Below the pieces are notes generated by a model. That model had not been told where the DNA came from. It was given only the letters and a program-made list of their open reading frames with translations, and did not search any database. Shown here piece after piece: positions 1-64,000 of a DNA stretch of 64,000 bases; the stretch's first letter is position 1, and the number at the start of each line of letters is the position of its first letter. The position numbers and the translations under genes are program-made. Source of the stretch: Terriglobales bacterium (GTDB lineage Bacteria > Acidobacteriota > Terriglobia > Terriglobales > Acidobacteriaceae). The stretch lies in the NCBI GenBank assembly GCA_035651655.1, contig DASRFG010000006.1, positions 62,001-126,000 of the forward strand, written 5' to 3'.

Positions 1-729
1 CCGCAAGAGGAAACCGCCGCGGTGCAGAAGCAACTCATCTCTGGCTACATCGAAGGTTTTTTACAACGTGAACACACCGGGCCCGAATACGCGGAAGAGT
101 TGATTATCACCCTCAAGAAATTCAATGGCGAGGGTGAAGAGTGCGATCCAGAGATCCTCAAGGGAGCGATTGAAGCGCTGTGCCGCGCGGCCGAGACTCG
201 CGAAGTACACGCTGCCAGCCATGGCGAATCGGTTGCGAAGTACGCGCGGTTGATCGGCCACGAGCTCGGCCTTTCTCCCGACGAGTTGTCAGATCTTACC
301 TATGCCGCCCGTGTTCACGATGTCGGAAAGATCTTTCTACCCGAAAAGATCTTGAACAAGCCTGGACCGTTAACTGACGACGAATATTATCTAGTGAAGA
401 TGCACCCCAAAGTCGGGGCCGAAATACTGGCGACTATTCCGCGCAGCGACCGTTATAGAGAATGGGTGGAGCACCATCATGAGGCATTCGATGGCAGCGG
501 GTATCCCGCTGCTCTGAGTGGCGAGCAGATCCCACTCGGCGCGCGCATTCTTCACGTGGCCGATGCATACGTAAACATGACCACTGACCAGCCCTTCGCA
601 GCCGCCCGCACTCCGGAAAAAGCCTTGGCGGAGCTGGATCGCCTGAGTGGGACCCAGTACGACGGCCTGGTCGTCAGGCTGCTGATGCGCCAGCTCAAAA
701 TCGAGCAGACACCAGCCCGAGGGAACTAA
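1..729 (+). CDS. HD-GYP domain protein, 5' end outside the window
   Basis: Probable cyclic-di-GMP phosphodiesterase output domain. The frame is open to the window edge; a GTG at 22 gives 235 residues, but the protein probably starts further left, perhaps with a receiver or sensor domain. Numbered from that GTG, the metal-binding HD pair is H99-D100 in the motif HDVGKI. The second signature, HHHEAFDGSGYP, lies at 151-162 and matches the HHExxDGxGYP element that defines HD-GYP within the HD superfamily. Residues 1-60 are a helical lead-in. All key residues seem present, so an active enzyme is likely; c-di-GMP specificity is inferred from the family. A hairpin follows the stop by two bases. Confidence 0.85.
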   Translation, partial: PQEETAAVQKQLISGYIEGFLQREHTGPEYAEELIITLKKFNGEGEECDPEILKGAIEALCRAAETREVHAASHGESVAKYARLIGHELGLSPDELSDLTYAARVHDVGKIFLPEKILNKPGPLTDDEYYLVKMHPKVGAEILATIPRSDRYREWVEHHHEAFDGSGYPAALSGEQIPLGARILHVADAYVNMTTDQPFAAARTPEKALAELDRLSGTQYDGLVVRLLMRQLKIEQTPARGN

Positions 730-731
730 GG

Positions 732-749
732 CCCAACTCTCAAGTTGGG
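732..749 (+). terminator. Hairpin just after the HD-GYP gene
   Basis: Inverted repeat CCCAACT/AGTTGGG (7 bp, loop CTCA) beginning two bases after the TAA at 727-729. There is no T tract, so it is either a weak terminator or an mRNA 3' end stabiliser. Confidence 0.4.
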
Positions 750-826
750 GCGAACAGCAGCCCAGCCTCTTGCATCCTACAACCGTGCTGCATACTGCAG
801 TCTTTGCTTGGTATGAAGGAGGACGA

Positions 827-1423
827 ATGTTCCGCAGAAGCTTGAAAGTGCTCGCCGTGATACTGGGACTGGCGCTGCTCGCCAGTGCACAGATCCCCGC
901 AGGTACGGTAGTTCCGGTGCGCGTTTCGTCAGAGATAAGTTCGGCCACAGCTAAACCTGGCGACACCTTCCAAGCCACGCTGGCGAAGGATTTAGTGGTG
1001 GACGGAAAGGTGATTGCGAAGAAGGGTACTCCAGTCTCGGGAAAAGTGACCGCAGCGAAACCCAGCGGCCGGCTGCATGCTCCCGGACAGCTCACGCTGC
1101 GGCTGACCTCAATCAGCCTGGGCGACCAGAACGTAGCTCTGAATACCACTGCTGTCCGCCAGCAAGGCAAGAGCCACACGCGCAGCAATGCTGAAAAGAT
1201 TGGCGGTGGTGCGGCGGCGGGCGCTGTGATCGGCGCCATTGCCGGGGGCGGCAAAGGCGCGGCTATTGGAACTATGGCTGGTGGCGCCGCGGGTACAGGC
1301 GTGGCCGCCTATACCGGGAAGCAGGAAGCCGTAGTGCCAGCCGAGGCGTTGCTTACGTTTAAGGTAACCGGGTCGGGAATGACCGCCTCGCGTACAAAAA
1401 CGTCCAAAACTAAAGCCCAGTAG
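827..1423 (+). CDS. Secreted glycine-zipper envelope protein
   Basis: 198 residues from the ATG at 827, which has a strong AAGGAGG site 5 nt upstream; an earlier in-frame start at 770 lacks one. The N-terminus (MFRRSLKVLAVILGLALLASAQ) is a signal peptide. The first half of the mature part is a beta-rich domain opening with IPAGTVVPVRVSSEI. It is followed by an Ala/Gly-rich zipper with GxxxG spacing (GGGAAAGAVIGAIAGGGKG onwards, about residues 124-155) that could insert into or lie along a membrane. A clear paralogue lies at 61125-61814. The exact function is unknown; a structural or stress role in the outer envelope is inferred from other glycine-zipper proteins. Confidence 0.8.
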   Translation: MFRRSLKVLAVILGLALLASAQIPAGTVVPVRVSSEISSATAKPGDTFQATLAKDLVVDGKVIAKKGTPVSGKVTAAKPSGRLHAPGQLTLRLTSISLGDQNVALNTTAVRQQGKSHTRSNAEKIGGGAAAGAVIGAIAGGGKGAAIGTMAGGAAGTGVAAYTGKQEAVVPAEALLTFKVTGSGMTASRTKTSKTKAQ

Positions 1424-1452
1424 TTTACTTCTGTGGCAAATATAATTTCACA

Positions 1453-1470
1453 GCCCGGCGCAAGCCGGGC
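1453..1470. terminator. Hairpin between convergent genes
   Basis: Perfect 7-bp stem GCCCGGC/GCCGGGC closed by a GCAA (GNRA) tetraloop, between the + gene ending at 1423 and the - gene ending at 1493. On the + strand a short T-rich stretch (TTGTTTT) follows six bases later. It could serve both directions. Confidence 0.55.
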
Positions 1471-1492
1471 CGTGCCTTGTTTTGCCCTGCTA

Positions 1493-1954
1493 TTAAGCTG
1501 GTCCCTTTAGCGCCTCCAGCACTTCTGCCGCGTGACCCTCAGCTTTGACCTTGGGAAACACACGGACGATCTTTCCGTCAGGGCCGATAATGAATGTCGT
1601 GCGTTCAATGCCCATCACTTTGTTGCCATACATATTTTTCTCTTTGATCACGCCGAAAGCGTCGCCGACCTTCTTGTCCACGTCGGACAAAAGTGTGTAA
1701 GGCAAGTCGTACTTCTCTTCAAATTTCTTCTGTCGCGCAGGCGGATCTGCGGAGATGCCGAGGATGACAGCGCCTGTCTTCTGCAGCTTTTTGTATGCGT
1801 CGCGGAACCCGCACGCTTCTATGGTTCAGCCGGGCGTATCGGCCTTGGGAAAGAAGAACAGCACTACAGTTTTGCCACGAAAATCCTTCAGCGATACCTG
1901 CTCGCCATTTTGGTCAGGTAAACTGAAATCAGGCGCTTTCTCATTGGCTTCCAT
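1493..1954 (-). CDS. bcp: PrxQ/Bcp peroxiredoxin, probable selenoprotein (TGA = Sec43)
   Basis: Thiol peroxidase of the Bcp/PrxQ family that reduces H2O2 and organic peroxides. Read from the ATG at 1954, it has 42 codons ending KADTPG, then TGA at 1826-1828, then 110 further codons in the same frame with no other stop, ending at 1493 (153 residues, the usual family length). The TGA sits exactly where the peroxidatic cysteine of TPGCT should be. The resolving cysteine is kept at residue 48 (TIEACGF). The PDFSLPDQNG start, GISADPP and TLLSD elements are all family-like. A SECIS-like hairpin follows the TGA. The simplest reading is selenocysteine insertion. The alternative is a one-base nonsense change (TGC or TGT to TGA) or a sequence error, leaving a two-piece gene. 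Upstream of the ATG only a weak GGGG-type ribosome site is visible. Confidence 0.8.
1797..1816 (-). promoter_or_regulatory. Candidate bacterial SECIS element
   Basis: On the minus strand, nine bases after the TGA of the peroxiredoxin gene, the sequence reads GCGT GCGG GTT CCGC G ACGC. It can form a 4+4 bp stem with one bulged G on the 3' side and a GTT apical loop starting 18 nt after the TGA. Bacterial SECIS elements lie inside the coding region just after UGA, with a G among the first loop bases and the loop roughly 16-37 nt away; this hairpin fits that description. The G+C-rich coding context means some pairing could be chance. Confidence 0.6.
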
Positions 1955-3290
1955 GTTTTCCCCTACCAGACCGGCCGGTTCAACACCGCAATCTTTATAT
2001 CGCATCGCCCGACGGACCGTCATCTGCCTCGCAATCGTCTTTGGATCCTTGGCCGTTCCTGTGCTGGCGCAATTCGGCCGCACTGCGCAACAGTCCAAAG
2101 GACCCCGGGCTATCGCGCTGGTGCAATTTACCGGCGGCAGCGCTCGTCTGCTGCCGATCGCCATCATGGTCAATGGCAAGTTCTATGACGCTGGCCTCTA
2201 CCATGCTGATCCTCGCCCTATGGCATTGGAGCCCGGGGTAGTTTATGAAGCCCAGCACAGTGGTGTTCCTGCTGGCCTGTTTACAGTTGGTCCTGCGGAG
2301 CAGATTAATGGTGTATGGGACGCACGCGGCGAATGGGAGCCGGCGGGCGCTGCTCAAGCAGCCAAGGCAGCGAAAGTGGAAGCACCGAAACGCCGCGACG
2401 ATGAAGATAAGCCGCCAGTATTGCGGCGGCCCGGCAGTTCGCCTCCCCAGGCGGCAAACCCTTCTCCGGAGAAACCTGCCCCTGCGTCCCCGCCGCCGCC
2501 GACCCCGAGCGCCTCACCAGCGCCAAATTCGCAGCCTGCCAGCTCGACCTCGACTGAGGATGATCCCAATCGTCCGGTGCTGCGTCGGGGTAAACAGCCA
2601 ATAGTCTCCGAGAAGCCATCGTCTGAGACCAAATTATCTGGTACTGCCGCACCCGCGGCGGCAGCTAATTCCGCGACTAAAGACACCGCTCCTGCACCGC
2701 GGAGCGCTCCCAAGCCGCAGCTGCTTCCCGCGATCTCCGACGCCGGTGGTCCCGAGTCCCGTTCATTTCTATGGCAGCTCAAGCCCGGAGAGGAGCGCGA
2801 CTTCACGAAAAAAATGCAGGGGTTCGCGCAAAGTGAAGTGGTCAAGTACGAAAAACTGCGAATGCCCAACTTCGTTTCCGCACAACTGACGCCGGGTGCT
2901 TTTCATGTGTTTGACGTTGATCTAAGCAACCAACCCGTTTTTATCTATATGACAACGGCGAATCTCTTCACTGGCTCCGCTGGCGCGAGCAGCCGCACTC
3001 GACAACGTCCCGCCCCTGGAACGGACTCGGGCGTTCAGGCCTACATTACGATTGTTGGAAAGATGGATCTCTACGGCGAGCTGCGACAGATCTTTTCCTC
3101 TGTAACCGACAGCCGCCACGCGGATGAGATTCCGCGATTAGAGCTGATTGATGCCGTGGATGCGGACGGCGACGGCCGCGGGGAGCTGCTCTTCCATGAG
3201 ATCTCCGATGCCGGCGCCGGCTACGCTATCTACCGCGTCACTCCTGACCGCCTGATAAAGCTATATGACAGCGCCGGGCCCGTAGACTGA
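1953..3290 (+). CDS. Secreted protein with Pro-rich linker, unknown function
   Basis: 445 residues from the ATG at 1953. That start overlaps, in the palindrome CATG, the start codon of the divergent peroxiredoxin gene; no better start precedes the signal peptide (core CLAIVFGSLAVPVLA). A globular part of about 100 residues comes next, then a long Pro/Ala/Ser-rich linker (about residues 125-260). A C-terminal domain of about 180 residues contains DAVDADGDGRGELLFHEI, an Asp/Gly-rich loop reminiscent of FG-GAP/VCBS calcium-binding repeats. I do not recognise the family. A secreted or outer-surface location is inferred. The start is the least certain part because no ribosome site is visible. Confidence 0.65.
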   Translation: MFSPTRPAGSTPQSLYRIARRTVICLAIVFGSLAVPVLAQFGRTAQQSKGPRAIALVQFTGGSARLLPIAIMVNGKFYDAGLYHADPRPMALEPGVVYEAQHSGVPAGLFTVGPAEQINGVWDARGEWEPAGAAQAAKAAKVEAPKRRDDEDKPPVLRRPGSSPPQAANPSPEKPAPASPPPPTPSASPAPNSQPASSTSTEDDPNRPVLRRGKQPIVSEKPSSETKLSGTAAPAAAANSATKDTAPAPRSAPKPQLLPAISDAGGPESRSFLWQLKPGEERDFTKKMQGFAQSEVVKYEKLRMPNFVSAQLTPGAFHVFDVDLSNQPVFIYMTTANLFTGSAGASSRTRQRPAPGTDSGVQAYITIVGKMDLYGELRQIFSSVTDSRHADEIPRLELIDAVDADGDGRGELLFHEISDAGAGYAIYRVTPDRLIKLYDSAGPVD

Positions 3291-3375
3291 CCGGCTACGT
3301 TCCAGCACGCTTCGATCTGAGGAGAACACGTGCCCGATTTTCTTTGGAAGCTTCGTCCTTTGGGGTGAGGATTTC

Positions 3376-4848
3376 CTAAGACAGCTTCTTTTCCAGCAGC
3401 TCATTAACCAGTCTGGGATTGGCTTGGCCCTTGGAGAGTTTCATCACCTGCCCGACAAAAAATCCCATCACCGTCTTTTTACCCGCCCGGTATTGCTCCA
3501 GCTGCTTGGGATTCGCCGCTATGACTTCGTCGATGATCTTGTCGATTGCAGCGCTGTCCGTGATCTGCTGCGGCTTTTCCTTTTCGTAAATGGCCGGGAA
3601 GTCCTGCCCGCGCTCAAATGCGAGGTCGTAAAGGTCCTTCAGCATCTTGCCGGAAATCGTGCCCGCCTCCACCAGGTCAGCCGACATCGCCACACCCTTC
3701 ATGGAGATGGGCGACTGTTCAATTTCCAGGCTTCGAGCTTTCAGCCGGCCCATCAGTTCGCTCTGCACAAGGTTCGCAACGCGCTTGGGATTTTTTGCCG
3801 CGCGCGCCGCTTCTTCGAACTGATCAGCCAATGACCTGGTCACGGTCAACACGCCGGCATCCTGCTCGGTGATGCCGAACTCGCTTACCATGCGTGCCCG
3901 GCGCGCCTCGGGCAGTTCCGGAAGCTGCTCTCGAATTTGAGCCTGCCATTTCGGGTCCACCACTAACGGCAGCAGATCAGGCTCGGGAAAGTAACGGTAA
4001 TCGTGGGCCTGCTCCTTGGAGCGCATTCCATAAGTCTTGCCCTCATTGGAATTGAAAAGCCGCGTTTCCTGGATTATCCGCCCCCCTGACTCGAGTACCT
4101 CGATGTGTCGTTCGATCTCATACTCCAGCGCCAGCCGTATAAAGCGAAATGAATTGACGTTCTTCACTTCAGTCTTGGTGCCGAACGCTTTCTGCCCCCG
4201 CGGACGCACGCTCACATTAGCGTCACAACGCAGCGACCCTTCCTCCATGTTCACGTCGCTCACGCCGGTGTAGAGGATGATCTCCTTCAGCCGCGTGAGG
4301 TATTCGTAAGCTTCGTCGGGAGAGGCGATGTCAGGTTCGCTGACGATCTCAATCAGCGGCACACCGCAGCGGTTGAGGTCCAGATAGGTCTTCTCAGACG
4401 AATCGGGAAAGCCCTCGTGCAGGCTCTTGCCTGCGTCTTCCTCCAAGTGAACGCGCGTGATGCCAATCTTCTTACGTCCGCCATTACTGGGAATCTCAAT
4501 GAAGCCATGCTCGGAGAGCGGCTTATCGTATTGTGAGATCTGGTATCCCTTGGGCAGGTCGGGATAGAAGTAGTTCTTTCGGGCAAAAATCGAGGTTTCG
4601 TTGATGCGGCAATTCAACGACATTGCCGCCAGCACCGCAAACTCCACCACCTTGCGATTGAGCACTGGCAGTGCGCCGGGCCAGCCCAGGCACACCGGAC
4701 AGGTGTTGCTGTTGGGAGTGGCGCCAAAGCGGGTGGAGCACGAACAGAAAATCTTGGTCGCTGTCAGAAGCTGGACGTGCACCTCGAGCCCAATGACGGG
4801 CTCATATCCCGAGGCCGCTGCAACCGTCCGTTCCGGCGTGGTTACCAT
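3376..4848 (-). CDS. gatB: Asp/Glu-tRNA amidotransferase subunit B
   Basis: Subunit of GatCAB, which converts Glu-tRNA(Gln) or Asp-tRNA(Asn) to the amide form. 490 residues, normal length. The GatB core has GLEVHVQL near residue 20, the zinc-site-like CSCSTRFG and CPVCLGWPG segments, and NYFYPDLPKGYQISQYD near residue 92. DVNMEEGSLRCDANVSV and the RYFPEPDLLPL stretch follow. The last 140 residues form the GatB/YqeY helical tail domain (VMGFFVGQVMK, ending ANPRLVNELLEKKL). gatA and gatC are not in the window. The ATG lies 8 nt after a TATAAT box and has no ribosome site, which points to leaderless or nearly leaderless transcription. A separate YqeY protein lies at 36981-37445. Confidence 0.97.
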   Translation of the reverse strand: MVTTPERTVAAASGYEPVIGLEVHVQLLTATKIFCSCSTRFGATPNSNTCPVCLGWPGALPVLNRKVVEFAVLAAMSLNCRINETSIFARKNYFYPDLPKGYQISQYDKPLSEHGFIEIPSNGGRKKIGITRVHLEEDAGKSLHEGFPDSSEKTYLDLNRCGVPLIEIVSEPDIASPDEAYEYLTRLKEIILYTGVSDVNMEEGSLRCDANVSVRPRGQKAFGTKTEVKNVNSFRFIRLALEYEIERHIEVLESGGRIIQETRLFNSNEGKTYGMRSKEQAHDYRYFPEPDLLPLVVDPKWQAQIREQLPELPEARRARMVSEFGITEQDAGVLTVTRSLADQFEEAARAAKNPKRVANLVQSELMGRLKARSLEIEQSPISMKGVAMSADLVEAGTISGKMLKDLYDLAFERGQDFPAIYEKEKPQQITDSAAIDKIIDEVIAANPKQLEQYRAGKKTVMGFFVGQVMKLSKGQANPRLVNELLEKKLS

Positions 4849-4856
4849 AAACAGTG

Positions 4857-4862
4857 ATTATA
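4857..4862 (-). promoter_or_regulatory. -10 box directly ahead of gatB
   Basis: Perfect TATAAT on the minus strand with 8 nt between it and the gatB ATG. A normal start point about 7 nt downstream would fall at the ATG. No good -35 hexamer is seen. Confidence 0.45.
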
Positions 4863-4880
4863 TCGTGGGGTAGCGGCCGG

Positions 4881-5540
4881 TTATTTCGTGCCGGACCCGA
4901 CATTCAAGTACTTATCCAGCGGGACCTCGAAGTAGAGAAGTTCGCCGCCTTTGGCGTTATGCGCCCCGGTCACATCCACAACTGCTCCGGTCAAGGGGGT
5001 GGAGATTCCCTCCAGATCAAAAAAAACAAATCCCGCCCGGGTGGAGTGGGGCTCCACGGCACGGGCGGCAAACTGCGCGCGATCAAGCTCATCTCGAACT
5101 TGTTGGCTCACGGTTCCCTTCATCTTCCCGCGGGGCCAGGGCAGTGGATTAACTCTGGGGCGGTCGTTGCGTTGCGGATTGGATATCCGCCGATAGAGGT
5201 CATCGTTGGTGGCTGCCGTGATTTTTGTGCGGTGGGCGGTGATCAGCCGCACCTGCAGATCGGTGAACGTGATCGGCTCATCGCCGTCGTTGGTAACAAT
5301 CAGTCTTACTGGCAGCAGGTCGTGCTCACGATATGGCACAGAGAAGATAGCCTGCTTTTCAGGCGTGTCATAAGGATCAATGGCGATCGTGACCCGCTCG
5401 TCCTTGTGCTCGTCATGTGCCGGATAGGTCGCGGCAGGATGCACCTCAGGCACGACAAATTCTTTGGTCTTACCGACCGCGGCCAGGCAAAGCGAAATGC
5501 TGACCGCCACTGGCAGGGTTAAATACATTAGGGAACGCAT
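4881..5540 (-). CDS. Secreted protein of unknown function
   Basis: 219 residues from the ATG at 5540, preceded by GGAGG about 11 nt upstream; an in-frame ATG 18 nt earlier overlaps that site. The N-terminus MRSLMYLTLPVAVSISLCLAAVG is a signal peptide. The body is predicted to be beta-rich, with LLPVRLIVTNDGDEPITF, a pattern seen in immunoglobulin-like accessory domains that govern protein or metal contacts. A charged segment (about 120-160) follows and then FVFFDLEG. I do not recognise a named family. It lies in line with gatB, 32 nt ahead, but gatB seems to have its own promoter. Confidence 0.7.
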   Translation of the reverse strand: MRSLMYLTLPVAVSISLCLAAVGKTKEFVVPEVHPAATYPAHDEHKDERVTIAIDPYDTPEKQAIFSVPYREHDLLPVRLIVTNDGDEPITFTDLQVRLITAHRTKITAATNDDLYRRISNPQRNDRPRVNPLPWPRGKMKGTVSQQVRDELDRAQFAARAVEPHSTRAGFVFFDLEGISTPLTGAVVDVTGAHNAKGGELLYFEVPLDKYLNVGSGTK

Positions 5541-5598
5541 GTTCCGATTATCCTCCATCCGGCAGGCCCGCTCCATGCTTGTAGAATGGCCCTTACCC

Positions 5599-6924
5599 AT
5601 GTATTTCATTTACACACTGGCCTTGGCACTCTGGCTGCTCATAACCTCGCCTTACTGGTTATTTCAGATGCTGCGTCAGGGCAAGTATCGCGAGGGATTG
5701 CTGGAGAGGTTCGGGATGATACCCGGCCGGCTGCGCCCCGCGGCCGCAGACAACATTTGGGTTCATGCCGTCTCAGTGGGCGAGGTGATTGCGATCAGCG
5801 GTTTGGTCAATAAGCTACGCGAGCGGCATCCCGAAACTCAGATAGTGATCTCGACGACAACGGCTACGGGCCAGCGGCTTGCACGACAACGTTTCGGCGA
5901 CGCCAACGTCTTTTATTTTCCTCTGGATTTTCCCTTTGCGATACGTGCGTACTTGCGAGCGCTCCGGCCACGGCTGGTGGTGATCGCAGAGACAGAACTT
6001 TGGCCGAATTTTCTCCGGCTGGCGCACGCATCCGGCGCGCGCATCGCGGTGGTGAACGCCCGCATTTCCGACCGATCTTTTCCGGGATATCGGCGTATAA
6101 GGCGCTGGCTGGGCCGTGTCCTCCAGAATATCGATCTGATTCTGGCGCAAACAGAAGAGGACTATCGCCGCCTGCTGGCGATCGGCGCCTCCGCTGCCCG
6201 GACTGCTGTCGCTGGAAATCTGAAGTTTGACATTGCACTACCTGCCCCACCGCCGCTCATCGCGGAGCTGGAGTCTGCGTTTGAGCGCTCAAATGCCGGG
6301 CCGGTGCTGGTCTGCGGCAGCACGGTAGAGGGCGAAGAGCCGCTCCTGTTGCGGGCCTTCGAGATTGTGCTGGCCCGCTATCCGGATGCTGTCATGATTC
6401 TGGCGCCGCGCCATCCTGAGCGCTTCAAGAAAGTCGCCGAGCTGATCTCGTCGTTAGGAATCAAAAGTTGGCGGCGGTCACTCTGGGACCCAAATCAGCC
6501 AATTGCCGGCGGTGTTTTCCTCTTGGACAGCATTGGTGAGTTGGCTGCGGCATATTCGCTGGCTACCATCGCGTTTGTTGGGGGCAGCCTCGCCGAGCGG
6601 GGTGGGCACAACATCCTGGAAGCCGCGCAGCACGGCGCGCCGGTAATGGTCGGGCCACACACCGAGAATTTCCGCGAAATGGTCAATCTGTTCCGCGATT
6701 CCGGAGCGCTGAAGGTGGTCGGCGCCGCGGAGCTTCCACTGGTTTTTATGGACCTTCTCGCTGACGAGCAGCAACGCCGAATTCTGGGCCAGCGCGCGCT
6801 AGAGACATTGCGTTCACGATCGGGAGCAACCGAACGGACGCTCCAGTTGTTGGAGCCTCTGTTCCCTTCGTCCAGCGCAGAACCAGAGCCGGTTGCGGCC
6901 GGTAATTCTAACCGTCACCGATGA
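5599..6924 (+). CDS. waaA: 3-deoxy-D-manno-octulosonic acid transferase (Kdo transferase)
   Basis: Adds Kdo to lipid IVA at the inner face of the cytoplasmic membrane. 441 residues from the ATG at 5599, whose product starts with a membrane anchor (MYFIYTLALALWLLITSPYW). An ATG 24 nt upstream is possible; neither has a strong ribosome site. Family marks include WVHAVSVGEV, TELWPNFLRLA, VNARISDRSF, NLKFD, VCGSTVEGEEPLL, FVGGSLAERGGHNILEAAQHGAPVMVGPHT and the GT-B fold length. The stop overlaps the lpxK start by 4 nt (ATGA), so the two lipid A genes are translationally coupled. It diverges from the secreted-protein gene at 4881-5540 across about 58 nt. Confidence 0.95.
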   Translation: MYFIYTLALALWLLITSPYWLFQMLRQGKYREGLLERFGMIPGRLRPAAADNIWVHAVSVGEVIAISGLVNKLRERHPETQIVISTTTATGQRLARQRFGDANVFYFPLDFPFAIRAYLRALRPRLVVIAETELWPNFLRLAHASGARIAVVNARISDRSFPGYRRIRRWLGRVLQNIDLILAQTEEDYRRLLAIGASAARTAVAGNLKFDIALPAPPPLIAELESAFERSNAGPVLVCGSTVEGEEPLLLRAFEIVLARYPDAVMILAPRHPERFKKVAELISSLGIKSWRRSLWDPNQPIAGGVFLLDSIGELAAAYSLATIAFVGGSLAERGGHNILEAAQHGAPVMVGPHTENFREMVNLFRDSGALKVVGAAELPLVFMDLLADEQQRRILGQRALETLRSRSGATERTLQLLEPLFPSSSAEPEPVAAGNSNRHR

Positions 6925-7904
6925 TGCTGCCTGCTGCTAGTCTCCTCAGCTCGGTGTTTGCTGCAGGCGTGCGGGCGCGAAATGTGCTTTACGACCGCGG
7001 CAGTCTCCGTGCCCGTCATCTTGAAGGCCCGACTATCAGTGTCGGGAATTTGTCAGTGGGTGGCTCCGGCAAAACCCCCTTTGTCATTCTTCTCGGACAA
7101 TTGCTGAAGGCACGTGGCATTCCGTTTGATGTCCTCTCTCGCGGCTATGGGCGCAAGTCGCGGGGCGTGGCCTTGGTTGGTCCCGTTGGATCGCCGCTCG
7201 ATTTTGGTGACGAACCGCTGCTGATTGCGCGACGACTGGGGGTTCCTGTCGTCGTGGGAGAGGACCGGTACGAAGCAGGACGCTTCGCTGAGCGAAAGTT
7301 CGGGCCGCAATTTCACCTGCTCGACGATGGTTTCCAGCACCGCAGCCTGGCTCGAGAGTTTGAAATTGTGATGGTCACTGCCGCCGACGCTCGCGATCGC
7401 CTGCTGCCCGCTGGCCGCCTGCGCGAGCCACTTACCTCCTTACAGCGCGCGGATGCTGTGGTGCTTACTGCAGCGGCTCAAGCTTCCGACTTTCCTGTTG
7501 AAGGAAAGATGGTCTGGCGCGCGCCCAGGGGCATTCTGCCTCCTAAAGACGTGCCCCATAATCCAGTGGCATTTTGCGGCATCGCTCGCCCAGAGAGTTT
7601 TTTCGTGCAGCTGCGAATGGCAGGAATCGGGCCTGCTGCCGAAGCCAGTTACGGCGATCATCATCACTACAGCGAGGCCGACGTCCGCGAGCTGCTTAGG
7701 CTGCGGGAGCAGAGCGAGGCCGGGGGATTCGTTACCACCGAGAAAGACGAAATCAATCTAGGGACATTGCGCTCGCAGCTCGAGCCGCTTGCGGTAGTAT
7801 CGGTGAAGATGGAACTGGTGAACAGCGCTGCCGCAATAGATTCCATGTTGGCAAAAATTGAAGAGCGACGCCGAAGCCGGAGAGCCAGCCCAGTAAAGAT
7901 CTAG
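6921..7904 (+). CDS. lpxK: Tetraacyldisaccharide 4'-kinase
   Basis: Phosphorylates the 4' position of the lipid A disaccharide using ATP, just before Kdo transfer. 327 residues. The P-loop GGSGKT is at residues 47-52 in the family context SVGNLSVGGSGKTP. LSRGYGR, a DEPLLIARRLGVPVVVGEDR segment and the conserved LLDDGFQH motif (about residue 132) all match LpxK. Two adjacent ATGs (6921 and 6924) overlap the waaA stop. The stop codon at 7902-7904 directly abuts the stop of the convergent hydrolase gene, with no bases between them. Confidence 0.96.
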   Translation: MMLPAASLLSSVFAAGVRARNVLYDRGSLRARHLEGPTISVGNLSVGGSGKTPFVILLGQLLKARGIPFDVLSRGYGRKSRGVALVGPVGSPLDFGDEPLLIARRLGVPVVVGEDRYEAGRFAERKFGPQFHLLDDGFQHRSLAREFEIVMVTAADARDRLLPAGRLREPLTSLQRADAVVLTAAAQASDFPVEGKMVWRAPRGILPPKDVPHNPVAFCGIARPESFFVQLRMAGIGPAAEASYGDHHHYSEADVRELLRLREQSEAGGFVTTEKDEINLGTLRSQLEPLAVVSVKMELVNSAAAIDSMLAKIEERRRSRRASPVKI

Positions 7905-9065
7905 TTATTGTTCTCCCAGTTTGGTGAAAGCCCGCTTCAAGAATCGCGACAAATAAAATCCGTCCAAATACTTGTAGGGCATTTCACCGCTGCTGTAATG
8001 CCCACAGGGCAGGACCGCGATCTCATGCTGCAAATCACGTCGGCGGAACTCAGCAATGATTTCGCGCGAGAGTTCTGGCGGGAAGGTCAGATCGTATGTT
8101 GCATACACGATCAACGACTGCCGGCAGCCGCGGTCAGAAGACGCGCGGCGTTCAAACTGATCGAAATACGCCATCGGGCTGATCACCAGCCACGCTCGTC
8201 GCAAGCGCTCAAGGTCAATGTCGTTTTCTATTCCCGCGCGAATGTGGCGCGTTGATTGCCCCGCCCAGACCACGTCAGCGAAGTAAGTGGAGGCGTGGTT
8301 GAAGGCGCAGACGCGCAGTCGTGGATCATGCGCGGCAGCGATGAAGGCATAGCACGATCCCAGGCTCGTCCCCACAATCCCCAGCTGCTCGTAGCCTTGT
8401 GATTGCAGCCAGTCCAGACAGGAGCGGGTATCAATCACCGCTTGCCGCGCCGCATCAATCGTGCGGCCAACATTGGCAGAAACGGCATAATCGGCGCGCT
8501 CAATCTCGGGCGGCTTGCGGAAGTCGTGATACGGCAAACTAAGACGCAAGGCCGCGATTCCCAAAAAGCTGAATAAGCGGCACAGCCCCAGGTGGCTCTC
8601 GGCGTCGGCGTTCCACTGCGGCAGCACGACTACAGCCTTCTTCGCCGCATAGGCAGTTCGCGAAGAATGCCGCTCCGGAAACCAGCGTGCGACAACTTGG
8701 TTGTTCTCTTCGAATGGCGTGCGCACCGCGGAGCTGAACCGCAAATTCTGTGGGCCCACTGCGCTGTTACCCGTTCCTTGGTGAACCGTCGTGCCCTTTG
8801 TGGTGAATGGTTTTACGGCCTCTTCCAATCGAAAGTCGGTAGGCGTCTCGTACGCGAAGAACTTATCGCTGTTCGTCAGAATCTGCTGATTCAATGCGGT
8901 AACGATGTTTCCCGGATCGCCATCATTAAGGTCTGCTCCGTTGCGGCACGGCCAGCTCTGCGTCCAGTCCAACCCCCAGTCAAGAGGCCGCACTACCCGA
9001 TTGTTGTCTCGGTTTGCAAGCCGAGTCTCCCATGAATGCATCCACTTCTGGTACGGACGGGCCAT
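7905..9065 (-). CDS. Alpha/beta hydrolase
   Basis: 386 residues. The last 250 residues form an alpha/beta-hydrolase fold: AVVVLPQWNADAESHLGL for the first strand and oxyanion region, a nucleophile elbow GTSLGS with Ser234, an acid candidate in YATYDLTFPPE, and a histidine in LPCGHYSSGE near the end. The first 140 residues are unusual, Trp/Asp-rich, and without a signal peptide. The substrate is not evident; esterase or peptidase activity of a dienelactone-hydrolase-like type is the broad guess. It lies 32 nt downstream of alr on the same strand, so co-transcription is possible. It converges on lpxK with no spacing, so any terminator for either gene must lie inside the other. Confidence 0.8.
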   Translation of the reverse strand: MARPYQKWMHSWETRLANRDNNRVVRPLDWGLDWTQSWPCRNGADLNDGDPGNIVTALNQQILTNSDKFFAYETPTDFRLEEAVKPFTTKGTTVHQGTGNSAVGPQNLRFSSAVRTPFEENNQVVARWFPERHSSRTAYAAKKAVVVLPQWNADAESHLGLCRLFSFLGIAALRLSLPYHDFRKPPEIERADYAVSANVGRTIDAARQAVIDTRSCLDWLQSQGYEQLGIVGTSLGSCYAFIAAAHDPRLRVCAFNHASTYFADVVWAGQSTRHIRAGIENDIDLERLRRAWLVISPMAYFDQFERRASSDRGCRQSLIVYATYDLTFPPELSREIIAEFRRRDLQHEIAVLPCGHYSSGEMPYKYLDGFYLSRFLKRAFTKLGEQ

Positions 9066-9097
9066 CTATTCAAGATATCGCAATGGCATCGTTGCCG

Positions 9098-10267
9098 TCA
9101 GTCCACGTAGAGGCGCGGGACTCGGCTGGAAACATTGCACAGAATTTCGTATGGGATCGTCGAGGCTATCTGCGCGTGCTCCCAGGCCGTGATGCTGAGG
9201 TCGCCCGACGCTCCGATGAGCAGCACTTCGTCCCCGGTCTCTGTATGCGGAACATCGGTGACATCTACCAACGTGATATCCATGGAGACGCGGCCGACAA
9301 TAGGTGCGTACTTCCCACGAACAATGACGCGGCCGCGCGAGGAAAGCATCCGGTTGAGTCCATCGGCGTAACCCACTGGCAAAACGGCCAACCGTGACTC
9401 ACGCCCGGCGACGTATGTGCCGTTATAGCCAACGTGCTGTCCCGTGGACACCGTCCGGAGGGAGATAACTCTGGTCTTCCAGGAAAGCACCGGTTCGACC
9501 TCAATTGCCCTCGTCGCCGAGCGTTTCTCCTTTCCGCCAGGGCTACCCAGCGGCAACGAATAGCCATACAGCGAGATCCCAGGCCGCACCAGGTTGTTGG
9601 ATTGTGAGCGCTTTATTTCCCAAGTTTCCGGGCAGGTCACAATCGCCGCGCTGTTCGCAATGTGGTAATACTTGGGCGCGAACCCCCCCTGCTCTACCAA
9701 CCGAATCGCCTGTCCAAATTGCTTTATCTGTGCAGAAACATCCGCAGCTCCTGACGTCTCCGCCGAAGCCAGGTGGGTAAACACTCCTTCCAGCACCAGA
9801 TTGGAAGCCGATCGCAGCCGCCCCAAAGAATTCGGCAACTCAGGCATGGACACTCCCAGGCGCGCCATCCCGGTATCTACTTTCAGATGAACCGGCACTG
9901 GATCAGGGCCTCTTTTCGCCGCCTGCTGCAGCGCCTCCAGGTGCCAACCTTCCCATACTGCGGGCGTCAGTCTGGCGCGAATTAATTCCGGTTCGTCGCC
10001 CCGCCAGAAGCCGGTCATGAGCAGAATGCGGCCGGCTATTCCCGCCTCCCTCAGTTCCAGTCCCTCATCGGTCGAGGTCACGCCGAACCACTGCGCCCCT
10101 GCGGACCCCAGCGCCCGCGCACACTCGACGGCGCCGTGGCCGTAAGCATTGGCCTTGACCACCGCGCACACGCTGGCATTCCCGCCCACGATTTGTTGAA
10201 TCGTCTCAAAATTTTTCCGTAGTGCGCGAAGTGATATCTCCGCCCAGGTGGGACGTGAACTGGTCAT
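9098..10267 (-). CDS. alr: Alanine racemase
   Basis: PLP enzyme making D-alanine for peptidoglycan. 389 residues. The PLP lysine is K38 in VVKANAYGHG. DTGMARLGV, a central PGISLYGY, VGYNGTY and VLPVGYADGLNR (with the second catalytic tyrosine region), GRVSMDI and the C-terminal beta domain ending NVSSRVPR are all present. It starts with ATG at 10267. It is followed by the hydrolase gene on the same strand. The location fits the surrounding envelope-synthesis genes (waaA, lpxK, skp, bamA). Confidence 0.97.
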   Translation of the reverse strand: MTSSRPTWAEISLRALRKNFETIQQIVGGNASVCAVVKANAYGHGAVECARALGSAGAQWFGVTSTDEGLELREAGIAGRILLMTGFWRGDEPELIRARLTPAVWEGWHLEALQQAAKRGPDPVPVHLKVDTGMARLGVSMPELPNSLGRLRSASNLVLEGVFTHLASAETSGAADVSAQIKQFGQAIRLVEQGGFAPKYYHIANSAAIVTCPETWEIKRSQSNNLVRPGISLYGYSLPLGSPGGKEKRSATRAIEVEPVLSWKTRVISLRTVSTGQHVGYNGTYVAGRESRLAVLPVGYADGLNRMLSSRGRVIVRGKYAPIVGRVSMDITLVDVTDVPHTETGDEVLLIGASGDLSITAWEHAQIASTIPYEILCNVSSRVPRLYVD

Positions 10268-10323
10268 AAGAGAATAGAAGTCGTGCCGCGATTATAACCA
10301 GAGCATTGCCACCCGATGGTCGC

Positions 10324-11043
10324 TCAGTTGTCATGGAGAGAAAAAATGACTGTGATTTGCGTCTCTACCTGTACCGGTAAGCCGTTCAGCAGATACGGGC
10401 GATAGCGCCACTGCCGGACAGCATCCATCGCAGCCTTTACCAGCATCGGATGTCCGCTCTCCAGGTGCAATCCTTCAACCGAACCTTCACGGCTGATGAC
10501 GGCGCCAAGAACGACTGCACCCTGTATGTGCGCCGACCGAGCCAGCGGAGGGTAAACAGGCTGTACTGGCCTGACGAGATGACCCTGCATTACACCCGTG
10601 GAAACCGTTACTGCATGGTGCGGAGCACTAGCGGCCCGCGGCGGCATTGCGGTACCGATTGAGCGGAGTATTCCGGGTACCCCGGCCCCCGGACCCTCCG
10701 TTCCCGTTTGGCTGATATCTCCAATAGATGGAGGGCTCGCGCTATCTGTGTCACCAGGGAAAGGGTTCGGAATTCGGTGGACAGTGTGCACCGACATGAC
10801 GCTGATTCCCCCGTGTGCTCCAGTGTGCTGGGTCGTGGTTTCAGATGTGTGCGGAGTTGGGGCAGCAGGAAGAGGCGCCATCGGTACAAACAGCGTACGC
10901 AAGAAGTTTTTCGGAACAGGATGCGTGTAGAGCATAGGCAATAGAACGAGCAGGCTCAACGCACACAATTGAATTCCAAAGGAAAACAGCGCAGCCACTC
11001 CTCGGCGATCTTCGGCGTACTCAAGGCAACTTTGCTCAAACAT
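10324..11043 (-). CDS. TonB-family energy transducer
   Basis: 239 residues with a strong ribosome site (GGAGG 7 nt before the ATG). One membrane segment lies near residues 19-40 (AALFSFGIQLCALSLLVLLPML). A Pro/Thr-rich periplasmic spacer (50-150) follows, then a C-terminal TonB domain (LVRPVQPVYPPLARSAHIQG, SREGSVEGLHLESGHPMLVKAAMDAVRQWRY) that contacts TonB-dependent receptors. No exbB or exbD lies in the window. Acidobacteria carry many such paralogues; one possible partner is the receptor at 27913, but linkage is not shown. A terminator at 11163-11191 separates it from skp upstream, so it needs its own promoter. Confidence 0.85.
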   Translation of the reverse strand: MFEQSCLEYAEDRRGVAALFSFGIQLCALSLLVLLPMLYTHPVPKNFLRTLFVPMAPLPAAPTPHTSETTTQHTGAHGGISVMSVHTVHRIPNPFPGDTDSASPPSIGDISQTGTEGPGAGVPGILRSIGTAMPPRAASAPHHAVTVSTGVMQGHLVRPVQPVYPPLARSAHIQGAVVLGAVISREGSVEGLHLESGHPMLVKAAMDAVRQWRYRPYLLNGLPVQVETQITVIFSLHDN

Positions 11044-11162
11044 TGGTGTCCTCCTGCTGCTAAAGACACCGTCGAGACGAGTTCTGCGATCAAATGTAGT
11101 AACAAAACCTGCTCTTTTGCGTCTTCCAAAGGGAACTTTTGGAAGCCGTTGGGTGTCGCGGC

Positions 11163-11191
11163 AAAAAGAAAAGCCGCGCGAATGCGCGGCT
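11163..11191 (-). terminator. Intrinsic terminator downstream of skp
   Basis: On the minus strand, an 8-bp perfect stem AGCCGCGC/GCGCGGCT with a 4-nt loop is followed at once by TTTTCTTTTT. It begins about 22 nt after the skp stop codon. This is the clearest intrinsic terminator in the window. Confidence 0.88.
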
Positions 11192-11213
11192 CTTGAAAAA
11201 TCATCCTTTCGGA

Positions 11214-11969
11214 TTACTTCTTGGGTGGCGTAGTCGGCGTAGTGCCCGGAGTGGGCTTGCTCGCCGGCCTTGCGGTGTTTACGCGGGGTACGGTTGAGCG
11301 CGTCGCCGAGGGTGCCGATGGCGTCGAAGCCGCCGGAGCGGCCACGCCAGAAACGGTGTTGTAGTCGTCAACGATTGCCTTGGTCACATCAGTTGATGCC
11401 CCAGCCCACAACACTGGGCTGTTCTGGTTGGAGACATCCAGGATCAACGCGTAACCGTTTTCCTTGGCATACTTGTCGAGCACGTTCATCATCTTGGCGC
11501 CTACGCGGTTCAGAACTTCATTCTGCTGCGCCTGAAAATCAGATTGCGCGTCCTCCAACGAGCGCTGCAGTGACTTCTGCTTTGATTCAATGGTCTTAAC
11601 CAGACTGGCGCGTGATTCCTCGTTGAGCTTTTCGCCTTGTGTGTTGAGCTGCTTCTTCAAGCTCTCCACCTCATCGTTCATGTTCTTCAACTCGCCCTGC
11701 TTGGGCTCGAATTTCTTGGTCAAGGCGTCAAAATCACGGCGGCCTTCATTGCTGGCAAAAATTGCCTGCTGCATGTTGATAATGCCGATGCGCACACCAG
11801 ATACAGCCGTGGGGGCGCTCGGAGAGGCGGTGCTCGGAGCTGGGGCGGCCGCCGCTGGAGCAGGATCAGCGGGAGGAGTCGCTGAGGCGGTCTGGGCGTT
11901 ACCTTGCGCCCACGCAGTCAAACTGAGTACACATGTTGCGAACGCGAAACGTAGAAACTTGCTTGTCAT
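11214..11969 (-). CDS. skp: OmpH/Skp-family periplasmic chaperone
   Basis: 251 residues: a signal peptide (MTSKFLRFAFATCVLSLTAWAQG), an Ala/Pro/Ser linker, then an OmpH domain starting at VRIGIINMQQAIFASNEGRRDF. A long charged coiled coil follows (about 85-165; KFEPKQGELKNMNDEVESLKKQL onward), and the domain ends with YALILDVSNQNSPVLWA. A second Pro/Thr-rich tail ends in PTTPPKK. Skp holds unfolded outer-membrane proteins for BamA, whose gene lies directly upstream on the same strand with a gap of 171 nt. The Pro-rich extensions on both sides make it longer than enterobacterial Skp (about 160 residues). Confidence 0.9.
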   Translation of the reverse strand: MTSKFLRFAFATCVLSLTAWAQGNAQTASATPPADPAPAAAAPAPSTASPSAPTAVSGVRIGIINMQQAIFASNEGRRDFDALTKKFEPKQGELKNMNDEVESLKKQLNTQGEKLNEESRASLVKTIESKQKSLQRSLEDAQSDFQAQQNEVLNRVGAKMMNVLDKYAKENGYALILDVSNQNSPVLWAGASTDVTKAIVDDYNTVSGVAAPAASTPSAPSATRSTVPRVNTARPASKPTPGTTPTTPPKK

Positions 11970-12140
11970 TGGCTAACTTGCACTCCTTGGGAAATCGTTC
12001 CGGGAATTCATCAAGAGCAGAATGGATGCTCCAGGTTTGCCTGTCTCGTCACAGTACTGCCGCGCTATGCTATTTTCCCGGCCTTAGTAGCCTCATTATA
12101 GGTACAGCCTAGGGTCAGGTCAAACCCTTCTCTCGCCGGC

Positions 12141-15047
12141 TCAGAAGGTCGTGCTGACCGTAAACCGGAAGGTTTTTCTGGGCTCCCGCAGTATGTATGC
12201 AGGTGAGAACAGCGAGGTCGCTTGCTGGAAGGTAAAATCGCCAGCCCCTCCAGGCGGAAACATGCTGCGCGTGATCGGGGTCGGGCTGCCAGTAAACGTG
12301 TCTAACCGTAAAGGATTGTATGCCCAGTAGATACGGAACGGGGCGTTCACGATGGGCATGATCACCTGCAGTTCCAATCCGGTGGAAACACGTGGAATGA
12401 AGTTGGTCCCAGACACGGGACTTAAATTGGCAGGAAACTTCAACTTCTGGCCACCGATGCAATTGAAAGCCGCGTTCAGGGCAGGACACCCAAATTGTGT
12501 GTTGTTGATGTCTGCCAACTGTCCGCTATTGATACGTAATTGCGACGTTCGCGCGATGCCGTCAAAGCCAACATCGGCAAATGGCGCCAGCGTGACCGGG
12601 CCGACGATCGGAATCCGGTACTCCACGTTGCCCACAATGTTCGTGTCGCCGCCAGGAAACACAATCCGATCCACCGGGATGGGGATGGTGATAGATCCGG
12701 CCCTTGGATTCGACGGATCACGTGGCACCGGCGTCCCGTCGGGGTTTGTGAGCGTGATGTTGCCGCGATCGGGCAAGAAGGTAACTGGTGAAATGGAACG
12801 GATATCGAAGCCCCGCAAGTCATTATCGCCGCCCATATAGAAGCGGCTCTGAGGCGGCGCTACCAGTCCCGCGTAACCGGAGATGAAAGAACCCAGCACG
12901 TTGAAACCGATGGTGTTGCGATCGTGATTGACGGGCACGAAGCGCTTGTACTGCACAATCGGACGGATGGACCGCACCGTTCCACCTAGGCCGGCGAAAT
13001 CGACCGCCGCGAAAAAGCTTTGGCCAGTATGTGGCCGCATCGGGTTGTTAATGGTGCTGAAAGAAAAACTCGGAGTGATCCTGCTGGTGATAATTCCGTT
13101 CAGCGCCGAAGGTCCAGCGATCCCCCGGAATGCAAGAAATTCAAACAGATTGGTGGAGGCGTCGCTAAAAGTGTTGATGCTGGATTTGTCAAACTGGTAG
13201 GTGATGCCGACCCGCTTAAATGAGCGGTGTAACGGGTAACTGGCAGATACCGTGAAGCCGGTGCTGTTTTGGGTGAAGTTCTGCAGCGTGTTCAGCACCT
13301 GCTGCGGCAGGTTAAGCCGTTGCCCAAAAAGTACCTGCTCCTGCCTTGCCTGGTTGTAGTTGATGCGGTTGTTATAGACGGTGAATCCCGTCTCCAGCGG
13401 CCTGTCGAACATGTATGGTTCAGTGAAGCCAAACAAAAGGCTACGCATTAAATTACCGACACTCGCCTGTAGCTGCAGGGTTTCGCCCAGTCCCAAAAAA
13501 TTATTGGTCGTGTAGCTGAGCCCAATGAAAGATCCCTCCAAACCACTGACGCCTCCGGTAAGCTGAATGCTGTTCTTACCCTTTTCTTTCACTTTGAGCG
13601 TCAGGTCCACGGTTCCTTCCTGCTCGTTGAGCTTGCGTTCGGTCGCGTCCTCAGGCTTGAGCTGCTCAAAATAATTGAGCTGGTTAAGGCGCAGCAGGCT
13701 CAACTCCCAATAGCGCGTGTTGTATACCTGACCCTCCTCGATGGCCAGCTCGCGCCGGATGACTTTATCGCGGGTTGTCGTATTCCCCTGGAATTCAATT
13801 CGCCGTACGTAGAACGGTTTACCTTCGTCAATGTCTATATCCAGGTTGATCTGTTTCTTGTCTTCATCAATCTTTGTGTCAGGTACCGCGGTAAAGTTGA
13901 TGTAGCCCATCTCGCCGTAGGCCTTGCGGAGGTTCTCAATGCCCTTGCGCACCAGCGATACGTTGAAGATGTCCCCGTCTTTCATGGGGAAAAGGCCGCG
14001 CAGCGCCTGAATATTCCTTACCGCCTTATTGTTCTTGAACGTGATCGTGCCCAGGCGATAGCGATCGCCCTCTTCTACCGGGATCGTAATGTCCACGGCT
14101 TTTCCGGTGCCGTGCTGGACGAGCGGAATGCGAAACCGGCTATGGGTGTCGTGAATCTGCGTCTTCGGGTCCTGGATGAGCGCCTTGAAGTACCCCTTCT
14201 GCTGGTATGCGTCACGTACGCGCTCAGTGTCTTCGCTGAGTTTGCTGGCGTCATAGGTCTTGGCGAAGACACTTTCGAGCACGATCGAATGCGGGATGCC
14301 TATCGGCTTGAGGTTCTTCATGGCGCGTCGAAGGTCGCGCGCTTTTAGCTTCTTGTTGCCCTCAAAACGAATTCGCCCGACCTTGACCTTGGGGCCTTCT
14401 TTCACCACGAAAGTGACGGCCACGGCGGCCGGCGGGATAGGTCGAACTTCAGTGCGCACCGTGGCAAATTGGTGTCCATGTTCGGCCAGGAGCTCTTTAA
14501 CGGTGACTTCGGCCTTCTTAACTTTTGTAGGATCGTACTGGCTTTCCACGGTGAGGCCGACCTTGCGCTCCTTGAAGCGATCCAGCACGTCGCTTTGTGA
14601 GACAGCGTTCAAACCGACGTAATTGATTTCACGGATGGTGGGCTTCTCTTTGACATAAACGTGAATCACCCAACCTTTGGGAGTTTGTTCCCGCTCAAAG
14701 CGGAGATCATCGAAGTAGCCGGTATTCCATAAGGAATTAAAGTCGCGTTCCAAGGCTGCCGGATCGTAAACGTCGCCCGCTCGGGTGAATATGTGCGCCT
14801 TGACGGTCTCCGCTGGAATTCGCCGGTTTCCGTGGGGGATGATGTCAACGATTACGTCTTTTTGGGCCTGTGCCCACGGGGCGCTTAGGAAAACGCAACT
14901 CAGTAGCAGGAGAGTAAGGCCGCATCGCAGAAAAGTTGACCGTCCGGCCTCGAGGCGCGTTCTCCCTTGCCAACGCGCAGTCACGAAGCCGACGATCTTC
15001 CGCTGCGAGACCCCCTCAGACCGGGTGCGCTCGGCAGGCGTCGGCAC
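12141..15047 (-). CDS. bamA: Outer membrane protein assembly factor BamA
   Basis: Core of the beta-barrel assembly machine. 968 residues if the GTG at 15047 is used. A hydrophobic signal (FLRCGLTLLLLSCVFLSAPWAQA) starts only near residue 40, so the true start may be inside the leader. The N-terminal half holds POTRA repeats (IIPHGNRRIPAETVKAHIF; INYVGLNAVSQSDVLDRF; IRFEGNKKLKARDLRRAM; GTITFKNNKAVRN; IEFQGNTTTRDKVIRREL), five in all. The second half is the Omp85 barrel, with SRFYMGGDNDLRGFDIRSI for the conserved lid-loop RGF motif and a terminal FTVSTTF. It is followed by skp, as in many diderms. Confidence 0.96.
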   Translation of the reverse strand: MPTPAERTRSEGVSQRKIVGFVTARWQGRTRLEAGRSTFLRCGLTLLLLSCVFLSAPWAQAQKDVIVDIIPHGNRRIPAETVKAHIFTRAGDVYDPAALERDFNSLWNTGYFDDLRFEREQTPKGWVIHVYVKEKPTIREINYVGLNAVSQSDVLDRFKERKVGLTVESQYDPTKVKKAEVTVKELLAEHGHQFATVRTEVRPIPPAAVAVTFVVKEGPKVKVGRIRFEGNKKLKARDLRRAMKNLKPIGIPHSIVLESVFAKTYDASKLSEDTERVRDAYQQKGYFKALIQDPKTQIHDTHSRFRIPLVQHGTGKAVDITIPVEEGDRYRLGTITFKNNKAVRNIQALRGLFPMKDGDIFNVSLVRKGIENLRKAYGEMGYINFTAVPDTKIDEDKKQINLDIDIDEGKPFYVRRIEFQGNTTTRDKVIRRELAIEEGQVYNTRYWELSLLRLNQLNYFEQLKPEDATERKLNEQEGTVDLTLKVKEKGKNSIQLTGGVSGLEGSFIGLSYTTNNFLGLGETLQLQASVGNLMRSLLFGFTEPYMFDRPLETGFTVYNNRINYNQARQEQVLFGQRLNLPQQVLNTLQNFTQNSTGFTVSASYPLHRSFKRVGITYQFDKSSINTFSDASTNLFEFLAFRGIAGPSALNGIITSRITPSFSFSTINNPMRPHTGQSFFAAVDFAGLGGTVRSIRPIVQYKRFVPVNHDRNTIGFNVLGSFISGYAGLVAPPQSRFYMGGDNDLRGFDIRSISPVTFLPDRGNITLTNPDGTPVPRDPSNPRAGSITIPIPVDRIVFPGGDTNIVGNVEYRIPIVGPVTLAPFADVGFDGIARTSQLRINSGQLADINNTQFGCPALNAAFNCIGGQKLKFPANLSPVSGTNFIPRVSTGLELQVIMPIVNAPFRIYWAYNPLRLDTFTGSPTPITRSMFPPGGAGDFTFQQATSLFSPAYILREPRKTFRFTVSTTF

Positions 15048-15328
15048 AAATTTATCCCGGTCGAACGTCAGAATGCGACTACCTTAGCAATGCGTATCAT
15101 GGGAAACGGCCATTTTATACGGTGGAGCAGCACTCAGGCAAAAAACAGCGCCGCGAGATCGCTGGAGGCAACGAAGTCCAGTGACCGCAAAGAACCTCGG
15201 GCGTCGAGCGCACACCAGATTCAACACCCAGCCCGGCTAAGAGTTGCCATGCTTTACAAAGGAGAACGAAGCGCTGATTCGGCCCTTCCAAATAGTTGTT
15301 GTGGTCCAGCGGTGGGGAACCTATACCT

Positions 15329-15577
15329 CTACTGCATCTGCACAAATGGTGGGTGCATACCACAACTCGAACGCAAAACCGCCTCGAGATAGCTCTTGTA
15401 ATCCTCCACTTCAGAAAGCGAGGCATGGGCGGGAACCAATAAATTGTAAGGAGCACCACAGCTCGGACAATGAACTGCATTTTCAAGGGTCCGTCCGACC
15501 ACAGCTCCAGCCACCTGAACGTGCTGGTCCCAAGAACGGGAGGATTCAAATGCGATCGGATTAAAAGTAATCGGCAT
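15329..15577 (-). CDS. Small zinc-ribbon-like protein
   Basis: 82 residues. The centre carries CPSCGAPYNLLVPAHA, a CxxC knuckle typical of a zinc ribbon, and a lone Cys near the end (RSSCGMHPP) with nearby His could complete a site. A TTTGGGGAAAAACT leader before the ATG offers only a modest ribosome site. The sequence has the composition of a real soluble protein rather than a shadow frame, and no other gene covers this interval. The function is unknown, and it could be a fragment of a larger zinc-finger protein. Confidence 0.5.
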   Translation of the reverse strand: MPITFNPIAFESSRSWDQHVQVAGAVVGRTLENAVHCPSCGAPYNLLVPAHASLSEVEDYKSYLEAVLRSSCGMHPPFVQMQ

Positions 15578-15707
15578 AGTTTTTCCCCAAACCTTGATTA
15601 CGCTGCCCTGAAGTGGTCATTTCGATTCATGCTGCCCCTTCGCGCTTGTTCGTTATTGTGGTTGTAGAGCCGACTCGAGTCAGATTGTTAGCAGGTGGGG
15701 AAACTGA

Positions 15708-15983
15708 CTAGCAGAGATATGTGCAAATGAAGTTTATAAGTTGAAGATTGCGAGTAGGGCCTCGTTCCGGCTCAATCGCCCGAGAGCGCACGGTGCTGAA
15801 CACCGGAGCCATGGACCGTGCCAGCACAAAAACACAAAGAGATGCCACAATGTGGCAGAAGGCGGCGAGTGCTGAATGAGTTAAAAATACGGTGGGCGGA
15901 AGATCAACAAATGGGGAATATACGATGGCCAACATGCACAACACCAGCACGAAAGCCAGCAAGGGTGGGAACCGAAACCCCAT
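15708..15983 (-). CDS. Small membrane protein, unknown
   Basis: 91 residues with two hydrophobic helices (FPPLLAFVLVLCMLAIVYS at about 5-24 and HSALAAFCHIVASLCVFVLA at about 36-55), then a basic tail. No known family is recognised. A TAGAAT box lies 8 nt before the ATG and there is no ribosome site, so if expressed it may be leaderless. It sits alone between frr and the zinc-ribbon gene. Confidence 0.45.
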   Translation of the reverse strand: MGFRFPPLLAFVLVLCMLAIVYSPFVDLPPTVFLTHSALAAFCHIVASLCVFVLARSMAPVFSTVRSRAIEPERGPTRNLQLINFICTYLC

Positions 15984-16044
15984 AAAAATTCATTCTATCC
16001 GAAAACGGTAACTCTGGTAGCTAACTACTCGCGATTCGTCACAT

Positions 16045-16635
16045 CTACTTAATTTCCATTACTTCTTTTTCCTTGCCCTTGCTCATTTCTTCCATCTTCT
16101 TGATTTCGTCGTCCGTAAGGCGCTGGATTTCTGCTACTCCACGGCGTTCCTCGTCTTCAGTAATCTTCTTGTCTTTCAACGCTTTTTTGATGATCTCGTT
16201 GCCATCGCGGCGAATATTTCGCACCGCGGTGCGGTGTTCTTCGAGTATTTTGTGGAGGTGCTTCACCATGTCCCGGCGGCGCTCCTCGGTTAGCGCGGGC
16301 ACTGGCACCCGGATCATCTTTCCATCGTTCATTGGATTTAGTCCGAGGTCTGCCGCGCGTATGGATTTCTCAATAGGCCCCAGTGAACTCGGATCAAAAG
16401 GCTGCACCGTGATCAGTTGCGCCTCTGGGGCGTGTACCTGGGCCACCTGGTTCAGGGGCATCATGGTGCCGTAGTATTCCACCTGTACCGAGTCCAACAT
16501 GTGAACTGAAGCCCTTCCTGTGCGCACTGCCGCCATTTCACGGCGGAAGTCTTCCACTGCCTTGTCCATTCGGGTCTTGAGCTGAGTGTATGACTCCTTA
16601 AGCCCGGGAATCGTAGCCAGTGATGTCTGTGCCAT
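16045..16635 (-). CDS. frr: Ribosome recycling factor
   Basis: Splits post-termination ribosomes together with EF-G. 196 residues, about ten more than usual because of a longer N-terminus. Family segments: EMAAVRTGRASVHMLDSVQVEYYG, PLNQVAQV, QPFDPSSLGPIEKSI, LGLNPMNDGKMIRVPVP, LTEERRRDMVK and the charged three-helix-bundle return ending DEIKKMEEMSKGKEKEVMEIK. It is the last gene of the rplM-rpsI-rpsB-tsf-pyrH-frr cluster, and the pyrH-frr order is widely conserved. Confidence 0.97.
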   Translation of the reverse strand: MAQTSLATIPGLKESYTQLKTRMDKAVEDFRREMAAVRTGRASVHMLDSVQVEYYGTMMPLNQVAQVHAPEAQLITVQPFDPSSLGPIEKSIRAADLGLNPMNDGKMIRVPVPALTEERRRDMVKHLHKILEEHRTAVRNIRRDGNEIIKKALKDKKITEDEERRGVAEIQRLTDDEIKKMEEMSKGKEKEVMEIK

Positions 16636-16737
16636 CGTTCAGCCGTCCTTTTCAGCGAGCTGCGAACTGCGAATTATAAACCGAAGGCAGGATTTCGCCC
16701 GGGGGAGACTACGGCTTGCACAGCTGCGGTGGGAGGC

Positions 16738-17448
16738 TCAGGCGCTGACCAGCGACCCCACCTTTTCGCCGACTATCACCCGCTTAATGTTTCCAGGGCG
16801 ATTCAGGTTAAAGATGATGATGGGAAGATTGTTGTCCTTGCACAGGCTGATGGCGGTGGAGTCCATCACCTTCAAACCTTTCTTGAGCACGTCCATGTAG
16901 GTGATTCGGTCGAACATCTTTGCTTCTTTCACCAGAAATGGATCGGCATCGTAGATCCCGTCAACCTTGGTGGCCTTCAGGATAACCTCGGCTTTGATCT
17001 CCATGGCGCGAAGGGAGGCCGCGGTATCGGTGGAGAAATATGGATTGCCAGTCCCGGCGGCGAAGATCACCAGCCGGTTCTTTTCCAGGTGGCGTATGGC
17101 GCGGCGGCGGATGAACGGCTCGGCAACCTGATGCATCTCGATTGCCGACATTACCCGGGTGTGAGCGCCCTGCTTCTCCAGAGCATCCTGTAACGCCAGT
17201 GCGTTGATCACCGTCGCCAGCATGCCCATGTGATCGGCAGTTACACGGTCCATGTCGCGGGCTTGTACTCCGCGGAAGAAATTTCCTCCGCCGACCACCA
17301 CCGCAATCTGCACGCCCATGGCTTGCAATTCCTGCAGCTCAGCAGCCACCTGCTGCAGACGATCACCTTCTACGCCGAAATCGCCTTTGCCGGCCAGCGC
17401 CTCGCCGGAAATTTTCAGTAAGATACGTTTGAAAGCTACAGGTGCCAT
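16738..17448 (-). CDS. pyrH: UMP kinase
   Basis: Phosphorylates UMP to UDP for RNA, UDP-sugar and peptidoglycan precursor supply. 236 residues. [12 protein letters not shown] is the N-terminal nucleotide-binding strand, [11 protein letters not shown] the glycine loop, and [21 protein letters not shown] the UMP-binding helix. [20 protein letters not shown] and [16 protein letters not shown] match the family. It lies between tsf and frr, all on the minus strand. Confidence 0.97.
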
Positions 17449-17491
17449 AGCTAATGTTTCAAGCTGCTGGTTTCAGGTTTCAAGTCTCAGG

Positions 17492-18148
17492 CTATTCTGT
17501 CTTCTGGTCCGGCCTGGTAACTGCAATCGTCTCGCCCGCGTCGCCAACCTTGAAACGGGCAAAGCGGCGCACGGCGATATTCTCTCCCAGTTTGCCAATT
17601 TTCGAAGCTATCAAAAGTGAGACCGTCGTCGTCTGGTCCTTGATGAAAGGCTGCTCGTACAGGCAGACCTCTTCGTAGAATTTCGCCATCTTGCCTTCCA
17701 CGATCTTCTCCACCACATTGTCGGGCTTGCCCGTGGCCTTGGCCTGCGCCCGATAAATATCCTTCTCGCGTTCGTAGGCTTCGGCAGTCACGTCTTCCTT
17801 GCGGATGAACTTGGGATCGCTGGCCGCAATGTGCATGGCAATGTCATGCACCAGTTCTTTGAAGTCTTCGGTGCGGGCCACAAAGTCGCTCTCGCAGTTC
17901 ACCTCGACCAGGACACCAATCTTGCCGCCCGCATGAATGTAGCTCGCTACTGATCCTTCGCTGGTCACACGTGTGGACTTCTTGGCGGCCACGGAAACAC
18001 CGCGCTTGCGTAGCAGGACGACGGCCTGTTCCAAGTCGCCCTTTGACTCCGTCAAGGCCTGCTTGCAATCCATCATCGGGGCCCCGGTTTTCTCCCGGAG
18101 TTCCTTCACCTGTGCAGCAGAGATATTCACTGTCGTTGTACTCATCAT
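17492..18148 (-). CDS. tsf: Elongation factor Ts
   Basis: Nucleotide exchange factor for EF-Tu. 218 residues, the short form of the family. The N-terminal UBA-like module has VKELREKTGAPMMDCKQAL. The core carries GKIGVLVEVNCESDFVAR, the TDFV-type EF-Tu contact region, then HIAASDPKFI and a compressed coiled coil. It ends in a variant of the ENI(x)VRRF segment (GENIAVRRFARFKVG). Two ATGs in a row follow an AAAGGGC site. It lies directly after rpsB. Confidence 0.96.
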   Translation of the reverse strand: MMSTTTVNISAAQVKELREKTGAPMMDCKQALTESKGDLEQAVVLLRKRGVSVAAKKSTRVTSEGSVASYIHAGGKIGVLVEVNCESDFVARTEDFKELVHDIAMHIAASDPKFIRKEDVTAEAYEREKDIYRAQAKATGKPDNVVEKIVEGKMAKFYEEVCLYEQPFIKDQTTTVSLLIASKIGKLGENIAVRRFARFKVGDAGETIAVTRPDQKTE

Positions 18149-18267
18149 TGCCCTTTTTCATTCTACAAATTTCGACCCGCGCCGCATTCACCCGCGCGCG
18201 GGTCAGATTCATCATCGTAATTCTCGGTGACGCTGACGTGCGTTCGCAGCGTCTCCCAGGAACCCAG

Positions 18268-19164
18268 CTAATAGGTCTGGCTCTCCACCTGCGGAACTTC
18301 GTCCTCTTCAGCCTGTTTGGTCGCGGCTGCGGGCTGTTTTCGGGGAGTGCCGCCGAGGACATCTTCCATGCTGATGTCTTCGCTTCCGGCGTCACTCGTC
18401 GCCACTTCTGCGCCTTCGCCGCCAACCCCTGCGCTGGCCGCGTATTGCGCGGCGCTCACTTCCGCAGCTTGCTTATCGGTCGCCACTTGCGCACCTTCCA
18501 GCACTGAATCCGCAACCTTTGAGGCGAAGAGGCGAATCGCGCGCAGTGCGTCGTCGTTACCCGGAATAACGTAATCCACTTCTGTGGGATCACAATTGGT
18601 ATCCACCACGGCAACCACGGGAATCCCCAATTTACGGGCCTCACGCACCGCGATCTGCTCTTTATTGGAATCTATGACGAAAACCGCATCCGGCAAGCGG
18701 GTCAATTCTTTAATGCCGGCAAGGTTGGCCTGGAGGTGCTTGCGCTCGCGCTCCAGCTTGATAACTTCTTTCTTCGGCAGCAGCTCGTAGCGGCCATCCG
18801 TGGCCATCTCATCGAGTTCTTTAAGTCGCTTTACAGATTTTTGCACGGTGACCCAGTTGGTAAGCAATCCGCCCAACCAGCGCTGGTTGATGTAAAACAT
18901 GCTGCAGCGTTGCGCTTCTTCGGAGATTGCGTCCTGCGCCTGGCGCTTGGTCCCGACAAATAACAGTGTCCTGCCCTGGGCGGCCAAATCGGCCACGAAT
19001 TTCGACGCTTCTTTGAACAACTTCAGCGTCTTCTGCAGGTCAATAATGTAAATTCCGTTGCGTTCCCCAAAGATGTACTCCTTCATCTTAGGATTCCAAC
19101 GCTTGGTCTGGTGCCCGAAGTGAACACCTGCTTCGAGCAACTCCTTCATGGTGATATTAGCCAA
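18268..19164 (-). CDS. rpsB: 30S ribosomal protein S2 with long acidic tail
   Basis: 298 residues; the family core runs from [20 protein letters not shown] to about residue 230 ([37 protein letters not shown]). The last 60 or so residues are an extra low-complexity tail rich in Ala, Gly, Glu and Asp ([15 protein letters not shown], then Gln/Glu-rich to the stop). E. coli S2 is about 240 residues, so the tail is an addition seen in some phyla. It lies between rpsI and tsf in the cluster; its ATG is 132 nt downstream of the rpsI stop. Confidence 0.97.
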
Positions 19165-19297
19165 TTAACCCCCTATTTAGGTTTGCATCCGGCGTCTGGC
19201 CCGAAGCCGCTCCGGATTGATTCCCGTTGCCCCGACGCCTACCAGGGCGCGGGAAAATTTGTAAATCAGTTTCAAGTCTTCAAACTAGAAGCTGCTT

Positions 19298-19693
19298 CTA
19301 TCTCTTGCTGAACTGGAAGCGTTTACGCGCACCCTTCTGCCCGTACTTCTTCCGTTCTTTCTTGCGTGAATCGCGGGAGAGAAATCCCTCCGTCTTCAAC
19401 TTCTTGCGCAATTCCGCATTGAAAACGATCAAAGCCCGCGCGATCCCGAGCTTTACCGCCCCCGCCTGACCGCTGACTCCACCCCCACGGACCGTGGCGA
19501 GAACGTTGAAGCTCGCGGCGCTCTCCGTAGTAATCAGGGGCTGGCGCGCCGTGGCACGCTGCTCCTCGGTTACAAAGTACTGCTCAAACGCCCGATTGTT
19601 GACCTTGAATTCGCCGCTGCCGGGACGTAGATAAACTCGAGCGATGCTCGACTTGCGCCGCCCCGTTCCGTAATATTGAGCTGTTTCAGCCAT
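19298..19693 (-). CDS. rpsI: 30S ribosomal protein S9
   Basis: 131 residues: [21 protein letters not shown] at the start, a middle with [21 protein letters not shown], and the basic tail ending [12 protein letters not shown] that reaches the P-site tRNA. It lies 33 nt after rplM, as in nearly all bacteria. Confidence 0.98.
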
Positions 19694-19726
19694 TAAAAGT
19701 CCATTCCCCGTATAGTTCTGAAATTT

Positions 19727-20158
19727 CTACGCCAAAGCCAAAGTTTCCGGCTTTTGTGCCTGATGCGGGTGCTTCTCTCCGCGGTAAACCTTAAGCTTGG
19801 AAGCCATTGCGCGGCCCATTTTCGACTTGGGCAGCATGCCTACGATCGCATCTTCCAATACTGCCTCAGGACGGCGAGCCAGGCGCTTCTCAAATTCTTC
19901 GTTGCGCATGCCGCCGGGGTAACCGGTGTACCGGTGGTAGACCTTCTTCTCCGCCTTCATTCCCGTCAGCCGGACTTTCGAGGCGTTGATTACCACCACC
20001 GCGTCTCCGGTATCAATGAATGGGGTGTAGCGCGGGTTGTTTTTACCCGCTAAAATGCTGGCGACACGCGTCGCTAGACGCCCGAGCGTCTGCCCACTGG
20101 CATCCACGACGTACCACTTGCGCACGATTTCCCCCTCTTTGGGGAAATAGGTTGACAT
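19727..20158 (-). CDS. rplM: 50S ribosomal protein L13
   Basis: 143 residues: [52 protein letters not shown] and a [18 protein letters not shown] segment, all diagnostic. It is the first gene of the leftward translation cluster, about 100 nt downstream of the promoter at 20267-20295. Confidence 0.98.
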
Positions 20159-20266
20159 CTGAAACTCTCCCAGAATGAAAAACAGCTAAGAAGACCGCTG
20201 AATCGTTCCCACGCTCGAAAAAGCACGGGGGCTCAGGCGGGCAACCACACTAGTCCTAAAGTTTAG

Positions 20267-20295
20267 AAGATAGCTTACGAGGTGCCGGTTGTCAA
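20267..20295 (-). promoter_or_regulatory. Sigma70-type promoter for the rplM cluster
   Basis: On the minus strand, a perfect -35 TTGACA (20295-20290), a 17-bp spacer and the -10 TATCTT (20272-20267). It is about 108 nt before the rplM ATG, leaving a leader long enough for ribosomal-protein feedback control, though I see no specific fold. Confidence 0.75.
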
Positions 20296-20401
20296 CGTAA
20301 CCACCCCTGATTTTCGGCACTGTGCACGCTGTTCGGGAGCACAACAAACAGCAGTAAAAATGCACCGGCCGCGAGGCATGCTTCTCAACCCACTTTGCGC
20401 A

Positions 20402-21505
20402 TTATTCGTAAGCCAGCGCATCAATCGGGTCCTTTTGCGCGGCCTTAAATGCGGGATAAATTGCGCCGACCAGGGCGCCGATGATGGCAATAATCGTCGC
20501 GCGAATGATCCACCCTTGTGTGATCATGGGCGTCAACGTCGGAAAACGAGCTTTTACTCCTGCAGCAGCTGCAAAACTGAATGCGATCCCCACCGCGATT
20601 CCTGTCAATGAGAGCAGCGTCGTTTCCCGCAGAATGACCTCCACGATGTACCACTTGGAGGCCCCGAGCGACTTCAAGATTCCGATCTCTCGCGTGCGTT
20701 CCATCACCGCCGCGTACATCGCCTGGAAAATAACGATGAACCCGATGGTCACAGCCACGCCGATTACCACGTTGATGAACGTGGCCAAGCCAGGCAAATT
20801 TGCGGGTGTCATCATGGAGAGATAGTCGCGCATGGACCTTACCGCGTAGGTTTGCATTCCCGGCGTCATCTTCACCTGCTTCACCACCGAATCAGCGTAC
20901 GCCGGATTATCCAGCTTCACGTAAAAAGCTGAAGCCTTGCCCTGGGCGCCGTTCAACTCCTGCAGGGTGGACATTTGCATGAACTTGCGTGCGCCTTTGC
21001 CGTGCTCCACGATGCCGGCCACGCGGAATTGATGATTCAACATGGTGAGCGTGTCGCCGACTTTGGTATGGTTCGCCTGCGCGTAGTAATCATCTACCAA
21101 CACGTCGTAGGGACCACGAAACGGGCCTCCCGACAGATAGTGAAACGGCCCGGCGAGCTTTTCGAAGTTATCAAGCTGGATCCCGTACAGCACCTCCACA
21201 GCACCCGAAGTGCTGAGCTGCATGATGATGGGAGCCACCGTCACCACATGCGGCATTTTGCGCAATACGTCAGCCACTTTCACAGATACGGGCGCGCCGG
21301 TGATGCCGCTAAGGAATGACGAGCCAGGTGGTTGGACGATGACATCGGCCCCTATCCCGGCCTGCCGTTGTTGAGCATCGGTCAGCATTCCTACCGACAG
21401 ACCTACGATCAGCAGGATGAGCGTCACCTCGAGCGCCACCGCGACGATGCTGATCAGCGACCGTATCGGCCGGTGCAGCAGATTGGAAACGATTAGCTTG
21501 TTCAT
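20402..21505 (-). CDS. MacB/FtsX-type ABC transporter permease
   Basis: 367 residues with the typical four-helix layout: one helix at 13-38 (LISIVAVALEVTLILLIVGLSVG), a periplasmic domain of about 200 residues, then three helices (FINVVIGVAVTIGFIVIFQAMYA; LLSLTGIAVGIAFSFAAAA; IIRATIIAIIGALVGAIYPA). The cytoplasmic loop RTREIGILKSLGAS is the classic ATPase-coupling motif of this family. No ATP-binding partner gene is beside it; the next genes are a lipoprotein (upstream) and rplM (downstream). A role in lipoprotein release or envelope export is inferred from family and neighbours (LolA-like lipoprotein, mltG). Confidence 0.88.
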   Translation of the reverse strand: MNKLIVSNLLHRPIRSLISIVAVALEVTLILLIVGLSVGMLTDAQQRQAGIGADVIVQPPGSSFLSGITGAPVSVKVADVLRKMPHVVTVAPIIMQLSTSGAVEVLYGIQLDNFEKLAGPFHYLSGGPFRGPYDVLVDDYYAQANHTKVGDTLTMLNHQFRVAGIVEHGKGARKFMQMSTLQELNGAQGKASAFYVKLDNPAYADSVVKQVKMTPGMQTYAVRSMRDYLSMMTPANLPGLATFINVVIGVAVTIGFIVIFQAMYAAVMERTREIGILKSLGASKWYIVEVILRETTLLSLTGIAVGIAFSFAAAAGVKARFPTLTPMITQGWIIRATIIAIIGALVGAIYPAFKAAQKDPIDALAYE

Positions 21506-21529
21506 GGTCGGTTGGTTCTAAACCCTCTT

Positions 21530-22435
21530 CTAGCTTGCCGGACTGCCAGGCTTATCGAGGTACACCACTTGCGAGCCTGGGGGCTGAGCCAATTCAAACT
21601 GATCGTCACGAAGAGGTTCATTGACCTGCATCTTCAGGATCGTCAGCACGATGGAATATTCTTCCTGGGGCCGCCAGATCTGAATCACAGACGGAAACTT
21701 TACCCCGCCATACTCCTTGAACTCGCTATAGCGAGTGTCCGTGGCAACATAGCCATTCTGGTCGTAAATGAGTTGGCGATTGGGCTGAAGATTGGTCCGA
21801 TTAAAGATGATCTTGCGCTCCAGGTACCAGCCATGCTCCCCGTTGCGAATAACATCCAATTCATAATCGTTCTGGTCCAGCAATTTGTGCGTCTGAGGGT
21901 CTTCCACGAGTTCGTGGCCGTTCTCCAGCACGGCGATTTCATTCTGCGGATCAATCGAGCGTAGCAGGAGTGAGTCATAAATCTGCTGCGGCCTCACGTT
22001 TTCCAGCGCCTGCTTCGAAGGATGAACCACGTCGCTCCGCCCCACAATGAACTTGTTCTTCGGCGGAATCCAAAGTTTGAAGATTTCGCCGTTGCTCACC
22101 ATATCGAAGGCACGATTTCGCACGATGGGCATTAATCCGATCATGCGCAGCATCGCCGGCTTTCGGACCAGCACGTAGCCCCGGATCTGCTTGTATTCCG
22201 TGATCTTCCCCTTTACCGAGCCGCCAACTGCCGTATCAATGTCTACCGTCGCGTTGAGGGTCTGCACTTTGGAGGCTTCACTATTGATGCGCTGGATCAA
22301 TTCATCCTTGGTAGCGCTTTGCAGCTTGGCCATACTCACGTTGGAGGTGACCTTGCGCGAGCGGAAAAGGCAGCCACTCAATGGCAAAACAACAAAAAGG
22401 AGCAATAGGATTCGAAAACGAATCAGCAGAGTCAT
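21530..22435 (-). CDS. Lipoprotein with LolA/LppX-like fold (tentative)
   Basis: 301 residues from the ATG at 22435; an upstream in-frame start is possible. The signal sequence (FRILLLLFVVLPLSGC) ends in a lipobox with Cys22, so the protein is lipid-anchored. The body (TVDIDTAVGGSVKGKITEYKQIRG, AFDMVSNGEIFKLWIPPKNKF, GYVATDTRYSEFKEYGGVKFPS) has the alternating strand pattern and outer-membrane-lipoprotein-sorting flavour of LolA/DUF4292-type proteins. It sits 24 nt before the ABC permease and may present substrate to it. Confidence 0.7.
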   Translation of the reverse strand: MTLLIRFRILLLLFVVLPLSGCLFRSRKVTSNVSMAKLQSATKDELIQRINSEASKVQTLNATVDIDTAVGGSVKGKITEYKQIRGYVLVRKPAMLRMIGLMPIVRNRAFDMVSNGEIFKLWIPPKNKFIVGRSDVVHPSKQALENVRPQQIYDSLLLRSIDPQNEIAVLENGHELVEDPQTHKLLDQNDYELDVIRNGEHGWYLERKIIFNRTNLQPNRQLIYDQNGYVATDTRYSEFKEYGGVKFPSVIQIWRPQEEYSIVLTILKMQVNEPLRDDQFELAQPPGSQVVYLDKPGSPAS

Positions 22436-22486
22436 TCTCTGGAAGTCACAACAACTTAGATTCAATCTATCGAGTATACAGTGCGG

Positions 22487-23509
22487 CTAAGGTCGGGAAA
22501 CAGGCGCTGCGGCCGTGGCTGGAGTTTGCGGGCGCAAGGCTGAAATGGCGCGCCGGTACATGGATACATTGTGATTATGCTCTTCTAGAGTTGCGGCAAA
22601 ACGGTGCTGCCCATTGCCGTTACTCACGAAATAAAAGTATTCCGTGTCTGCGGGGTGCAGAGCTGCTTTCAATGACGCAAGTCCCGGATTTGCTATTGGA
22701 CCGGGTGGCAGTCCGGGGTACCTGTAGGTGTTATACGGCGAGTTGATCTGCAGGTCTGCGTGATGCAGTACGCCATCGTAGCTGCCTGCCAGCAGTGCCG
22801 CATAGATCACGCTGGGATCTGCGTCCAGAGCGATACCCCGGTGTAAGCGATTGTAGTAGACGCTGGCGACCACCGGCCGTTCCTGCGGCGCGGAGGTTTC
22901 TTTTTCGACGATCGACGCCATGGTAACCACTTGGTGGAGATTGCCTGTTAATCCTATGGCAGCGGCTTCGCGACGAAACCGGCGTACCATGGTTGCGACC
23001 ATGTCCTGCATGGTTTGCGTGCGCGTGAACTGGTAGGTCGCGGGAAAGAGATAGCCTTCGAGCGAGTGTGCTGCCGGATCAAGATCGTTGATCAGCGCCG
23101 TATTTTGCGCGGCAGTTAAAAAGTCCGCGCGTGTCCCCAGACCAGCGCCTTCTATTGCCTGCGAGATCTCAAATACGTTGAACCCCTCGGGGATGACGAC
23201 GGTGTGAACGTAGATGTCGCCACGAGCCAATCGCCTATGAATTCGCAACGCATTCGCCGATTGGTCAAAAAGATACTCTCCGGCTTTAAGACTCCGAGGG
23301 CGCGCGACGTAATGCCATAGCAGAAATGCGGGGGTGTTTCGAATCACTCCCGCAGAGCGCAACTCATTGGCGATGCGGTGGGTCGAGTACCCTGGCCTGA
23401 GAAGGACGAACTTCTCGCCGTTGGGACGAACCGGCAACAGCAAACCCCAGGCCAGCCACCCCGCGGTTGCCAGGATTGCCAACCCCAGTAATTTTAGGAA
23501 TACCCGCAC
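22487..23509 (-). CDS. mltG: Endolytic murein transglycosylase
   Basis: Cuts nascent glycan strands and so sets their length. 340 residues: one N-terminal membrane segment (LGLAILATAGWLAWGLLLPV), a LysM-like region and then the YceG domain. The catalytic motif is ASIVEKET at about 199-206, followed by VASVYYNRL, LDADPSVIY, SPYNTYRYPGLPPGPIANPG and the terminal YFYFVSNGNGQHRF. It is downstream of ruvX; the mltG-ruvX pairing is seen in many bacteria. Confidence 0.95.
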   Translation of the reverse strand: MRVFLKLLGLAILATAGWLAWGLLLPVRPNGEKFVLLRPGYSTHRIANELRSAGVIRNTPAFLLWHYVARPRSLKAGEYLFDQSANALRIHRRLARGDIYVHTVVIPEGFNVFEISQAIEGAGLGTRADFLTAAQNTALINDLDPAAHSLEGYLFPATYQFTRTQTMQDMVATMVRRFRREAAAIGLTGNLHQVVTMASIVEKETSAPQERPVVASVYYNRLHRGIALDADPSVIYAALLAGSYDGVLHHADLQINSPYNTYRYPGLPPGPIANPGLASLKAALHPADTEYFYFVSNGNGQHRFAATLEEHNHNVSMYRRAISALRPQTPATAAAPVSRP

Positions 23510-23585
23510 GACAGCAGTTTAGATGAATTCCTACCCGCAAGGGTCAGCCGAAGGTGTTGAGCCATTTGGCCGCTTTTTATCGCGG

Positions 23586-24095
23586 TTACTGTTCGTTGGT
23601 TGTTGAACCGTTGCTGCCCTCAGTCCGGCGACTCCTGGCGATTGCACTAGCGTCCAAAAAGGATTGCAAAATCAGCACAGCAGCCATACGGTCAACCACC
23701 TCGCCCCGCCGTTGAATACTGAGCTCGGCATCCCGCAACAGGCGGTTTGCTTGGGCTGAGGAGAGTCGCTCGTCCCAAAGGTGTACCGGGAGTCCGAAAC
23801 GAGTGCGCAATTCCTGAGCGAACACTGCCATCTTTTCTGCTTGAACGCCGCTGGCGCCGCTCATGTGTAGGGGATTGCCTACTACTATTTCAACCACCCC
23901 GTAATGGCGGATTACACCCTCGAGCTGCTGGAAGTCCAACCGCTTGTTCTTTCGTCGGATGGTGTCGAGTCCTTGGGCGGTGATTCCCAATGGATCGGAA
24001 ACTGCCAAACCGATGGTTCTGGAGCCCACATCGAGTCCTAAGAGCCGTGCCGGAGGGACTGTTTTGGGATCAGAGTCTTTCTGACTGAAATTCAC
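23586..24095 (-). CDS. ruvX: YqgF/RuvX-type Holliday junction resolvase-like nuclease
   Basis: 169 residues, RNase-H fold. LGLDVGSRTIGLAVSDPLG carries the first catalytic Asp, IVVGNPLHMSG the second-strand motif, LWDERLSS the Glu and VVDRMAAVLILQSFL the final Asp. The family takes part in 16S rRNA 5'-end maturation and antitermination. The initiator MNFSQKD lies 28 nt before the next gene upstream. Confidence 0.93.
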   Translation of the reverse strand: MNFSQKDSDPKTVPPARLLGLDVGSRTIGLAVSDPLGITAQGLDTIRRKNKRLDFQQLEGVIRHYGVVEIVVGNPLHMSGASGVQAEKMAVFAQELRTRFGLPVHLWDERLSSAQANRLLRDAELSIQRRGEVVDRMAAVLILQSFLDASAIARSRRTEGSNGSTTNEQ

Positions 24096-24123
24096 TGCGG
24101 GAATTATACGGTGGGTGCCGACC

Positions 24124-24417
24124 TCAGGTTTCGGTCGGTGCCTGGATCATCCCCGATGCCACAGCTTGCTCGGTGGGGATTTCCACCTCGGCGACAGTCG
24201 CGTGGCGGTTTTGCTTCAACTCGGAAATAGCCTGGCGTATGGCGTCCGAGGCCAACCCCACATGCCCGCTCAGAAACTCTTCAAGTTTGTCATCGCCTGA
24301 GATCGTCCGTGAGAATGAATCTCCCTCAAGCGCGTAGGTGACCTGGTACTCCCGGATAGGATTGTCGTACTGGTCCCGGCGCTGGCCTAATTCGAGGATG
24401 TGGAGCGATCCCGGCAT
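24124..24417 (-). CDS. Small conserved-looking hypothetical protein
   Basis: 97 residues with no signal peptide. It has an N-terminal strand region (LHILELGQRRDQYDNPIREYQVTYAL) and a helical end (LASDAIRQAISELKQNR). No family is recognised. It lies between ruvX and carD in the same direction, 28 nt before ruvX, so it probably belongs to the same transcript. Confidence 0.65.
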   Translation of the reverse strand: MPGSLHILELGQRRDQYDNPIREYQVTYALEGDSFSRTISGDDKLEEFLSGHVGLASDAIRQAISELKQNRHATVAEVEIPTEQAVASGMIQAPTET

Positions 24418-24509
24418 TCAGTGGTATGGATGTGTGGAAGGACCGGCAGGTTTCCGGGCAAAGGTAAGGTGTGGTCTGCTGAACTGCGTGCTAATACACC
24501 CAGGAGCCG

Positions 24510-25046
24510 TTAGGCTTCGGCGGGCGAGGCCTCAGGGAAGCGGAGCTTAGACTTGGAGAGGGCCTTGGTGAGCATGTCCTCAACTTCAACTTCTTCAAGG
24601 TTCTTAGCCATGGCCAGTTCGCTGACCAGCAGGTAGCGAGCGCGCTCCAGCATCTTCTTTTCCCTGAATGACAAAGGCTTGGTCTGGCCCAATACCAGCA
24701 AGCTTTTCAAGACCGCCGCTACTTCAAGAAGAGACCCGGTGCGCATCTTCTCCGAATTTTCCTTGAAACGGTATTTCCAGTCGGTGTTGTTATTGCATTC
24801 TCCGTCGGTCAGGTACTCGAGGATCCGTTGTACCTCCCCGTTCCTCACCACCCGTCGCAGGCCCACAGTTGTAACATTGTGGAATGGCACCATCACCTTG
24901 AGACTGCTGGACTTAATCTTGAGGAGGTAGAATTTCTCTACCGTGGCCCCCGTGGTCCGGCTGCTAATTTGCTCAATGATTCCTACGCCGTGGTTGGGGT
25001 AAACGACCTTGTCACCGATGTGGAAATTCAATTCGCTGATCATCAT
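24510..25046 (-). CDS. carD: CarD-family transcription regulator
   Basis: 178 residues from the ATG at 25046; a TTG 39 nt upstream would add a non-homologous leader. FHIGDKVVYPNHGVGIIEQI is the N-terminal RNA-polymerase-interacting (Tudor-like) domain, continuing with FYLLKIKSSSLKVMVPFHN. A helical C-terminal DNA-binding part contains YRFKENSEKMRTGSLLEVAAVLKSL and KMLERARYLLVSELA. CarD stabilises the RNA polymerase open complex and affects rRNA promoters in mycobacteria and others. A strong promoter lies 40 nt ahead, and greA diverges from it. Confidence 0.92.
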   Translation of the reverse strand: MMISELNFHIGDKVVYPNHGVGIIEQISSRTTGATVEKFYLLKIKSSSLKVMVPFHNVTTVGLRRVVRNGEVQRILEYLTDGECNNNTDWKYRFKENSEKMRTGSLLEVAAVLKSLLVLGQTKPLSFREKKMLERARYLLVSELAMAKNLEEVEVEDMLTKALSKSKLRFPEASPAEA

Positions 25047-25093
25047 GAGAGGCACACCAAAAAGCAGGCTACATCTGGGGAACAACGCAAATT

Positions 25094-25122
25094 AGTATAA
25101 CCCCAAAACGGGAAAACGTCAA
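25094..25122 (-). promoter_or_regulatory. Promoter of carD
   Basis: On the minus strand, -35 TTGACG (25122-25117), a 17-bp spacer and -10 TATACT (25099-25094). Both hexamers are 5 of 6 consensus. The expected start point is about 40 nt before the carD ATG. Confidence 0.78.
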
Positions 25123-25181
25123 TTTTAGCTATGTGTTAGCCCCCTTGGAGTGCTCCATAGCTTCAAACTCCCGGTGCACCG

Positions 25182-25215
25182 CAAAGCAGCTGCTTTGGAT
25201 GGCCATGCAATGGCC
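25182..25215. repeat. Two palindromes in the carD-greA gap
   Basis: CAAAGCAGCTGCTTTG (25182-25197) is a perfect 16-bp palindrome; GGCCATGCAATGGCC (25201-25215) is a 6-bp inverted repeat around GCA. They lie 60-90 bp upstream of the carD -35 and 35-70 bp upstream of the greA -10. Their position suits a regulator binding site shared by the two genes; no regulator is identified. Confidence 0.5.
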
Positions 25216-25249
25216 TCAACCTTCCAAACTATGCCACTAACAAACGGTT

Positions 25250-25255
25250 TATAAT
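25250..25255 (+). promoter_or_regulatory. -10 box ahead of greA
   Basis: Perfect TATAAT ending 14 nt before the greA ATG; no clear -35 hexamer. The leader would be about 7 nt. Confidence 0.4.
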
Positions 25256-25269
25256 CCTGGCGTTAGCAT

Positions 25270-25743
25270 ATGACGGAACAGATCAAGAAGAAGCTCCAGG
25301 AAGAAATTGAAAGCTTCGAGCACGAGCTTACCCATGAACTCCCTAAGGAGCTGAAAAAAGCGGCCGCTCTAGGTGATCTCAGTGAAAATGCCGAGTACCA
25401 CATGGCTAAGCAGCGCCAGGAATTCGTTCGCGCGCGCCTGGGGCAGCTTAAGAAGCGGATGGCCGACCTTTCCTTAATCAACATGAGCAACATTCCCAGG
25501 GACAAGGCTGGCCTGGGATCCACGGTTAAAGTCTTCGACTCCACCAAAAACGAGGAGATCGAGTACAAGCTGGTTACAAGCGAAGAATCGGATGTCGAGA
25601 AGGGGCAGATTTCGACTACTTCGCCCATAGGCCGCGCGCTCATCAACAAGAAGGTGGGCGATACAGCCATCGTTGTGACCCCCAACGGCAAGCGGGAGCT
25701 TGAAATTCTCCGCTTGAGTACCATCCACGACGTGGCCCAGTGA
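25270..25743 (+). CDS. greA: Transcription elongation factor GreA
   Basis: 157 residues. Rescues backtracked RNA polymerase by stimulating transcript cleavage. The N-terminal coiled coil (about 1-75) holds the acidic tip ALGDLSENAEYH with the DxxENxEY signature. The C-terminal globular part has GSTVKVFD, EYKLVTSEESDVEKGQISTTSPIGRALI and a KKVGDTAIV segment. It faces carD across the palindromic spacer, so two RNA-polymerase-binding factors may be co-regulated. Confidence 0.96.
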   Translation: MTEQIKKKLQEEIESFEHELTHELPKELKKAAALGDLSENAEYHMAKQRQEFVRARLGQLKKRMADLSLINMSNIPRDKAGLGSTVKVFDSTKNEEIEYKLVTSEESDVEKGQISTTSPIGRALINKKVGDTAIVVTPNGKRELEILRLSTIHDVAQ

Positions 25744-25753
25744 GGATGCCGCA

Positions 25754-26395
25754 GTGAGCTGGACAGGAGCTTTCGGACGCGGGTGCCGCGTATTGTTGAC
25801 CGCCATCGTAGATCGCATGGCATTGACCCGCATTTCGCCTAACGCACTCACTTTTCTGGGCCTGGTGATCAATTCCTTTGCAGCTTTCTTCTTCGGGTAC
25901 GCCACTGCCGAGAACCAACAACGCATGTTTTTCTACGCCGGAATGGTCATCATCCTCGCCGGTTTTATGGACATGGTAGACGGCCGGGTGGCTCGCGCCA
26001 CTAACCAGGTCACCCGCTTCGGCGCCTTTTTCGACTCCGTGGTGGACCGCTACAGCGACGTCGCTCTTTTTTTTGGATTGCTGGTTTACTACGCGCGCGT
26101 AAACCGGTTCTTCTATGTGGTGCTGGTGGCCGTTGTTATGACCGGATCAGTTATGGTCAGCTACACCCGCGCGCGGGCGGAGTCTCTGATTGGAACTTGC
26201 AAAGTGGGATTCATGGAGCGGCCTGAGAGACTCGTCCTGGTCATCATAGGAGCGGTTTTTAACCGCATGGCTCCGGTTCTGTGGGTGATTGCCGTACTCT
26301 CAAACATTACCGTCGCACACCGTATCTACTACACCTGGCAGCGGACACGCTCAGAAGAATTGCAAAAACCGCAAACAACAATTTCAGTCGCGTAG
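25754..26395 (+). CDS. CDP-alcohol phosphatidyltransferase
   Basis: 213 residues and several membrane helices. The complete catalytic signature is seen: D73-x2-D76-G-x2-A-R-x8-G-x3-D94-x3-D98 (VDGRVARATNQVTRFGAFFD). It transfers a phosphatidyl group from CDP-diacylglycerol to an alcohol; the length and the FMERPERLV segment suggest the phosphatidylinositol(-phosphate) synthase-like or PgsA branch, which cannot be separated by eye. GTG start at 25754, 10 nt after greA. The stop is inside the first copy of a 16-bp tandem repeat. Confidence 0.88.
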   Translation: MSWTGAFGRGCRVLLTAIVDRMALTRISPNALTFLGLVINSFAAFFFGYATAENQQRMFFYAGMVIILAGFMDMVDGRVARATNQVTRFGAFFDSVVDRYSDVALFFGLLVYYARVNRFFYVVLVAVVMTGSVMVSYTRARAESLIGTCKVGFMERPERLVLVIIGAVFNRMAPVLWVIAVLSNITVAHRIYYTWQRTRSEELQKPQTTISVA

Positions 26396-26423
26396 GGTTA
26401 TGTATCAGTAGGGTTATGTATCA
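26392..26423. repeat. Perfect 16-bp tandem duplication
   Basis: GTAGGGTTATGTATCA occurs twice in direct succession (26392-26407 and 26408-26423). The first copy contains the stop codon of the phosphatidyltransferase gene. It looks like a recent slippage or duplication event. Confidence 0.85.
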
Positions 26424-26456
26424 GAAGTTCGAATATAACAATCCAGTGAGGAAAAT

Positions 26457-26717
26457 ATGACTAAATTGGTAAACGCATTTCTGGTTTTGGTGCTTGCATT
26501 GGGGGTTGGCGTGGGCGCATTTGCTCAAGAGACAACCAGCACGGACACGGGCGTAAAAGGCGACATGAAAGAAGCTGGCCACGCTACCAAGAGAGCAGCG
26601 AAAAAAGTTGGCCACAAGACCAAGCATACGGCCAAGAAAATCGTCCACAAGGGCGCGAAAAAGACCCGGCAGGGTGCCGCAAAGACCGAGGAGAAAACCG
26701 AAACTGCTCCGCAGTAG
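26457..26717 (+). CDS. Small secreted Lys/Ala-rich protein
   Basis: 86 residues. A signal peptide (FLVLVLALGVGVGAFAQ) is followed by a mature chain of about 62 residues that is mostly Lys, Ala, Thr, Gly and His (GHATKRAAKKVGHKTKHTAK and on). The AGTGAGGAAAAT leader before the ATG is a usable ribosome site. No family is recognised. The basic repeats resemble histone-tail-like or cell-surface charge-balancing peptides; the role is unknown. Confidence 0.7.
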   Translation: MTKLVNAFLVLVLALGVGVGAFAQETTSTDTGVKGDMKEAGHATKRAAKKVGHKTKHTAKKIVHKGAKKTRQGAAKTEEKTETAPQ

Positions 26718-26811
26718 CGGCTGGTTCCTTCCCTGCGATTCCCAAAGAACGTGTAGCGCGGCGATGCTAGACTGTGCAACTCGTCTTCCTATGGCTGCGC
26801 TCTGAGTACCG

Positions 26812-27717
26812 GTGGGCATGGATCCAGTCCTGGTGGTTCATGGTGGTGGTTGGGCAATCCCCGACGAGATGGTAGACGACCATCTGCATGGCATCGGTAA
26901 GGCGCTGGGGGCAGGATGGGAAGTATTGCATCGCGGCGGCTCCGCTCTGGACGCGGTCGAGCAGGCAGTTGTCATCATGGAAGACGATGAAGCCTTCGAC
27001 GCCGGCCGTGGCAGCTTCTTAAATCGCGATGGCCGCGTTCAGCTCGACGCTCTCATGATGGACGGCGCCACTTTGCGGGCCGGCGGGGTGGGATGCGTGG
27101 AGCACATCCGCAATCCAATTCGGGCGGCGCGCAAAGTTCTGGATGAGAGTCCGCACGTTTATCTGGTCTGCGAGGGCGCCGAACGTTTTGCCGAACAGCA
27201 CGGCATCCCGCGGTGCCGCAATGAGGACCTGGTGATTCCGCGAGAGGTTGAGCGTTTGCGGCAGGTCCAGTCCAGCACCAGCGCCGAATCCACCTTCTCT
27301 GCGTCTCATGACACGGTTGGGGCGGTGGCTCTGGATCAGCGCGGTAACCTGGCTGCGGCTACCTCGACCGGCGGCACCCTGAACAAAACGCCTGGCCGTG
27401 TCGGCGACTCTTCCTTGATTGGCTGCGGCTGCTATGCGGACAATCAAACTGCCGCCGCATCGACCACTGGCTGGGGCGAGCCCATCATGAAGCTTGTATT
27501 GGCGAAATGGGCAACCGACCGAGTTGGGGGCTACGTCGCTGCGCCCCAGGCCGCGGCTGATGCGATCAAATATCTCCAATCCCGCTTAAACGGGCACGGT
27601 GGCATCATCCTTTTGGATCCCCATGGACGGTGCGGCATTGCCCACAACACTCCGCGAATGGCTTGGGGCGCCGCAACGGTGGCGAAACAAGAATGCGGCA
27701 TCACAAGGAATACCTAG
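26812..27717 (+). CDS. Isoaspartyl peptidase / plant-type L-asparaginase
   Basis: 301 residues, Ntn hydrolase. Autocleavage makes the nucleophile Thr168 (HDTVGAVALD). The subunit before it has VVHGGGWAIP, GSALDAVEQAV and FDAGRGSFLNRDG; the one after it has STGGTLNKTPGRVGDSSLIG, close to IaaA. It hydrolyses beta-aspartyl dipeptides and asparagine in the cytoplasm. Starts are GTG 26812 or ATG 26818. The gene stands ahead of the TonB-dependent receptor but is separated by about 195 nt. Confidence 0.9.
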   Translation: MGMDPVLVVHGGGWAIPDEMVDDHLHGIGKALGAGWEVLHRGGSALDAVEQAVVIMEDDEAFDAGRGSFLNRDGRVQLDALMMDGATLRAGGVGCVEHIRNPIRAARKVLDESPHVYLVCEGAERFAEQHGIPRCRNEDLVIPREVERLRQVQSSTSAESTFSASHDTVGAVALDQRGNLAAATSTGGTLNKTPGRVGDSSLIGCGCYADNQTAAASTTGWGEPIMKLVLAKWATDRVGGYVAAPQAAADAIKYLQSRLNGHGGIILLDPHGRCGIAHNTPRMAWGAATVAKQECGITRNT

Positions 27718-27778
27718 TGCACTGCAGCCAATAGTGCCTGTCTGGCTGTCCCATTTCTAGACTACCCTTCGGAAATAC

Positions 27779-27807
27779 TTGCTTTCATGCCTTTCCTGAT
27801 GTAAAAA
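27779..27807 (+). promoter_or_regulatory. Possible promoter for the TonB-dependent receptor
   Basis: -35-like TTGCTT, a 17-bp spacer and a weak -10 TAAAAA, about 106 nt before the receptor start. Confidence 0.3.
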
Positions 27808-27912
27808 CTGCGGGAAATCAACCCTTTGCCGATTGCTGTTTGCCGCCCCCGAGTGCCACTTCTCGAGGACGGGTCCTGTCAGCCGGTGTACCACCCTAAT
27901 GAGGAGTGCCCG

Positions 27913-30900
27913 ATGAAAAACCTGGTGAAGCTCGTTTGCGTGACAAGTGTGTTGGCTGTGCTTGCGATATCGGCGGCGGCGCAGTCGGCCGCCACGGCAG
28001 AACTGCATATTTTGGTCAAGGACCAGAACGGTGCGCTGGTGAATAACGCCACCGTGTCGGCGCTGAATCAAGCCCAGAGCTTCACTCGCCGCAGCGGCAG
28101 CAGCTCCAATGGCGAATATCAATTTGCGTTCCTACCACCCGGTCAATACACAATTACGGTGGAGGCGCCAGGATTTGCCAAGTTCTTAGGTCGTGACGTC
28201 ATCGTCACCGTAGGTCAATTGGCTACATTGCCGGTTACGTTACGGGTAGCGGGTACAGCTGAAACCGTAGAAGTCTCAAGCGAGGCCGAGCTGGTCGAGA
28301 CCCAGCGCACCTCCTCGACCACCACCATTGATCAGCGAAGAATTGACAATCTCCCCATCAACGGGCGGAACTACATCAACTTTGCCCTCACCGATTCGCA
28401 GATCGCACGCGATACGGCTCCAAGTATCGGAGCGGCGCCCACATCTGGTTTGAACTTTGGCGGCCAGCGCGCCCGTCAAAATCTGGTGAATGTGGATGGC
28501 GCGGACGCGGTGGATAATTCGGTGAACGGCATTCGTTCTACGGTTTCGCAGGAGGCGGTGCAGGAGTTTCAAATTATCAAGAATAGCTATTCGGCAGAAT
28601 ACGGTCGCGCCTCGGGCGGGGTGGTAAACATTATTACTCGCTCTGGCTCGAATGCATTCCACGGTAACGTATTCGGGTTCTTACGGAATCGCAATCTTCA
28701 GGCTGTCAATCCTTTCAGCAATGTCTCCGATCCCGCTTACACCCGGGTGCAGGCTGGCCTTACCTTGGGTGGACCGATCAAGAAAGACAAGACGTTTTAC
28801 TTTTTCTCTTATGAGACAACGCGCCGCCGAGAAACCGGTTTCTCCAACATCGGCGCCAACAACTTCGGGTTCGTGCCCTTTGATACGACTTTGGTGGGCC
28901 AGCCGTTTGGGACCTTGCTTCTAACACAGGAACAGGTGGCCTTCTTAACCAACCCTGCAACCATAGCGATGGAGAAGGCGTCGCCAGCGTTCGCCATGGC
29001 GGTGGCACAGTACACAGGCCTGGCAGGAGGCTCCGCAGCAGTAGCGCTAAATGGCGCCTTGCCGGCATCCCTGGGCGGTTTTCCTGTATTTCCTACCAGT
29101 AACGCCCTCTTGCCAAGTTCTTTCGTACCGCTCAACTCAATCGTGGGAAATTACCCCATCTCGGAGGGAACAAGCCTCTATTCGCTGCGGCTGGACCATC
29201 GTTTAACCAACTCCCAGCAGGTATCGTTGCGCGGGAACGTCAGCCCCAGCACGACCACGGGTATTCAGGTGAATGCGCAGGGACCGCAGAACTTCGGTCA
29301 GAATGCGTTTTCGCGCACTTCGGAGCAAACCTACCGAGATGTTACCGTCGCCGGACAGGACACCTGGACGCTGGGCGCAAACAAAGTGAACGAATTCCGC
29401 TTTCAGTACGCCCGCCGGGGCTTACTCTACAACTTCTCGCACGCGCCTGGTGGCGGCAGTGTGGCCGTCAACATCCCCGGATTCGCGTTCTTCGGACGAG
29501 AACCATTTTCCTTTGTAGACCGCACTGAGCAGCGTTATCAGGCCACTGATAATTTTTCATGGATCCACGGGAACCACAGTCTGCGGTTCGGGCTTGATGG
29601 TAACTTCATCCCCTTGACCGCGAACTTCACCGTCAATTTCGGTGGAGTCTATAACTTCGGTGCCGTGAACCCGTTTCCGCAGCCCTTCCCGGCTTTCTCG
29701 GCTGTGCAGGCATACGGCGCAGGGCTTCCCTCAAACTTCATTCAGGGTGTAGGCAATCCTCACGACGCGTTTACCAATGTCCCGCTCGGCGGATTCATTC
29801 AAGATAGTTGGCGTTTGCGTCCCAACCTCACGCTGAATTATGGGGTACGTTACGAAGTAGAGCTGACGCCCACCTTTGCCGCCATTAATCCGCTCTCCCA
29901 AGCCGCGCAGAATTCGTTGGGGATCACCCAGGGCATTCCCCGCGATACCAATAACGTTGCGCCTCGCCTCGGAATAGCTTGGGATCCAGGCAAGGATGGG
30001 AAAACCGTCGTCCGTGCATCTTACGGGCTTTTCTATGATCACCCGCTGCTGGCTTTAGCCTTCGATTCTGACGTAGCCGATGCGGCTCAGGCGCCGCAGA
30101 TGGTCTTGTTTGGTGGCGCACCATGCACTGCCGCCAGTACGCCGAGCCCGTTGAACATGAACGCGGCGAATACCTTTCAGGGGACCCTCGGAAATGCCAA
30201 CTGTACCCCGCCAGGTTTCGCGCAGGCCACAAACTATTTGGCCGGACAGCAGCGCTTCAATCCGACGCCGAACGCGCCCTCTGCTTTCGTTGGGCAGCAA
30301 TATCTGGCTGCCGGCATACCGCTGGTGGTGCAGCCATTTGGTTTCCCAACGTCCGCTAACTTTCAGTATCCCTATTCCAACCAGGCAAATCTGACCATCG
30401 AGCGCGACTTAGGTCACGATTTTGCCCTTAGCCTGCAGTACAACTTCAATGGCGGCCGGCATCTGAACCGCCCCATTAATGCCAACGCGGTCCGGTCTGA
30501 TCTGCTCATACGGAACTGGCAGGTTGCGGCCGCCGCAGGCGATCCAGCAGCAGTTGGGGGAGGCGGCGCCGCACCGCTCTTGGTGGGGTCCTCGGGCGCG
30601 CCGTGCGGAGTGGACATGAATCCCGGCCCATTCGCCGGGCAGCCTTGGGTGAGTGCCGCCCTGGTCAGCTTCTTCCGGCCCTCTGGTTTGAATCCGTCAT
30701 TGGCACGCGGCCTTATTGCCCAAGGAGGAGCTGGTTGCGTCCAATTGGCGCAACAGATCTTGTCCGCAGAGGGACTCAACAGTACCTGCGATCCCCTGAG
30801 CCTCTCCGGCTGCATCCCGTTCAGCGATATGCCGGCAAACTTTTCCAATGGCAGTTCTGTTTATCACGGCTTTACCGCCAATCTGAAGAAGCGGTTTAGC

Positions 30901-31563
30901 GATCATTACGAATTCCTGATTTCCTACACCTACTCCCACGCGATTGACGACTCCACTGACCTCGAGTCTCCCTTATCTCCGCAGGACAATTACCGCCCCA
31001 ACCTGGATCGCTCGACGTCACTCTTTGACCAGCGCCACCGGTTCGTTTTCAGCGGCATGTATCAGACCGGCAGGGTGAGTGGTGATTCAGTCTGGAGCAA
31101 GGTTGCCAGCAATTGGACCTTTGCGCCCATCATCGAGGCCGGTGCCGGTCGGCCGTTCAATATCATCGTGGGCTCTGATCGCAATTTTGATTTTGGTACC
31201 ACCACTGACCGGCCACTTACGGTCGGAAGCGGCGCCCCGCCCAATGCGTGCGGCGACTCCGCTATGGCATCGTCTTTCTCACCCACTGGATTCCTTCAGC
31301 CCGCTTGTTTCTTGAGTGGCACACTTACCGGCAACCTGTCTCGCAACGCCGGAGTACGTCCGATGACTCTATTTACTGACATGCGGATAGCGCGCCGTAT
31401 ACAGCTGGGTGAGCGTCTGGCACTGGACGGTATGGTTGACGTATTCAACTTTATCAACCGGTTCAACGTGGCGGATGTGAACCCGTTGTGGAGTGATGCT
31501 GGGCGTCCCACAGCGGCTTTTGATCCTCGGCAGTTTCAGTTGGCGCTGAAGCTTTCGTGGTGA
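27913..31563 (+). CDS. Oar-like TonB-dependent receptor
   Basis: 1216 residues from the ATG at 27913, with GAGGAG 7 nt ahead; an ATG 87 nt upstream has no signal peptide. A signal peptide (LVKLVCVTSVLAVLAISAAAQ) comes first, then a carboxypeptidase-regulatory-like fold of about 90 residues (ILVKDQNGALVNNATVSAL to GQYTITVEAPGF) and a plug domain (NLPINGRNYINFALT, VDGADAVDNSVNG, YSAEYGRASGGVVNIITRSG). A large barrel ends FQLALKLSW with a terminal aromatic residue. It belongs to the very large acidobacterial family usually called TonB-dependent receptor/Oar; its ligand is unknown. Confidence 0.93.
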   Translation: MKNLVKLVCVTSVLAVLAISAAAQSAATAELHILVKDQNGALVNNATVSALNQAQSFTRRSGSSSNGEYQFAFLPPGQYTITVEAPGFAKFLGRDVIVTVGQLATLPVTLRVAGTAETVEVSSEAELVETQRTSSTTTIDQRRIDNLPINGRNYINFALTDSQIARDTAPSIGAAPTSGLNFGGQRARQNLVNVDGADAVDNSVNGIRSTVSQEAVQEFQIIKNSYSAEYGRASGGVVNIITRSGSNAFHGNVFGFLRNRNLQAVNPFSNVSDPAYTRVQAGLTLGGPIKKDKTFYFFSYETTRRRETGFSNIGANNFGFVPFDTTLVGQPFGTLLLTQEQVAFLTNPATIAMEKASPAFAMAVAQYTGLAGGSAAVALNGALPASLGGFPVFPTSNALLPSSFVPLNSIVGNYPISEGTSLYSLRLDHRLTNSQQVSLRGNVSPSTTTGIQVNAQGPQNFGQNAFSRTSEQTYRDVTVAGQDTWTLGANKVNEFRFQYARRGLLYNFSHAPGGGSVAVNIPGFAFFGREPFSFVDRTEQRYQATDNFSWIHGNHSLRFGLDGNFIPLTANFTVNFGGVYNFGAVNPFPQPFPAFSAVQAYGAGLPSNFIQGVGNPHDAFTNVPLGGFIQDSWRLRPNLTLNYGVRYEVELTPTFAAINPLSQAAQNSLGITQGIPRDTNNVAPRLGIAWDPGKDGKTVVRASYGLFYDHPLLALAFDSDVADAAQAPQMVLFGGAPCTAASTPSPLNMNAANTFQGTLGNANCTPPGFAQATNYLAGQQRFNPTPNAPSAFVGQQYLAAGIPLVVQPFGFPTSANFQYPYSNQANLTIERDLGHDFALSLQYNFNGGRHLNRPINANAVRSDLLIRNWQVAAAAGDPAAVGGGGAAPLLVGSSGAPCGVDMNPGPFAGQPWVSAALVSFFRPSGLNPSLARGLIAQGGAGCVQLAQQILSAEGLNSTCDPLSLSGCIPFSDMPANFSNGSSVYHGFTANLKKRFSDHYEFLISYTYSHAIDDSTDLESPLSPQDNYRPNLDRSTSLFDQRHRFVFSGMYQTGRVSGDSVWSKVASNWTFAPIIEAGAGRPFNIIVGSDRNFDFGTTTDRPLTVGSGAPPNACGDSAMASSFSPTGFLQPACFLSGTLTGNLSRNAGVRPMTLFTDMRIARRIQLGERLALDGMVDVFNFINRFNVADVNPLWSDAGRPTAAFDPRQFQLALKLSW

Positions 31564-31661
31564 GCGTTGAAGCCGAGGGGCGGGTGGGGCGCAGTCCTCG
31601 CGCCTTCCCCGAAAGCCGCGTACACGTCCCAACGTAAGGTTACCCTAGTACCTAGGTTTCA

Positions 31662-31691
31662 TTGACCCATCAAAAATTTCCATAGTAGGAT
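31662..31691 (+). promoter_or_regulatory. Possible promoter for the mltD-like gene
   Basis: TTGACC, an 18-bp spacer and TAGGAT, about 61 nt before the ATG at 31753. Confidence 0.4.
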
Positions 31692-31752
31692 TCCAGAGAT
31701 CCCGAAATTCGCATCCCAAATCAAGGCTGGACCGGCTAAGTCCAATAGGCGC

Positions 31753-33693
31753 ATGCAGATTCCGAAACCTAAGTGTTGGACGGCGGTAGTCGCTGCCTTG
31801 GTCCTGAGCATTACTGGCTGCCAGAGCGCTAAGAAGCCAATGGCTGTGGCGCCGGCGGAGCCTGCCCCACCCACGCTGACCCCAAAATCCGCCAAGGTAG
31901 CCAGAACCAACAAGTCCACAAAGGCAGTCAAAGCAGAATCACAACGGCCCAGAATTGAGGAAGAACCAAAACAGCAATCGCAATCCGATGCAATCGACAA
32001 TCTGGTTGCCGCAGCCGACAAACAATATGAGGCAGGGCAAGCACAGTATTCCGCTGGCCGCACCGACGCGGCAAAAAGCAATTTCGACCGTGCCTTTGAT
32101 CTGCTCGCCGGAGCCCCCACTGGGGCGGGTTCCGATCCACGAGTTCAAAACGAGTTCGACAAAATCGTTGACGGAGTGAATAGCCTTGAACTTACAGGGC
32201 TGAAGCAGGCCGATGCGGTCCCAGAGCAGCAAAAGTCCGAACCTGCGCCCATTGACGAAGCCAACGAGGTTACATTTCCGGTTGATCCGAACATAAAGGC
32301 CAAAGCCGAAGCCGAGGTCCGCAAGACCCATTCCGACCTGCCTCTTATGCTCAACGATACCGTCGCCAGTTACATTAATTACTACTCCACTCGGGGACGG
32401 GACGTTTTGGAGCGCGCTCTCACGCGCGCGGGTCTGTACCAGGACATGATCTCTCGCGTTTTGAAAGAGGAAGGCGTTCCTCAGGACTTAATTTACCTGG
32501 CCGAAGCAGAGTCGGGATTTCGTCCCTTGGCCCTCTCGCGTGCGGGCGCACGCGGGATGTGGCAGTTCATTTCCGCTCGCGCTCGCGGATATGGCCTAAG
32601 GCGTGACGCCTGGGTTGACGAGCGCCAGGATCCGGAGAAATCAACCCGGGCTGCTGCCCGTCACCTGAAGGATCTTTATAACCAGTTCGGCGACTGGTAC
32701 TTGGCAATGGCTGCCTACAACTCGGGTCCGCTGACGGTGCAGCATGCCGTCAGGCGCACTGGCTATGCTGATTTCTGGCAGCTCTATCGGCGTGGCGTGC
32801 TGCCCAAAGAGACGCGGAATTACGTTCCCATCATCTTGGCGGTCACCATTATGGCCAAGAATCCCGCCCAGTACGGTTTGGACGAAATCATTCCCGACAA
32901 ACCTCTGGAAGTGGACCGGCTGACAATTGATTATCCCGTGGATCTTCGCCTGGTGGCACAGTGCGTGGACTCTACCCTGCAGAACCTGCAGGAGCTCAAT
33001 CCCAGTTTGTTGCGGACGGTCAGCCCGAAGCAGGGCGGATATGAACTCCATCTACCTCTCGGAACCGCCGACAAGTATCAAGCCGCTATCGCTGCCATAC
33101 CGCGCGACATGCGAGTGTGGTGGCGCTACCACAAGGTGGCCCCCGCGGATACGCTGAGCGGCATCGCTCGCAATTATCGGGTGACCAGCAAGGCGATTCT
33201 CGACGTCAATCATCTGCAAGCCGATGAGCTTAAAGCGGAAAGCAAGGTGATTATTCCAATTGCACCCGGACATCGCGTGCCGGGTGAAGAAGTTGTCTAT
33301 TCTCGCCACGGGACTCGTTACCGCGTCAGAAGGGGCGACACCATAGCCTCCATTGCCAGTGATTTCGGTGTTCCCGCCGAACGCATACGTCGCTGGAATC
33401 GGTTACGCGGCGACCGTGTTCGGTCCGGACGACTGCTGGTCATTCATTTGCCGGTTTCACCTGGGCAGGAGATCGCGCCATCCCGCACAAAATCGTCCAA
33501 ATCAAAGTCCGCCAGCAAGATACGAACTGTGAGCTCGAGTGCTCGGGTGCTCCATAAAGTCCAACGCGGCGAAACCCTCTACAGCATCGCAAGCACCTAC
33601 AACACCACGGTTGAGGCACTTCGGCGCGACAACCACAAAGTGGCCTCCAACCTTCGCGCTGGCGACGTGCTGGTTATAAACCAATCGCGTTAA
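31753..33693 (+). CDS. mltD: MltD-like lytic transglycosylase lipoprotein with three LysM
   Basis: 646 residues. The lipobox ITGC (Cys23) marks an outer-membrane lipoprotein. An N-terminal helical spacer of about 200 residues (AIDNLVAAADKQYEAGQAQY region) comes before the SLT domain, with VPQDLIYLAEAESGFRPLA (catalytic Glu253) and RGMWQFI, AMAAYNSGP and TRNYVPIILA. Three LysM modules follow: near 445-490 (KVAPADTLSGIARNYRVTS), 505-550 (YRVRRGDTIASIASDFGV) and 597-645 (HKVQRGETLYSIASTYNTT), which bind peptidoglycan. The enzyme cuts glycan strands to 1,6-anhydroMurNAc ends. Confidence 0.93.
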   Translation: MQIPKPKCWTAVVAALVLSITGCQSAKKPMAVAPAEPAPPTLTPKSAKVARTNKSTKAVKAESQRPRIEEEPKQQSQSDAIDNLVAAADKQYEAGQAQYSAGRTDAAKSNFDRAFDLLAGAPTGAGSDPRVQNEFDKIVDGVNSLELTGLKQADAVPEQQKSEPAPIDEANEVTFPVDPNIKAKAEAEVRKTHSDLPLMLNDTVASYINYYSTRGRDVLERALTRAGLYQDMISRVLKEEGVPQDLIYLAEAESGFRPLALSRAGARGMWQFISARARGYGLRRDAWVDERQDPEKSTRAAARHLKDLYNQFGDWYLAMAAYNSGPLTVQHAVRRTGYADFWQLYRRGVLPKETRNYVPIILAVTIMAKNPAQYGLDEIIPDKPLEVDRLTIDYPVDLRLVAQCVDSTLQNLQELNPSLLRTVSPKQGGYELHLPLGTADKYQAAIAAIPRDMRVWWRYHKVAPADTLSGIARNYRVTSKAILDVNHLQADELKAESKVIIPIAPGHRVPGEEVVYSRHGTRYRVRRGDTIASIASDFGVPAERIRRWNRLRGDRVRSGRLLVIHLPVSPGQEIAPSRTKSSKSKSASKIRTVSSSARVLHKVQRGETLYSIASTYNTTVEALRRDNHKVASNLRAGDVLVINQSR

Positions 33694-33813
33694 GCCACCA
33701 ACCGCCACCCCAAATTTGCGCAGTCTTCACTTGCAGACGCTGCCGCTCCGGCGGGTGTAATATTCTTGGGCGCGCAACGCTTGCAGCATGTGTCCTGTCA
33801 CTTGAAATCGTTG

Positions 33814-33822
33814 TGCTATAAT
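33814..33822 (+). promoter_or_regulatory. Extended -10 promoter for the histone-like gene
   Basis: TGC-TATAAT, an extended -10 with a perfect hexamer at 33817-33822 and no clear -35. The start point would be near 33829, giving a leader of about 140 nt to the ATG at 33972. Confidence 0.55.
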
Positions 33823-33971
33823 CGCGCGCCATTTGCGGGACCGTGGAGCAGGGGCAAGCTTTTTCGTATGTTGAATTGATCTTGGGCAATACGCAGCAGC
33901 GTAGGTCTGGCAATTCTTTTATTTTTTGCAAAATTGAGTCTCGATCAGAGACCGGAGAGATCGGAGGCAAC

Positions 33972-34424
33972 ATGCTATCGGACGATGTGACGTTGTACGG
34001 GCGTGATGACGATATGGACGAATTCGGCGACACCGGTTCGTATGGCGAATCTCTGGAAGAAGATTACGAAGAGGAAGAGGAAGAAGAAGAGGAACCAGGT
34101 GGATCGTCTGTATCCACTGGTTCAATGCCATCCCAACCGGCGAGCGATATCGAATCCGGAGGCGGAGGACGTGGCTCCGGTGGCGGTGGCGGCGGAGCAC
34201 GTAAGGCACCGGCCAGAAAGTCTGCCCCCAAGAAGGCCGCCAAGAAACAGAGCTCCGCGCGAAAATCCACTCGTAGCCGTTCCACTGCGCGCAAAGGGAG
34301 GGCGGCCAAAGCTCGCGGCAAGAAGCGTGGCGGGAAAAAAGCCGCTAAGAAATCCAGCTCGCGAAAGGGTAAGCGCTCCAGTGCGCGCAAACGGAAGCCC
34401 GCGCGCGGCAAACGCCGGCGCTAA
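33972..34424 (+). CDS. Histone H1-like protein with acidic head and basic tail
   Basis: 150 residues from the ATG at 33972, with GGAGG 4 nt ahead; a longer frame from 33843 has no such site. Residues 1-41 are strongly acidic and end in nine Glu in a row (33-41). A Ser/Gly-rich hinge (42-76) includes GGGG runs, and 77-150 are almost wholly Lys, Arg, Ala and Ser (ARKSAPKKAAKKQ, KGKRSSARKRKPARGKRRR). The tail resembles eukaryotic H1 C-termini and bacterial H1-like proteins (Hc1, BpH1). DNA binding is inferred from composition. Whether the acidic head masks the tail is open. Confidence 0.85.
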   Translation: MLSDDVTLYGRDDDMDEFGDTGSYGESLEEDYEEEEEEEEEPGGSSVSTGSMPSQPASDIESGGGGRGSGGGGGGARKAPARKSAPKKAAKKQSSARKSTRSRSTARKGRAAKARGKKRGGKKAAKKSSSRKGKRSSARKRKPARGKRRR

Positions 34425-34442
34425 ATCCTTCCCAAAAACATC

Positions 34443-34475
34443 CGGCGGGCTGCCGACGTCTCCAGCAGCCCGCCG
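34443..34475. terminator. Strong hairpin between convergent genes
   Basis: Perfect 11-bp inverted repeat CGGCGGGCTGC/GCAGCCCGCCG with an 11-nt loop, between the histone-like gene (ends 34424) and the OmpA-like gene (ends 34509). A short AATTTATTT follows on the + strand. Likely a bidirectional terminator. Confidence 0.8.
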
Positions 34476-34508
34476 AATTTATTTCCGTTGCCCATCGCTG
34501 CGCACGAG

Positions 34509-36548
34509 TCATTGGGGCGGTGTTTGGGACCCGCTCTGGGGCATACTCGGGGGAGTACTCTGGGGAGCCGGCCCGTTCTCCGGTTGGCTGCTTCCGCTCT
34601 GCCCCACTGAAGAGTTGCCCTGCTGCGCAGTCCCAGTTTGTGACGGAACTGCCGCTTGGCTTCCTGGGATCTGGCCGCCGGGAACTGCAGTGTTGGGCGC
34701 TCCTCCCGCCGGGTTCATGGCGCCCACCTGGTTCCCAATTGCCTCGCCACTTACAATCAGCTCAACTCGGCGGTTCAATTGCCGACCTGTGGCCGTGGCA
34801 TTCGAGGCTACAGGCTGGGTCTTGCCTAAACCTTGAGCGGTGACATTATTGATGTTGACTCCCTGGGCTACGAGGTAATCCTTCACCACTCCAGCTCGGC
34901 GCTCAGAAAGCTGCTGGTTGTATCGGTCGCTACCGACGTTGTCGGTATGACCCTCAATCTGCAGGCGGAGATCGGGATAAGCTAAAACGATTCCCGCCAC
35001 CTTGGCCAACCGCTCACGCGCTCCCGCCCTCAGCGTACTCTTCCCGAAATCAAACAGAACGTCGGACATATTGACGATCAATCCCCGCGCGCTGTCCCGG
35101 GTTTGCAACACCTGGTTGAGCTGCTGCAGAAGCCGGGTACGCATTTGTTCTTTCTCTTGTTGCGCCTGCTGTGCCGCCAGGTTCGCACGTTGGATTTCGG
35201 CTTGGGCGGCTTGCTGCTGGGCTTGGGCTGCCTGCCTGGCGGCTTCTGCCTCCTGCCGCTGCTGTTCCGCCTGCTGGTTGGCTGCTTGCGCCTGTTGCTG
35301 CTGTGCTAAAGCATCCGCCTTGGCCTGCTCGGCGGCCTGCCGCTGTTGTTCGGCTTCGGTGGTTGCGTTCTGGGCCTGTTGCTCGGCTTGTGCGCGGGCC
35401 TCTTCCGCCTTTTGACGTTCTTGGGCTGCCTGTTGCGCTTGCGCAGCGGACTGCTGCGCCTCACTCTGGGCCTGTGTCGTCTGCTCCTGCATCGAGCGCC
35501 GTTCCGCATCCAACCGTTCCTGCTCGCGTTTGCGAATAGTTAGGACGCGCGCATCCTCGGCCGATTCAGTTGCGCCCCGGGCGACGGTTCCAATCGGGGT
35601 TCGACCTTGATTACGAGTCAAATAATCCTGCGCCTTCGCCAGAAAATCCTGCGCTTTCTGTAACGCATCAGGCGCATACTGATCTGCTTTTGCGGCCTTG
35701 GCGATGGCCACCGCATTCATGGCTTCCATCAGTTCCAGCGGTGTATTGGGGGGAGCACTCGTGGCGGGTAGTTGTGCAGCAGGAACATCAATGGTGTACG
35801 CGCCACGTTCCAGCAGGTCGAATTTCGTGTCAATCGGCTGTTCCCAACCCGCAGTATCGGGCCGAACAACGTTCTCCGCCACTATCAGATTGCTTGGCTG
35901 TGTGACCGCAAAATATGGTTCCGCAGTTACGATCATGCCGAAGGACTGCAGCCCAGTCGTTACATGTATCTTGACCCCGCCGTCTCCAGGCACGAGTTCG
36001 CCCAGATTGCTGGGGCGTCCCTCTGGCGTGATTGCCCACAAAACATAGGTCAGATATTCGGGGCCGAAGTTGCGTGCCGGCTGCAGGTGGTCAAACCCGG
36101 CATTGATTTCGAGTCTTCCGGCTTTGCTATCAACCTTGGCCGACCCGGTTACCTGCGGCATCAGGTCAGTTCCGCGGAAGTCCACCCGGGTGGATCCACC
36201 GCGATGGCGATAATTCACTGCTTTGGTCGTCCGCGAGACCACCGTAATGCGGTACACAGGCGTTTGCGCCATCGGTTCCACTTGGCTGGAGTCTTGTTTC
36301 TCGGTGCCAGTCTGATTCTCGACCGGACTTTGACTCGCCGTGCTCTGACCTGACGTACCCTGGCCGGACGTATTCTGCTGATCCGCGGGGGAGGTTGTGC
36401 TCCGCTGCCCAGAGTAGCCACCGCTCTGCTGGCCTGACGGCTGATCAGCTGGGGTTGTGGTCGGAGTTGATGTTTCGGGCTGCTGGGCAATGACCCACGA
36501 CGACACGAGCAGTATTACCAATAAAGACAAACAACGTGGAACTCTCAT
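34509..36548 (-). CDS. OmpA-like peptidoglycan-binding protein with coiled coil
   Basis: 679 residues. A signal peptide (CLSLLVILLVSSWVIAQQ) and a Thr/Ser/Gln-rich stretch lead into a beta domain (about 90-240; VDFRGTDLMPQ, GRLEINAGFDHLQPAR) and a DUF4398-like helical piece (KAAKADQYAPDALQKAQDFL). A very long Ala/Gln/Glu coiled coil (about 340-480; runs such as AQQQAQAANQQAEQQRQEAE) comes next. The OmpA C-terminal domain follows (VLFDFGKSTLRAGARERL, LQIEGHTDNVGSDRYN, LSERRAGVVKDYL) with the TD and R residues that bind diaminopimelate. The last 70 residues are Pro/Ser/Gln-rich. It probably links the outer membrane to peptidoglycan. The start was chosen at the ATG before the signal peptide. Confidence 0.9.
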   Translation of the reverse strand: MRVPRCLSLLVILLVSSWVIAQQPETSTPTTTPADQPSGQQSGGYSGQRSTTSPADQQNTSGQGTSGQSTASQSPVENQTGTEKQDSSQVEPMAQTPVYRITVVSRTTKAVNYRHRGGSTRVDFRGTDLMPQVTGSAKVDSKAGRLEINAGFDHLQPARNFGPEYLTYVLWAITPEGRPSNLGELVPGDGGVKIHVTTGLQSFGMIVTAEPYFAVTQPSNLIVAENVVRPDTAGWEQPIDTKFDLLERGAYTIDVPAAQLPATSAPPNTPLELMEAMNAVAIAKAAKADQYAPDALQKAQDFLAKAQDYLTRNQGRTPIGTVARGATESAEDARVLTIRKREQERLDAERRSMQEQTTQAQSEAQQSAAQAQQAAQERQKAEEARAQAEQQAQNATTEAEQQRQAAEQAKADALAQQQQAQAANQQAEQQRQEAEAARQAAQAQQQAAQAEIQRANLAAQQAQQEKEQMRTRLLQQLNQVLQTRDSARGLIVNMSDVLFDFGKSTLRAGARERLAKVAGIVLAYPDLRLQIEGHTDNVGSDRYNQQLSERRAGVVKDYLVAQGVNINNVTAQGLGKTQPVASNATATGRQLNRRVELIVSGEAIGNQVGAMNPAGGAPNTAVPGGQIPGSQAAVPSQTGTAQQGNSSVGQSGSSQPENGPAPQSTPPSMPQSGSQTPPQ

Positions 36549-36662
36549 GGCTTGTAACCTCAGAAGAACCGGCTTATTAGGAACCGATGCCCTGCGCAAC
36601 CCAGGGGTTTACCGGGGCGCTCTTCTTTGGTCGTAGGGAAGCCATGGCCGCTGGTTGGGCGT

Positions 36663-36881
36663 CTATTTCTTCCGTTCAACTGCCGCCAGACATCGTCCGT
36701 AGAGCTCGAGTAGATGGGTGGCGTAGTCTTCCGCCTTAGAAACCGTGTTTCCGCCGAATCCCGCCCCCGGGGAACCAGTCTTGCCGTAACTGGTTGTCAT
36801 GGCTATGAACTTCATCATGTCAAGGGCGATATCTTCATTGCGGCGGGTACCAATAGGTAAGTTGAGCGATTCATTTCCCAT
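36663..36881 (-). CDS. Small hypothetical protein
   Basis: 72 residues with a strong ribosome site (GAGGAGGCAATC before the ATG), so it is likely translated. It is soluble and partly helical (NEDIALDMMKFIAMTT; KAEDYATHLLELYGRCLAAVE), with a Gly/Ser loop between (SYGKTGSPGAGFGG). I do not recognise the family. It lies alone between the OmpA-like gene and yqeY. Confidence 0.75.
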   Translation of the reverse strand: MGNESLNLPIGTRRNEDIALDMMKFIAMTTSYGKTGSPGAGFGGNTVSKAEDYATHLLELYGRCLAAVERKK

Positions 36882-36980
36882 GATTGCCTCCTCAGATATG
36901 GGGAATCGGTTCCCCGGTAAAAAGAAAAGCGATGACGGCGCGCCAGGAACCCGATATTACCAAAGCCTCTAGGCCACACC

Positions 36981-37445
36981 TCACTTCGCGGGCGTACTTA
37001 GCTCGCGCTTCACCGCATCGCTTACCGCTTTTCCGTCAACCCGCGCGCCTTTCGCCTGGAAATCCGCCATTACAGCCTTCATAACTGTTCCCATGTCTTT
37101 CATGGAAGGGGAACCCAGTTCGGAAATCTTGGCGCGAACCGCGGTCACGATTTCTGCTTCTCCGATGGCTTTCGGCAGGTAGGATTCTATGAGCTTGATC
37201 TCGTTGGCTTCTTTTTCTGCCATCTCGTGCCGCCCGCCTTTGGTGAACTGCTCAACCGAGTCGCGACGCTGCTTTATCAACGTGTTCAGGACTGCCATGG
37301 CTTCCTTATCATCCAGAGGCCCGCGTTTTTCAACTTCACGGTTCTTCAAGGCGGCTTTAACCATCCGAAGGGCGGAGAGCCGGTGTTCATCCCGGGCCCG
37401 CATCGCGTCGGTCATGTCCTTTTGTACCTGTTCGCTTATGCTCAT
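36981..37445 (-). CDS. yqeY: YqeY-like GatB/YqeY domain protein
   Basis: 154 residues from the ATG at 37445; a longer frame upstream is not family-like. Helical protein related to the tail domain of GatB: VQKDMTDAMRARDEHRLSALRMVKAALKNREVEK, QRRDSVEQFTKGGRHEMAEKE, then ESYLPKAIGEAEI and KDMGTVMKAVMADF. It probably binds tRNA or helps amidotransfer; the precise role is unclear in the literature. The ATG stands 6 nt after a TATAAT box and no ribosome site is visible. Confidence 0.93.
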   Translation of the reverse strand: MSISEQVQKDMTDAMRARDEHRLSALRMVKAALKNREVEKRGPLDDKEAMAVLNTLIKQRRDSVEQFTKGGRHEMAEKEANEIKLIESYLPKAIGEAEIVTAVRAKISELGSPSMKDMGTVMKAVMADFQAKGARVDGKAVSDAVKRELSTPAK

Positions 37446-37451
37446 GAAGGC

Positions 37452-37457
37452 ATTATA
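37452..37457 (-). promoter_or_regulatory. -10 box directly ahead of yqeY
   Basis: Perfect TATAAT on the minus strand with 6 nt to the yqeY ATG, implying a leaderless or nearly leaderless transcript. Confidence 0.45.
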
Positions 37458-37608
37458 GTTTGGTTGATTCCCTCGAGTGAGCGGGTTATGATCGGCGCAT
37501 CCGTCCCCAGAAACTGAACCGTCTCTTGTAAGTTCCGGCGTTCTATATGAGCCGGTCTTGCAGGAGGCTCCGACGTTTGCGGGAAGCAACTATCTGGAAA
37601 TAAAAAAC

Positions 37609-38826
37609 ATGATTTCGTCTCTTTCACCGCTGGCCATAACCCTGGCCATTATCTTAGGGGTAGCTATCTTGGGTGCTCTGATTGCCCTGGCCCGAAATTT
37701 GTGTCGATTCATGGGCTTTACCCAGATTGCTCGAGACGCCGAACGCATTGCCAAGTCCCTAGGGGGAGAGATCTTTCGTGACGGAGGCGATCTGGTCACC
37801 TCCGGCAATATGGGCCGCCTACCCGCTGTGGTCCGATTTTCCAACAAGGAAAGCGTCCCCGGATTGAACATCCGCGTGGGCGTGCCTTCAACCTTCACCC
37901 TCTGGATCGCACCACGCTCGGCCGAAACCACCGAGGGACGTACTACCCTGCGCACCGGCGACATGATCTTCGACTCTCGCTTCGTGGCGCGCAGCGACGA
38001 TGCCACGCAAGCACGTATGTTTCTTGCCATGAAGCAGGTCCCCACCTGCCTGCGCCAGCTGGCTTGCTCGGGCAACAGCTTTCTTGCACTGGCGGAGTCG
38101 GCGCTCGAACTAAGCGAGTTAGAGATCCCGACACCCGCCACGGCTAATCACGTACTAGAGCACTTGCGTTCCATCGCAACGCTGGGAGCGGCGCTCTCGG
38201 AAATGCCCGGCGCGGACACGATTGTGGTTAAGCCGATCGAAAAGGAGCGCAGGCTATTGGGCAGGGCTGCCATTATCGTGGGCATCGTGGCGGCGATTTC
38301 TCTGGTCGTAGCTGCCAGTCGCCCTCGGGCAACTGTGCCTAAAACGGACGCGGCTGCGGTGGAGATCTCCGGGGTGCCGCCTGCGCATGCAAGCCTGATC
38401 GTGGGATTGAGCGGCTGGCATACTGCCAGTAGCGACGATTTTGATCCTAATACTCTGGCCTGGATGCGGAGTAAAGGCGCAACCGTGAGCGGGCTCATCA
38501 GCGGTGACTTTTCAGGCCAAGGCAATGACGCGGACGCTGCTTACGTGCTGGTACGGGCTGACGGCTCCCGGCGCGTGCTGATAATCTCCAACGGGGCTGT
38601 TCGTTATGACACACGCTTTCCCTCGCTCGCTGTGGCTGCACGCCTGCGCAAATCCCGCGTTCCAGGGGTGGAATGGAACGGGCCCGCGCCCGAACCGATT
38701 AATGGCGACGGTATCCTGATAGTTCGTAACGCCGACGATCCCAAGTCCGGACTGGTAATATTTCTTTCAGGGCACCGCCTTGCAAGTGGCGTTCCGGTCA
38801 ATTATCAGAGCGTCCCAGTAGACTGA
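37609..38826 (+). CDS. Membrane protein of unknown function
   Basis: 405 residues from the ATG at 37609. The N-terminal helix is LAITLAIILGVAILGALIALA. A cytoplasmic-looking domain of about 200 residues follows (AERIAKSLGGEIFRDGGDLV, VRFSNKESVPGLNIRVGVP), reminiscent of the DUF3137/DUF3592-style family only in layout. A second helix at about 223-240 (AAIIVGIVAAISLVVAAS) is followed by an outer C-terminal domain of 165 residues (AWMRSKGATVSGLISGDFSGQG, SGLVIFLSGH). It diverges from yqeY. No function can be named. Confidence 0.65.
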   Translation: MISSLSPLAITLAIILGVAILGALIALARNLCRFMGFTQIARDAERIAKSLGGEIFRDGGDLVTSGNMGRLPAVVRFSNKESVPGLNIRVGVPSTFTLWIAPRSAETTEGRTTLRTGDMIFDSRFVARSDDATQARMFLAMKQVPTCLRQLACSGNSFLALAESALELSELEIPTPATANHVLEHLRSIATLGAALSEMPGADTIVVKPIEKERRLLGRAAIIVGIVAAISLVVAASRPRATVPKTDAAAVEISGVPPAHASLIVGLSGWHTASSDDFDPNTLAWMRSKGATVSGLISGDFSGQGNDADAAYVLVRADGSRRVLIISNGAVRYDTRFPSLAVAARLRKSRVPGVEWNGPAPEPINGDGILIVRNADDPKSGLVIFLSGHRLASGVPVNYQSVPVD

Positions 38827-38869
38827 TCCAAGATCGCGGCCGGCGATCCACGCGAAAGGTTTCCAAAGC

Positions 38870-40066
38870 ATGCTCAGAAAGCCGCGACTGTTTACCCCCG
38901 GGCCAACCCCTTTGCTGCCGGCTGCACAGGTTGCTATGGCATCGGCCAGCATGCATCACCGCACCTCCGATTTCCGGGCGCTCTACAGTGAAACCCTGGC
39001 AGATCTGAAAGAGTTCATCGGCACCCACAACGATGTGCTGGTACTGGCTTCGTCTGGAACCGGCGCCATGGAGGCTTCGATTTCAAACCTGACCTCCCCT
39101 GGCGACAAAGTGTTGGTGCTTTCGGCGGGGAAATTCGGCGAGCGATGGCGCGATCTGGCCACGAGTTTTGGTTGCAAAGTGGAAATGGTCAGCGCCCCAT
39201 ACGGACAGACTTTTACCCCAGCAGACATTCGCTCGAAGTTGGATGAGGGACCTGGCGTTGTGTACATGCAGGCCACTGAAAGCTCAACTGGCGCGCGCCA
39301 CGACGTTGAAAGTGTCTCTCGCCTGATGCGGGCCCACGCACCCGCCGCTTTGTTGGTGGTAGATGCAATCACCGGTTTGGGTACAACGCAATTCGACATA
39401 GACGGTTGGGGCATAGACGTCATCATCGGAGGTTCGCAAAAGGCTCTGATGATCCCGCCCGGACTGGCCTACTGCTCGGTCAGCGAGCGCGCCTGGCAAA
39501 GGATGGAATCGGCTCATTCTCCGCGTTACTACTTCGACCTGCGGAAGGAGCGGAAGGCGGCCTCAAAGGGCGAATCAGCCTTCACCCCGGCCACGTCTTT
39601 AGTCGCAGCATTGGCCGCCGCGTTGAAATATATCCGGCAAATCGGAAACGGCAATCTTGCCGCAGGTCGGAATACCCTTATCACCGGTGCTGAGCTTTCC
39701 GCCGAGATGACCCGTGCTGCTGCGCAAGCGCTGGGCTTACAGTTATTCTCGCCCGGGTGCCCGGCTTCTGCTCTCACCGCCCTTGTACCTCCGCCAGGAA
39801 TTGACTCCGGCAAGATCGTGTCGACCTTCCGTGAACAATTCGGTGCGGTCATCGCCAACGGGCAGAGTGAAATGAAGGGCAAGCTTTTCCGCATCGCTCA
39901 TCTCGGTTATTACGATTACCTCGATACCATCGCCATAATAGGCGCCCTGGAGCACGTGCTCGCTTCTGTGACCAACGGCAAAGTGGAATTTGGGATGGGC
40001 TTGCGCGCGGCACAAACAACCTATGCCGAGCACACGGCTGAACTCTGCGAAGCCAAAGCGTTATGA
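38870..40066 (+). CDS. Class V aminotransferase (serine/phosphoserine type)
   Basis: 398 residues, PLP fold type I. The lysine is in VIIGGSQKALMIPPGLA. The PTPLLP start motif, TGAMEASISNL and DAITGLGTTQFDIDGWGIDV match the AGT/SPT group (alanine-glyoxylate, serine-pyruvate). The gene overlaps serA by 4 nt (ATGA). In some bacteria such as Thermotoga a class V enzyme beside serA has been annotated as phosphoserine aminotransferase, so the second step of serine synthesis is the likely job here. Glyoxylate or pyruvate as partner is the alternative. Confidence 0.88.
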   Translation: MLRKPRLFTPGPTPLLPAAQVAMASASMHHRTSDFRALYSETLADLKEFIGTHNDVLVLASSGTGAMEASISNLTSPGDKVLVLSAGKFGERWRDLATSFGCKVEMVSAPYGQTFTPADIRSKLDEGPGVVYMQATESSTGARHDVESVSRLMRAHAPAALLVVDAITGLGTTQFDIDGWGIDVIIGGSQKALMIPPGLAYCSVSERAWQRMESAHSPRYYFDLRKERKAASKGESAFTPATSLVAALAAALKYIRQIGNGNLAAGRNTLITGAELSAEMTRAAAQALGLQLFSPGCPASALTALVPPPGIDSGKIVSTFREQFGAVIANGQSEMKGKLFRIAHLGYYDYLDTIAIIGALEHVLASVTNGKVEFGMGLRAAQTTYAEHTAELCEAKAL

Positions 40067-41679
40067 AGATCGTAATCGCAGAAAAGATCTCGCCATCGGC
40101 AGTCAACCTGTTGCGCGAAGAAAGCCGCTGGACGCTGGTCACGCCCGAGCAGGTTGACGGACATCTCACCCGCCATATTGAAGCTGCTGATGCGCTCATC
40201 GTCCGCTCCGCTGTGGAAGTAAACGCTGCCATTCTCGAACATGCTCGCAAACTGCGCGTCATCGGACGCGCCGGCGTGGGTGTGGACAATATTGACCTCG
40301 AGGCCGCTACCCGAAAGGGTATCGCGGTAATGAACACGCCCGGCGCCAATGCCGTGGCCGTGGCCGAGCACACCTTCGCGCTCATGCTGGCCCTGGCTCG
40401 ACATGTTTGCCGGGCAAATGAGCTCACTCGCGCCGGCCGCTGGGAGAAAAAGTCACTTCAGGGCACCGAACTTCGTGGCAAAACTCTGGGCATCGTGGGG
40501 CTGGGACGTATCGGAATGGAGGTGGCGCGCCGTGCCCGTGCCTTCGGAATGGAAATTGTGGCCCACGACCCCTTCGTATCTACAGCAATCGTGCGCGAAC
40601 AAGGAATCAGGCTGCTCGGGTTGGATGAGGTGTTCGGACAGAGCGACTACCTATCTCTGCACGTTGGCCTCACACCCCAAACTGCTCACATGATCAACGC
40701 TGATTCCTTGGGCAAGACTAAACGCGGAGTGCGCCTGGTTAATTGCGCGCGGGGTGAACTCGTGGATTCCTCAGCCCTGGCTGAGGCCTTGAAATCCGGC
40801 CAAGTCGCGGCTGCGGCCCTCGATGTATTTGAGGAAGAGCCGCCCACAGGTTCGCCGTTGCTGGGGCTGGAGAATGTTGTGCTCACTCCGCATATCGCCG
40901 GCTCTACGCATGAGGCGCAAGAGGCGGTGGGTTATCAGATCGCGCTCCAGGTGAAGGAGTATTTGAAGCACGGCGTCATACAGAATGCGGTGAACGTGCC
41001 GTCGGTCTCCCATGACGAGTACCTTCAAATGCAGCCTTACATCGTGCTTGCGGAACGTCTGGGCGGGTTCCTGGCGCAGATCGCCGAGGGTAATGCAAAA
41101 GAATTGTCTTTGCGCTACAGCGGCGAAATAGCGGAGTGGAAAACAGAACTGGTGCGCAATGCAGTGATCAAGGGAGTGCTGAATCAGGCGCTATCAGACC
41201 ATGCCAACCTGGTGAACGCGGCCGGAATTGCGGAAAATTGCGGCATCCGCGTTCACGAGGCACGCAGAGGCAGGAGCAGTGGCGCTGCCGGAAACGTGAT
41301 CTCTGTGTTGCTGAAGACGACCACCGAAGAAAGACTGGCCAAGGGCACGGTGCTCCACGACGTGTCGCCCCGCCTGCTCGCGGTTGATGGGATTGATGTG
41401 GAGGCGCCTCTGGAGCGCAATCTGGTTTTTCTAAGCAACCGAGACGTACCCGGCGTGATTGGACGTATTGGCACAATCCTGGGCGAACACAAGATCAACA
41501 TTGCCGATTTTTCACTCGGTCGTGAGCACAATGGGAAGATCGCCGGGTCTCGCCGCTCTTCCACGGAGCAGCGGGGAGCGGTCGCTGTTGTGCACGTGGA
41601 CAGTCGGGTCCCGGAAGACGTCTTGCAGCAGCTGCGAAAGATTCCCGCGGTACAGTCCGCGAAGGCAATTCGACTTTAG
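40063..41679 (+). CDS. serA: D-3-phosphoglycerate dehydrogenase
   Basis: 538 residues, the long form. Substrate and nucleotide domains: [43 protein letters not shown] with the Rossmann GxGxx[11 protein letters not shown] (catalytic Arg), FEEEP (Glu) and [17 protein letters not shown] (His). An allosteric-substrate-binding domain follows (about 310-450), then an ACT domain ([27 protein letters not shown]). It makes 3-phosphohydroxypyruvate, the first step of serine synthesis, and the ACT domain suggests feedback by serine. It is coupled to the preceding class V aminotransferase. Confidence 0.97.
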
Positions 41680-41691
41680 ATTGGCCTCGGA

Positions 41692-42900
41692 TCAGCCGTT
41701 GAGCGCTTCACGCCGTAACTTCCGCGTTTCCGCCAGCAAGGCCATGCTGTGCATCAGGTTCTGCAGGGTCACAATCCCAACCAGGCGCTGGTCTTCAACT
41801 ACAGGAATGATGGTAAGACCCCGAGCGGTGATTTTGCGGAAAGCCGACGCCAACGACTCGCGTCGCTGCGCGACGTCGAACACACGGCTCATCACGGCCT
41901 GCACGTAGCCATTTCCCTGGGCGCGTAAGGCTTGCAGAATACTCTGCTTGGAGACCACGCCGACCATGTCACTCCCGCGGACCACCGGAAAATCGTCCTG
42001 CAGCGAATGTACGGCCTTTTCCAGTGCGTCCTCAAGCGTATCTGCCGGTGAGAGGGTGGCGAAGTCCGTCAGCATGACGTCTTCCATGCAGACTTTTTCG
42101 AGGACCGACTGGAACACCACTGAACGCTCCTCCAATTGTGTTCCCACAAAAAGAAAGAAGCCGAGTAGCGTCAGCCACAATGTCCAAACCGCGCCTCCGA
42201 AGAGAAAGTTCCACAGCATGCCCCCGAGCATGAAGAGGATGGCAAAGCTCTGCCCGACGGTTACAGCCCGCCGCGTGGCCCGTACGATCTCCATGCTCCG
42301 GGAAAATAGGGCGCGCAGTACTCGGCCGCCGTCCAACGGGTAGGCCGGAAGCAGATTGCAAATTGCCAGGTAGAGATTTGCCCAGAACAGGCTACGCAGC
42401 AGGTGCGATGAGTGCAGCAGTGGCCTCGTCGTTAGTCCCACCTCTGGCGCTACTGCCAGGAAAATGCCGCCCACCAGAAATGCAATCGCCAAATTCACCA
42501 GCGGCCCTGCGATTGCGACGCGAATGTCGCGCTTCCAGATGGGGATACCACTTTCGCCCGGAGCGATACCGCTATTCTGCATGCGGCTCTCGTCCATCAG
42601 CGTGACTCCACCGATCGGCAACAGGATGATGCTCCGCGCCGGCACTCCCGCCCGCTTGGCGACCAACAAGTGACCGAACTCATGAAATACGACAGACAAA
42701 AGAATGATGCCCACGAGCGCGAGGCCTCGCCACGCTCCTACCGCCCCTTGGGGCGCCGATTCGGTTACCCACACAATGGCCAAGAGCAAGAGAAAGGTGA
42801 GGTGTAAGCGCAGTTCCACGCCAAAGACGCGCCCCATCGAAATGGACCAGCTTTTCATGCGTTTGCCAGGGCGGAAGCCTATCCCGCGCCTTTCTTCCAT
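41692..42900 (-). CDS. S2P/M50-type membrane metalloprotease with CBS pair
   Basis: 402 residues from ATG 42900, with a GTG 9 nt upstream as alternative. Several membrane helices carry the zinc motif HEFGH (about 73-77) and, further on, NLLPAYPLDGGRVLRALF with the Asp ligand of the site-2 protease family. The C-terminal 130 residues are a pair of CBS repeats (VMLTDFATLSPADTLEDALEK; VMSRVFDVAQRRESLASAFR), which often bind adenosine ligands and could regulate cleavage. It is probably an intramembrane protease with an unknown substrate, often an anti-sigma factor. It converges on serA with a 12-nt gap. Confidence 0.92.
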   Translation of the reverse strand: MEERRGIGFRPGKRMKSWSISMGRVFGVELRLHLTFLLLLAIVWVTESAPQGAVGAWRGLALVGIILLSVVFHEFGHLLVAKRAGVPARSIILLPIGGVTLMDESRMQNSGIAPGESGIPIWKRDIRVAIAGPLVNLAIAFLVGGIFLAVAPEVGLTTRPLLHSSHLLRSLFWANLYLAICNLLPAYPLDGGRVLRALFSRSMEIVRATRRAVTVGQSFAILFMLGGMLWNFLFGGAVWTLWLTLLGFFLFVGTQLEERSVVFQSVLEKVCMEDVMLTDFATLSPADTLEDALEKAVHSLQDDFPVVRGSDMVGVVSKQSILQALRAQGNGYVQAVMSRVFDVAQRRESLASAFRKITARGLTIIPVVEDQRLVGIVTLQNLMHSMALLAETRKLRREALNG

Positions 42901-42985
42901 TCTATACACTTAAACCCGCAGCGTTCGAGAGCACTGTAGTCCATTCAGGACCAGGGCAAGAAGATGGTCTGCCTGCACGCGAAAA

Positions 42986-43555
42986 ATGAGGATCATAGCG
43001 GGTAAGTACCGTAGCCGCCCTCTCAGGACCCTTCGCGGTCTTGACCTGCGGCCCACATCGGACCGCCTCCGCGAAACCCTGTTTGATGTGCTGACGGCAG
43101 GCAATCCCGAGGCGCTTGCTGAAACAGTTTGGCTGGATCTATATGCCGGGACAGGAGCAGTAGGAATTGAGGCCCTGAGCCGCGGTGCCCGCAGCGTGTA
43201 TTTCGTGGAGTCGTCGCCCAAGGCCGCGGGCCTCATCCGCGAGAACATTGCCTCCCTGAAAATCGAAACCGAGAGCTACGAAGTTTTGCAACGCGAGGTA
43301 AACGTCGCCTTGCGACGATTGGATTCCCAGGCTGTCGTGTGCGATTACTGCTTTCTCGATCCGCCTTATCGGCAGCATGAAGATTACGAGACTGTATTGG
43401 GGTTCTTATCTCAATCGCGGCTTTTGAAGCCCGGCAGCGTGGTCATCGCAGAGCATGCGAGTAAGTTTGAATCTCCGCAGCGGGCGGGCGCCCTGGAGCG
43501 CTATCGCAAGCTCCTGCAGGGCGACGCAGGACTCAGCTTCTATGGGGTTGGGTAA
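42986..43555 (+). CDS. rsmD: 16S rRNA m2G966 methyltransferase
   Basis: 189 residues. MRIIAGKYRSRPLRT and LRPTSDRLRETLFDVL open the protein. LDLYAGTGAVGIEALSRGARSVYFVE binds S-adenosylmethionine and FLDPPY is the N6/N2-methylase catalytic motif. Slightly short at its end relative to E. coli (198). It starts 86 nt after the divergent protease start and converges with the next gene across 7 nt. Confidence 0.95.
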   Translation: MRIIAGKYRSRPLRTLRGLDLRPTSDRLRETLFDVLTAGNPEALAETVWLDLYAGTGAVGIEALSRGARSVYFVESSPKAAGLIRENIASLKIETESYEVLQREVNVALRRLDSQAVVCDYCFLDPPYRQHEDYETVLGFLSQSRLLKPGSVVIAEHASKFESPQRAGALERYRKLLQGDAGLSFYGVG

Positions 43556-43562
43556 ACATTTC

Positions 43563-44114
43563 CTACATCAGAAATTCTTGAGCACGAACCGTGATCGGAT
43601 GTTGCATCTCCTGAAGCTCATTTTTCACCAGGTTCAGTCCGTGCACGCACTGTTCAAAATGCTGTGAGAGACGAGCGAACAGCGGCGCCACCTTTGCATA
43701 CTCGAAGAACTCGAACTTGGAAACGATGTAGTAACTCTCTTTGCCGGCTTTCATAAAATCAATGAAGTTTTCCATGCGTTGTTTACGCAAACGGAAATGG
43801 CTGATGCTTTCAGGGAACATGCCGGTAAAAAACAGAGCGTAATCCCCGATGTGCTTTCGCACCTGTCGCTCGCGGTCGAATGAAGGCGCCTGCCCGTAGA
43901 TGGGATCGGATTCCAGCAGCATTTCCCCAACGTCATCCAGCGGTTTGTCGGCGGCATTCCGGATCTTGTGCAGCTGCTCAACCTCACAAAAATCGGTGAG
44001 CACGTTGGCCACATAGGCGCTCATCTCGGCGTCGCGAAGGCCTATTTCCTGGGTGTAATGCCGGCTCACAAGTTCCAGAAACAACTGTCGCAAAGGATGA
44101 GATTCAGGAATCAC
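43563..44114 (-). CDS. Hypothetical soluble protein
   Basis: 183 residues, GTG start with GGAGGT 8 nt upstream. Mostly helical: LRQLFLELVSRHYTQEIGLRD, YVANVLTDFCEVEQLHKIR, FFTGMFPESISHFRLRKQRM and YAKVAPLFARLSQHFEQCVHGLNLV. No signal peptide or motif is recognised. It has the look of a protein conserved in acidobacteria. It faces rsmD tail to tail. Confidence 0.75.
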   Translation of the reverse strand: MIPESHPLRQLFLELVSRHYTQEIGLRDAEMSAYVANVLTDFCEVEQLHKIRNAADKPLDDVGEMLLESDPIYGQAPSFDRERQVRKHIGDYALFFTGMFPESISHFRLRKQRMENFIDFMKAGKESYYIVSKFEFFEYAKVAPLFARLSQHFEQCVHGLNLVKNELQEMQHPITVRAQEFLM

Positions 44115-44379
44115 TTAAACCACCTCCGAGTCCTGTTCCGCCATTCCTACCGCGTTTCTTATCCTATCGTCACGACCTGTGACAAGTAACTTCCGGGATA
44201 GCCCATTAGGGTCTCCCATTTACGGCCACGGTGGCGGTTTTACAGCCATATGACGTTAGATGCTGCTGGAGTGGGACAGTGCTGTTTCGGGTATAGTCGG
44301 GAGTTGAAACTTGTTGGCACACGAGCTCATCTGCTGCTAATTCAGGTTGAAGTTTATTCCTGGGATAGGAGAACCATTC

Positions 44380-44784
44380 ATGGAGAGAAAGAATATCTCC
44401 AGCGGTACACCCTGGGAACCCATTGTTGGCTACTCCCGCGCCGTACGGGTGGGACCGCACATATACGTCTCCGGCACCACCGCCACCAATGCAGAAGGCA
44501 AGATTGTGGGCATCGGCGATGTGTACGCGCAGGCTCAACAGACTTTGCGCAACATCGAAGCCGCGTTGACGCGCGCGGGCGCGAGCCTGCGGGACGTGGT
44601 CCGGACCCGCACTTTTCTGGTCAACACCGCCGATTGGGAAAAGGTAGGCAAGGCCCACGGCGAATTTTTTCGCGATATTCGGCCGGCTGCAAGCATCATC
44701 GGGGTGAGCGGCTTCGTCTCGTCTGACATGCTGGTGGAAATCGAAGCCGATGCAATCGTCGCCGCCGAAAGCGGAGTAAGCTGA
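44380..44784 (+). CDS. Rid (YjgF/YER057c) family protein lacking the usual Arg
   Basis: 134 residues from the ATG at 44380, with GGAG 8 nt ahead. The fold marks are [48 protein letters not shown] and [11 protein letters not shown]. RidA enzymes carry an Arg (Arg105 in E. coli) in a PARxxV-type strand; here that strand reads [10 protein letters not shown] with no Arg. This points to one of the Rid subfamilies that do not deaminate 2-aminoacrylate. The function is therefore not predicted. It precedes the secreted amidohydrolase by 90 nt. Confidence 0.9.
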
Positions 44785-44874
44785 TAGCAAATTGCTTCAG
44801 TTCTCCGTTGTCAGAACACCTTGGCCCACACTGGCCACGTGATATCATGCCCGTCCTCAAAAACGGAGGTGGAC

Positions 44875-46188
44875 ATGCGTTTCTATTGTCTGATTGCACT
44901 CCTAGTTTCAACCTTTGCTTTCGCTCAGCAGGCGCCCACCACCAATCCCGCCGCTCCCGTCACTGTCATTCGCGCGGGCACGCTGATAGATCCCCGCGCC
45001 GACACGCCGCGGCACAACCAAGTGATCGTTATCCGGGGCAATCGTGTGGAGAGCGTCTCCGACGCGCCCGGCGCCCAGGTGCCCCCTGGCGCTAAAGTAA
45101 TTGACCTCTCTCGGGGCACAGTTCTCCCCGGCCTGATTGATTCTCACACCCACATATTCTTGCAGGGTGAAGATCCTGCCGAAGGCGGGTATGACATTCA
45201 GCTCCTGAAGTACCCACTTGCCTACCGGGCCGCTCGGGCCACTGTATCGGTACGGCGCGCGCTGGAAGAGGGATTCACTACCTTACGTGATCTCGAGACC
45301 GAAGGCGCGGGCTACGGTGACGTTGGCATTAAGCAGGCGATCGAGGAGGGGCACATTCCTGGGCCACGCCTGTTGGTTTCCACGCGCGCTATTTCAACTA
45401 CGGGTGGATATCCGCTAGAAGGTTATGCCCCGGAAATTGACCTGCCCAAAGGCGTGCAGATTGTGGATGGTCCGGTAGAGGCCCGTAAGGCTGCACGCGA
45501 GCAGCTTGAGCATGGCGCCGACTGGATCAAGGTTTATATGACGCATCGCTCCTGGGTCGGAAAGAACGGAGAATTGATCTCCCAGCCCACGCTCACGGTG
45601 GAGGAGCTGAAGCCCATCGTTGATGAGACGCACGGCTGGAGAAGAAAGGTCGCGTGTCACGCCTACAGCGGCGAAGGACTGCACCGCGCTCTGGATGGCG
45701 GCTGTGACTCTATTGAACATGGCCTCCTCCTCGACGATGCGGCCATTGCCCAAATGAAGCGACAGGGTACCTGGTACGTTCCCACCTTGGCAATTTATTA
45801 CACCGACTGGGCCCCAGAAAACACGCCCGAAGGTAAGCGCGACCGCGCTCGCGCCTCCGAGCACGCAACCTCTTTCCAGAAGGCGATGAAGGCGGGTCTG
45901 AAGATCGTATTTGGCACTGATGTCGGCGGTTTCAAGTGGAGCGAGCCCATTGCCCAGGAGTTCGGACGCATGGTGGAATTCGGCATGTCCCCCCTGGAAG
46001 CCATCCGCTCAGCCACTGTTCGCGCGGCTGAGATGCTCGATATGCCGGGGCAGATCGGGGTAATAGCTCCCGGCGCTTATGCCGATGTGATTGCTGTGCC
46101 AGGAGACCCTCTTCGTGACGTCAAGCAGCTGGAGCAGGTGCAGTTCGTCATGAAAAATGGCCAGGTGTACAAGAACGAAATTCATTGA
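44875..46188 (+). CDS. Secreted metal-dependent amidohydrolase
   Basis: 437 residues from ATG 44875 with GGAGG 5 nt ahead. A signal peptide (FYCLIALLVSTFAFAQQ) precedes the amidohydrolase barrel: VLPGLIDSHTHIF with two metal His, GADWIKVYMTHRS with the bridging Lys, ACHAYSGEG and DSIEHG with further His, and IVFGTDVGG with the catalytic Asp. The flanking beta segments (VTVIRAGTLIDPRADT; ADVIAVPGDPL) are as in imidazolonepropionase/prolidase-type members. The substrate, probably a small cyclic amide or peptide in the periplasm, is unknown. Confidence 0.9.
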   Translation: MRFYCLIALLVSTFAFAQQAPTTNPAAPVTVIRAGTLIDPRADTPRHNQVIVIRGNRVESVSDAPGAQVPPGAKVIDLSRGTVLPGLIDSHTHIFLQGEDPAEGGYDIQLLKYPLAYRAARATVSVRRALEEGFTTLRDLETEGAGYGDVGIKQAIEEGHIPGPRLLVSTRAISTTGGYPLEGYAPEIDLPKGVQIVDGPVEARKAAREQLEHGADWIKVYMTHRSWVGKNGELISQPTLTVEELKPIVDETHGWRRKVACHAYSGEGLHRALDGGCDSIEHGLLLDDAAIAQMKRQGTWYVPTLAIYYTDWAPENTPEGKRDRARASEHATSFQKAMKAGLKIVFGTDVGGFKWSEPIAQEFGRMVEFGMSPLEAIRSATVRAAEMLDMPGQIGVIAPGAYADVIAVPGDPLRDVKQLEQVQFVMKNGQVYKNEIH

Positions 46189-46195
46189 TCAGGGC

Positions 46196-46223
46196 TTGAC
46201 TTGCTGGCCGGGAAGTTCATAAT
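46196..46223 (+). promoter_or_regulatory. Promoter ahead of the CBS gene
   Basis: -35 TTGACT, a 16-bp spacer and -10 CATAAT (each 5 of 6), starting 8 nt after the amidohydrolase stop and ending 38 nt before the TTG start of the CBS gene. Confidence 0.6.
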
Positions 46224-46261
46224 GCGGCGCGAGACCTGCGCTCTGTGACGGGAGGTGCAGT

Positions 46262-46699
46262 TTGAGAATCCTCGATATTTGTGATCCAGATATTGCCTCG
46301 GTGCCTCTCACCGCGACGGTAAAGGATTCAATTGAAACCATGCTGCGCATGCACGTCGGCGCAGTAGCGGTGGTAGATGCGGAAAGGCGCGTGGCCGGCA
46401 TTTTCACTGAGCGGGACGTCCTCCGCAAAGTGGCATTGAGTGGCCGCGACCCAGGGTCTATTCCCGTGCGGGAGGTGATGACCAGCGCGGTAGAGTTGGG
46501 CACTACCGCTACCAACCCAGGTGAAGCCATGGCCAATATGGTTGAACACCATTACCGGCATCTTCCCATCGTTGATGACCGTGGGCGATTGCTGGGCATG
46601 CTTTCCATCCGGCATCTGTTGCAGTGGCGAGTTGATGACCTCAGCCGCGAGTTGGATGCGCTGGAGCACTACGCCAGCAACGACGGCCCAGGGGGCTGA
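46262..46699 (+). CDS. Two-CBS-domain protein
   Basis: 145 residues, TTG start with GGGAGGTG 3 nt ahead. Two CBS repeats make up the whole protein: MRILDICDPDIASVPLTATVKDSIETMLRM and VREVMTSAVELGTTATNPGEAM, each with its GxxTxRD-type or HLPIVDDRGR strand (IFTERDVLR; RHLPIVDDRGRLLGMLSIRHLL). Such stand-alone pairs sense adenosine nucleotides. The partner is not evident. It has its own promoter. Confidence 0.9.
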   Translation: MRILDICDPDIASVPLTATVKDSIETMLRMHVGAVAVVDAERRVAGIFTERDVLRKVALSGRDPGSIPVREVMTSAVELGTTATNPGEAMANMVEHHYRHLPIVDDRGRLLGMLSIRHLLQWRVDDLSRELDALEHYASNDGPGG

Positions 46700-46716
46700 A
46701 CTCCGGGCAATCCGTC

Positions 46717-47334
46717 TTACACCGCAAGCTTGGGCCGCCGAATTCGTCTTATCACTACCCATATTCCCAATGCGGCGATCACCGCCAGCGCTAACGCGGT
46801 CAGGTGCTTATGCACCAGCATCGCTGTAATGCTGACCACCTCCGGGCCGAACTTCAAGGTCAGCAACGCCAATAGCGTGAAGCGCACGAATCGTCCGGCA
46901 AAAATCGCGACTAGAAAATGCTCGAACTTCATTTCGAATACCGCCGCCGCTAACACAAAGACTTTGAATGGGAATGGCGGCGGCAACATGGCAGGGAACA
47001 TGAGCGCCCAGAATTCGTGACGGTCAAAAGATTGCCGGATGCGGTCAAACCGCTCTTTGGAAATGCGCTTTTCCAGCAGGACCTCTCCGCCTTTGTAGCC
47101 AATGAAATAAAGCAAGCTGCTGCCCAGGGCTGACCCTGCAGAAGCCATGATCACGTACACAAGAAACCGCGACCGATAGGCATACACGTATCCTGCTACG
47201 ACCGGATCGAGAGGCATTCCCAGGAGCGAAGCATCCACCGCGGCGATGGCGAACACTCCCCAGGATCCGAGTGGTTGTAGCAGCCCCCAGATGAAAAGCG
47301 TATAGCGCGACAGAAGGTGGCGGATGACAGTCAA
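46717..47334 (-). CDS. YqaA-like VTT/SNARE-associated membrane protein
   Basis: 205 residues with four or five membrane helices. The VTT/DedA-type core is seen as LGSWGVFAIAAVDASLLGMPLDPVVAG and GSALGSSLLYFIGYKGG, with a charged cytoplasmic stretch (KERFDRIRQSFDRHEF) and PPPFPFKVFVLAAAVF. Family members act in membrane lipid transport or homeostasis. It lies 26 nt after mog and is probably co-transcribed. Confidence 0.85.
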   Translation of the reverse strand: MTVIRHLLSRYTLFIWGLLQPLGSWGVFAIAAVDASLLGMPLDPVVAGYVYAYRSRFLVYVIMASAGSALGSSLLYFIGYKGGEVLLEKRISKERFDRIRQSFDRHEFWALMFPAMLPPPFPFKVFVLAAAVFEMKFEHFLVAIFAGRFVRFTLLALLTLKFGPEVVSITAMLVHKHLTALALAVIAALGIWVVIRRIRRPKLAV

Positions 47335-47360
47335 AAGAAGAATCGATTCTACGCGATTAG

Positions 47361-47876
47361 TTATCGAGACGAGTTTTTGTGTTCGGTTTGTCCGTTGAGA
47401 AGTTCCACCCCGTGGGGAAGGATTTCAATAACCGCGGCCAGCGATTCGGCAGCGCCCTTTGGGCTACCGGGAAGATTGAGTATGAGTGACCGTCCGCGTA
47501 CACCGCAAATGCCACGGCTGAGCGCGGCCAGCGGGGTTTTCTTTGATCCTTCGGCTCGCATGCGCTCTCCGATTCCCTCCACCAGCCGATCGCAAACCGC
47601 ACGCGTCGCTTCCGGAGTTACATCGCGTGCCGCGAGACCGGTGCCACCGGTGGTGACTACCAGCTGCGCCCGCTCAGATAAACGCACCAAAGCAGCTTCT
47701 ATCTGCGGCTGCTCGTCGGCCACAACTTCGGTGGCCACCACCTGAATATTTTGTTTTTGTAGTTGGGTCACCACAGCAGGACCAGAGAGGTCTTTATTTG
47801 TACCCGCGGACGCCGAATCGCTCACCGTGAGCACGGCGGCGGTGAGGCACTGGCGGTACTCAGGTGTCGAGGACAT
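47361..47876 (-). CDS. mog: Molybdopterin adenylyltransferase (Mog/MoaB-type)
   Basis: Adenylates molybdopterin before Mo insertion. 171 residues from the ATG at 47876; an ATG at 47903 is possible, and both overlap the upstream regulator gene. AAVLTVSDSASAGTNKDLSGP and QLVVTTGGTGLAARDVTPEAT, with SRGICGVRGRSLILNLPGSPKG, are family marks. It could be MoaB, which shares the fold. It overlaps the response regulator in the moeA-moaC-regulator-mog run. Confidence 0.9.
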   Translation of the reverse strand: MSSTPEYRQCLTAAVLTVSDSASAGTNKDLSGPAVVTQLQKQNIQVVATEVVADEQPQIEAALVRLSERAQLVVTTGGTGLAARDVTPEATRAVCDRLVEGIGERMRAEGSKKTPLAALSRGICGVRGRSLILNLPGSPKGAAESLAAVIEILPHGVELLNGQTEHKNSSR

Positions 47877-48603
47877 CTTCCTGAGCGTCGCGCCCAGCCT
47901 CATCTACCAGGCGCAGGCCTTCCATGAGCAGACCTTGGGTCGAGCGAGTCGTGGTCTGTTCCGGACTGCGCCCATCGAAATCGACTTGGAAGTTGCCCGC
48001 AGTCCAAGCCAGGACTTTGTAAACCGCATCATCGCCGGTCACGGATCCGTACACGGCATGCTTGATCTGCCCGTCGGCGAAGAAAATCTCGCAGCGGTCG
48101 CTGTCCTGGGTAAGAATGAGCGAGCAGCTTTTGCGCCCCATTTCCAGCGACTGCATAAGATCAATCACATTCATCTGCGACAAGCTGCCACGTAGGCCGG
48201 AGCCTCCGGTGTCCTTGGCCATCTTCTCCAGGGCGATCTTGTCAATCAGCCGCTTAATGCGAGTGGTGGCGTCTTTCAAGTAGAAGGGTTTTTCCAGCAG
48301 GTCGTCTACCGGCTCCTGCAGCATCAGCTTATCGGCAATTTCGGACTTGCTCGCCAACAGAATCACTGAGGCGCCGGCGGTTGCGGGACGGCTCTTGAGC
48401 TTCTCCACCAGCTGTCGACCGTCCATGCCTGGCATTTGGAAGTCGCTGATCAGTAGGTCCGGCGGATCGTCCACCGCCTTGAGCAAGGCGTCGGCGCCGT
48501 CAGTTGCCGTACTCACACTGGCGAGTGGGGCGAGCGCCTGCTTGAGCATCCCCAGGATCATGGGATTGTCGTCTACGAGGAGGACTTTGACGTTTGCAGG
48601 CAT
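47860..48603 (-). CDS. Response regulator with PATAN (DUF4388) domain
   Basis: 247 residues. An N-terminal receiver (VLLVDDNPMILGMLKQAL; phospho-acceptor Asp54 in LISDFQMPGMDG; Lys in LLEKPF) is followed from about 133 by DUF4388/PATAN (GLRGSLSQMNVIDLMQSLEMGR, IFFADGQIKHA, DDAVYKVLAWTAGNFQVDF). PATAN output is linked to motility or exopolysaccharide control in myxobacteria and cyanobacteria. The gene starts one base after the moaC stop and its end overlaps mog, so it is built into the cofactor operon. No partner kinase is adjacent. Confidence 0.9.
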   Translation of the reverse strand: MPANVKVLLVDDNPMILGMLKQALAPLASVSTATDGADALLKAVDDPPDLLISDFQMPGMDGRQLVEKLKSRPATAGASVILLASKSEIADKLMLQEPVDDLLEKPFYLKDATTRIKRLIDKIALEKMAKDTGGSGLRGSLSQMNVIDLMQSLEMGRKSCSLILTQDSDRCEIFFADGQIKHAVYGSVTGDDAVYKVLAWTAGNFQVDFDGRSPEQTTTRSTQGLLMEGLRLVDEAGRDAQEDVLDT

Positions 48604-48604
48604 T

Positions 48605-49084
48605 TCAGACAGGCTTCTTCGCCCGGGAGTACCCGCCGCTCTTGCCGCCTGACTTGCTTTCCAGAACCACTTCCCGGATCTCGATTCCCTTGTCCAGGGC
48701 CTTACACATGTCGTACACGGTCAAGGCGGAGACGCTGGCGGCGACCAGGGCCTCCATCTCCACGCCGGTGACGGCGGTAGTAGTGACTTTAGAAGTAATG
48801 GCGACGCCATTCTCGCATAGCCGGAGATGCACATCAATGTGCGACAAGGGTACGGGGTGGCACAACGGTATCAGCTCCGGGGTTTTCTTTGCCGCCATTA
48901 CACCGGCAAGCCGGGCCACTTCCAACGGATCTCCCTTGGGATTCTGTGGCAAAGCCTTAAGCACGACCGGAGACATGGCCACGAATGCGCTCGCCTCGGC
49001 TTGGCGGAGAGTCGGCTCTTTGGCGGAGACGTCCACCATCCGCGCTTTGCCGCTCGAATCGTAATGAGAGAGCTTTCGTCGCAT
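48605..49084 (-). CDS. moaC: Cyclic pyranopterin monophosphate synthase
   Basis: 159 residues: KARMVDVSAKEPTLRQAEA, GVMAAKKTPELIPLCHPVPLSHIDV (conserved active-site loop) and VTTTAVTGVEMEALVAASVSALTVYDMCKA. It forms cPMP with MoaA, which is not in the window. It lies 69 nt after moeA and one base before the PATAN regulator. Confidence 0.97.
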   Translation of the reverse strand: MRRKLSHYDSSGKARMVDVSAKEPTLRQAEASAFVAMSPVVLKALPQNPKGDPLEVARLAGVMAAKKTPELIPLCHPVPLSHIDVHLRLCENGVAITSKVTTTAVTGVEMEALVAASVSALTVYDMCKALDKGIEIREVVLESKSGGKSGGYSRAKKPV

Positions 49085-49153
49085 GCTTCTCGGTTATTCG
49101 TATCTTAGCAGTCGGGTCTGTTGGGCCATCCCACAGGGCGGCGACGTCCCCGG

Positions 49154-50410
49154 CTAACGCAGCAGCACCGATATCATCTCCCCGGCAGGAATATGCTCAC
49201 GGTCGGGTGGAACGACGACGAAGCAATTGGCCCGCGCTACCGCAACAATATCTCCGGAGCCTTGCCAGGACACGCGCTCTACCTCCACGTCTTCGAACTC
49301 CCCGGACAAAAGCGCAGGTAGAAACCGTGTGAGCCCTCTCTTAGTGCGAATTTCTGATTTCAAAGGCAGCTTCAAAAACTGAAGCTTGCGAGGTGGTGCT
49401 CCCGAGAGCGCGTCAATCAGAGGACGCGCAAATAGCTCAAAGGTGACCATTGTCGAAACCGGATTGCCCGGTAGGCCTAAAAAATATACGTTCGTCCGCC
49501 CGGCGCCTGCCGTCCGTTGTGGGACCCGCCCGAACACGACCGGGCGGCCAGGCTGTATGAGCGCGCCGGTGAAAAAGACTTCCGCTTTCAACTCCGCCAG
49601 AATTTGCTCGACCAGATCGTATTTCCCCATTGAGACACCGCCGCTGAGCAGCAGTAGGTCCGACGCCAGTCCCTGCTGGATCAGGCGCTTTAATTGCACC
49701 GGCTCATCCGCCGCGATCGGCAGCAACAGGGGTTCGCCACCCGCGATCCGAATCTGGGCGGCCAACGAATAGCTGTTGGAGTTGCGAATCTGTGTGGGAC
49801 CGGGTTGCGCCGCAACCTCCACCACTTCATCGCCGGTGGAAAGAACCGCAATGCTGGGGCGGGCGTAAACGCGAACCTGTTTGCGGCCCACCGAGGCTGC
49901 CACCCCTATCGCTGCCGGGGTAAGTCGAGCGCCGGCTTGCAGGAGCACTTCTCCGGCACGCGCCTCCGCTCCTGCCGGAACAATATTTTCGCCGGCAGAG
50001 ACACTTCGGTGCAGCTCCACCCGTTCGCCATTGCGGGCGGTGTGCTCCACCATGATCACGGCATCAGCGCCGCTTGGCGCCGGTGCGCCGGTCATGATGG
50101 CGATTGCCTCGCCCTCTCTTAATGACCGGGCTGTGCTCTCGGGCGCAGCGCCAGCCCTGATCTCGCCCGTGATTTTCAACTTCGCGGGAATTCTTTGCGC
50201 GTCGGCGGCACGCACCGCATAACCGTCGCGCGCCGCCCGGGGAAAGGGCGGGAAATCTCGATCCGCCGCAATAGGCTCGGCCAATATGCGTCCGCCGGAC
50301 TGCAGCAGTTCAATCAATTCCGGTTTCGTGGGCGGGAGCTTAACGGCATGCTGTTCCACTGCTCGGACGGCTTCTTGGAGCGGAAGCACATGGGTGGGCG
50401 ATTCTGCCAT
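49154..50410 (-). CDS. moeA: Molybdopterin molybdotransferase
   Basis: 418 residues from the ATG at 50410; in-frame ATGs up to 48 nt upstream are possible. It inserts molybdate into molybdopterin. DFPPFPRAARDGYAVRA, IMTGAPAPSGADAVIMVEHT, VLSTGDEVVE, LLLLSGGVSMGKYDL and FLGLPGNPVSTMVTFELFARP are all typical. It is probably the first gene of the leftward cofactor run and diverges from the response-regulator gene at 50520 across about 109 nt. Confidence 0.96.
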   Translation of the reverse strand: MAESPTHVLPLQEAVRAVEQHAVKLPPTKPELIELLQSGGRILAEPIAADRDFPPFPRAARDGYAVRAADAQRIPAKLKITGEIRAGAAPESTARSLREGEAIAIMTGAPAPSGADAVIMVEHTARNGERVELHRSVSAGENIVPAGAEARAGEVLLQAGARLTPAAIGVAASVGRKQVRVYARPSIAVLSTGDEVVEVAAQPGPTQIRNSNSYSLAAQIRIAGGEPLLLPIAADEPVQLKRLIQQGLASDLLLLSGGVSMGKYDLVEQILAELKAEVFFTGALIQPGRPVVFGRVPQRTAGAGRTNVYFLGLPGNPVSTMVTFELFARPLIDALSGAPPRKLQFLKLPLKSEIRTKRGLTRFLPALLSGEFEDVEVERVSWQGSGDIVAVARANCFVVVPPDREHIPAGEMISVLLR

Positions 50411-50484
50411 GGTTTGCTGTCGGTTCCTGATCATACAAAAAGGAACGCCCGGCCGCATGCCAGCATGAATTCAGGGCGAGTTGC

Positions 50485-50493
50485 TGGTACAAT
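50485..50493 (+). promoter_or_regulatory. Extended -10 promoter for the receiver pair
   Basis: TGG-TACAAT, an extended -10 with a 5-of-6 hexamer at 50488-50493, 26 nt before the ATG at 50520; no good -35. Confidence 0.45.
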
Positions 50494-50519
50494 ATTGAGA
50501 ACTCCACTCGTCTTTTGGC

Positions 50520-50924
50520 ATGCCTATTTCTCCCAATATGCTCATTGTGGATGATGAGGTTAATGTGGCTTTCACCCTGCAGATGGTGTTTGAAAGCGAG
50601 GGTTATGAGGTCACAGTTGCCCATAGTTGCGCTCAAGCGCTTAAGAAACTTGCTGATGGGCGCAATTTTGATGTGGTCATGACCGATTTGAATATGGAGA
50701 AGGAAGACATTGGATTGGATGTGGCCCGCGCAGCCCAGCGCCTTAAACCGAAGCCGGTCATCGTGATTTGTACCGGCTACGCAAGCGTCTCAAACCTGGG
50801 TTCGGCATTAGATCTGCGCGTGGACTATGTTGCCACCAAACCCGCCGATCTGCCGGAATTGCTGGGGGCACTCAGGAGACTCATGGCGCTTCGGACTAAC
50901 GCAAGGAGTACTAGCCCGAGATGA
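50520..50924 (+). CDS. Single-domain response regulator
   Basis: 134 residues, a receiver with no output domain. LIVDDEVNVAFTL gives the acid pair, Asp56 (VVMTDLNM) the phosphorylation site, ICTGYAS the Thr/Ser position and YVATKPADL the Lys. An intact receiver is therefore expected. Its stop overlaps the start of the next gene by 4 nt. Confidence 0.92.
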   Translation: MPISPNMLIVDDEVNVAFTLQMVFESEGYEVTVAHSCAQALKKLADGRNFDVVMTDLNMEKEDIGLDVARAAQRLKPKPVIVICTGYASVSNLGSALDLRVDYVATKPADLPELLGALRRLMALRTNARSTSPR

Positions 50925-51322
50925 CCGAGTCCAAAGCAAGATTCGCCAATAAGATGGCCCTGGTAGTGCACCCCGATTTGGAAGTCCTCATGAGTTATCA
51001 GGGTACTCTGGCAAAAAATGGCATCAGCACCGTTGTCGCCCGCGACCTTCCGACGGCCTTGCTGGCGATGACGCAACACTATTTTGAGATTGCGATTGTC
51101 TCTTCCCGAATTTCAGAGCAGGGTGACGGATGGACACTTGCCGGCGTGCTGAGGCGTGCATTTACATCTGCTTTTGTGGCTGTGCTCGCGCCGGAAACGA
51201 ACGTCCCCAACCTGACTTCAGCGATCAACAGTGGCGTTGCTCAGCTCTACCGAAACGATTCGCCAGTTCCTGATGTTGTTGCTTCCGTTCTCACCGCTGC
51301 AGCTGTTCCTCAGGACCGCTGA
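50921..51322 (+). CDS. Degenerate receiver-like protein
   Basis: 133 residues with the strand/helix rhythm of a receiver (MALVVHPDLEVLMSYQGTLAKNGI; DLPTALLAMTQHYFEIAIVSSRIS). The phospho-acceptor Asp is replaced by Ser (61-62 in IVSSRIS) and no Lys is evident near LYRNDSPV. It cannot be phosphorylated in the usual way, so it may be a docking or dimer partner. The ATG overlaps the previous gene (ATGA), implying paired synthesis with the intact receiver. Confidence 0.75.
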   Translation: MTESKARFANKMALVVHPDLEVLMSYQGTLAKNGISTVVARDLPTALLAMTQHYFEIAIVSSRISEQGDGWTLAGVLRRAFTSAFVAVLAPETNVPNLTSAINSGVAQLYRNDSPVPDVVASVLTAAAVPQDR

Positions 51323-51339
51323 CTAGTCTCGAGCTGCCG

Positions 51340-52677
51340 TTAACGGGCGCTCTTTTCCAGTGCAATGAAACTCTCATCCAGCAGTCGCACTGCCTCGTCT
51401 ACGTCTTGTTTGCTGATGTTCAGCGGTGGGGACATGCGAATCACATTTCCCCACATGCCTCCTTTGCCAACAAGCAGGCCGCGTTTCCGGGTTTCTTCCA
51501 TGAAAGCATTGGTCGCAGCGGAGGCAGGTTTCTTTGAGTTCCGGTCCTCAACCAGCTCCATGGCCTGCATCAAGCCCATGCCACGCACTTCGCCGATGAG
51601 CATGTGCTGCTCTTGCAACTCTTCCAACTTTTGGCGGAAGTAGCCGCCAACCACAGCGGCGTTGGTTCGAAGATCATCTTCTTCGATCACATCAATCACC
51701 GCCTTTGCGGTCACACAGGTCACGGGATTGCCGCCGAAGGTCGAGATGCTTAAGCCCTGGAATGAATCGGCGATTTCTGGTCGGGCAATCGTCAGCCCTA
51801 TGGGGTGGCCGTTTCCCATACTTTTTGCCGAAGTGATGATATCGGGCTCAACTTCCCAGTGTTCGATACCGAACCACTTGTGGCCGGTGCGACCCCATCC
51901 GGTTTGGACTTCGTCCGCAATAAAGTCGCCGCCATACTGCTTCACGATATTGAACGCCATCTTGAAGTATTCCTTGGGAGGGGTCACAAAACCGGCGACG
52001 CCCTGGATGGGCTCGGCCAGAAATGCGGCAATCTGCCCCGAGGTCGAAGTTTGAATCACCTGCTCCAAATCCCGCACGCACGCGATGTTGCAGTCCGGAT
52101 ACTTAAGTCCAAGAGGGCAGCGGTAGCAGTACGGATTCATCGCATGTACGATTCCCACCTGGATCGTCCCGCGCCGCCAGGTATTGATTCCCGTGAGGGC
52201 GCGGGCAAGCGAAGACCGGCCGCTGTACCCGTGACGCAGCGCAACAATTTCAAAATTGCCAGTGTGCATGCGGGCGGACTCCACCGCAGTTTCGTTCGCC
52301 TCAGTACCACTGTTAGTAAAGAACGATTTTTTCAGTTGGCCCGGTGTAATCTGCGCCAACTTCTCGGCAAGCGTGACCATCGGCTCGTTAGGAAAGCAGG
52401 TTGAGACGTGTTGCAGCTTGTCAATCTGTGCTTTCATCCGCGAGGTGACGCGAGGATTGCAGTGACCGACGCTCACGGTCACAATGCCGCCGAAAAAGTC
52501 GAGGTACTTGCGCCCGTCAACGTCCCAAACGTGCTGCATGCTGCCGTGGTCCATGGGGACCGGATCGGCGTAATAGTTCGTCACCGATGGAAAAATGAAT
52601 TCTTTCTGCTTGCGATTGATTTCTTCCCGGGTTAAGCGGGCGGTGGTGGCGGACTCCACGGCAGTCTGAGAGCTCAT
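51340..52677 (-). CDS. Class III aminotransferase (AGXT2-like)
   Basis: 445 residues, PLP fold type I. GRKYLDFFGGIVTVSVGHCNP, FTNSGTEANETAVESAR, FIADEVQTGWGRTG and SAKSMGNGHPIG (PLP Lys) place it in class III. The sequence is closest in feel to alanine-glyoxylate aminotransferase 2/4-aminobutyrate-type enzymes. The insert YCYRCPLGLKYPDCNIACVRD with four Cys is notable. It converges with the degenerate receiver gene across 17 nt. Confidence 0.9.
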   Translation of the reverse strand: MSSQTAVESATTARLTREEINRKQKEFIFPSVTNYYADPVPMDHGSMQHVWDVDGRKYLDFFGGIVTVSVGHCNPRVTSRMKAQIDKLQHVSTCFPNEPMVTLAEKLAQITPGQLKKSFFTNSGTEANETAVESARMHTGNFEIVALRHGYSGRSSLARALTGINTWRRGTIQVGIVHAMNPYCYRCPLGLKYPDCNIACVRDLEQVIQTSTSGQIAAFLAEPIQGVAGFVTPPKEYFKMAFNIVKQYGGDFIADEVQTGWGRTGHKWFGIEHWEVEPDIITSAKSMGNGHPIGLTIARPEIADSFQGLSISTFGGNPVTCVTAKAVIDVIEEDDLRTNAAVVGGYFRQKLEELQEQHMLIGEVRGMGLMQAMELVEDRNSKKPASAATNAFMEETRKRGLLVGKGGMWGNVIRMSPPLNISKQDVDEAVRLLDESFIALEKSAR

Positions 52678-52756
52678 GTGGCACCTCGATGCGACGTTGA
52701 AAGCAGCATCATCTCATGCGTCGGCATAAAGGCGCTACAATTGGCAGACCGTCCGC

Positions 52757-53485
52757 ATGAGAAATGTCTTCAGGCTGCTCTCGCTGGCCATGGTTCTATT
52801 GATTGTGGCCTTGCTATCCGCGGTCGTAACCATTGCTTTTTCGGTCCACGGCCGTGAGGTTACGGTTCCCAAGTTGGTGGGGCTCACGCCCTCAGAAGCG
52901 ACCCGCCTGGCCACGGGCAATGGCCTGGGTCTTGTGGTGGAGCGGCACTTCTACAGTCCCGATGTCCCACAGGGAAAAATCATTTCGCAATTGCCGCAGG
53001 CGGGCACGCTGGTTCGCCACGGGTGGGAGGTGCGGGTGGCCGACAGCCTGGGGCCGCAACGGGTTGTGATCCCAAACGTGGTTGGACAGAGCGGGCGGAT
53101 AGCGCAGGTGAACATCACTCAGCGAGGATTGCAGTTGGAAGAACAGGCCATAGCTCGCATCTCCGACGCGCCCTCAGATCAGGTGGTCGCACAAAGTCCG
53201 GCTGCAAATGCGAGCGGCGTCTCGGTGCCGAAGATGAGCATCTTGGTTGCGGCGCCGGCAGAGCCGCCCGCCTTTGTGATGCCAGACTTCATCGGTCAAC
53301 CTTTGCAGGCGGTCAAGCTGGAGGTGGAATCGGCGGGAATGCACGTAGGAACGGTTACCCTGCAAACAATGCCGACCACATCCAGCACAGGTCCGGTAAT
53401 CCCCGGGACGATCGTGGGACAAAATCCGTCGCCGGGACAGAAAATTACCGCCGGCGCAGTGATAGACTTCGAAATCTCCCGCTAA
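52757..53485 (+). CDS. Membrane-anchored PASTA-domain protein without a kinase
   Basis: 242 residues. A single N-terminal membrane helix (LLSLAMVLLIVALLSAVVTIAF), then three PASTA repeats of about 65-70 residues: VTVPKLVGLTPSEATRLATGNGL, VVIPNVVGQSGRIAQVNITQRGL and FVMPDFIGQPLQAVKLEVESAGM. PASTA domains bind peptidoglycan or beta-lactams and normally sit on PrkC-type kinases or PBPs; here no catalytic part exists. It lies tail to tail with rsmB. Confidence 0.92.
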   Translation: MRNVFRLLSLAMVLLIVALLSAVVTIAFSVHGREVTVPKLVGLTPSEATRLATGNGLGLVVERHFYSPDVPQGKIISQLPQAGTLVRHGWEVRVADSLGPQRVVIPNVVGQSGRIAQVNITQRGLQLEEQAIARISDAPSDQVVAQSPAANASGVSVPKMSILVAAPAEPPAFVMPDFIGQPLQAVKLEVESAGMHVGTVTLQTMPTTSSTGPVIPGTIVGQNPSPGQKITAGAVIDFEISR

Positions 53486-53531
53486 GGCTCACCACAGAGG
53501 ACGAAGATCCAGGAAGGAAAATCGGGTTTCG

Positions 53532-54887
53532 TTAGCTCTTCTCGATCACCGCAGCGAAGAACCCATCGCAGGGGTGAACTCCAGGAATGGTCCGCAGGAA
53601 GAAACCGCTGGTGAGGGAGTTGACATCCTTCCAGACCAACTCTCCTTCGACGCGCAATTTTTCCAGCTCCAATCTGCTATCCATCACGCGAAAAGATGAA
53701 TTGCCTTGCAGCACCTCTTCGATGACCTTCTCATTCTCTTCGCGTTCCATTGAGCAAGTCGCATAGACGATTCGGCCGCCGGGCGATAAGTGTTTGAGCG
53801 CACTGCTCAGAATGCCAACCTGCCGAGCATGCAGATCGTTTAAATCAGAGGGCTGCAACCGCCACTTGATTTCTGGATTGCGGGCCAATGTCCCCGTGCC
53901 AGAACAGGGCACATCGGCAAGTACGCGATCGAAGCTGTTGCCAACCGGCAGATGCTGCGCATCTGCAGCGACCACCCGCACGTTTGTCGACTTCACCAGA
54001 TCACGCAGCAGACTCGCTCGATGTGGATGAAGTTCGGCGGCCAGAATACTGGCTTCGGGATTGCGGTCGGCAAGCACGCTCGTCTTGCCCCCCGGCGCGG
54101 CGCAGCAGTCGAGCAGCCTCTCTCCGCGGCCTACCAGAGTCGCCACCAACTGCGAGGCTTCATCCTGAATTGTTATCCTTCCCTCGCGGATGGCTTTGTT
54201 GCGGCTGACGTCACCCGAGAGGGCGTCGCCAGGTAGAACGAGACGCGCGTTGGCCATCAAAACGCCAGGGGCAAGACGGATGTGCTCGCGTCGCAATTCG
54301 TCTTCTGCCGCAGGATCGCACAGGCGAATGGCTTTAACCGGCACTTGCTGATCGTAGCCGCAGATCCTGGCTGTGTTCTCCGGACCAAATTCGCGGTACC
54401 AGCGCTCTACCAACCACGCAGGATGGGCGAATGCCGCTGCGATTGCCGCGGCACTGCTACTGGCTCCTGCACCGCCGAAGTTTTCTCTCAGCTCCGATCC
54501 ACGTTGTGAGATTTTCCGCAGCACGGCGTTCACGAATGGAGCAGCGGAACGCTTTCGTGCCGTTTTGACCAACTCCACGCTTTCGTTAATTGCCGCATGG
54601 GCTGGGATACGCTCGAGCGCGGCGAGCTGGTACGTTCCCAGGCGTAACGCAGCCAGTACTTCGATATCCAGTTTCTCCAGCCGCTGCGATGAGGTACGGG
54701 CGATTTCAGCGTCCAGCGACGAACGCCAGCGCAGTACTCCCATCACCAGTTCAGTGCTCAGTCCGTGATCGGCGGCAGAAAGCTTCTGCAACCGGGGAGA
54801 ATGCAGCAGCTCTGAGCCGTATGCGCCTTCTGTCTCGACCTTCAGCAGGATCTCGAAAGCGGCTGCACGCGCGGGAGAAACAAGCAT
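53532..54887 (-). CDS. rsmB: 16S rRNA m5C967 methyltransferase
   Basis: 451 residues from the ATG at 54887; a TTG 21 nt upstream is weaker. The N-terminal NusB-like helical domain (about 1-150) is followed by the methylase: LLDCCAAPGGKTSVLADR binds SAM, DVPCSGTGTLARNPEIKWR and YATCSMEREENEKVI hold the two cysteines. It is the last gene of aroC-def-fmt-rsmB with a 10-nt gap after fmt. Confidence 0.96.
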   Translation of the reverse strand: MLVSPARAAAFEILLKVETEGAYGSELLHSPRLQKLSAADHGLSTELVMGVLRWRSSLDAEIARTSSQRLEKLDIEVLAALRLGTYQLAALERIPAHAAINESVELVKTARKRSAAPFVNAVLRKISQRGSELRENFGGAGASSSAAAIAAAFAHPAWLVERWYREFGPENTARICGYDQQVPVKAIRLCDPAAEDELRREHIRLAPGVLMANARLVLPGDALSGDVSRNKAIREGRITIQDEASQLVATLVGRGERLLDCCAAPGGKTSVLADRNPEASILAAELHPHRASLLRDLVKSTNVRVVAADAQHLPVGNSFDRVLADVPCSGTGTLARNPEIKWRLQPSDLNDLHARQVGILSSALKHLSPGGRIVYATCSMEREENEKVIEEVLQGNSSFRVMDSRLELEKLRVEGELVWKDVNSLTSGFFLRTIPGVHPCDGFFAAVIEKS

Positions 54888-54897
54888 AGAGCCAGCA

Positions 54898-55827
54898 CTA
54901 CTCCCCAAACTTCTCGCCCGCGCGGGGATGGTATCCGTGGATGAAGTCAGGTGCGCTCATGCGCCGCTTTCCCTCGGGTTGAAGTTCCAGAAGATCCAGC
55001 GCCGTGCCGCCGCCGGAGCCGACCAACAAGCGATCTTCTAATACTGAGATTTCACCGGGTGGAATCACGGCGCCTGCCGGAGTGCCTGTCCACACGCGCA
55101 GTTGTTTTCCGCGAAAGGTGGTGAAGGCGCCGGGCCAGGGCTGAAACCCACGCTTCCGGTTAAGAATCTCTTCAGCAGTGCGCCGGAAATCTATCAGCCC
55201 ATCCTCGCGTTTCAGAATTGGCGCTAAAGATGCACGGTTGTGATCTTGCGGAGTGGGGTGCACGCTCCCGGACTGCAACCCATGCAGCGTTTTCACCACC
55301 AGATCCGCGCCGACCGATGCCAGGCGAGGCGCCAGCGTCTCGGAAGTGTCCTCCGCCAAAATCGGCATTTCTTGTTGCAACAGAATGTCACCGGTATCAA
55401 GTCCGGCATCAATCCGCATTGTGGTCACTCCGGTGACCGTTTCACCACTGGCAATCGCCCATTGAATTGGCGCTGCACCGCGATACTTCGGCAGAAGCGA
55501 GGCGTGCAGGTTGATATTGCCTAACCGCGGAAGCTCAATCATCCATTGCGGAATGATGCGTCCATAGCCGACCACGATGATCGCTTCAGGTTTGAGCTCG
55601 ATGAGCCGACTGCGGAATTCCTCGTTATTTTTAATTTTGTCCGGCTGAATGATGGACAGCCCGAGCTCGACCGCCCTCTCCTTCACAGGAGATGCAGCCA
55701 GCGCCATACCACGGCCACGCGGCTTGTCAGGTTGCGTGACCACCAGTCGCACGCGAAAACCACCCTCTACTAATCTTTCCAAAGTCGGGACGGCGAATCG
55801 TGGCGTGCCGCAGAATACTACGTCCAT
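54898..55827 (-). CDS. fmt: Methionyl-tRNA formyltransferase
   Basis: 309 residues: VVFCGTPRFAVPTLERLVE, TQPDKPRGRGM, VVGYGRIIPQWMIELPRLGNINLHASLLPKYRGAAPIQWAI with the catalytic His/Asn region, TTMRIDAGLDTGDIL, and the C-terminal OB-like tRNA domain. It follows def by 42 nt. Confidence 0.97.
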   Translation of the reverse strand: MDVVFCGTPRFAVPTLERLVEGGFRVRLVVTQPDKPRGRGMALAASPVKERAVELGLSIIQPDKIKNNEEFRSRLIELKPEAIIVVGYGRIIPQWMIELPRLGNINLHASLLPKYRGAAPIQWAIASGETVTGVTTMRIDAGLDTGDILLQQEMPILAEDTSETLAPRLASVGADLVVKTLHGLQSGSVHPTPQDHNRASLAPILKREDGLIDFRRTAEEILNRKRGFQPWPGAFTTFRGKQLRVWTGTPAGAVIPPGEISVLEDRLLVGSGGGTALDLLELQPEGKRRMSAPDFIHGYHPRAGEKFGE

Positions 55828-55869
55828 AAATAGCTTGGATTACTGACTCTGGCGGAAGTCAAAGCAGGC

Positions 55870-56418
55870 CTACCATTCGCCGGCTTTCACCATTTTTCGG
55901 ATCTTGCGTTTCATCAGGTCGCGTTTCAGCGCGCTGATGTGATGGATGTATAGGCGGCCATTGAGGTGGTCGGTTTCGTGCATCAAAGCGCGGGCGAGCA
56001 GGTCTTCGCCTGTGTGCTCAAAGAATTTGCCGTGCACGTCCTGAGCGCGCACGGTGACGCGCTTTGGCCGGGTCACCGGCTCGCGAAATTCGGGGATGCT
56101 CAAGCAGCCCTCATTCTGCGTCTGTTTTCCCTCCTTGTGGATGATTTCGGGGTTGACCAACACCAGTTTGGCATTAGGGTCTTCTTTGAAGGTGACATCC
56201 ACGACGGCGAGGCGCTTGGAAATCCCGATTTGCGGGGCCGCCAGTCCAACGCCGTGGGCAGCATACATAGACTCGAACATCTCCTCCACCAGCTTGCGAA
56301 GATCGTCATCAAAAACTGTTACGGGTGCGGCCGCCTTCTCCAGGACCGGGTCCCCATATTTCACGATGGGATAGATCATTCGCTTTGGAGGTTCATTCGA
56401 AACGGTAGCCATTTGCAA
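55870..56418 (-). CDS. def: Peptide deformylase
   Basis: 182 residues. All three motifs are complete: GVGLAAPQIG (57-66), EGCLSIPE with metal Cys105, and the metal-binding HETDH (147-151). The first ten residues (MQMATVSNEP) may be excess; an ATG two codons in is possible. It lies 7 nt after aroC and before fmt, which acts on the other end of the same formyl cycle. Confidence 0.97.
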   Translation of the reverse strand: MQMATVSNEPPKRMIYPIVKYGDPVLEKAAAPVTVFDDDLRKLVEEMFESMYAAHGVGLAAPQIGISKRLAVVDVTFKEDPNAKLVLVNPEIIHKEGKQTQNEGCLSIPEFREPVTRPKRVTVRAQDVHGKFFEHTGEDLLARALMHETDHLNGRLYIHHISALKRDLMKRKIRKMVKAGEW

Positions 56419-56425
56419 GCAGTCT

Positions 56426-57616
56426 TTAGTATTCCCGGATTTGTTGGCGGTAGCCTTCGAAATTTCGCAAAGTCTCAGTCATGGAATCGCCGCCGAACTT
56501 TTCCAGAGCACAGCGCGCGAGCGTAAGAGCCACCATGGCTTCCGCCGCCACTCCCGCCGCAGGTACAACGCACACATCGGAACGCTCGTAGGCAGCCTTC
56601 ACCGGTTGGCGGGTCTTGAAATCCACCGATTCCAGCGGCCGCCTCAAGGTCGAAATCGGCTTCAAGTAACCACGCACCAGGATGTCCTCGCCATTGGAAA
56701 CGCCGCCCTCGATTCCCCCCGCGTGGTTGTGCTTGCGATGGAAACCGCTAAGTGAACTGTTTCCAGTCGCCCCACCCCGCTTAAAAGCTATTTCATCATG
56801 CACCTGGGAACCAGGGGAAGTGGCAGCCGCAACGCCCACCCCGATCTCTACCGCCTTCACCGCCTGCAGGGACATTACTGCCCCAGCCAGCAGGCCGTCG
56901 AGTCGCTCGTCCCATTGAGCGTACGTGCCCAAGCCGGGCGGAACCTTATGGGCGACGACTTCGAACACTCCACCCACGGAGTCTCCAGTGCGGAGAACTC
57001 GGTCAACCTCGGCCTTCATTTGCTGCTCTGTCTCAGGGTCTACACAGCTCAACAGAACTTCATCTCGGTCTGCCAGCGCTCGGATTTTCTCCCATTCCAC
57101 CTCGGCGCTGGCGAGGGCCGCATTTCCTACCGCCAATACGTGGCTAAGCACTTCAATCCCCAGCTCCTGCAAGAAAAGCTTGGCGATCGCCCCGATGGCT
57201 ACCCGCGCCGCCGATTCTCTGGCGGAGGCTCGTTCTAAAACGTATCTCGCTTCTGGGAAGTTGTACTTCAGAGCACCGGCCAGATCAGCATGTCCAGGAC
57301 GCGGCGACTTTACCGCTCGGTGTGCGGCTGCATCGCCTTTGCCAACCGGTAGAGCTTCCTGCCAGTTCTTCCAGTCCTTATTTTCCAAAAGGATAGCGAT
57401 GGGTGACCCGATGGTCTCACCTTGGCGCACCCCTGAAAGGATATGCACACGGTCAGTTTCAATTTTCATTCGGCCGCCGCGGCCATAGCCCTGCTGCCTC
57501 CGCCAGAGCTCTCTATCGAGATAGGCGGTGTCAATCTTCAGCCCAGCTGGCATTCCTGAGAGGAGCGAGACCAATGCCTCCCCGTGCGACTCGCCAGCTG
57601 TAAAATAGCGCAGCAT
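56426..57616 (-). CDS. aroC: Chorismate synthase
   Basis: 396 residues. It removes phosphate from EPSP using reduced FMN to make chorismate. LRYFTAGESHGEALV, RRQQGYGRGGRMKIE, GSPIAILLENKDWKNW, SPRPGHADLAGALKYNF and the SGFHRKHNHAGGIEGGVSNG segment are strongly conserved. It starts the aroC-def-fmt-rsmB run; a promoter is expected in the 57617-57921 gap. Confidence 0.97.
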   Translation of the reverse strand: MLRYFTAGESHGEALVSLLSGMPAGLKIDTAYLDRELWRRQQGYGRGGRMKIETDRVHILSGVRQGETIGSPIAILLENKDWKNWQEALPVGKGDAAAHRAVKSPRPGHADLAGALKYNFPEARYVLERASARESAARVAIGAIAKLFLQELGIEVLSHVLAVGNAALASAEVEWEKIRALADRDEVLLSCVDPETEQQMKAEVDRVLRTGDSVGGVFEVVAHKVPPGLGTYAQWDERLDGLLAGAVMSLQAVKAVEIGVGVAAATSPGSQVHDEIAFKRGGATGNSSLSGFHRKHNHAGGIEGGVSNGEDILVRGYLKPISTLRRPLESVDFKTRQPVKAAYERSDVCVVPAAGVAAEAMVALTLARCALEKFGGDSMTETLRNFEGYRQQIREY

Positions 57617-57921
57617 AGAACTAAGGATTGTACCTGATGCAAGTGGGAGTTCTAACGTGGGGCGTATCTATAAAGGAATCAGAGTTATCAGGGGTCAAAA
57701 CCATCCTTTGAAATTGCGGCTCCTGGCTCCGTCCTTCGCTTCTAAGGGTTACTAAGAGGAATCTCTCAGTGACTTTTTCGATAATACTGCTAGACGGCCC
57801 TAGATTCTTCATCCCAAAACCGATAGAATGCCAGCAACTCGGGTGTTTCCGAGTTTGATCGCCAGCCAAGCCGCCTAACGCAATCGGTAGTCTTAATCTC
57901 TGGCCAACTAAGGAGAAACCG
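57617..57921. other. Intergenic gap between divergent aroC and the sensor kinase
   Basis: 305 nt with no convincing gene; the small frame on the minus strand looks non-coding. It must hold promoters for both sides. I see only weak hexamers, such as GATAAT near 57780, without a matching -35. Confidence 0.6.
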
Positions 57922-59571
57922 TTGTCCCCTCCGCTGTTATTGAAAGAGAGCTCGCGTGGACAGATCCTGGAGGCAGTGCGCGTTCTGAGGCCGTTCTTTC
58001 CAGAGATCACCAGCGCCTGGCGGAGTCGCATGTTTGAGGAGTTTCAGTTTGACGGCCGCGCCATGATCTCCCTGGAACGCCTAAACCTCGGTACTGGCTT
58101 TGCACTGTTCTGCCAGGGAGACTTCACTACCTTCGCTGAGAACCTGAACTATTTCGGCACACGGCTGGCCAAGATGCAGGTGGAGACCAGGGCGGTAGCG
58201 CGCTCGTTGGAACTCTACGAGCTCTTTTGTGAGCCTTACGTTGCCAAGGCCTTTGGCGACCGCCGCACAGAAATCGTGGCCGCACTGGAAATGTTCTCTT
58301 CGGTCACATTTGTTTCGGTGTCACTTGCTTATTTCGAGATGCAGAGGGCTGCGTCGGCGGCGCTGCTAACGGTCCTGGATGCCGAGTTGTCTGCTCCTGA
58401 TCTGCCCGGACTCTTGAAAAAAGTTCTGGAAATTACCGCTTCGACCTTCGGAGCAGAACTGGGCGCTATTCTCTTGCGTGATCCCGAGACGGAAATGCTC
58501 CGGGTAGGTGCTTCCGTGGGCTTCGGGGCCGACCAGGAAGAGGAACAGGGAGTGCGTCCCGGCGAGGGATTCACTGGCAGGGTGGCGTTGACCGGTGAGG
58601 CTGACCAGTTAACCGAGACCACCGATTCCGAGGGCGATCCCGATCCCATCCTGCGTCGCAAAGCGAAATCTCTTTGGGCGGCGCCGCTCAAAAAGAGTGC
58701 GGATGAGATCATCGGTGTTTTGGAAATAGGCTTTCCCATGGTTTACCAGTGGATGCCGACGGAACGAGAGCTGATGCGCGCCATCGCCGATCGTTCCGCT
58801 TTGGCCATTCATCGCATGCAAATGACGGACGCGCTGCGCGAACGTGAGTCGCGAATTGCCGAACTCTCCGGACACCTGCTGCGAGTGCAGGAAGAGGAAC
58901 GGAAACACATCAGCCGCGAACTGCATGACGAGACGGGGCAGGGACTCATGGTGATCCGCTTGTACCTGGGAATGCTTGAGAGCAGCCTGCATTCGCGTCC
59001 TGCACACCAGAAGATCAGCGAGACGTTGGCGGTGGTAGATCGCACTATTGAAGGACTGCGGCGCATGATCGGCCGGCTCACACCCCTGGTCTTGCAAGAG
59101 TTGGGCATGGTGGCGGCGATCCGCAAGGAAGCCAAGGACCTCAGCAAGAATACCGGGGTGAAGGCACGAGTCGCGGTCGCGGAGAATGTGGGGAGGTTAG
59201 CGCCAGAAACCGAAACCGCCATCTACCGCGTGGTCCAAGAGGCCCTCCATAACGTAGCCAAACATGCCCAGGCCAAGAACACAACCATTCAAATGACCCG
59301 CGAGGATGGGGCGGTAAAGCTGGCCATAGAGGATGACGGCGTGGGTTTCGTGCAGAAAGGCATCTCCAAGGTCCGAAGCTTTGGCCTCGCGGGGATGCGT
59401 GAGCGCATTGTGGCCCTGGGGGGGTGTGTAAAAGTGCGATCCAGCAAAGGACGCGGTACTCGCATCGAAGTAACCGTGCCCGATGCAACGTCGCCGGCTC
59501 CGTTACCCGCCATGGCGGCGGATAGTGCGTATCCCGGGCGCGGAGTGGCAGTCAGTTCCACGGCAAGCTAA
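57922..59571 (+). CDS. NarL-type sensor histidine kinase with GAF domain
   Basis: 549 residues, TTG start with GGAGAAACC just upstream. No membrane helix is seen, so it is cytoplasmic. The N-terminal 160 residues are helical, then a GAF domain (about 155-305; FGAELGAILLRDPETEMLRVGAS). A HisKA_3 domain carries the phosphorylated His335 in HISRELHDETGQGLMVIRLYL. The HATPase_c has TAIYRVVQEALHNVAKHA, DDGVGF and GLAGMRERIVALGG. The last 40 residues are Ala/Pro-rich. Its regulator follows 59 nt downstream. The signal is unknown. Confidence 0.93.
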   Translation: MSPPLLLKESSRGQILEAVRVLRPFFPEITSAWRSRMFEEFQFDGRAMISLERLNLGTGFALFCQGDFTTFAENLNYFGTRLAKMQVETRAVARSLELYELFCEPYVAKAFGDRRTEIVAALEMFSSVTFVSVSLAYFEMQRAASAALLTVLDAELSAPDLPGLLKKVLEITASTFGAELGAILLRDPETEMLRVGASVGFGADQEEEQGVRPGEGFTGRVALTGEADQLTETTDSEGDPDPILRRKAKSLWAAPLKKSADEIIGVLEIGFPMVYQWMPTERELMRAIADRSALAIHRMQMTDALRERESRIAELSGHLLRVQEEERKHISRELHDETGQGLMVIRLYLGMLESSLHSRPAHQKISETLAVVDRTIEGLRRMIGRLTPLVLQELGMVAAIRKEAKDLSKNTGVKARVAVAENVGRLAPETETAIYRVVQEALHNVAKHAQAKNTTIQMTREDGAVKLAIEDDGVGFVQKGISKVRSFGLAGMRERIVALGGCVKVRSSKGRGTRIEVTVPDATSPAPLPAMAADSAYPGRGVAVSSTAS

Positions 59572-59630
59572 GGCTGGCATCAGCCCGGTTCGCCGGGGAT
59601 GGCGGCCGGAGACTCAGACTCGAGGAATTA

Positions 59631-60296
59631 ATGCCCAAGATTAAGTGCTTGCTGGTCGACGACCATACGCTGTTCCGTCAGGGCGTGCGCCGGTTACTCG
59701 AAGGAGAGTCCGATTTTGAGGTCGTTGGGGAGGCAGCTGACGCCGGTGATGCGCTAGAGAAGGCGCGCGAACTCCGCCCTGACGTGGTCTTGATGGATAT
59801 CGGCATGCCCGGATTGTCCTCGTTCGAGGCGGCCCGTCAGATTCGCAAAAATCGTCCCGAGACGAAATTGCTATTTCTTACCATGTACGAGGACGAAGAC
59901 TATCTTGTGCAGTGCCTGGAAGTGGGCGCTGCGGGATACGTCCTGAAGGACACGCCCGCTCCGCAGTTGGTCAGTGCTGTTCGCGACGTTTACAAGGGTG
60001 GAAAGTATTTAAGCTCGCAAGTGCTGAGTAAGCTGGTGGAAGATTTCCGGGCACGCGTGCGCGATGCCAAAATGCGCCCCCGCATGTCCACTCTCACCCC
60101 TCGGGAGCGCGAGATATTGAAGCTGCTGGCTGAAGGCAATTCGGTCAAGGAGATCGCAGTACTCCTGGGTCTGAGCGTCAAGACGGTCGAAGCACACAAA
60201 TTCAATCTCATGCGCAAGCTCGACATTCACAATAAGGCCCAGCTCGTCACTTACGCGATCCAGAAGAAAATCATTAAAATACCCGTAAATCAGTAG
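59631..60296 (+). CDS. NarL/LuxR-type response regulator
   Basis: 221 residues. Receiver: CLLVDDHTLFRQGVRRLL, Asp56 in VVLMDIGMPG, YVLKDTPAPQLV with the Lys. Then an HTH LuxR domain (about 155-215): TPREREILKLLAEGNSVKEIAVLLGLSVKTVEAHKFNLMRKL. It is the partner of the preceding kinase. It tail-faces the HAD gene across an inverted repeat. Confidence 0.95.
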   Translation: MPKIKCLLVDDHTLFRQGVRRLLEGESDFEVVGEAADAGDALEKARELRPDVVLMDIGMPGLSSFEAARQIRKNRPETKLLFLTMYEDEDYLVQCLEVGAAGYVLKDTPAPQLVSAVRDVYKGGKYLSSQVLSKLVEDFRARVRDAKMRPRMSTLTPREREILKLLAEGNSVKEIAVLLGLSVKTVEAHKFNLMRKLDIHNKAQLVTYAIQKKIIKIPVNQ

Positions 60297-60326
60297 CTCT
60301 ACCCAGAAGGGCTGCCGGTTGGACGG

Positions 60327-60348
60327 TCATTCCGAGCGGTCGGAATGA
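60327..60348. repeat. 9-bp inverted repeat over the HAD stop codon
   Basis: TCATTCCGA/TCGGAATGA with a 4-nt loop (GCGG), just after the convergent regulator gene and overlapping the TGA of the HAD gene. There is no T tract. It could be a terminator or the remnant of a dispersed palindromic element. Confidence 0.5.
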
Positions 60349-61070
60349 GAGCTTGCGACCGCGCTGCCCCCTTCCCGCATCATCAATCTTGCCAACGTTT
60401 CCAAGTCCCGAACTTCCAGGTCAGGCTGTGCGTCAGCAGCTCGGCGCGTTGCACCTGAGCCGTCCTTGCTGGCGGCTCGATTCACCCACACCGTGGCAAG
60501 ACCTAGCTCGCGCGCGGGCACCACGTCGTGATAGAGGCTTTGGGCGACGTGCAGAATGCGATCGGCCGGCACCGCGATTTTCTTTAGCGCGAGGCGGAAT
60601 ATTTTGTGGGATGGTTTATAAGCCTGCGCTTGCTGTGCGGTAACGATTTGATCGAAGGCAATCCCCAGTTGTTTGTTGGTCTCAGCGAACATTGCGTCCT
60701 CGGTATTGGATATGATCGCCAGCTTGTAGCGCGTCTTCAACTCCCGAAGAGCGGCGACTGTATCTGGGAAAGGACGCCAATCCTTCAGCGATTCGGCTAG
60801 CGACGCTGCTTCGGCGTCTGAAGGGCTAAAACCGAGCCGTTTCCCCAATCCCCTGACTACATTCTTGAGCACCTGGCCATACGGTTGAAATTCGCTCTGC
60901 TGTAACTGCGGCTCCAATTCAGAATAAAGCTGCAGGATGGCCGAGTCGTCGAGTTGCTTTCCGTGCGCATGCAGAATCGGACGCAAAGCTGCGAGGATAC
61001 CGCTCTCCCAGTCAATGAGCGTGCCGTAACAATCAAACGTGAGGACCTGGAAGTGGTTGAAATCGAGCAT
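60327..61070 (-). CDS. HAD-superfamily hydrolase (haloacid dehalogenase-like type II)
   Basis: 247 residues from the ATG at 61070; a TTG 18 nt earlier is less likely. Motif I VLTFDCYGTLID (nucleophile Asp13), KLAIISNTED for motif II, the Lys in AYKPSHKIF, and HVAQSLYHDVVPARELGLATVWVNR for motif IV. The type II cap and the SLYHDV phrase match L-2-haloacid dehalogenase relatives. The substrate is not certain. Confidence 0.88.
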   Translation of the reverse strand: MLDFNHFQVLTFDCYGTLIDWESGILAALRPILHAHGKQLDDSAILQLYSELEPQLQQSEFQPYGQVLKNVVRGLGKRLGFSPSDAEAASLAESLKDWRPFPDTVAALRELKTRYKLAIISNTEDAMFAETNKQLGIAFDQIVTAQQAQAYKPSHKIFRLALKKIAVPADRILHVAQSLYHDVVPARELGLATVWVNRAASKDGSGATRRAADAQPDLEVRDLETLARLMMREGGSAVASSHSDRSE

Positions 61071-61124
61071 GACAAATGCGCGGCGCAAAGTTCCGCCGCA
61101 AACAAAGCGGTGACATTCGGACGA

Positions 61125-61814
61125 CTACTGGTTGACCTGAAGTGGCTGTAGCAATTTAAATGTCACCACCGATTCTGCGGGCAAGAGAACATCTTTGTTG
61201 CCGGTAAAAGCAGATCCGGCGGTGCCTGCACCGGCTCCGGCAACTGCGCCAATGGCCGCACCCTTACCTCCACCAGCCAGCGCGCCGATTAACGCACCCA
61301 CACCGGCGCCACCGCCAATCATTTCGGCCGTCCGCTTACCTTTACCCTTCATGGCGCGTGAGACGGCTGCGGTTTGGACGTTATGCGGCACCCCGTCTAC
61401 GGTGACGGAATTTAGGGCGATCCTCAGCAGCGCGGCGCCTTTAAAACGGCCTCTGGAGGCTGCCTCGGCCACTGTGCCTTGCGCGGCCGCTCCCGCTGGA
61501 ATCACGGTGACTCCGTTGACCACCACCGGCGTTACTACGGTGGCAGTAAAAGTATCGCCAGGGTTGCTGATCTTTGATCCCACGGCCTGATTCAGCCGTA
61601 CCGTTATCGGCGTTCCTGCCGGTACCACGACGGCTTGGTGTTCAGGCGACTTCTTCGTACCTGGCGCCGCTTCTCCCATGGGGCTGTTCGAGGCAGCGGG
61701 TCCTTGGGACCCTGCGGGCCCTTGCGACTCAGTCGCCGGTTGGGGCTTGCTGCAAGACAGAAGACTGAGGAGCAAGCAGACTGCGGCTGCAGATCCCATT
61801 AATCGCGAATGCAT
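61125..61814 (-). CDS. Glycine-zipper lipoprotein, paralogue of the protein at 827
   Basis: 229 residues with a good GGAGG site. The signal peptide ends in LLSC, a lipobox. A Gln/Pro/Ala linker comes next, then the same domain as at 827-1423 ([42 protein letters not shown]) and the zipper ([25 protein letters not shown]). It differs by a lipid anchor in place of a plain signal peptide. It probably works in the envelope; the function is unknown. Confidence 0.85.
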
Positions 61815-61942
61815 AGATGACCTCCGAATGAAGTGTTTTTAACAGAAGGGAATCGCTGGCGCAAATACTTTAATGACAGTAATTTAACTCGTAACTCTGC
61901 TTCGTGCCGGTTTGAGAAGTGAAGGGTTCTCTTGTGCCCACT

Positions 61943-63061
61943 CTAGGACGTTTTTGTTGCGGGCTCGCAGTCTGCGGACACCACAGAGAGAGCACTGGTC
62001 CCGCTGTGTTGCCCGTTGCCGGATTCCATTCCCGTTAACACTCCAGCGCTGCCCGCCGCGGAGGCCGCTGCCTGGGCCTGCGCCGGTTCTGCCGTTGGCT
62101 CAAGAAACTTCTCCCGCTTCAGCAATGGGCGTCCTAGCGAAGCGTTGTATCCGGTCCAGGCTCCCTCAAGGTTGGACTCACGTTCCAGGTGCGCACGCAT
62201 GCTCTCCATCTTCGAGTCGAGGTCGTCAAGATAGTGAAGCATGAGCGCCTCGGGAAACATTGGTAGCTTGGGAGAGCCGAATTCGTATTCGCCGTGATGG
62301 CTGATGATCAAGTGCTCGAGCAATGTTTTGAGCTCCTGGGGGAAGTCCTGCAGCTGGGCGATTTTGGCCTGCAGCATCTCCAGTTCGATGATCATGTGGC
62401 CCAGTAACTGGCCGCGCGTCGTGTAGGCAAACGACCGGTTGTAGCTGAGCTCGTAGATTTTTCCCACGTCATGCAGGAATGCGCCCGTCAGGAGAAGATC
62501 GCGATCTACCAGCGGATAATTACGGCTCACCAGATCACATGACTTAAACAAGGACACCACGTGGTCTAGCAGCCCGCCAATGTATGCGTGATGCAGGGTC
62601 TTGGCGGCGGGGGCATTGCGATACGCCGCAGCGATCTCCGCGTCACTCATGAAAGCCTGAACCAGAGATTTCAGATGTGGATTACTGAACGTGGCTACGA
62701 AATCGGCGAGTGTCTGCCATAGCTGGTTGATATCTTTGCTGCATTTGGGCAGGTAGTCGTCAAATTCGATTTCCGACTGCTGCAACTTCCGCACTTTATG
62801 GATCGTAAGCTGAAAGTGGTTCTTGTAGCGGTTGATCAGTCCTTTGACCTTGACGTAGTCATCCTGCTCGAAAGCATTGAGCGCATCGGTGACGTTGTCC
62901 CACATCTTGGCTTCGATTTGGCCGCCTCGATCTGCCAGAGTCAGCGCCAGATACGGCTCACCGGTTTTCTTCGGCTTCACCTGTTTAACCGCGACCACAA
63001 AGCTGGAGGTGATCACCTTGTTCTCGCAGCTGGCGCAATCGGAGATATAGAAGTCTTTCAT
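61943..63061 (-). CDS. YhaM-like 3'-5' exonuclease with OB and HD domains
   Basis: 372 residues from the ATG at 63061. The N-terminus has CASC (ISDCASCENKVI) then an OB-fold (KKTGEPYLALTLADRGGQIEAKMWD). The HD domain has HHAYIGGLLDHVVS and GAFLHDVGKIYEL (HD pair about 197-198), plus LLEHLIISHHGEYEFGSP and HYLDDLDSKM. This is the YhaM arrangement, a manganese-dependent 3'-5' exoribonuclease best known in Firmicutes. A low-complexity Ala/Ser/Gly tail of about 60 residues is extra. Confidence 0.88.
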   Translation of the reverse strand: MKDFYISDCASCENKVITSSFVVAVKQVKPKKTGEPYLALTLADRGGQIEAKMWDNVTDALNAFEQDDYVKVKGLINRYKNHFQLTIHKVRKLQQSEIEFDDYLPKCSKDINQLWQTLADFVATFSNPHLKSLVQAFMSDAEIAAAYRNAPAAKTLHHAYIGGLLDHVVSLFKSCDLVSRNYPLVDRDLLLTGAFLHDVGKIYELSYNRSFAYTTRGQLLGHMIIELEMLQAKIAQLQDFPQELKTLLEHLIISHHGEYEFGSPKLPMFPEALMLHYLDDLDSKMESMRAHLERESNLEGAWTGYNASLGRPLLKREKFLEPTAEPAQAQAAASAAGSAGVLTGMESGNGQHSGTSALSVVSADCEPATKTS

Positions 63062-63154
63062 GGCGCACAAACGAAACCCGCTCTACACGGGGACAGTACT
63101 GCCCACCGCACGGGAGAAGAACTTGAACAGGTCTCTGGTTTGGGTCAGCCTACA

Positions 63155-64000
63155 CTAAAACAGCAGGAACTTCTTCTTCTTTTTAAGCTTTTTGCTGCCT
63201 TCCGCTGCTGAGGCTGTGGTGTAAATAGGCTTGGTTTCGTTGGGGCTGGCGCCGCTGTCAACGTAACCCGGTTTGATGTCAATGAAAGCTTGCTCACGCA
63301 GCTTCGTGAGGTAGGCACGCAACGCAGGCTGTAATTTCTGGTAATACAACGCATCCTGTACCCTGGCCTCCACCTCTTTGAACGGCGGTACGCCTGGCAT
63401 CTGGTGCTCCGTAACCTGCAGGATGACAAAACCCTGTTTAGTGCGAATTACGTTGGAAACCTCGCCGGCTTTCATAGCAAATGTCGTGTCTTCCAATTCC
63501 TTAGCCAGGGTTCCGCGCTTAAACAGTCCCAGATCGCCGCCCTGGGCAGCGCTAGGGCCATCGGAGTTCTTTCTCGCTACTTCGTCGAACTTTGCTCCTT
63601 TGCGGATCTCTGCGAGCAATTGGCTGGCTTTGGCCTCCGCCTGTGCCACCCGTTCCTCTTCCGGGACCTCGGGGACACTACTGGCTGGCGTGGCCTCACT
63701 CGATGGCCCAGGCTTGGAGCTGTCAGCTTTAGGTGCGGACTTTGCCGCGGTCGAAACTAAAATCTCGCTCAGGCGCACCTGCTCGGGACGCTCCAGCTCA
63801 CTTCTATGCTCGTTGTAAAACTTCTGCGCCTCTTCCTTGGAAACTCTTATCTGTGACCCTACCTCGCGCTGAATCACCTGTTGGGTCACGATGTTGTTCC
63901 GCATGTTCTGCTTAAAATCTTCGTATGAGATTCCCTGGGCTTGCGCCGATTTTTCTAGCTCCTCCATGGATCCCAACCCCATCTGTTTACGAATCTCATC
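63155..64000 (-). CDS. SurA/PpiC-type periplasmic peptidyl-prolyl isomerase, N-terminal part outside the window
   Basis: The frame is open through the right edge (DEIRKQMGLGSMEELEKSAQ), so the beginning is missing. About 280 residues are seen: the SurA N-terminal helical part (GISYEDFKQNMRNNIVTQQVI), a parvulin domain (VRLSEILVSTAA ... KFDEVARKNSDGPSAAQGGDLGLFKRG, MKAGEVSNVIRTKQGFVILQV) with a long Pro/Ser/Ala/Glu insert in its first third (about 35 residues), and a tail ending SKKLKKKKKFLLF. It assists folding of outer-membrane proteins, with BamA and Skp in the same window. Confidence 0.88.
   Translation of the reverse strand, partial: DEIRKQMGLGSMEELEKSAQAQGISYEDFKQNMRNNIVTQQVIQREVGSQIRVSKEEAQKFYNEHRSELERPEQVRLSEILVSTAAKSAPKADSSKPGPSSEATPASSVPEVPEEERVAQAEAKASQLLAEIRKGAKFDEVARKNSDGPSAAQGGDLGLFKRGTLAKELEDTTFAMKAGEVSNVIRTKQGFVILQVTEHQMPGVPPFKEVEARVQDALYYQKLQPALRAYLTKLREQAFIDIKPGYVDSGASPNETKPIYTTASAAEGSKKLKKKKKFLLF

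Follow-up and report, generated by a model that had tools for sequence, protein, structure and literature searches.

One gene in the window, the 64,000-nucleotide stretch of Terriglobales DNA analysed here, encodes a chain in which an acidic head and a Lys/Arg-rich tail are joined by a hinge. Judged from the sequences of its relatives, it is a real gene, single-copy where found, under selection and kept across a large Acidobacteriota family. At roughly even odds, we consider the product to be a disordered, putative nucleic-acid-binding protein in which an H1-like tail would be joined to a docking motif and to an acidic brake tethered in the same chain.

A bipolar and probably disordered chain

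The gene for the bipolar protein spans positions 33972..34424 of the forward strand (150 aa, stop included; the translation was checked and is exact). The acidic head (residues 1–41; 33972..34094, +) has a net charge of -20, carries the motif TLYGRDDDMDEFGD...YGESLEEDYE9 and ends in nine Glu residues. It is followed by a Ser/Pro/Gly hinge assigned from the sequence (residues 42–76; 34095..34199, +) and by a basic tail (residues 77–150; 34200..34421, +) of net charge +37. The 74 residues of this tail include 20 K and 17 R and not a single D or E, and they give a sub-cut-off match to the HC2 family. A preliminary description of this DNA had given the same anatomy, an acidic 41-residue head with nine Glu, a Gly-rich hinge and a 74-residue Lys/Arg tail, and this anatomy, the coordinates and the translation were all confirmed. 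It had also called for an analysis of the charge pattern, and here the segregation score of 0.171 lies above all 2000 shuffles (mean 0.025, maximum 0.065).

The charge layout is kept in the relatives, which are 104–254 residues long. All counts over 68 or 66 sequences given below include the window's own sequence. The median charge over the 68 sequences is -22 for the acidic part and +35.5 for the basic part, and D and E are absent from the last 60 residues in 61 of them. Analysis with AlphaFold2 on a 19-row alignment returned an unfolded chain (mean pLDDT 53.5, pTM 0.13) with a single 4-residue helix of low confidence and no folded domain.

Conservation of the head

A homologue search for the acidic head had likewise been proposed, and the head proved to be more conserved than the chain as a whole, with a mean column identity of 61% in the head alignment vs. 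40% over the whole chain for the same 19 rows. The head motif TLYxRDDEMDE(F/Y)G...Y is conserved with synonymous sites near saturation. Among 66 aligned heads, L8 is found in 62, an aromatic residue at Y9 in 65, R11 in 59, D13 in 61, G19 in 56 and an aromatic residue at Y24 in 59. The pairwise medians for the head are 0.77 for pS and 0.18 for pN, with pS above pN in 2139 of the 2145 pairs; identity is 0.84 at codon positions 1+2 vs. 0.48 at position 3. In six of the 2145 pairs pN equals or exceeds pS, and the six such pairs printed all include row L135, the head of which is probably misaligned. The Glu codons are mixed (488 GAA, 301 GAG), so a DNA repeat does not account for the Glu run. Among the relatives the tail varies in sequence and length but retains its charge.

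The conserved Leu, aromatic, Arg and Gly positions suggest a motif for binding a partner, a feature overlooked in the preliminary description. A pure charge brake would have no need for conserved Leu, Tyr, Arg and Gly positions, which counts against the head being a simple brake.

Two head types within one family

A protein search gave matches in 20 of 61 genomes, the window's own genome included. With a profile of the type-1 head (A2), one match per genome was obtained in 70 of 120 family genomes, again including the own genome, where a second match to the profile was absent at E ≤ 10. All but two of these 70 matches could be read, as L132 and L138 gave no frame, and the remaining 68 read as a protein with an acidic head, a hinge and a basic tail. 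A diverged type-2 head (profile A3) was identified in 34 of the 120 family genomes and in none of the 70 type-1 genomes; the absence of genomes with both types assumes that the same 120 genomes entered both searches, and the handles agree among those listed. Some of the genomes used to build profile A3 were also in the set that it was subsequently used to search. One sequence with N in its head (L020/G035) was excluded from the alignments A1 and A2, and G452 was excluded from A3 for its poor head. Sixteen of the 120 family genomes match neither profile, yet G035 and G452 at least do carry the gene. The G452 protein (L106) has kept its tail, and its head has a charge of only -2 over 60 residues.

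Of 396 phylum genomes searched, 8 gave a type-1 and 21 a type-2 head. All 29 belong to the family, so neither type was seen beyond it; this search could miss diverged heads such as that of G051. A contig scan with one low-complexity pattern gave at least 15 loci and, among the matches listed, all are Acidobacteriota MAGs (Acidobacteriaceae, Acidobacteriales, Terriglobia), a result from a single pattern that says nothing on absence outside Acidobacteriota.

Comparison of the two head types with hhalign gave a probability of 78.7% and an E-value of 1.7e-5, values that are inflated by the shared acidity. The orthology therefore rests on synteny, the promoter and the transglycosylase tree. Inspection by eye also showed that several tails of the type-2 relatives L091–L109 share a non-repetitive STKRGxPLAVKKA-like stretch inside their K/R repeats, possibly a second motif.

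Start codon and promoter

The Shine-Dalgarno sequence GGAGG lies at 33963..33967 (+). GGAGG was found ahead of the nearest ATG upstream of the match in 18 of 19 sequences (own included, counted by eye), and in the larger set GGAGG was found in 66 and AGGAGG in 58 of the 68 sequences. Since the starts of the larger set were chosen by a script among the in-frame starts by their Shine-Dalgarno match, the count of 66 is partly by construction. In the two rows without GGAGG (L087 and L145) the script-chosen start falls inside the head, and they were excluded from the head counts, leaving 66 of the 68. An in-frame GTG upstream at 33843 was considered as a start and rejected, as it is not conserved and the Shine-Dalgarno sequence sits at the ATG. 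Homologues with a start that leaves out the acidic region, which the preliminary description had named as evidence against it, were not what we found: the relatives use the same ATG with GGAGG kept, and the one exception to a conserved acidic head is G452, which has the tail behind a head of nearly neutral charge. We regard the ATG start as sound from these comparisons.

An extended -10 promoter, TGCTATAAT, lies at 33814..33822 (+) with TATAAT at 33817–33822, and a -35-like CTGTCA is found at 33795..33800 (+) with a 16-nt spacer (10/12 matches; shuffles, mean 0.2). The form conserved in the relatives, TGNTATAAT, occurs within 160 nt upstream in 51 of the 68 sequences, and the promoter TGTTGCTATAATCCGCGC is also present upstream of 7 of 17 genes with other heads. 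The distance from the end of the -10 to the ATG is 149 nt in the window, so the leader of about 140 nt claimed together with the promoter in the preliminary description is correct here. Across the sequences this distance runs from 60 to 149 nt (median 106), so the long leader itself is not conserved, and of that claim it is the promoter that holds among the relatives.

The extended -10 sites in the own genome, counted with one pattern, number 16, and a reversed-pattern control also gave 16. The case for the promoter's strength therefore rests on its conservation and not on this count. Four of the 16 sites lie shortly before genes for tRNA-Glu, tRNA-Pro, tRNA-Leu and tRNA-His, and others precede frames that we take, by eye, to be infC, gyrA, hslV, argS and yebC. 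The sites before tRNA genes and before infC- and gyrA-like frames indicate that this promoter shape is used by core genes. The promoter of the bipolar gene is a conserved, sigma-70-like extended -10 promoter.

The -10 is followed by an all-G/C stretch, CGCGCGCC (33823-33830, +), which is G/C-rich in the relatives too: across 51 sequences, G and C make up 97.5% of the 8 nt after the -10, and positions 1 and 7 are always C. A stringent-response signature was considered for this G/C-only stretch and rejected, as the own-genome sites before tRNA genes lack it.

Synteny and descent

The orthology anchor is the syntenic neighbour, an MltD-like lytic transglycosylase with three LysM stretches (31753..33693, +). 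The bipolar gene follows a LysM lytic transglycosylase in 18 of 20 neighbourhoods, the exceptions being G027 and G053. The transglycosylase was also sought in 26 genomes, six from other families and 20 from the family (those listed out of 50 in which the type-1 profile had no match), and 24 of the 26 loci were examined, G001 and G463 being omitted for their weak transglycosylase matches. A K/R-tailed frame follows the transglycosylase at 18 of the 24 loci, which divide into 18 family loci (14 with the frame) and six loci of other families (four with the frame). One of the 14 family loci, G035, is the type-1 gene with N in its head. Seventeen of the 18 K/R-tailed frames could be read fully, and 16 of these have a charge of -13 or lower in their first 60 residues, the other being G452 with -2. 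Of the six loci without such a frame, those of G008, G019 and G052 run into a contig end, and those of G030, G032 and G053 have none there; elsewhere, however, a type-2 head is present in G032 and a weak relative in G053. The type-2 head gene follows the transglycosylase in 12 of 13 examined type-2 genomes.

In a transglycosylase tree of 40 rows, the 18 type-1 rows lie on one side of one branch (support 93/84), and 13 family type-2 rows group with two rows without the gene there and one cut row (support 100/100). The six other-family rows stand apart (96/93), and four of these six transglycosylase genes precede a bipolar protein. The bipolar gene thus follows the tree of the neighbouring transglycosylase. 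The simplest history would be that of a single bipolar gene, inherited vertically while its head slowly changed.

Comparison with known families

The preliminary description had called the protein histone-like, and this holds for the composition of the tail, which resembles H1 and HC2, but not for family membership: the match to Pfam HC2 (PF07382) reached 13.6 bits (E 0.075) vs. a cut-off of 40. HC2 was the sole Pfam match at E ≤ 1. Among the NCBIfam models there was no match above a curated cut-off, only one at chance level (E 0.99), and a sequence search of the PDB gave no meaningful relative (best E 0.5). AlphaFold2 (pTM 0.13) gave no folded histone domain. KPAA repeats are absent from the 150 residues, and neither AlphaFold2 nor Pfam gave a helical or phasin N-terminal domain, features that mark AlgP and PhaF. 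The CarD_CdnL_TRCF match in Pfam and the RGRP AT-hooks, as expected of a CarD- or HMGA-like protein, were absent as well. Assignment to HC2, AlgP/PhaF or CarD was therefore rejected.

Chlamydia HC2 shares the Lys/Arg/Ala-rich, H1-like composition of the tail, and the bipolar protein differs from it by the conserved acidic head and Gly hinge placed in front. Like the bipolar protein, AlgP and PhaF of Pseudomonas have a distinct N-terminal part and a C-terminal half that is disordered and strongly basic; according to the available text, the N-terminal part of AlgP is predicted to be helical, its tail has KPAA repeats and the N-terminal part of PhaF binds PHA granules, whereas an acidic disordered motif is found here (PMC9239181). 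AlgP (+55, H1-like) is described there as associating with polyphosphate granules and as required for their spacing, and its H1-like tail as binding DNA and likewise required for the spacing (PMC9239181). A bacterial precedent for a strong acidic segment next to a basic DNA-binding tail is CarD of Myxococcus xanthus, for which the accessible part of the report gives an acidic stretch, some 50 residues long, adjoining a basic and disordered tail, and which stays functional with this tail replaced by H1 or HMGA (PMC8156234). Unlike the bipolar protein, CarD contains RGRP AT-hooks as well as a folded domain that binds RNA polymerase (PMC8156234, as far as its available text goes). Two further systems serve as mechanistic models only, in that a basic surface is contested between nucleic acid and a disordered acidic segment, or is paired with such a segment: in Hfq the acidic tip holds back the binding of nucleic acid and keeps DNA from aggregating (available text of PMC5606850), and prothymosin alpha and H1 pair while both stay disordered (available text of PMC7661507). 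Hfq has a folded Sm core, and prothymosin and H1 are separate chains; we claim no homology of the bipolar protein to either.

The literature matches listed, mainly open-access, contained no description of such a protein in Acidobacteriota. All features by which we delimit the proposed family are present, namely a single copy, an acidic head, a hinge, a basic tail and a GGAGG start, the last partly through the choice of start. In its predicted anatomy the protein is H1-like, and it appears to be a family of its own, defined by its head.

Proposed mechanism and alternatives

The protein would be well expressed, and its Lys/Arg tail would use its charge to coat DNA (or RNA). Transient pairing of the Glu-rich head with the tail of the same or a neighbouring chain would make this binding weaker, faster and more exchangeable, and the TLYxRDDEMDE(F/Y)G...Y part of the head would contact a specific partner protein. 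Masking of the tail by fold-back and phase separation, the two roles put forward in the preliminary description, are likewise hypothetical. The target of the tail could equally be RNA or polyphosphate and not only DNA. Against this reading, G452 is nearly without an acidic head yet has the tail, and 16 of 120 family genomes match neither head profile. A bolder version, which we hold to be rather doubtful, would make the protein a self-chaperoned bacterial linker histone, with an H1-like tail and a prothymosin-like acidic chaperone in one disordered chain, class-wide in soil bacteria, and a docking motif through which chromosome packing would be linked to a core machine such as the ribosome or RNA polymerase.

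A specific partner would leave just the kind of conserved, non-acidic motif seen in the head, and an unlikely alternative is a CarD-like adaptor that docks with its head on RNA polymerase or another factor and is kept on DNA by its basic tail, bulk packing not being its role. The fast-drifting, interchangeable tail and fixed head would fit the tail swap of CarD, as given in the available text of PMC8156234. The weak HC2 hit as the sole Pfam match at E ≤ 1, with no match to CarD_CdnL_TRCF, argues against such an adaptor, as does the lack of a folded docking domain in the AlphaFold2 model. Block-charged disordered chains are prone to condensation, which speaks for a protein that binds polyphosphate granules or ribosomal RNA with its tail and forms or spaces condensates. 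AlgP at polyphosphate granules offers a precedent for this (PMC9239181, available text), but both the KPAA repeats and the helical N-terminal domain are missing here, and we find such an organiser of granules or RNA improbable.

A cell-envelope role together with the MltD-like transglycosylase draws on the shared position, the neighbour being present in 18 of 20 neighbourhoods and a K/R-tailed frame following at 18 of 24 further loci. Vertical descent suffices to explain this position, and the acidic N-terminus has no hydrophobic stretch in its sequence. The bipolar gene moreover has its own promoter and is found away from MltD in G027 and G032, with a weak relative in G053, so that we regard the envelope role as highly improbable. 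Low-complexity composition and open antisense and alternative frames would be expected also of a chance frame or repeat artefact. This reading is already refuted, as the promoter, the Shine-Dalgarno site and the head are all conserved, pS is the higher value in all but six of the 2145 pairs, and there is one copy in each of 70 genomes.

If the reading as a disordered binding protein with a tethered brake is true, a common, little-studied soil phylum would have its own chromosome- or RNA-binding protein, with binding tuned within one chain. It would also provide a natural model, 104–254 residues long, of the way in which blocks of opposite charge govern condensation and the binding of nucleic acids. 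The two head types and the nearly head-less relative G452 are ready natural comparisons for testing the role of the head.

Further elements around the gene

A second conserved upstream element, GGTGTAATAT(G), lies at 33754..33763 (+) and is present in 18 of the 68 sequences. In the 16 sequences that have both, it is found 44–71 nt before the main promoter, and it may serve as an operator or as an additional promoter. Its consensus GGTGTAATATGCA has no match in the own genome with up to one mismatch, the own copy differing more. The sequence TGYTATAATCSCG was considered as a regulon signal and rejected, as it occurs only twice in the own genome and a longer pattern with one mismatch allowed gave two sites vs. 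one in the control; the second TGYTATAATCSCG site precedes a frame that by eye resembles a MerR-type regulator. A pyrimidine-rich stretch like GTTGTCTTTTTATTTC is seen in the leaders of 18 of 51 sequences with a loose pattern, for example in L071, L067 and L078. A strong hairpin (34443..34475; -25.6 kcal/mol, z -3.84) lies between the bipolar gene and a convergent OmpA-family gene, with a T-run on its minus side. Finally, a 72-residue protein with no Pfam family, encoded on the minus strand at 36663-36881, is seen again close to the bipolar gene in 7 of the 20 neighbourhoods.
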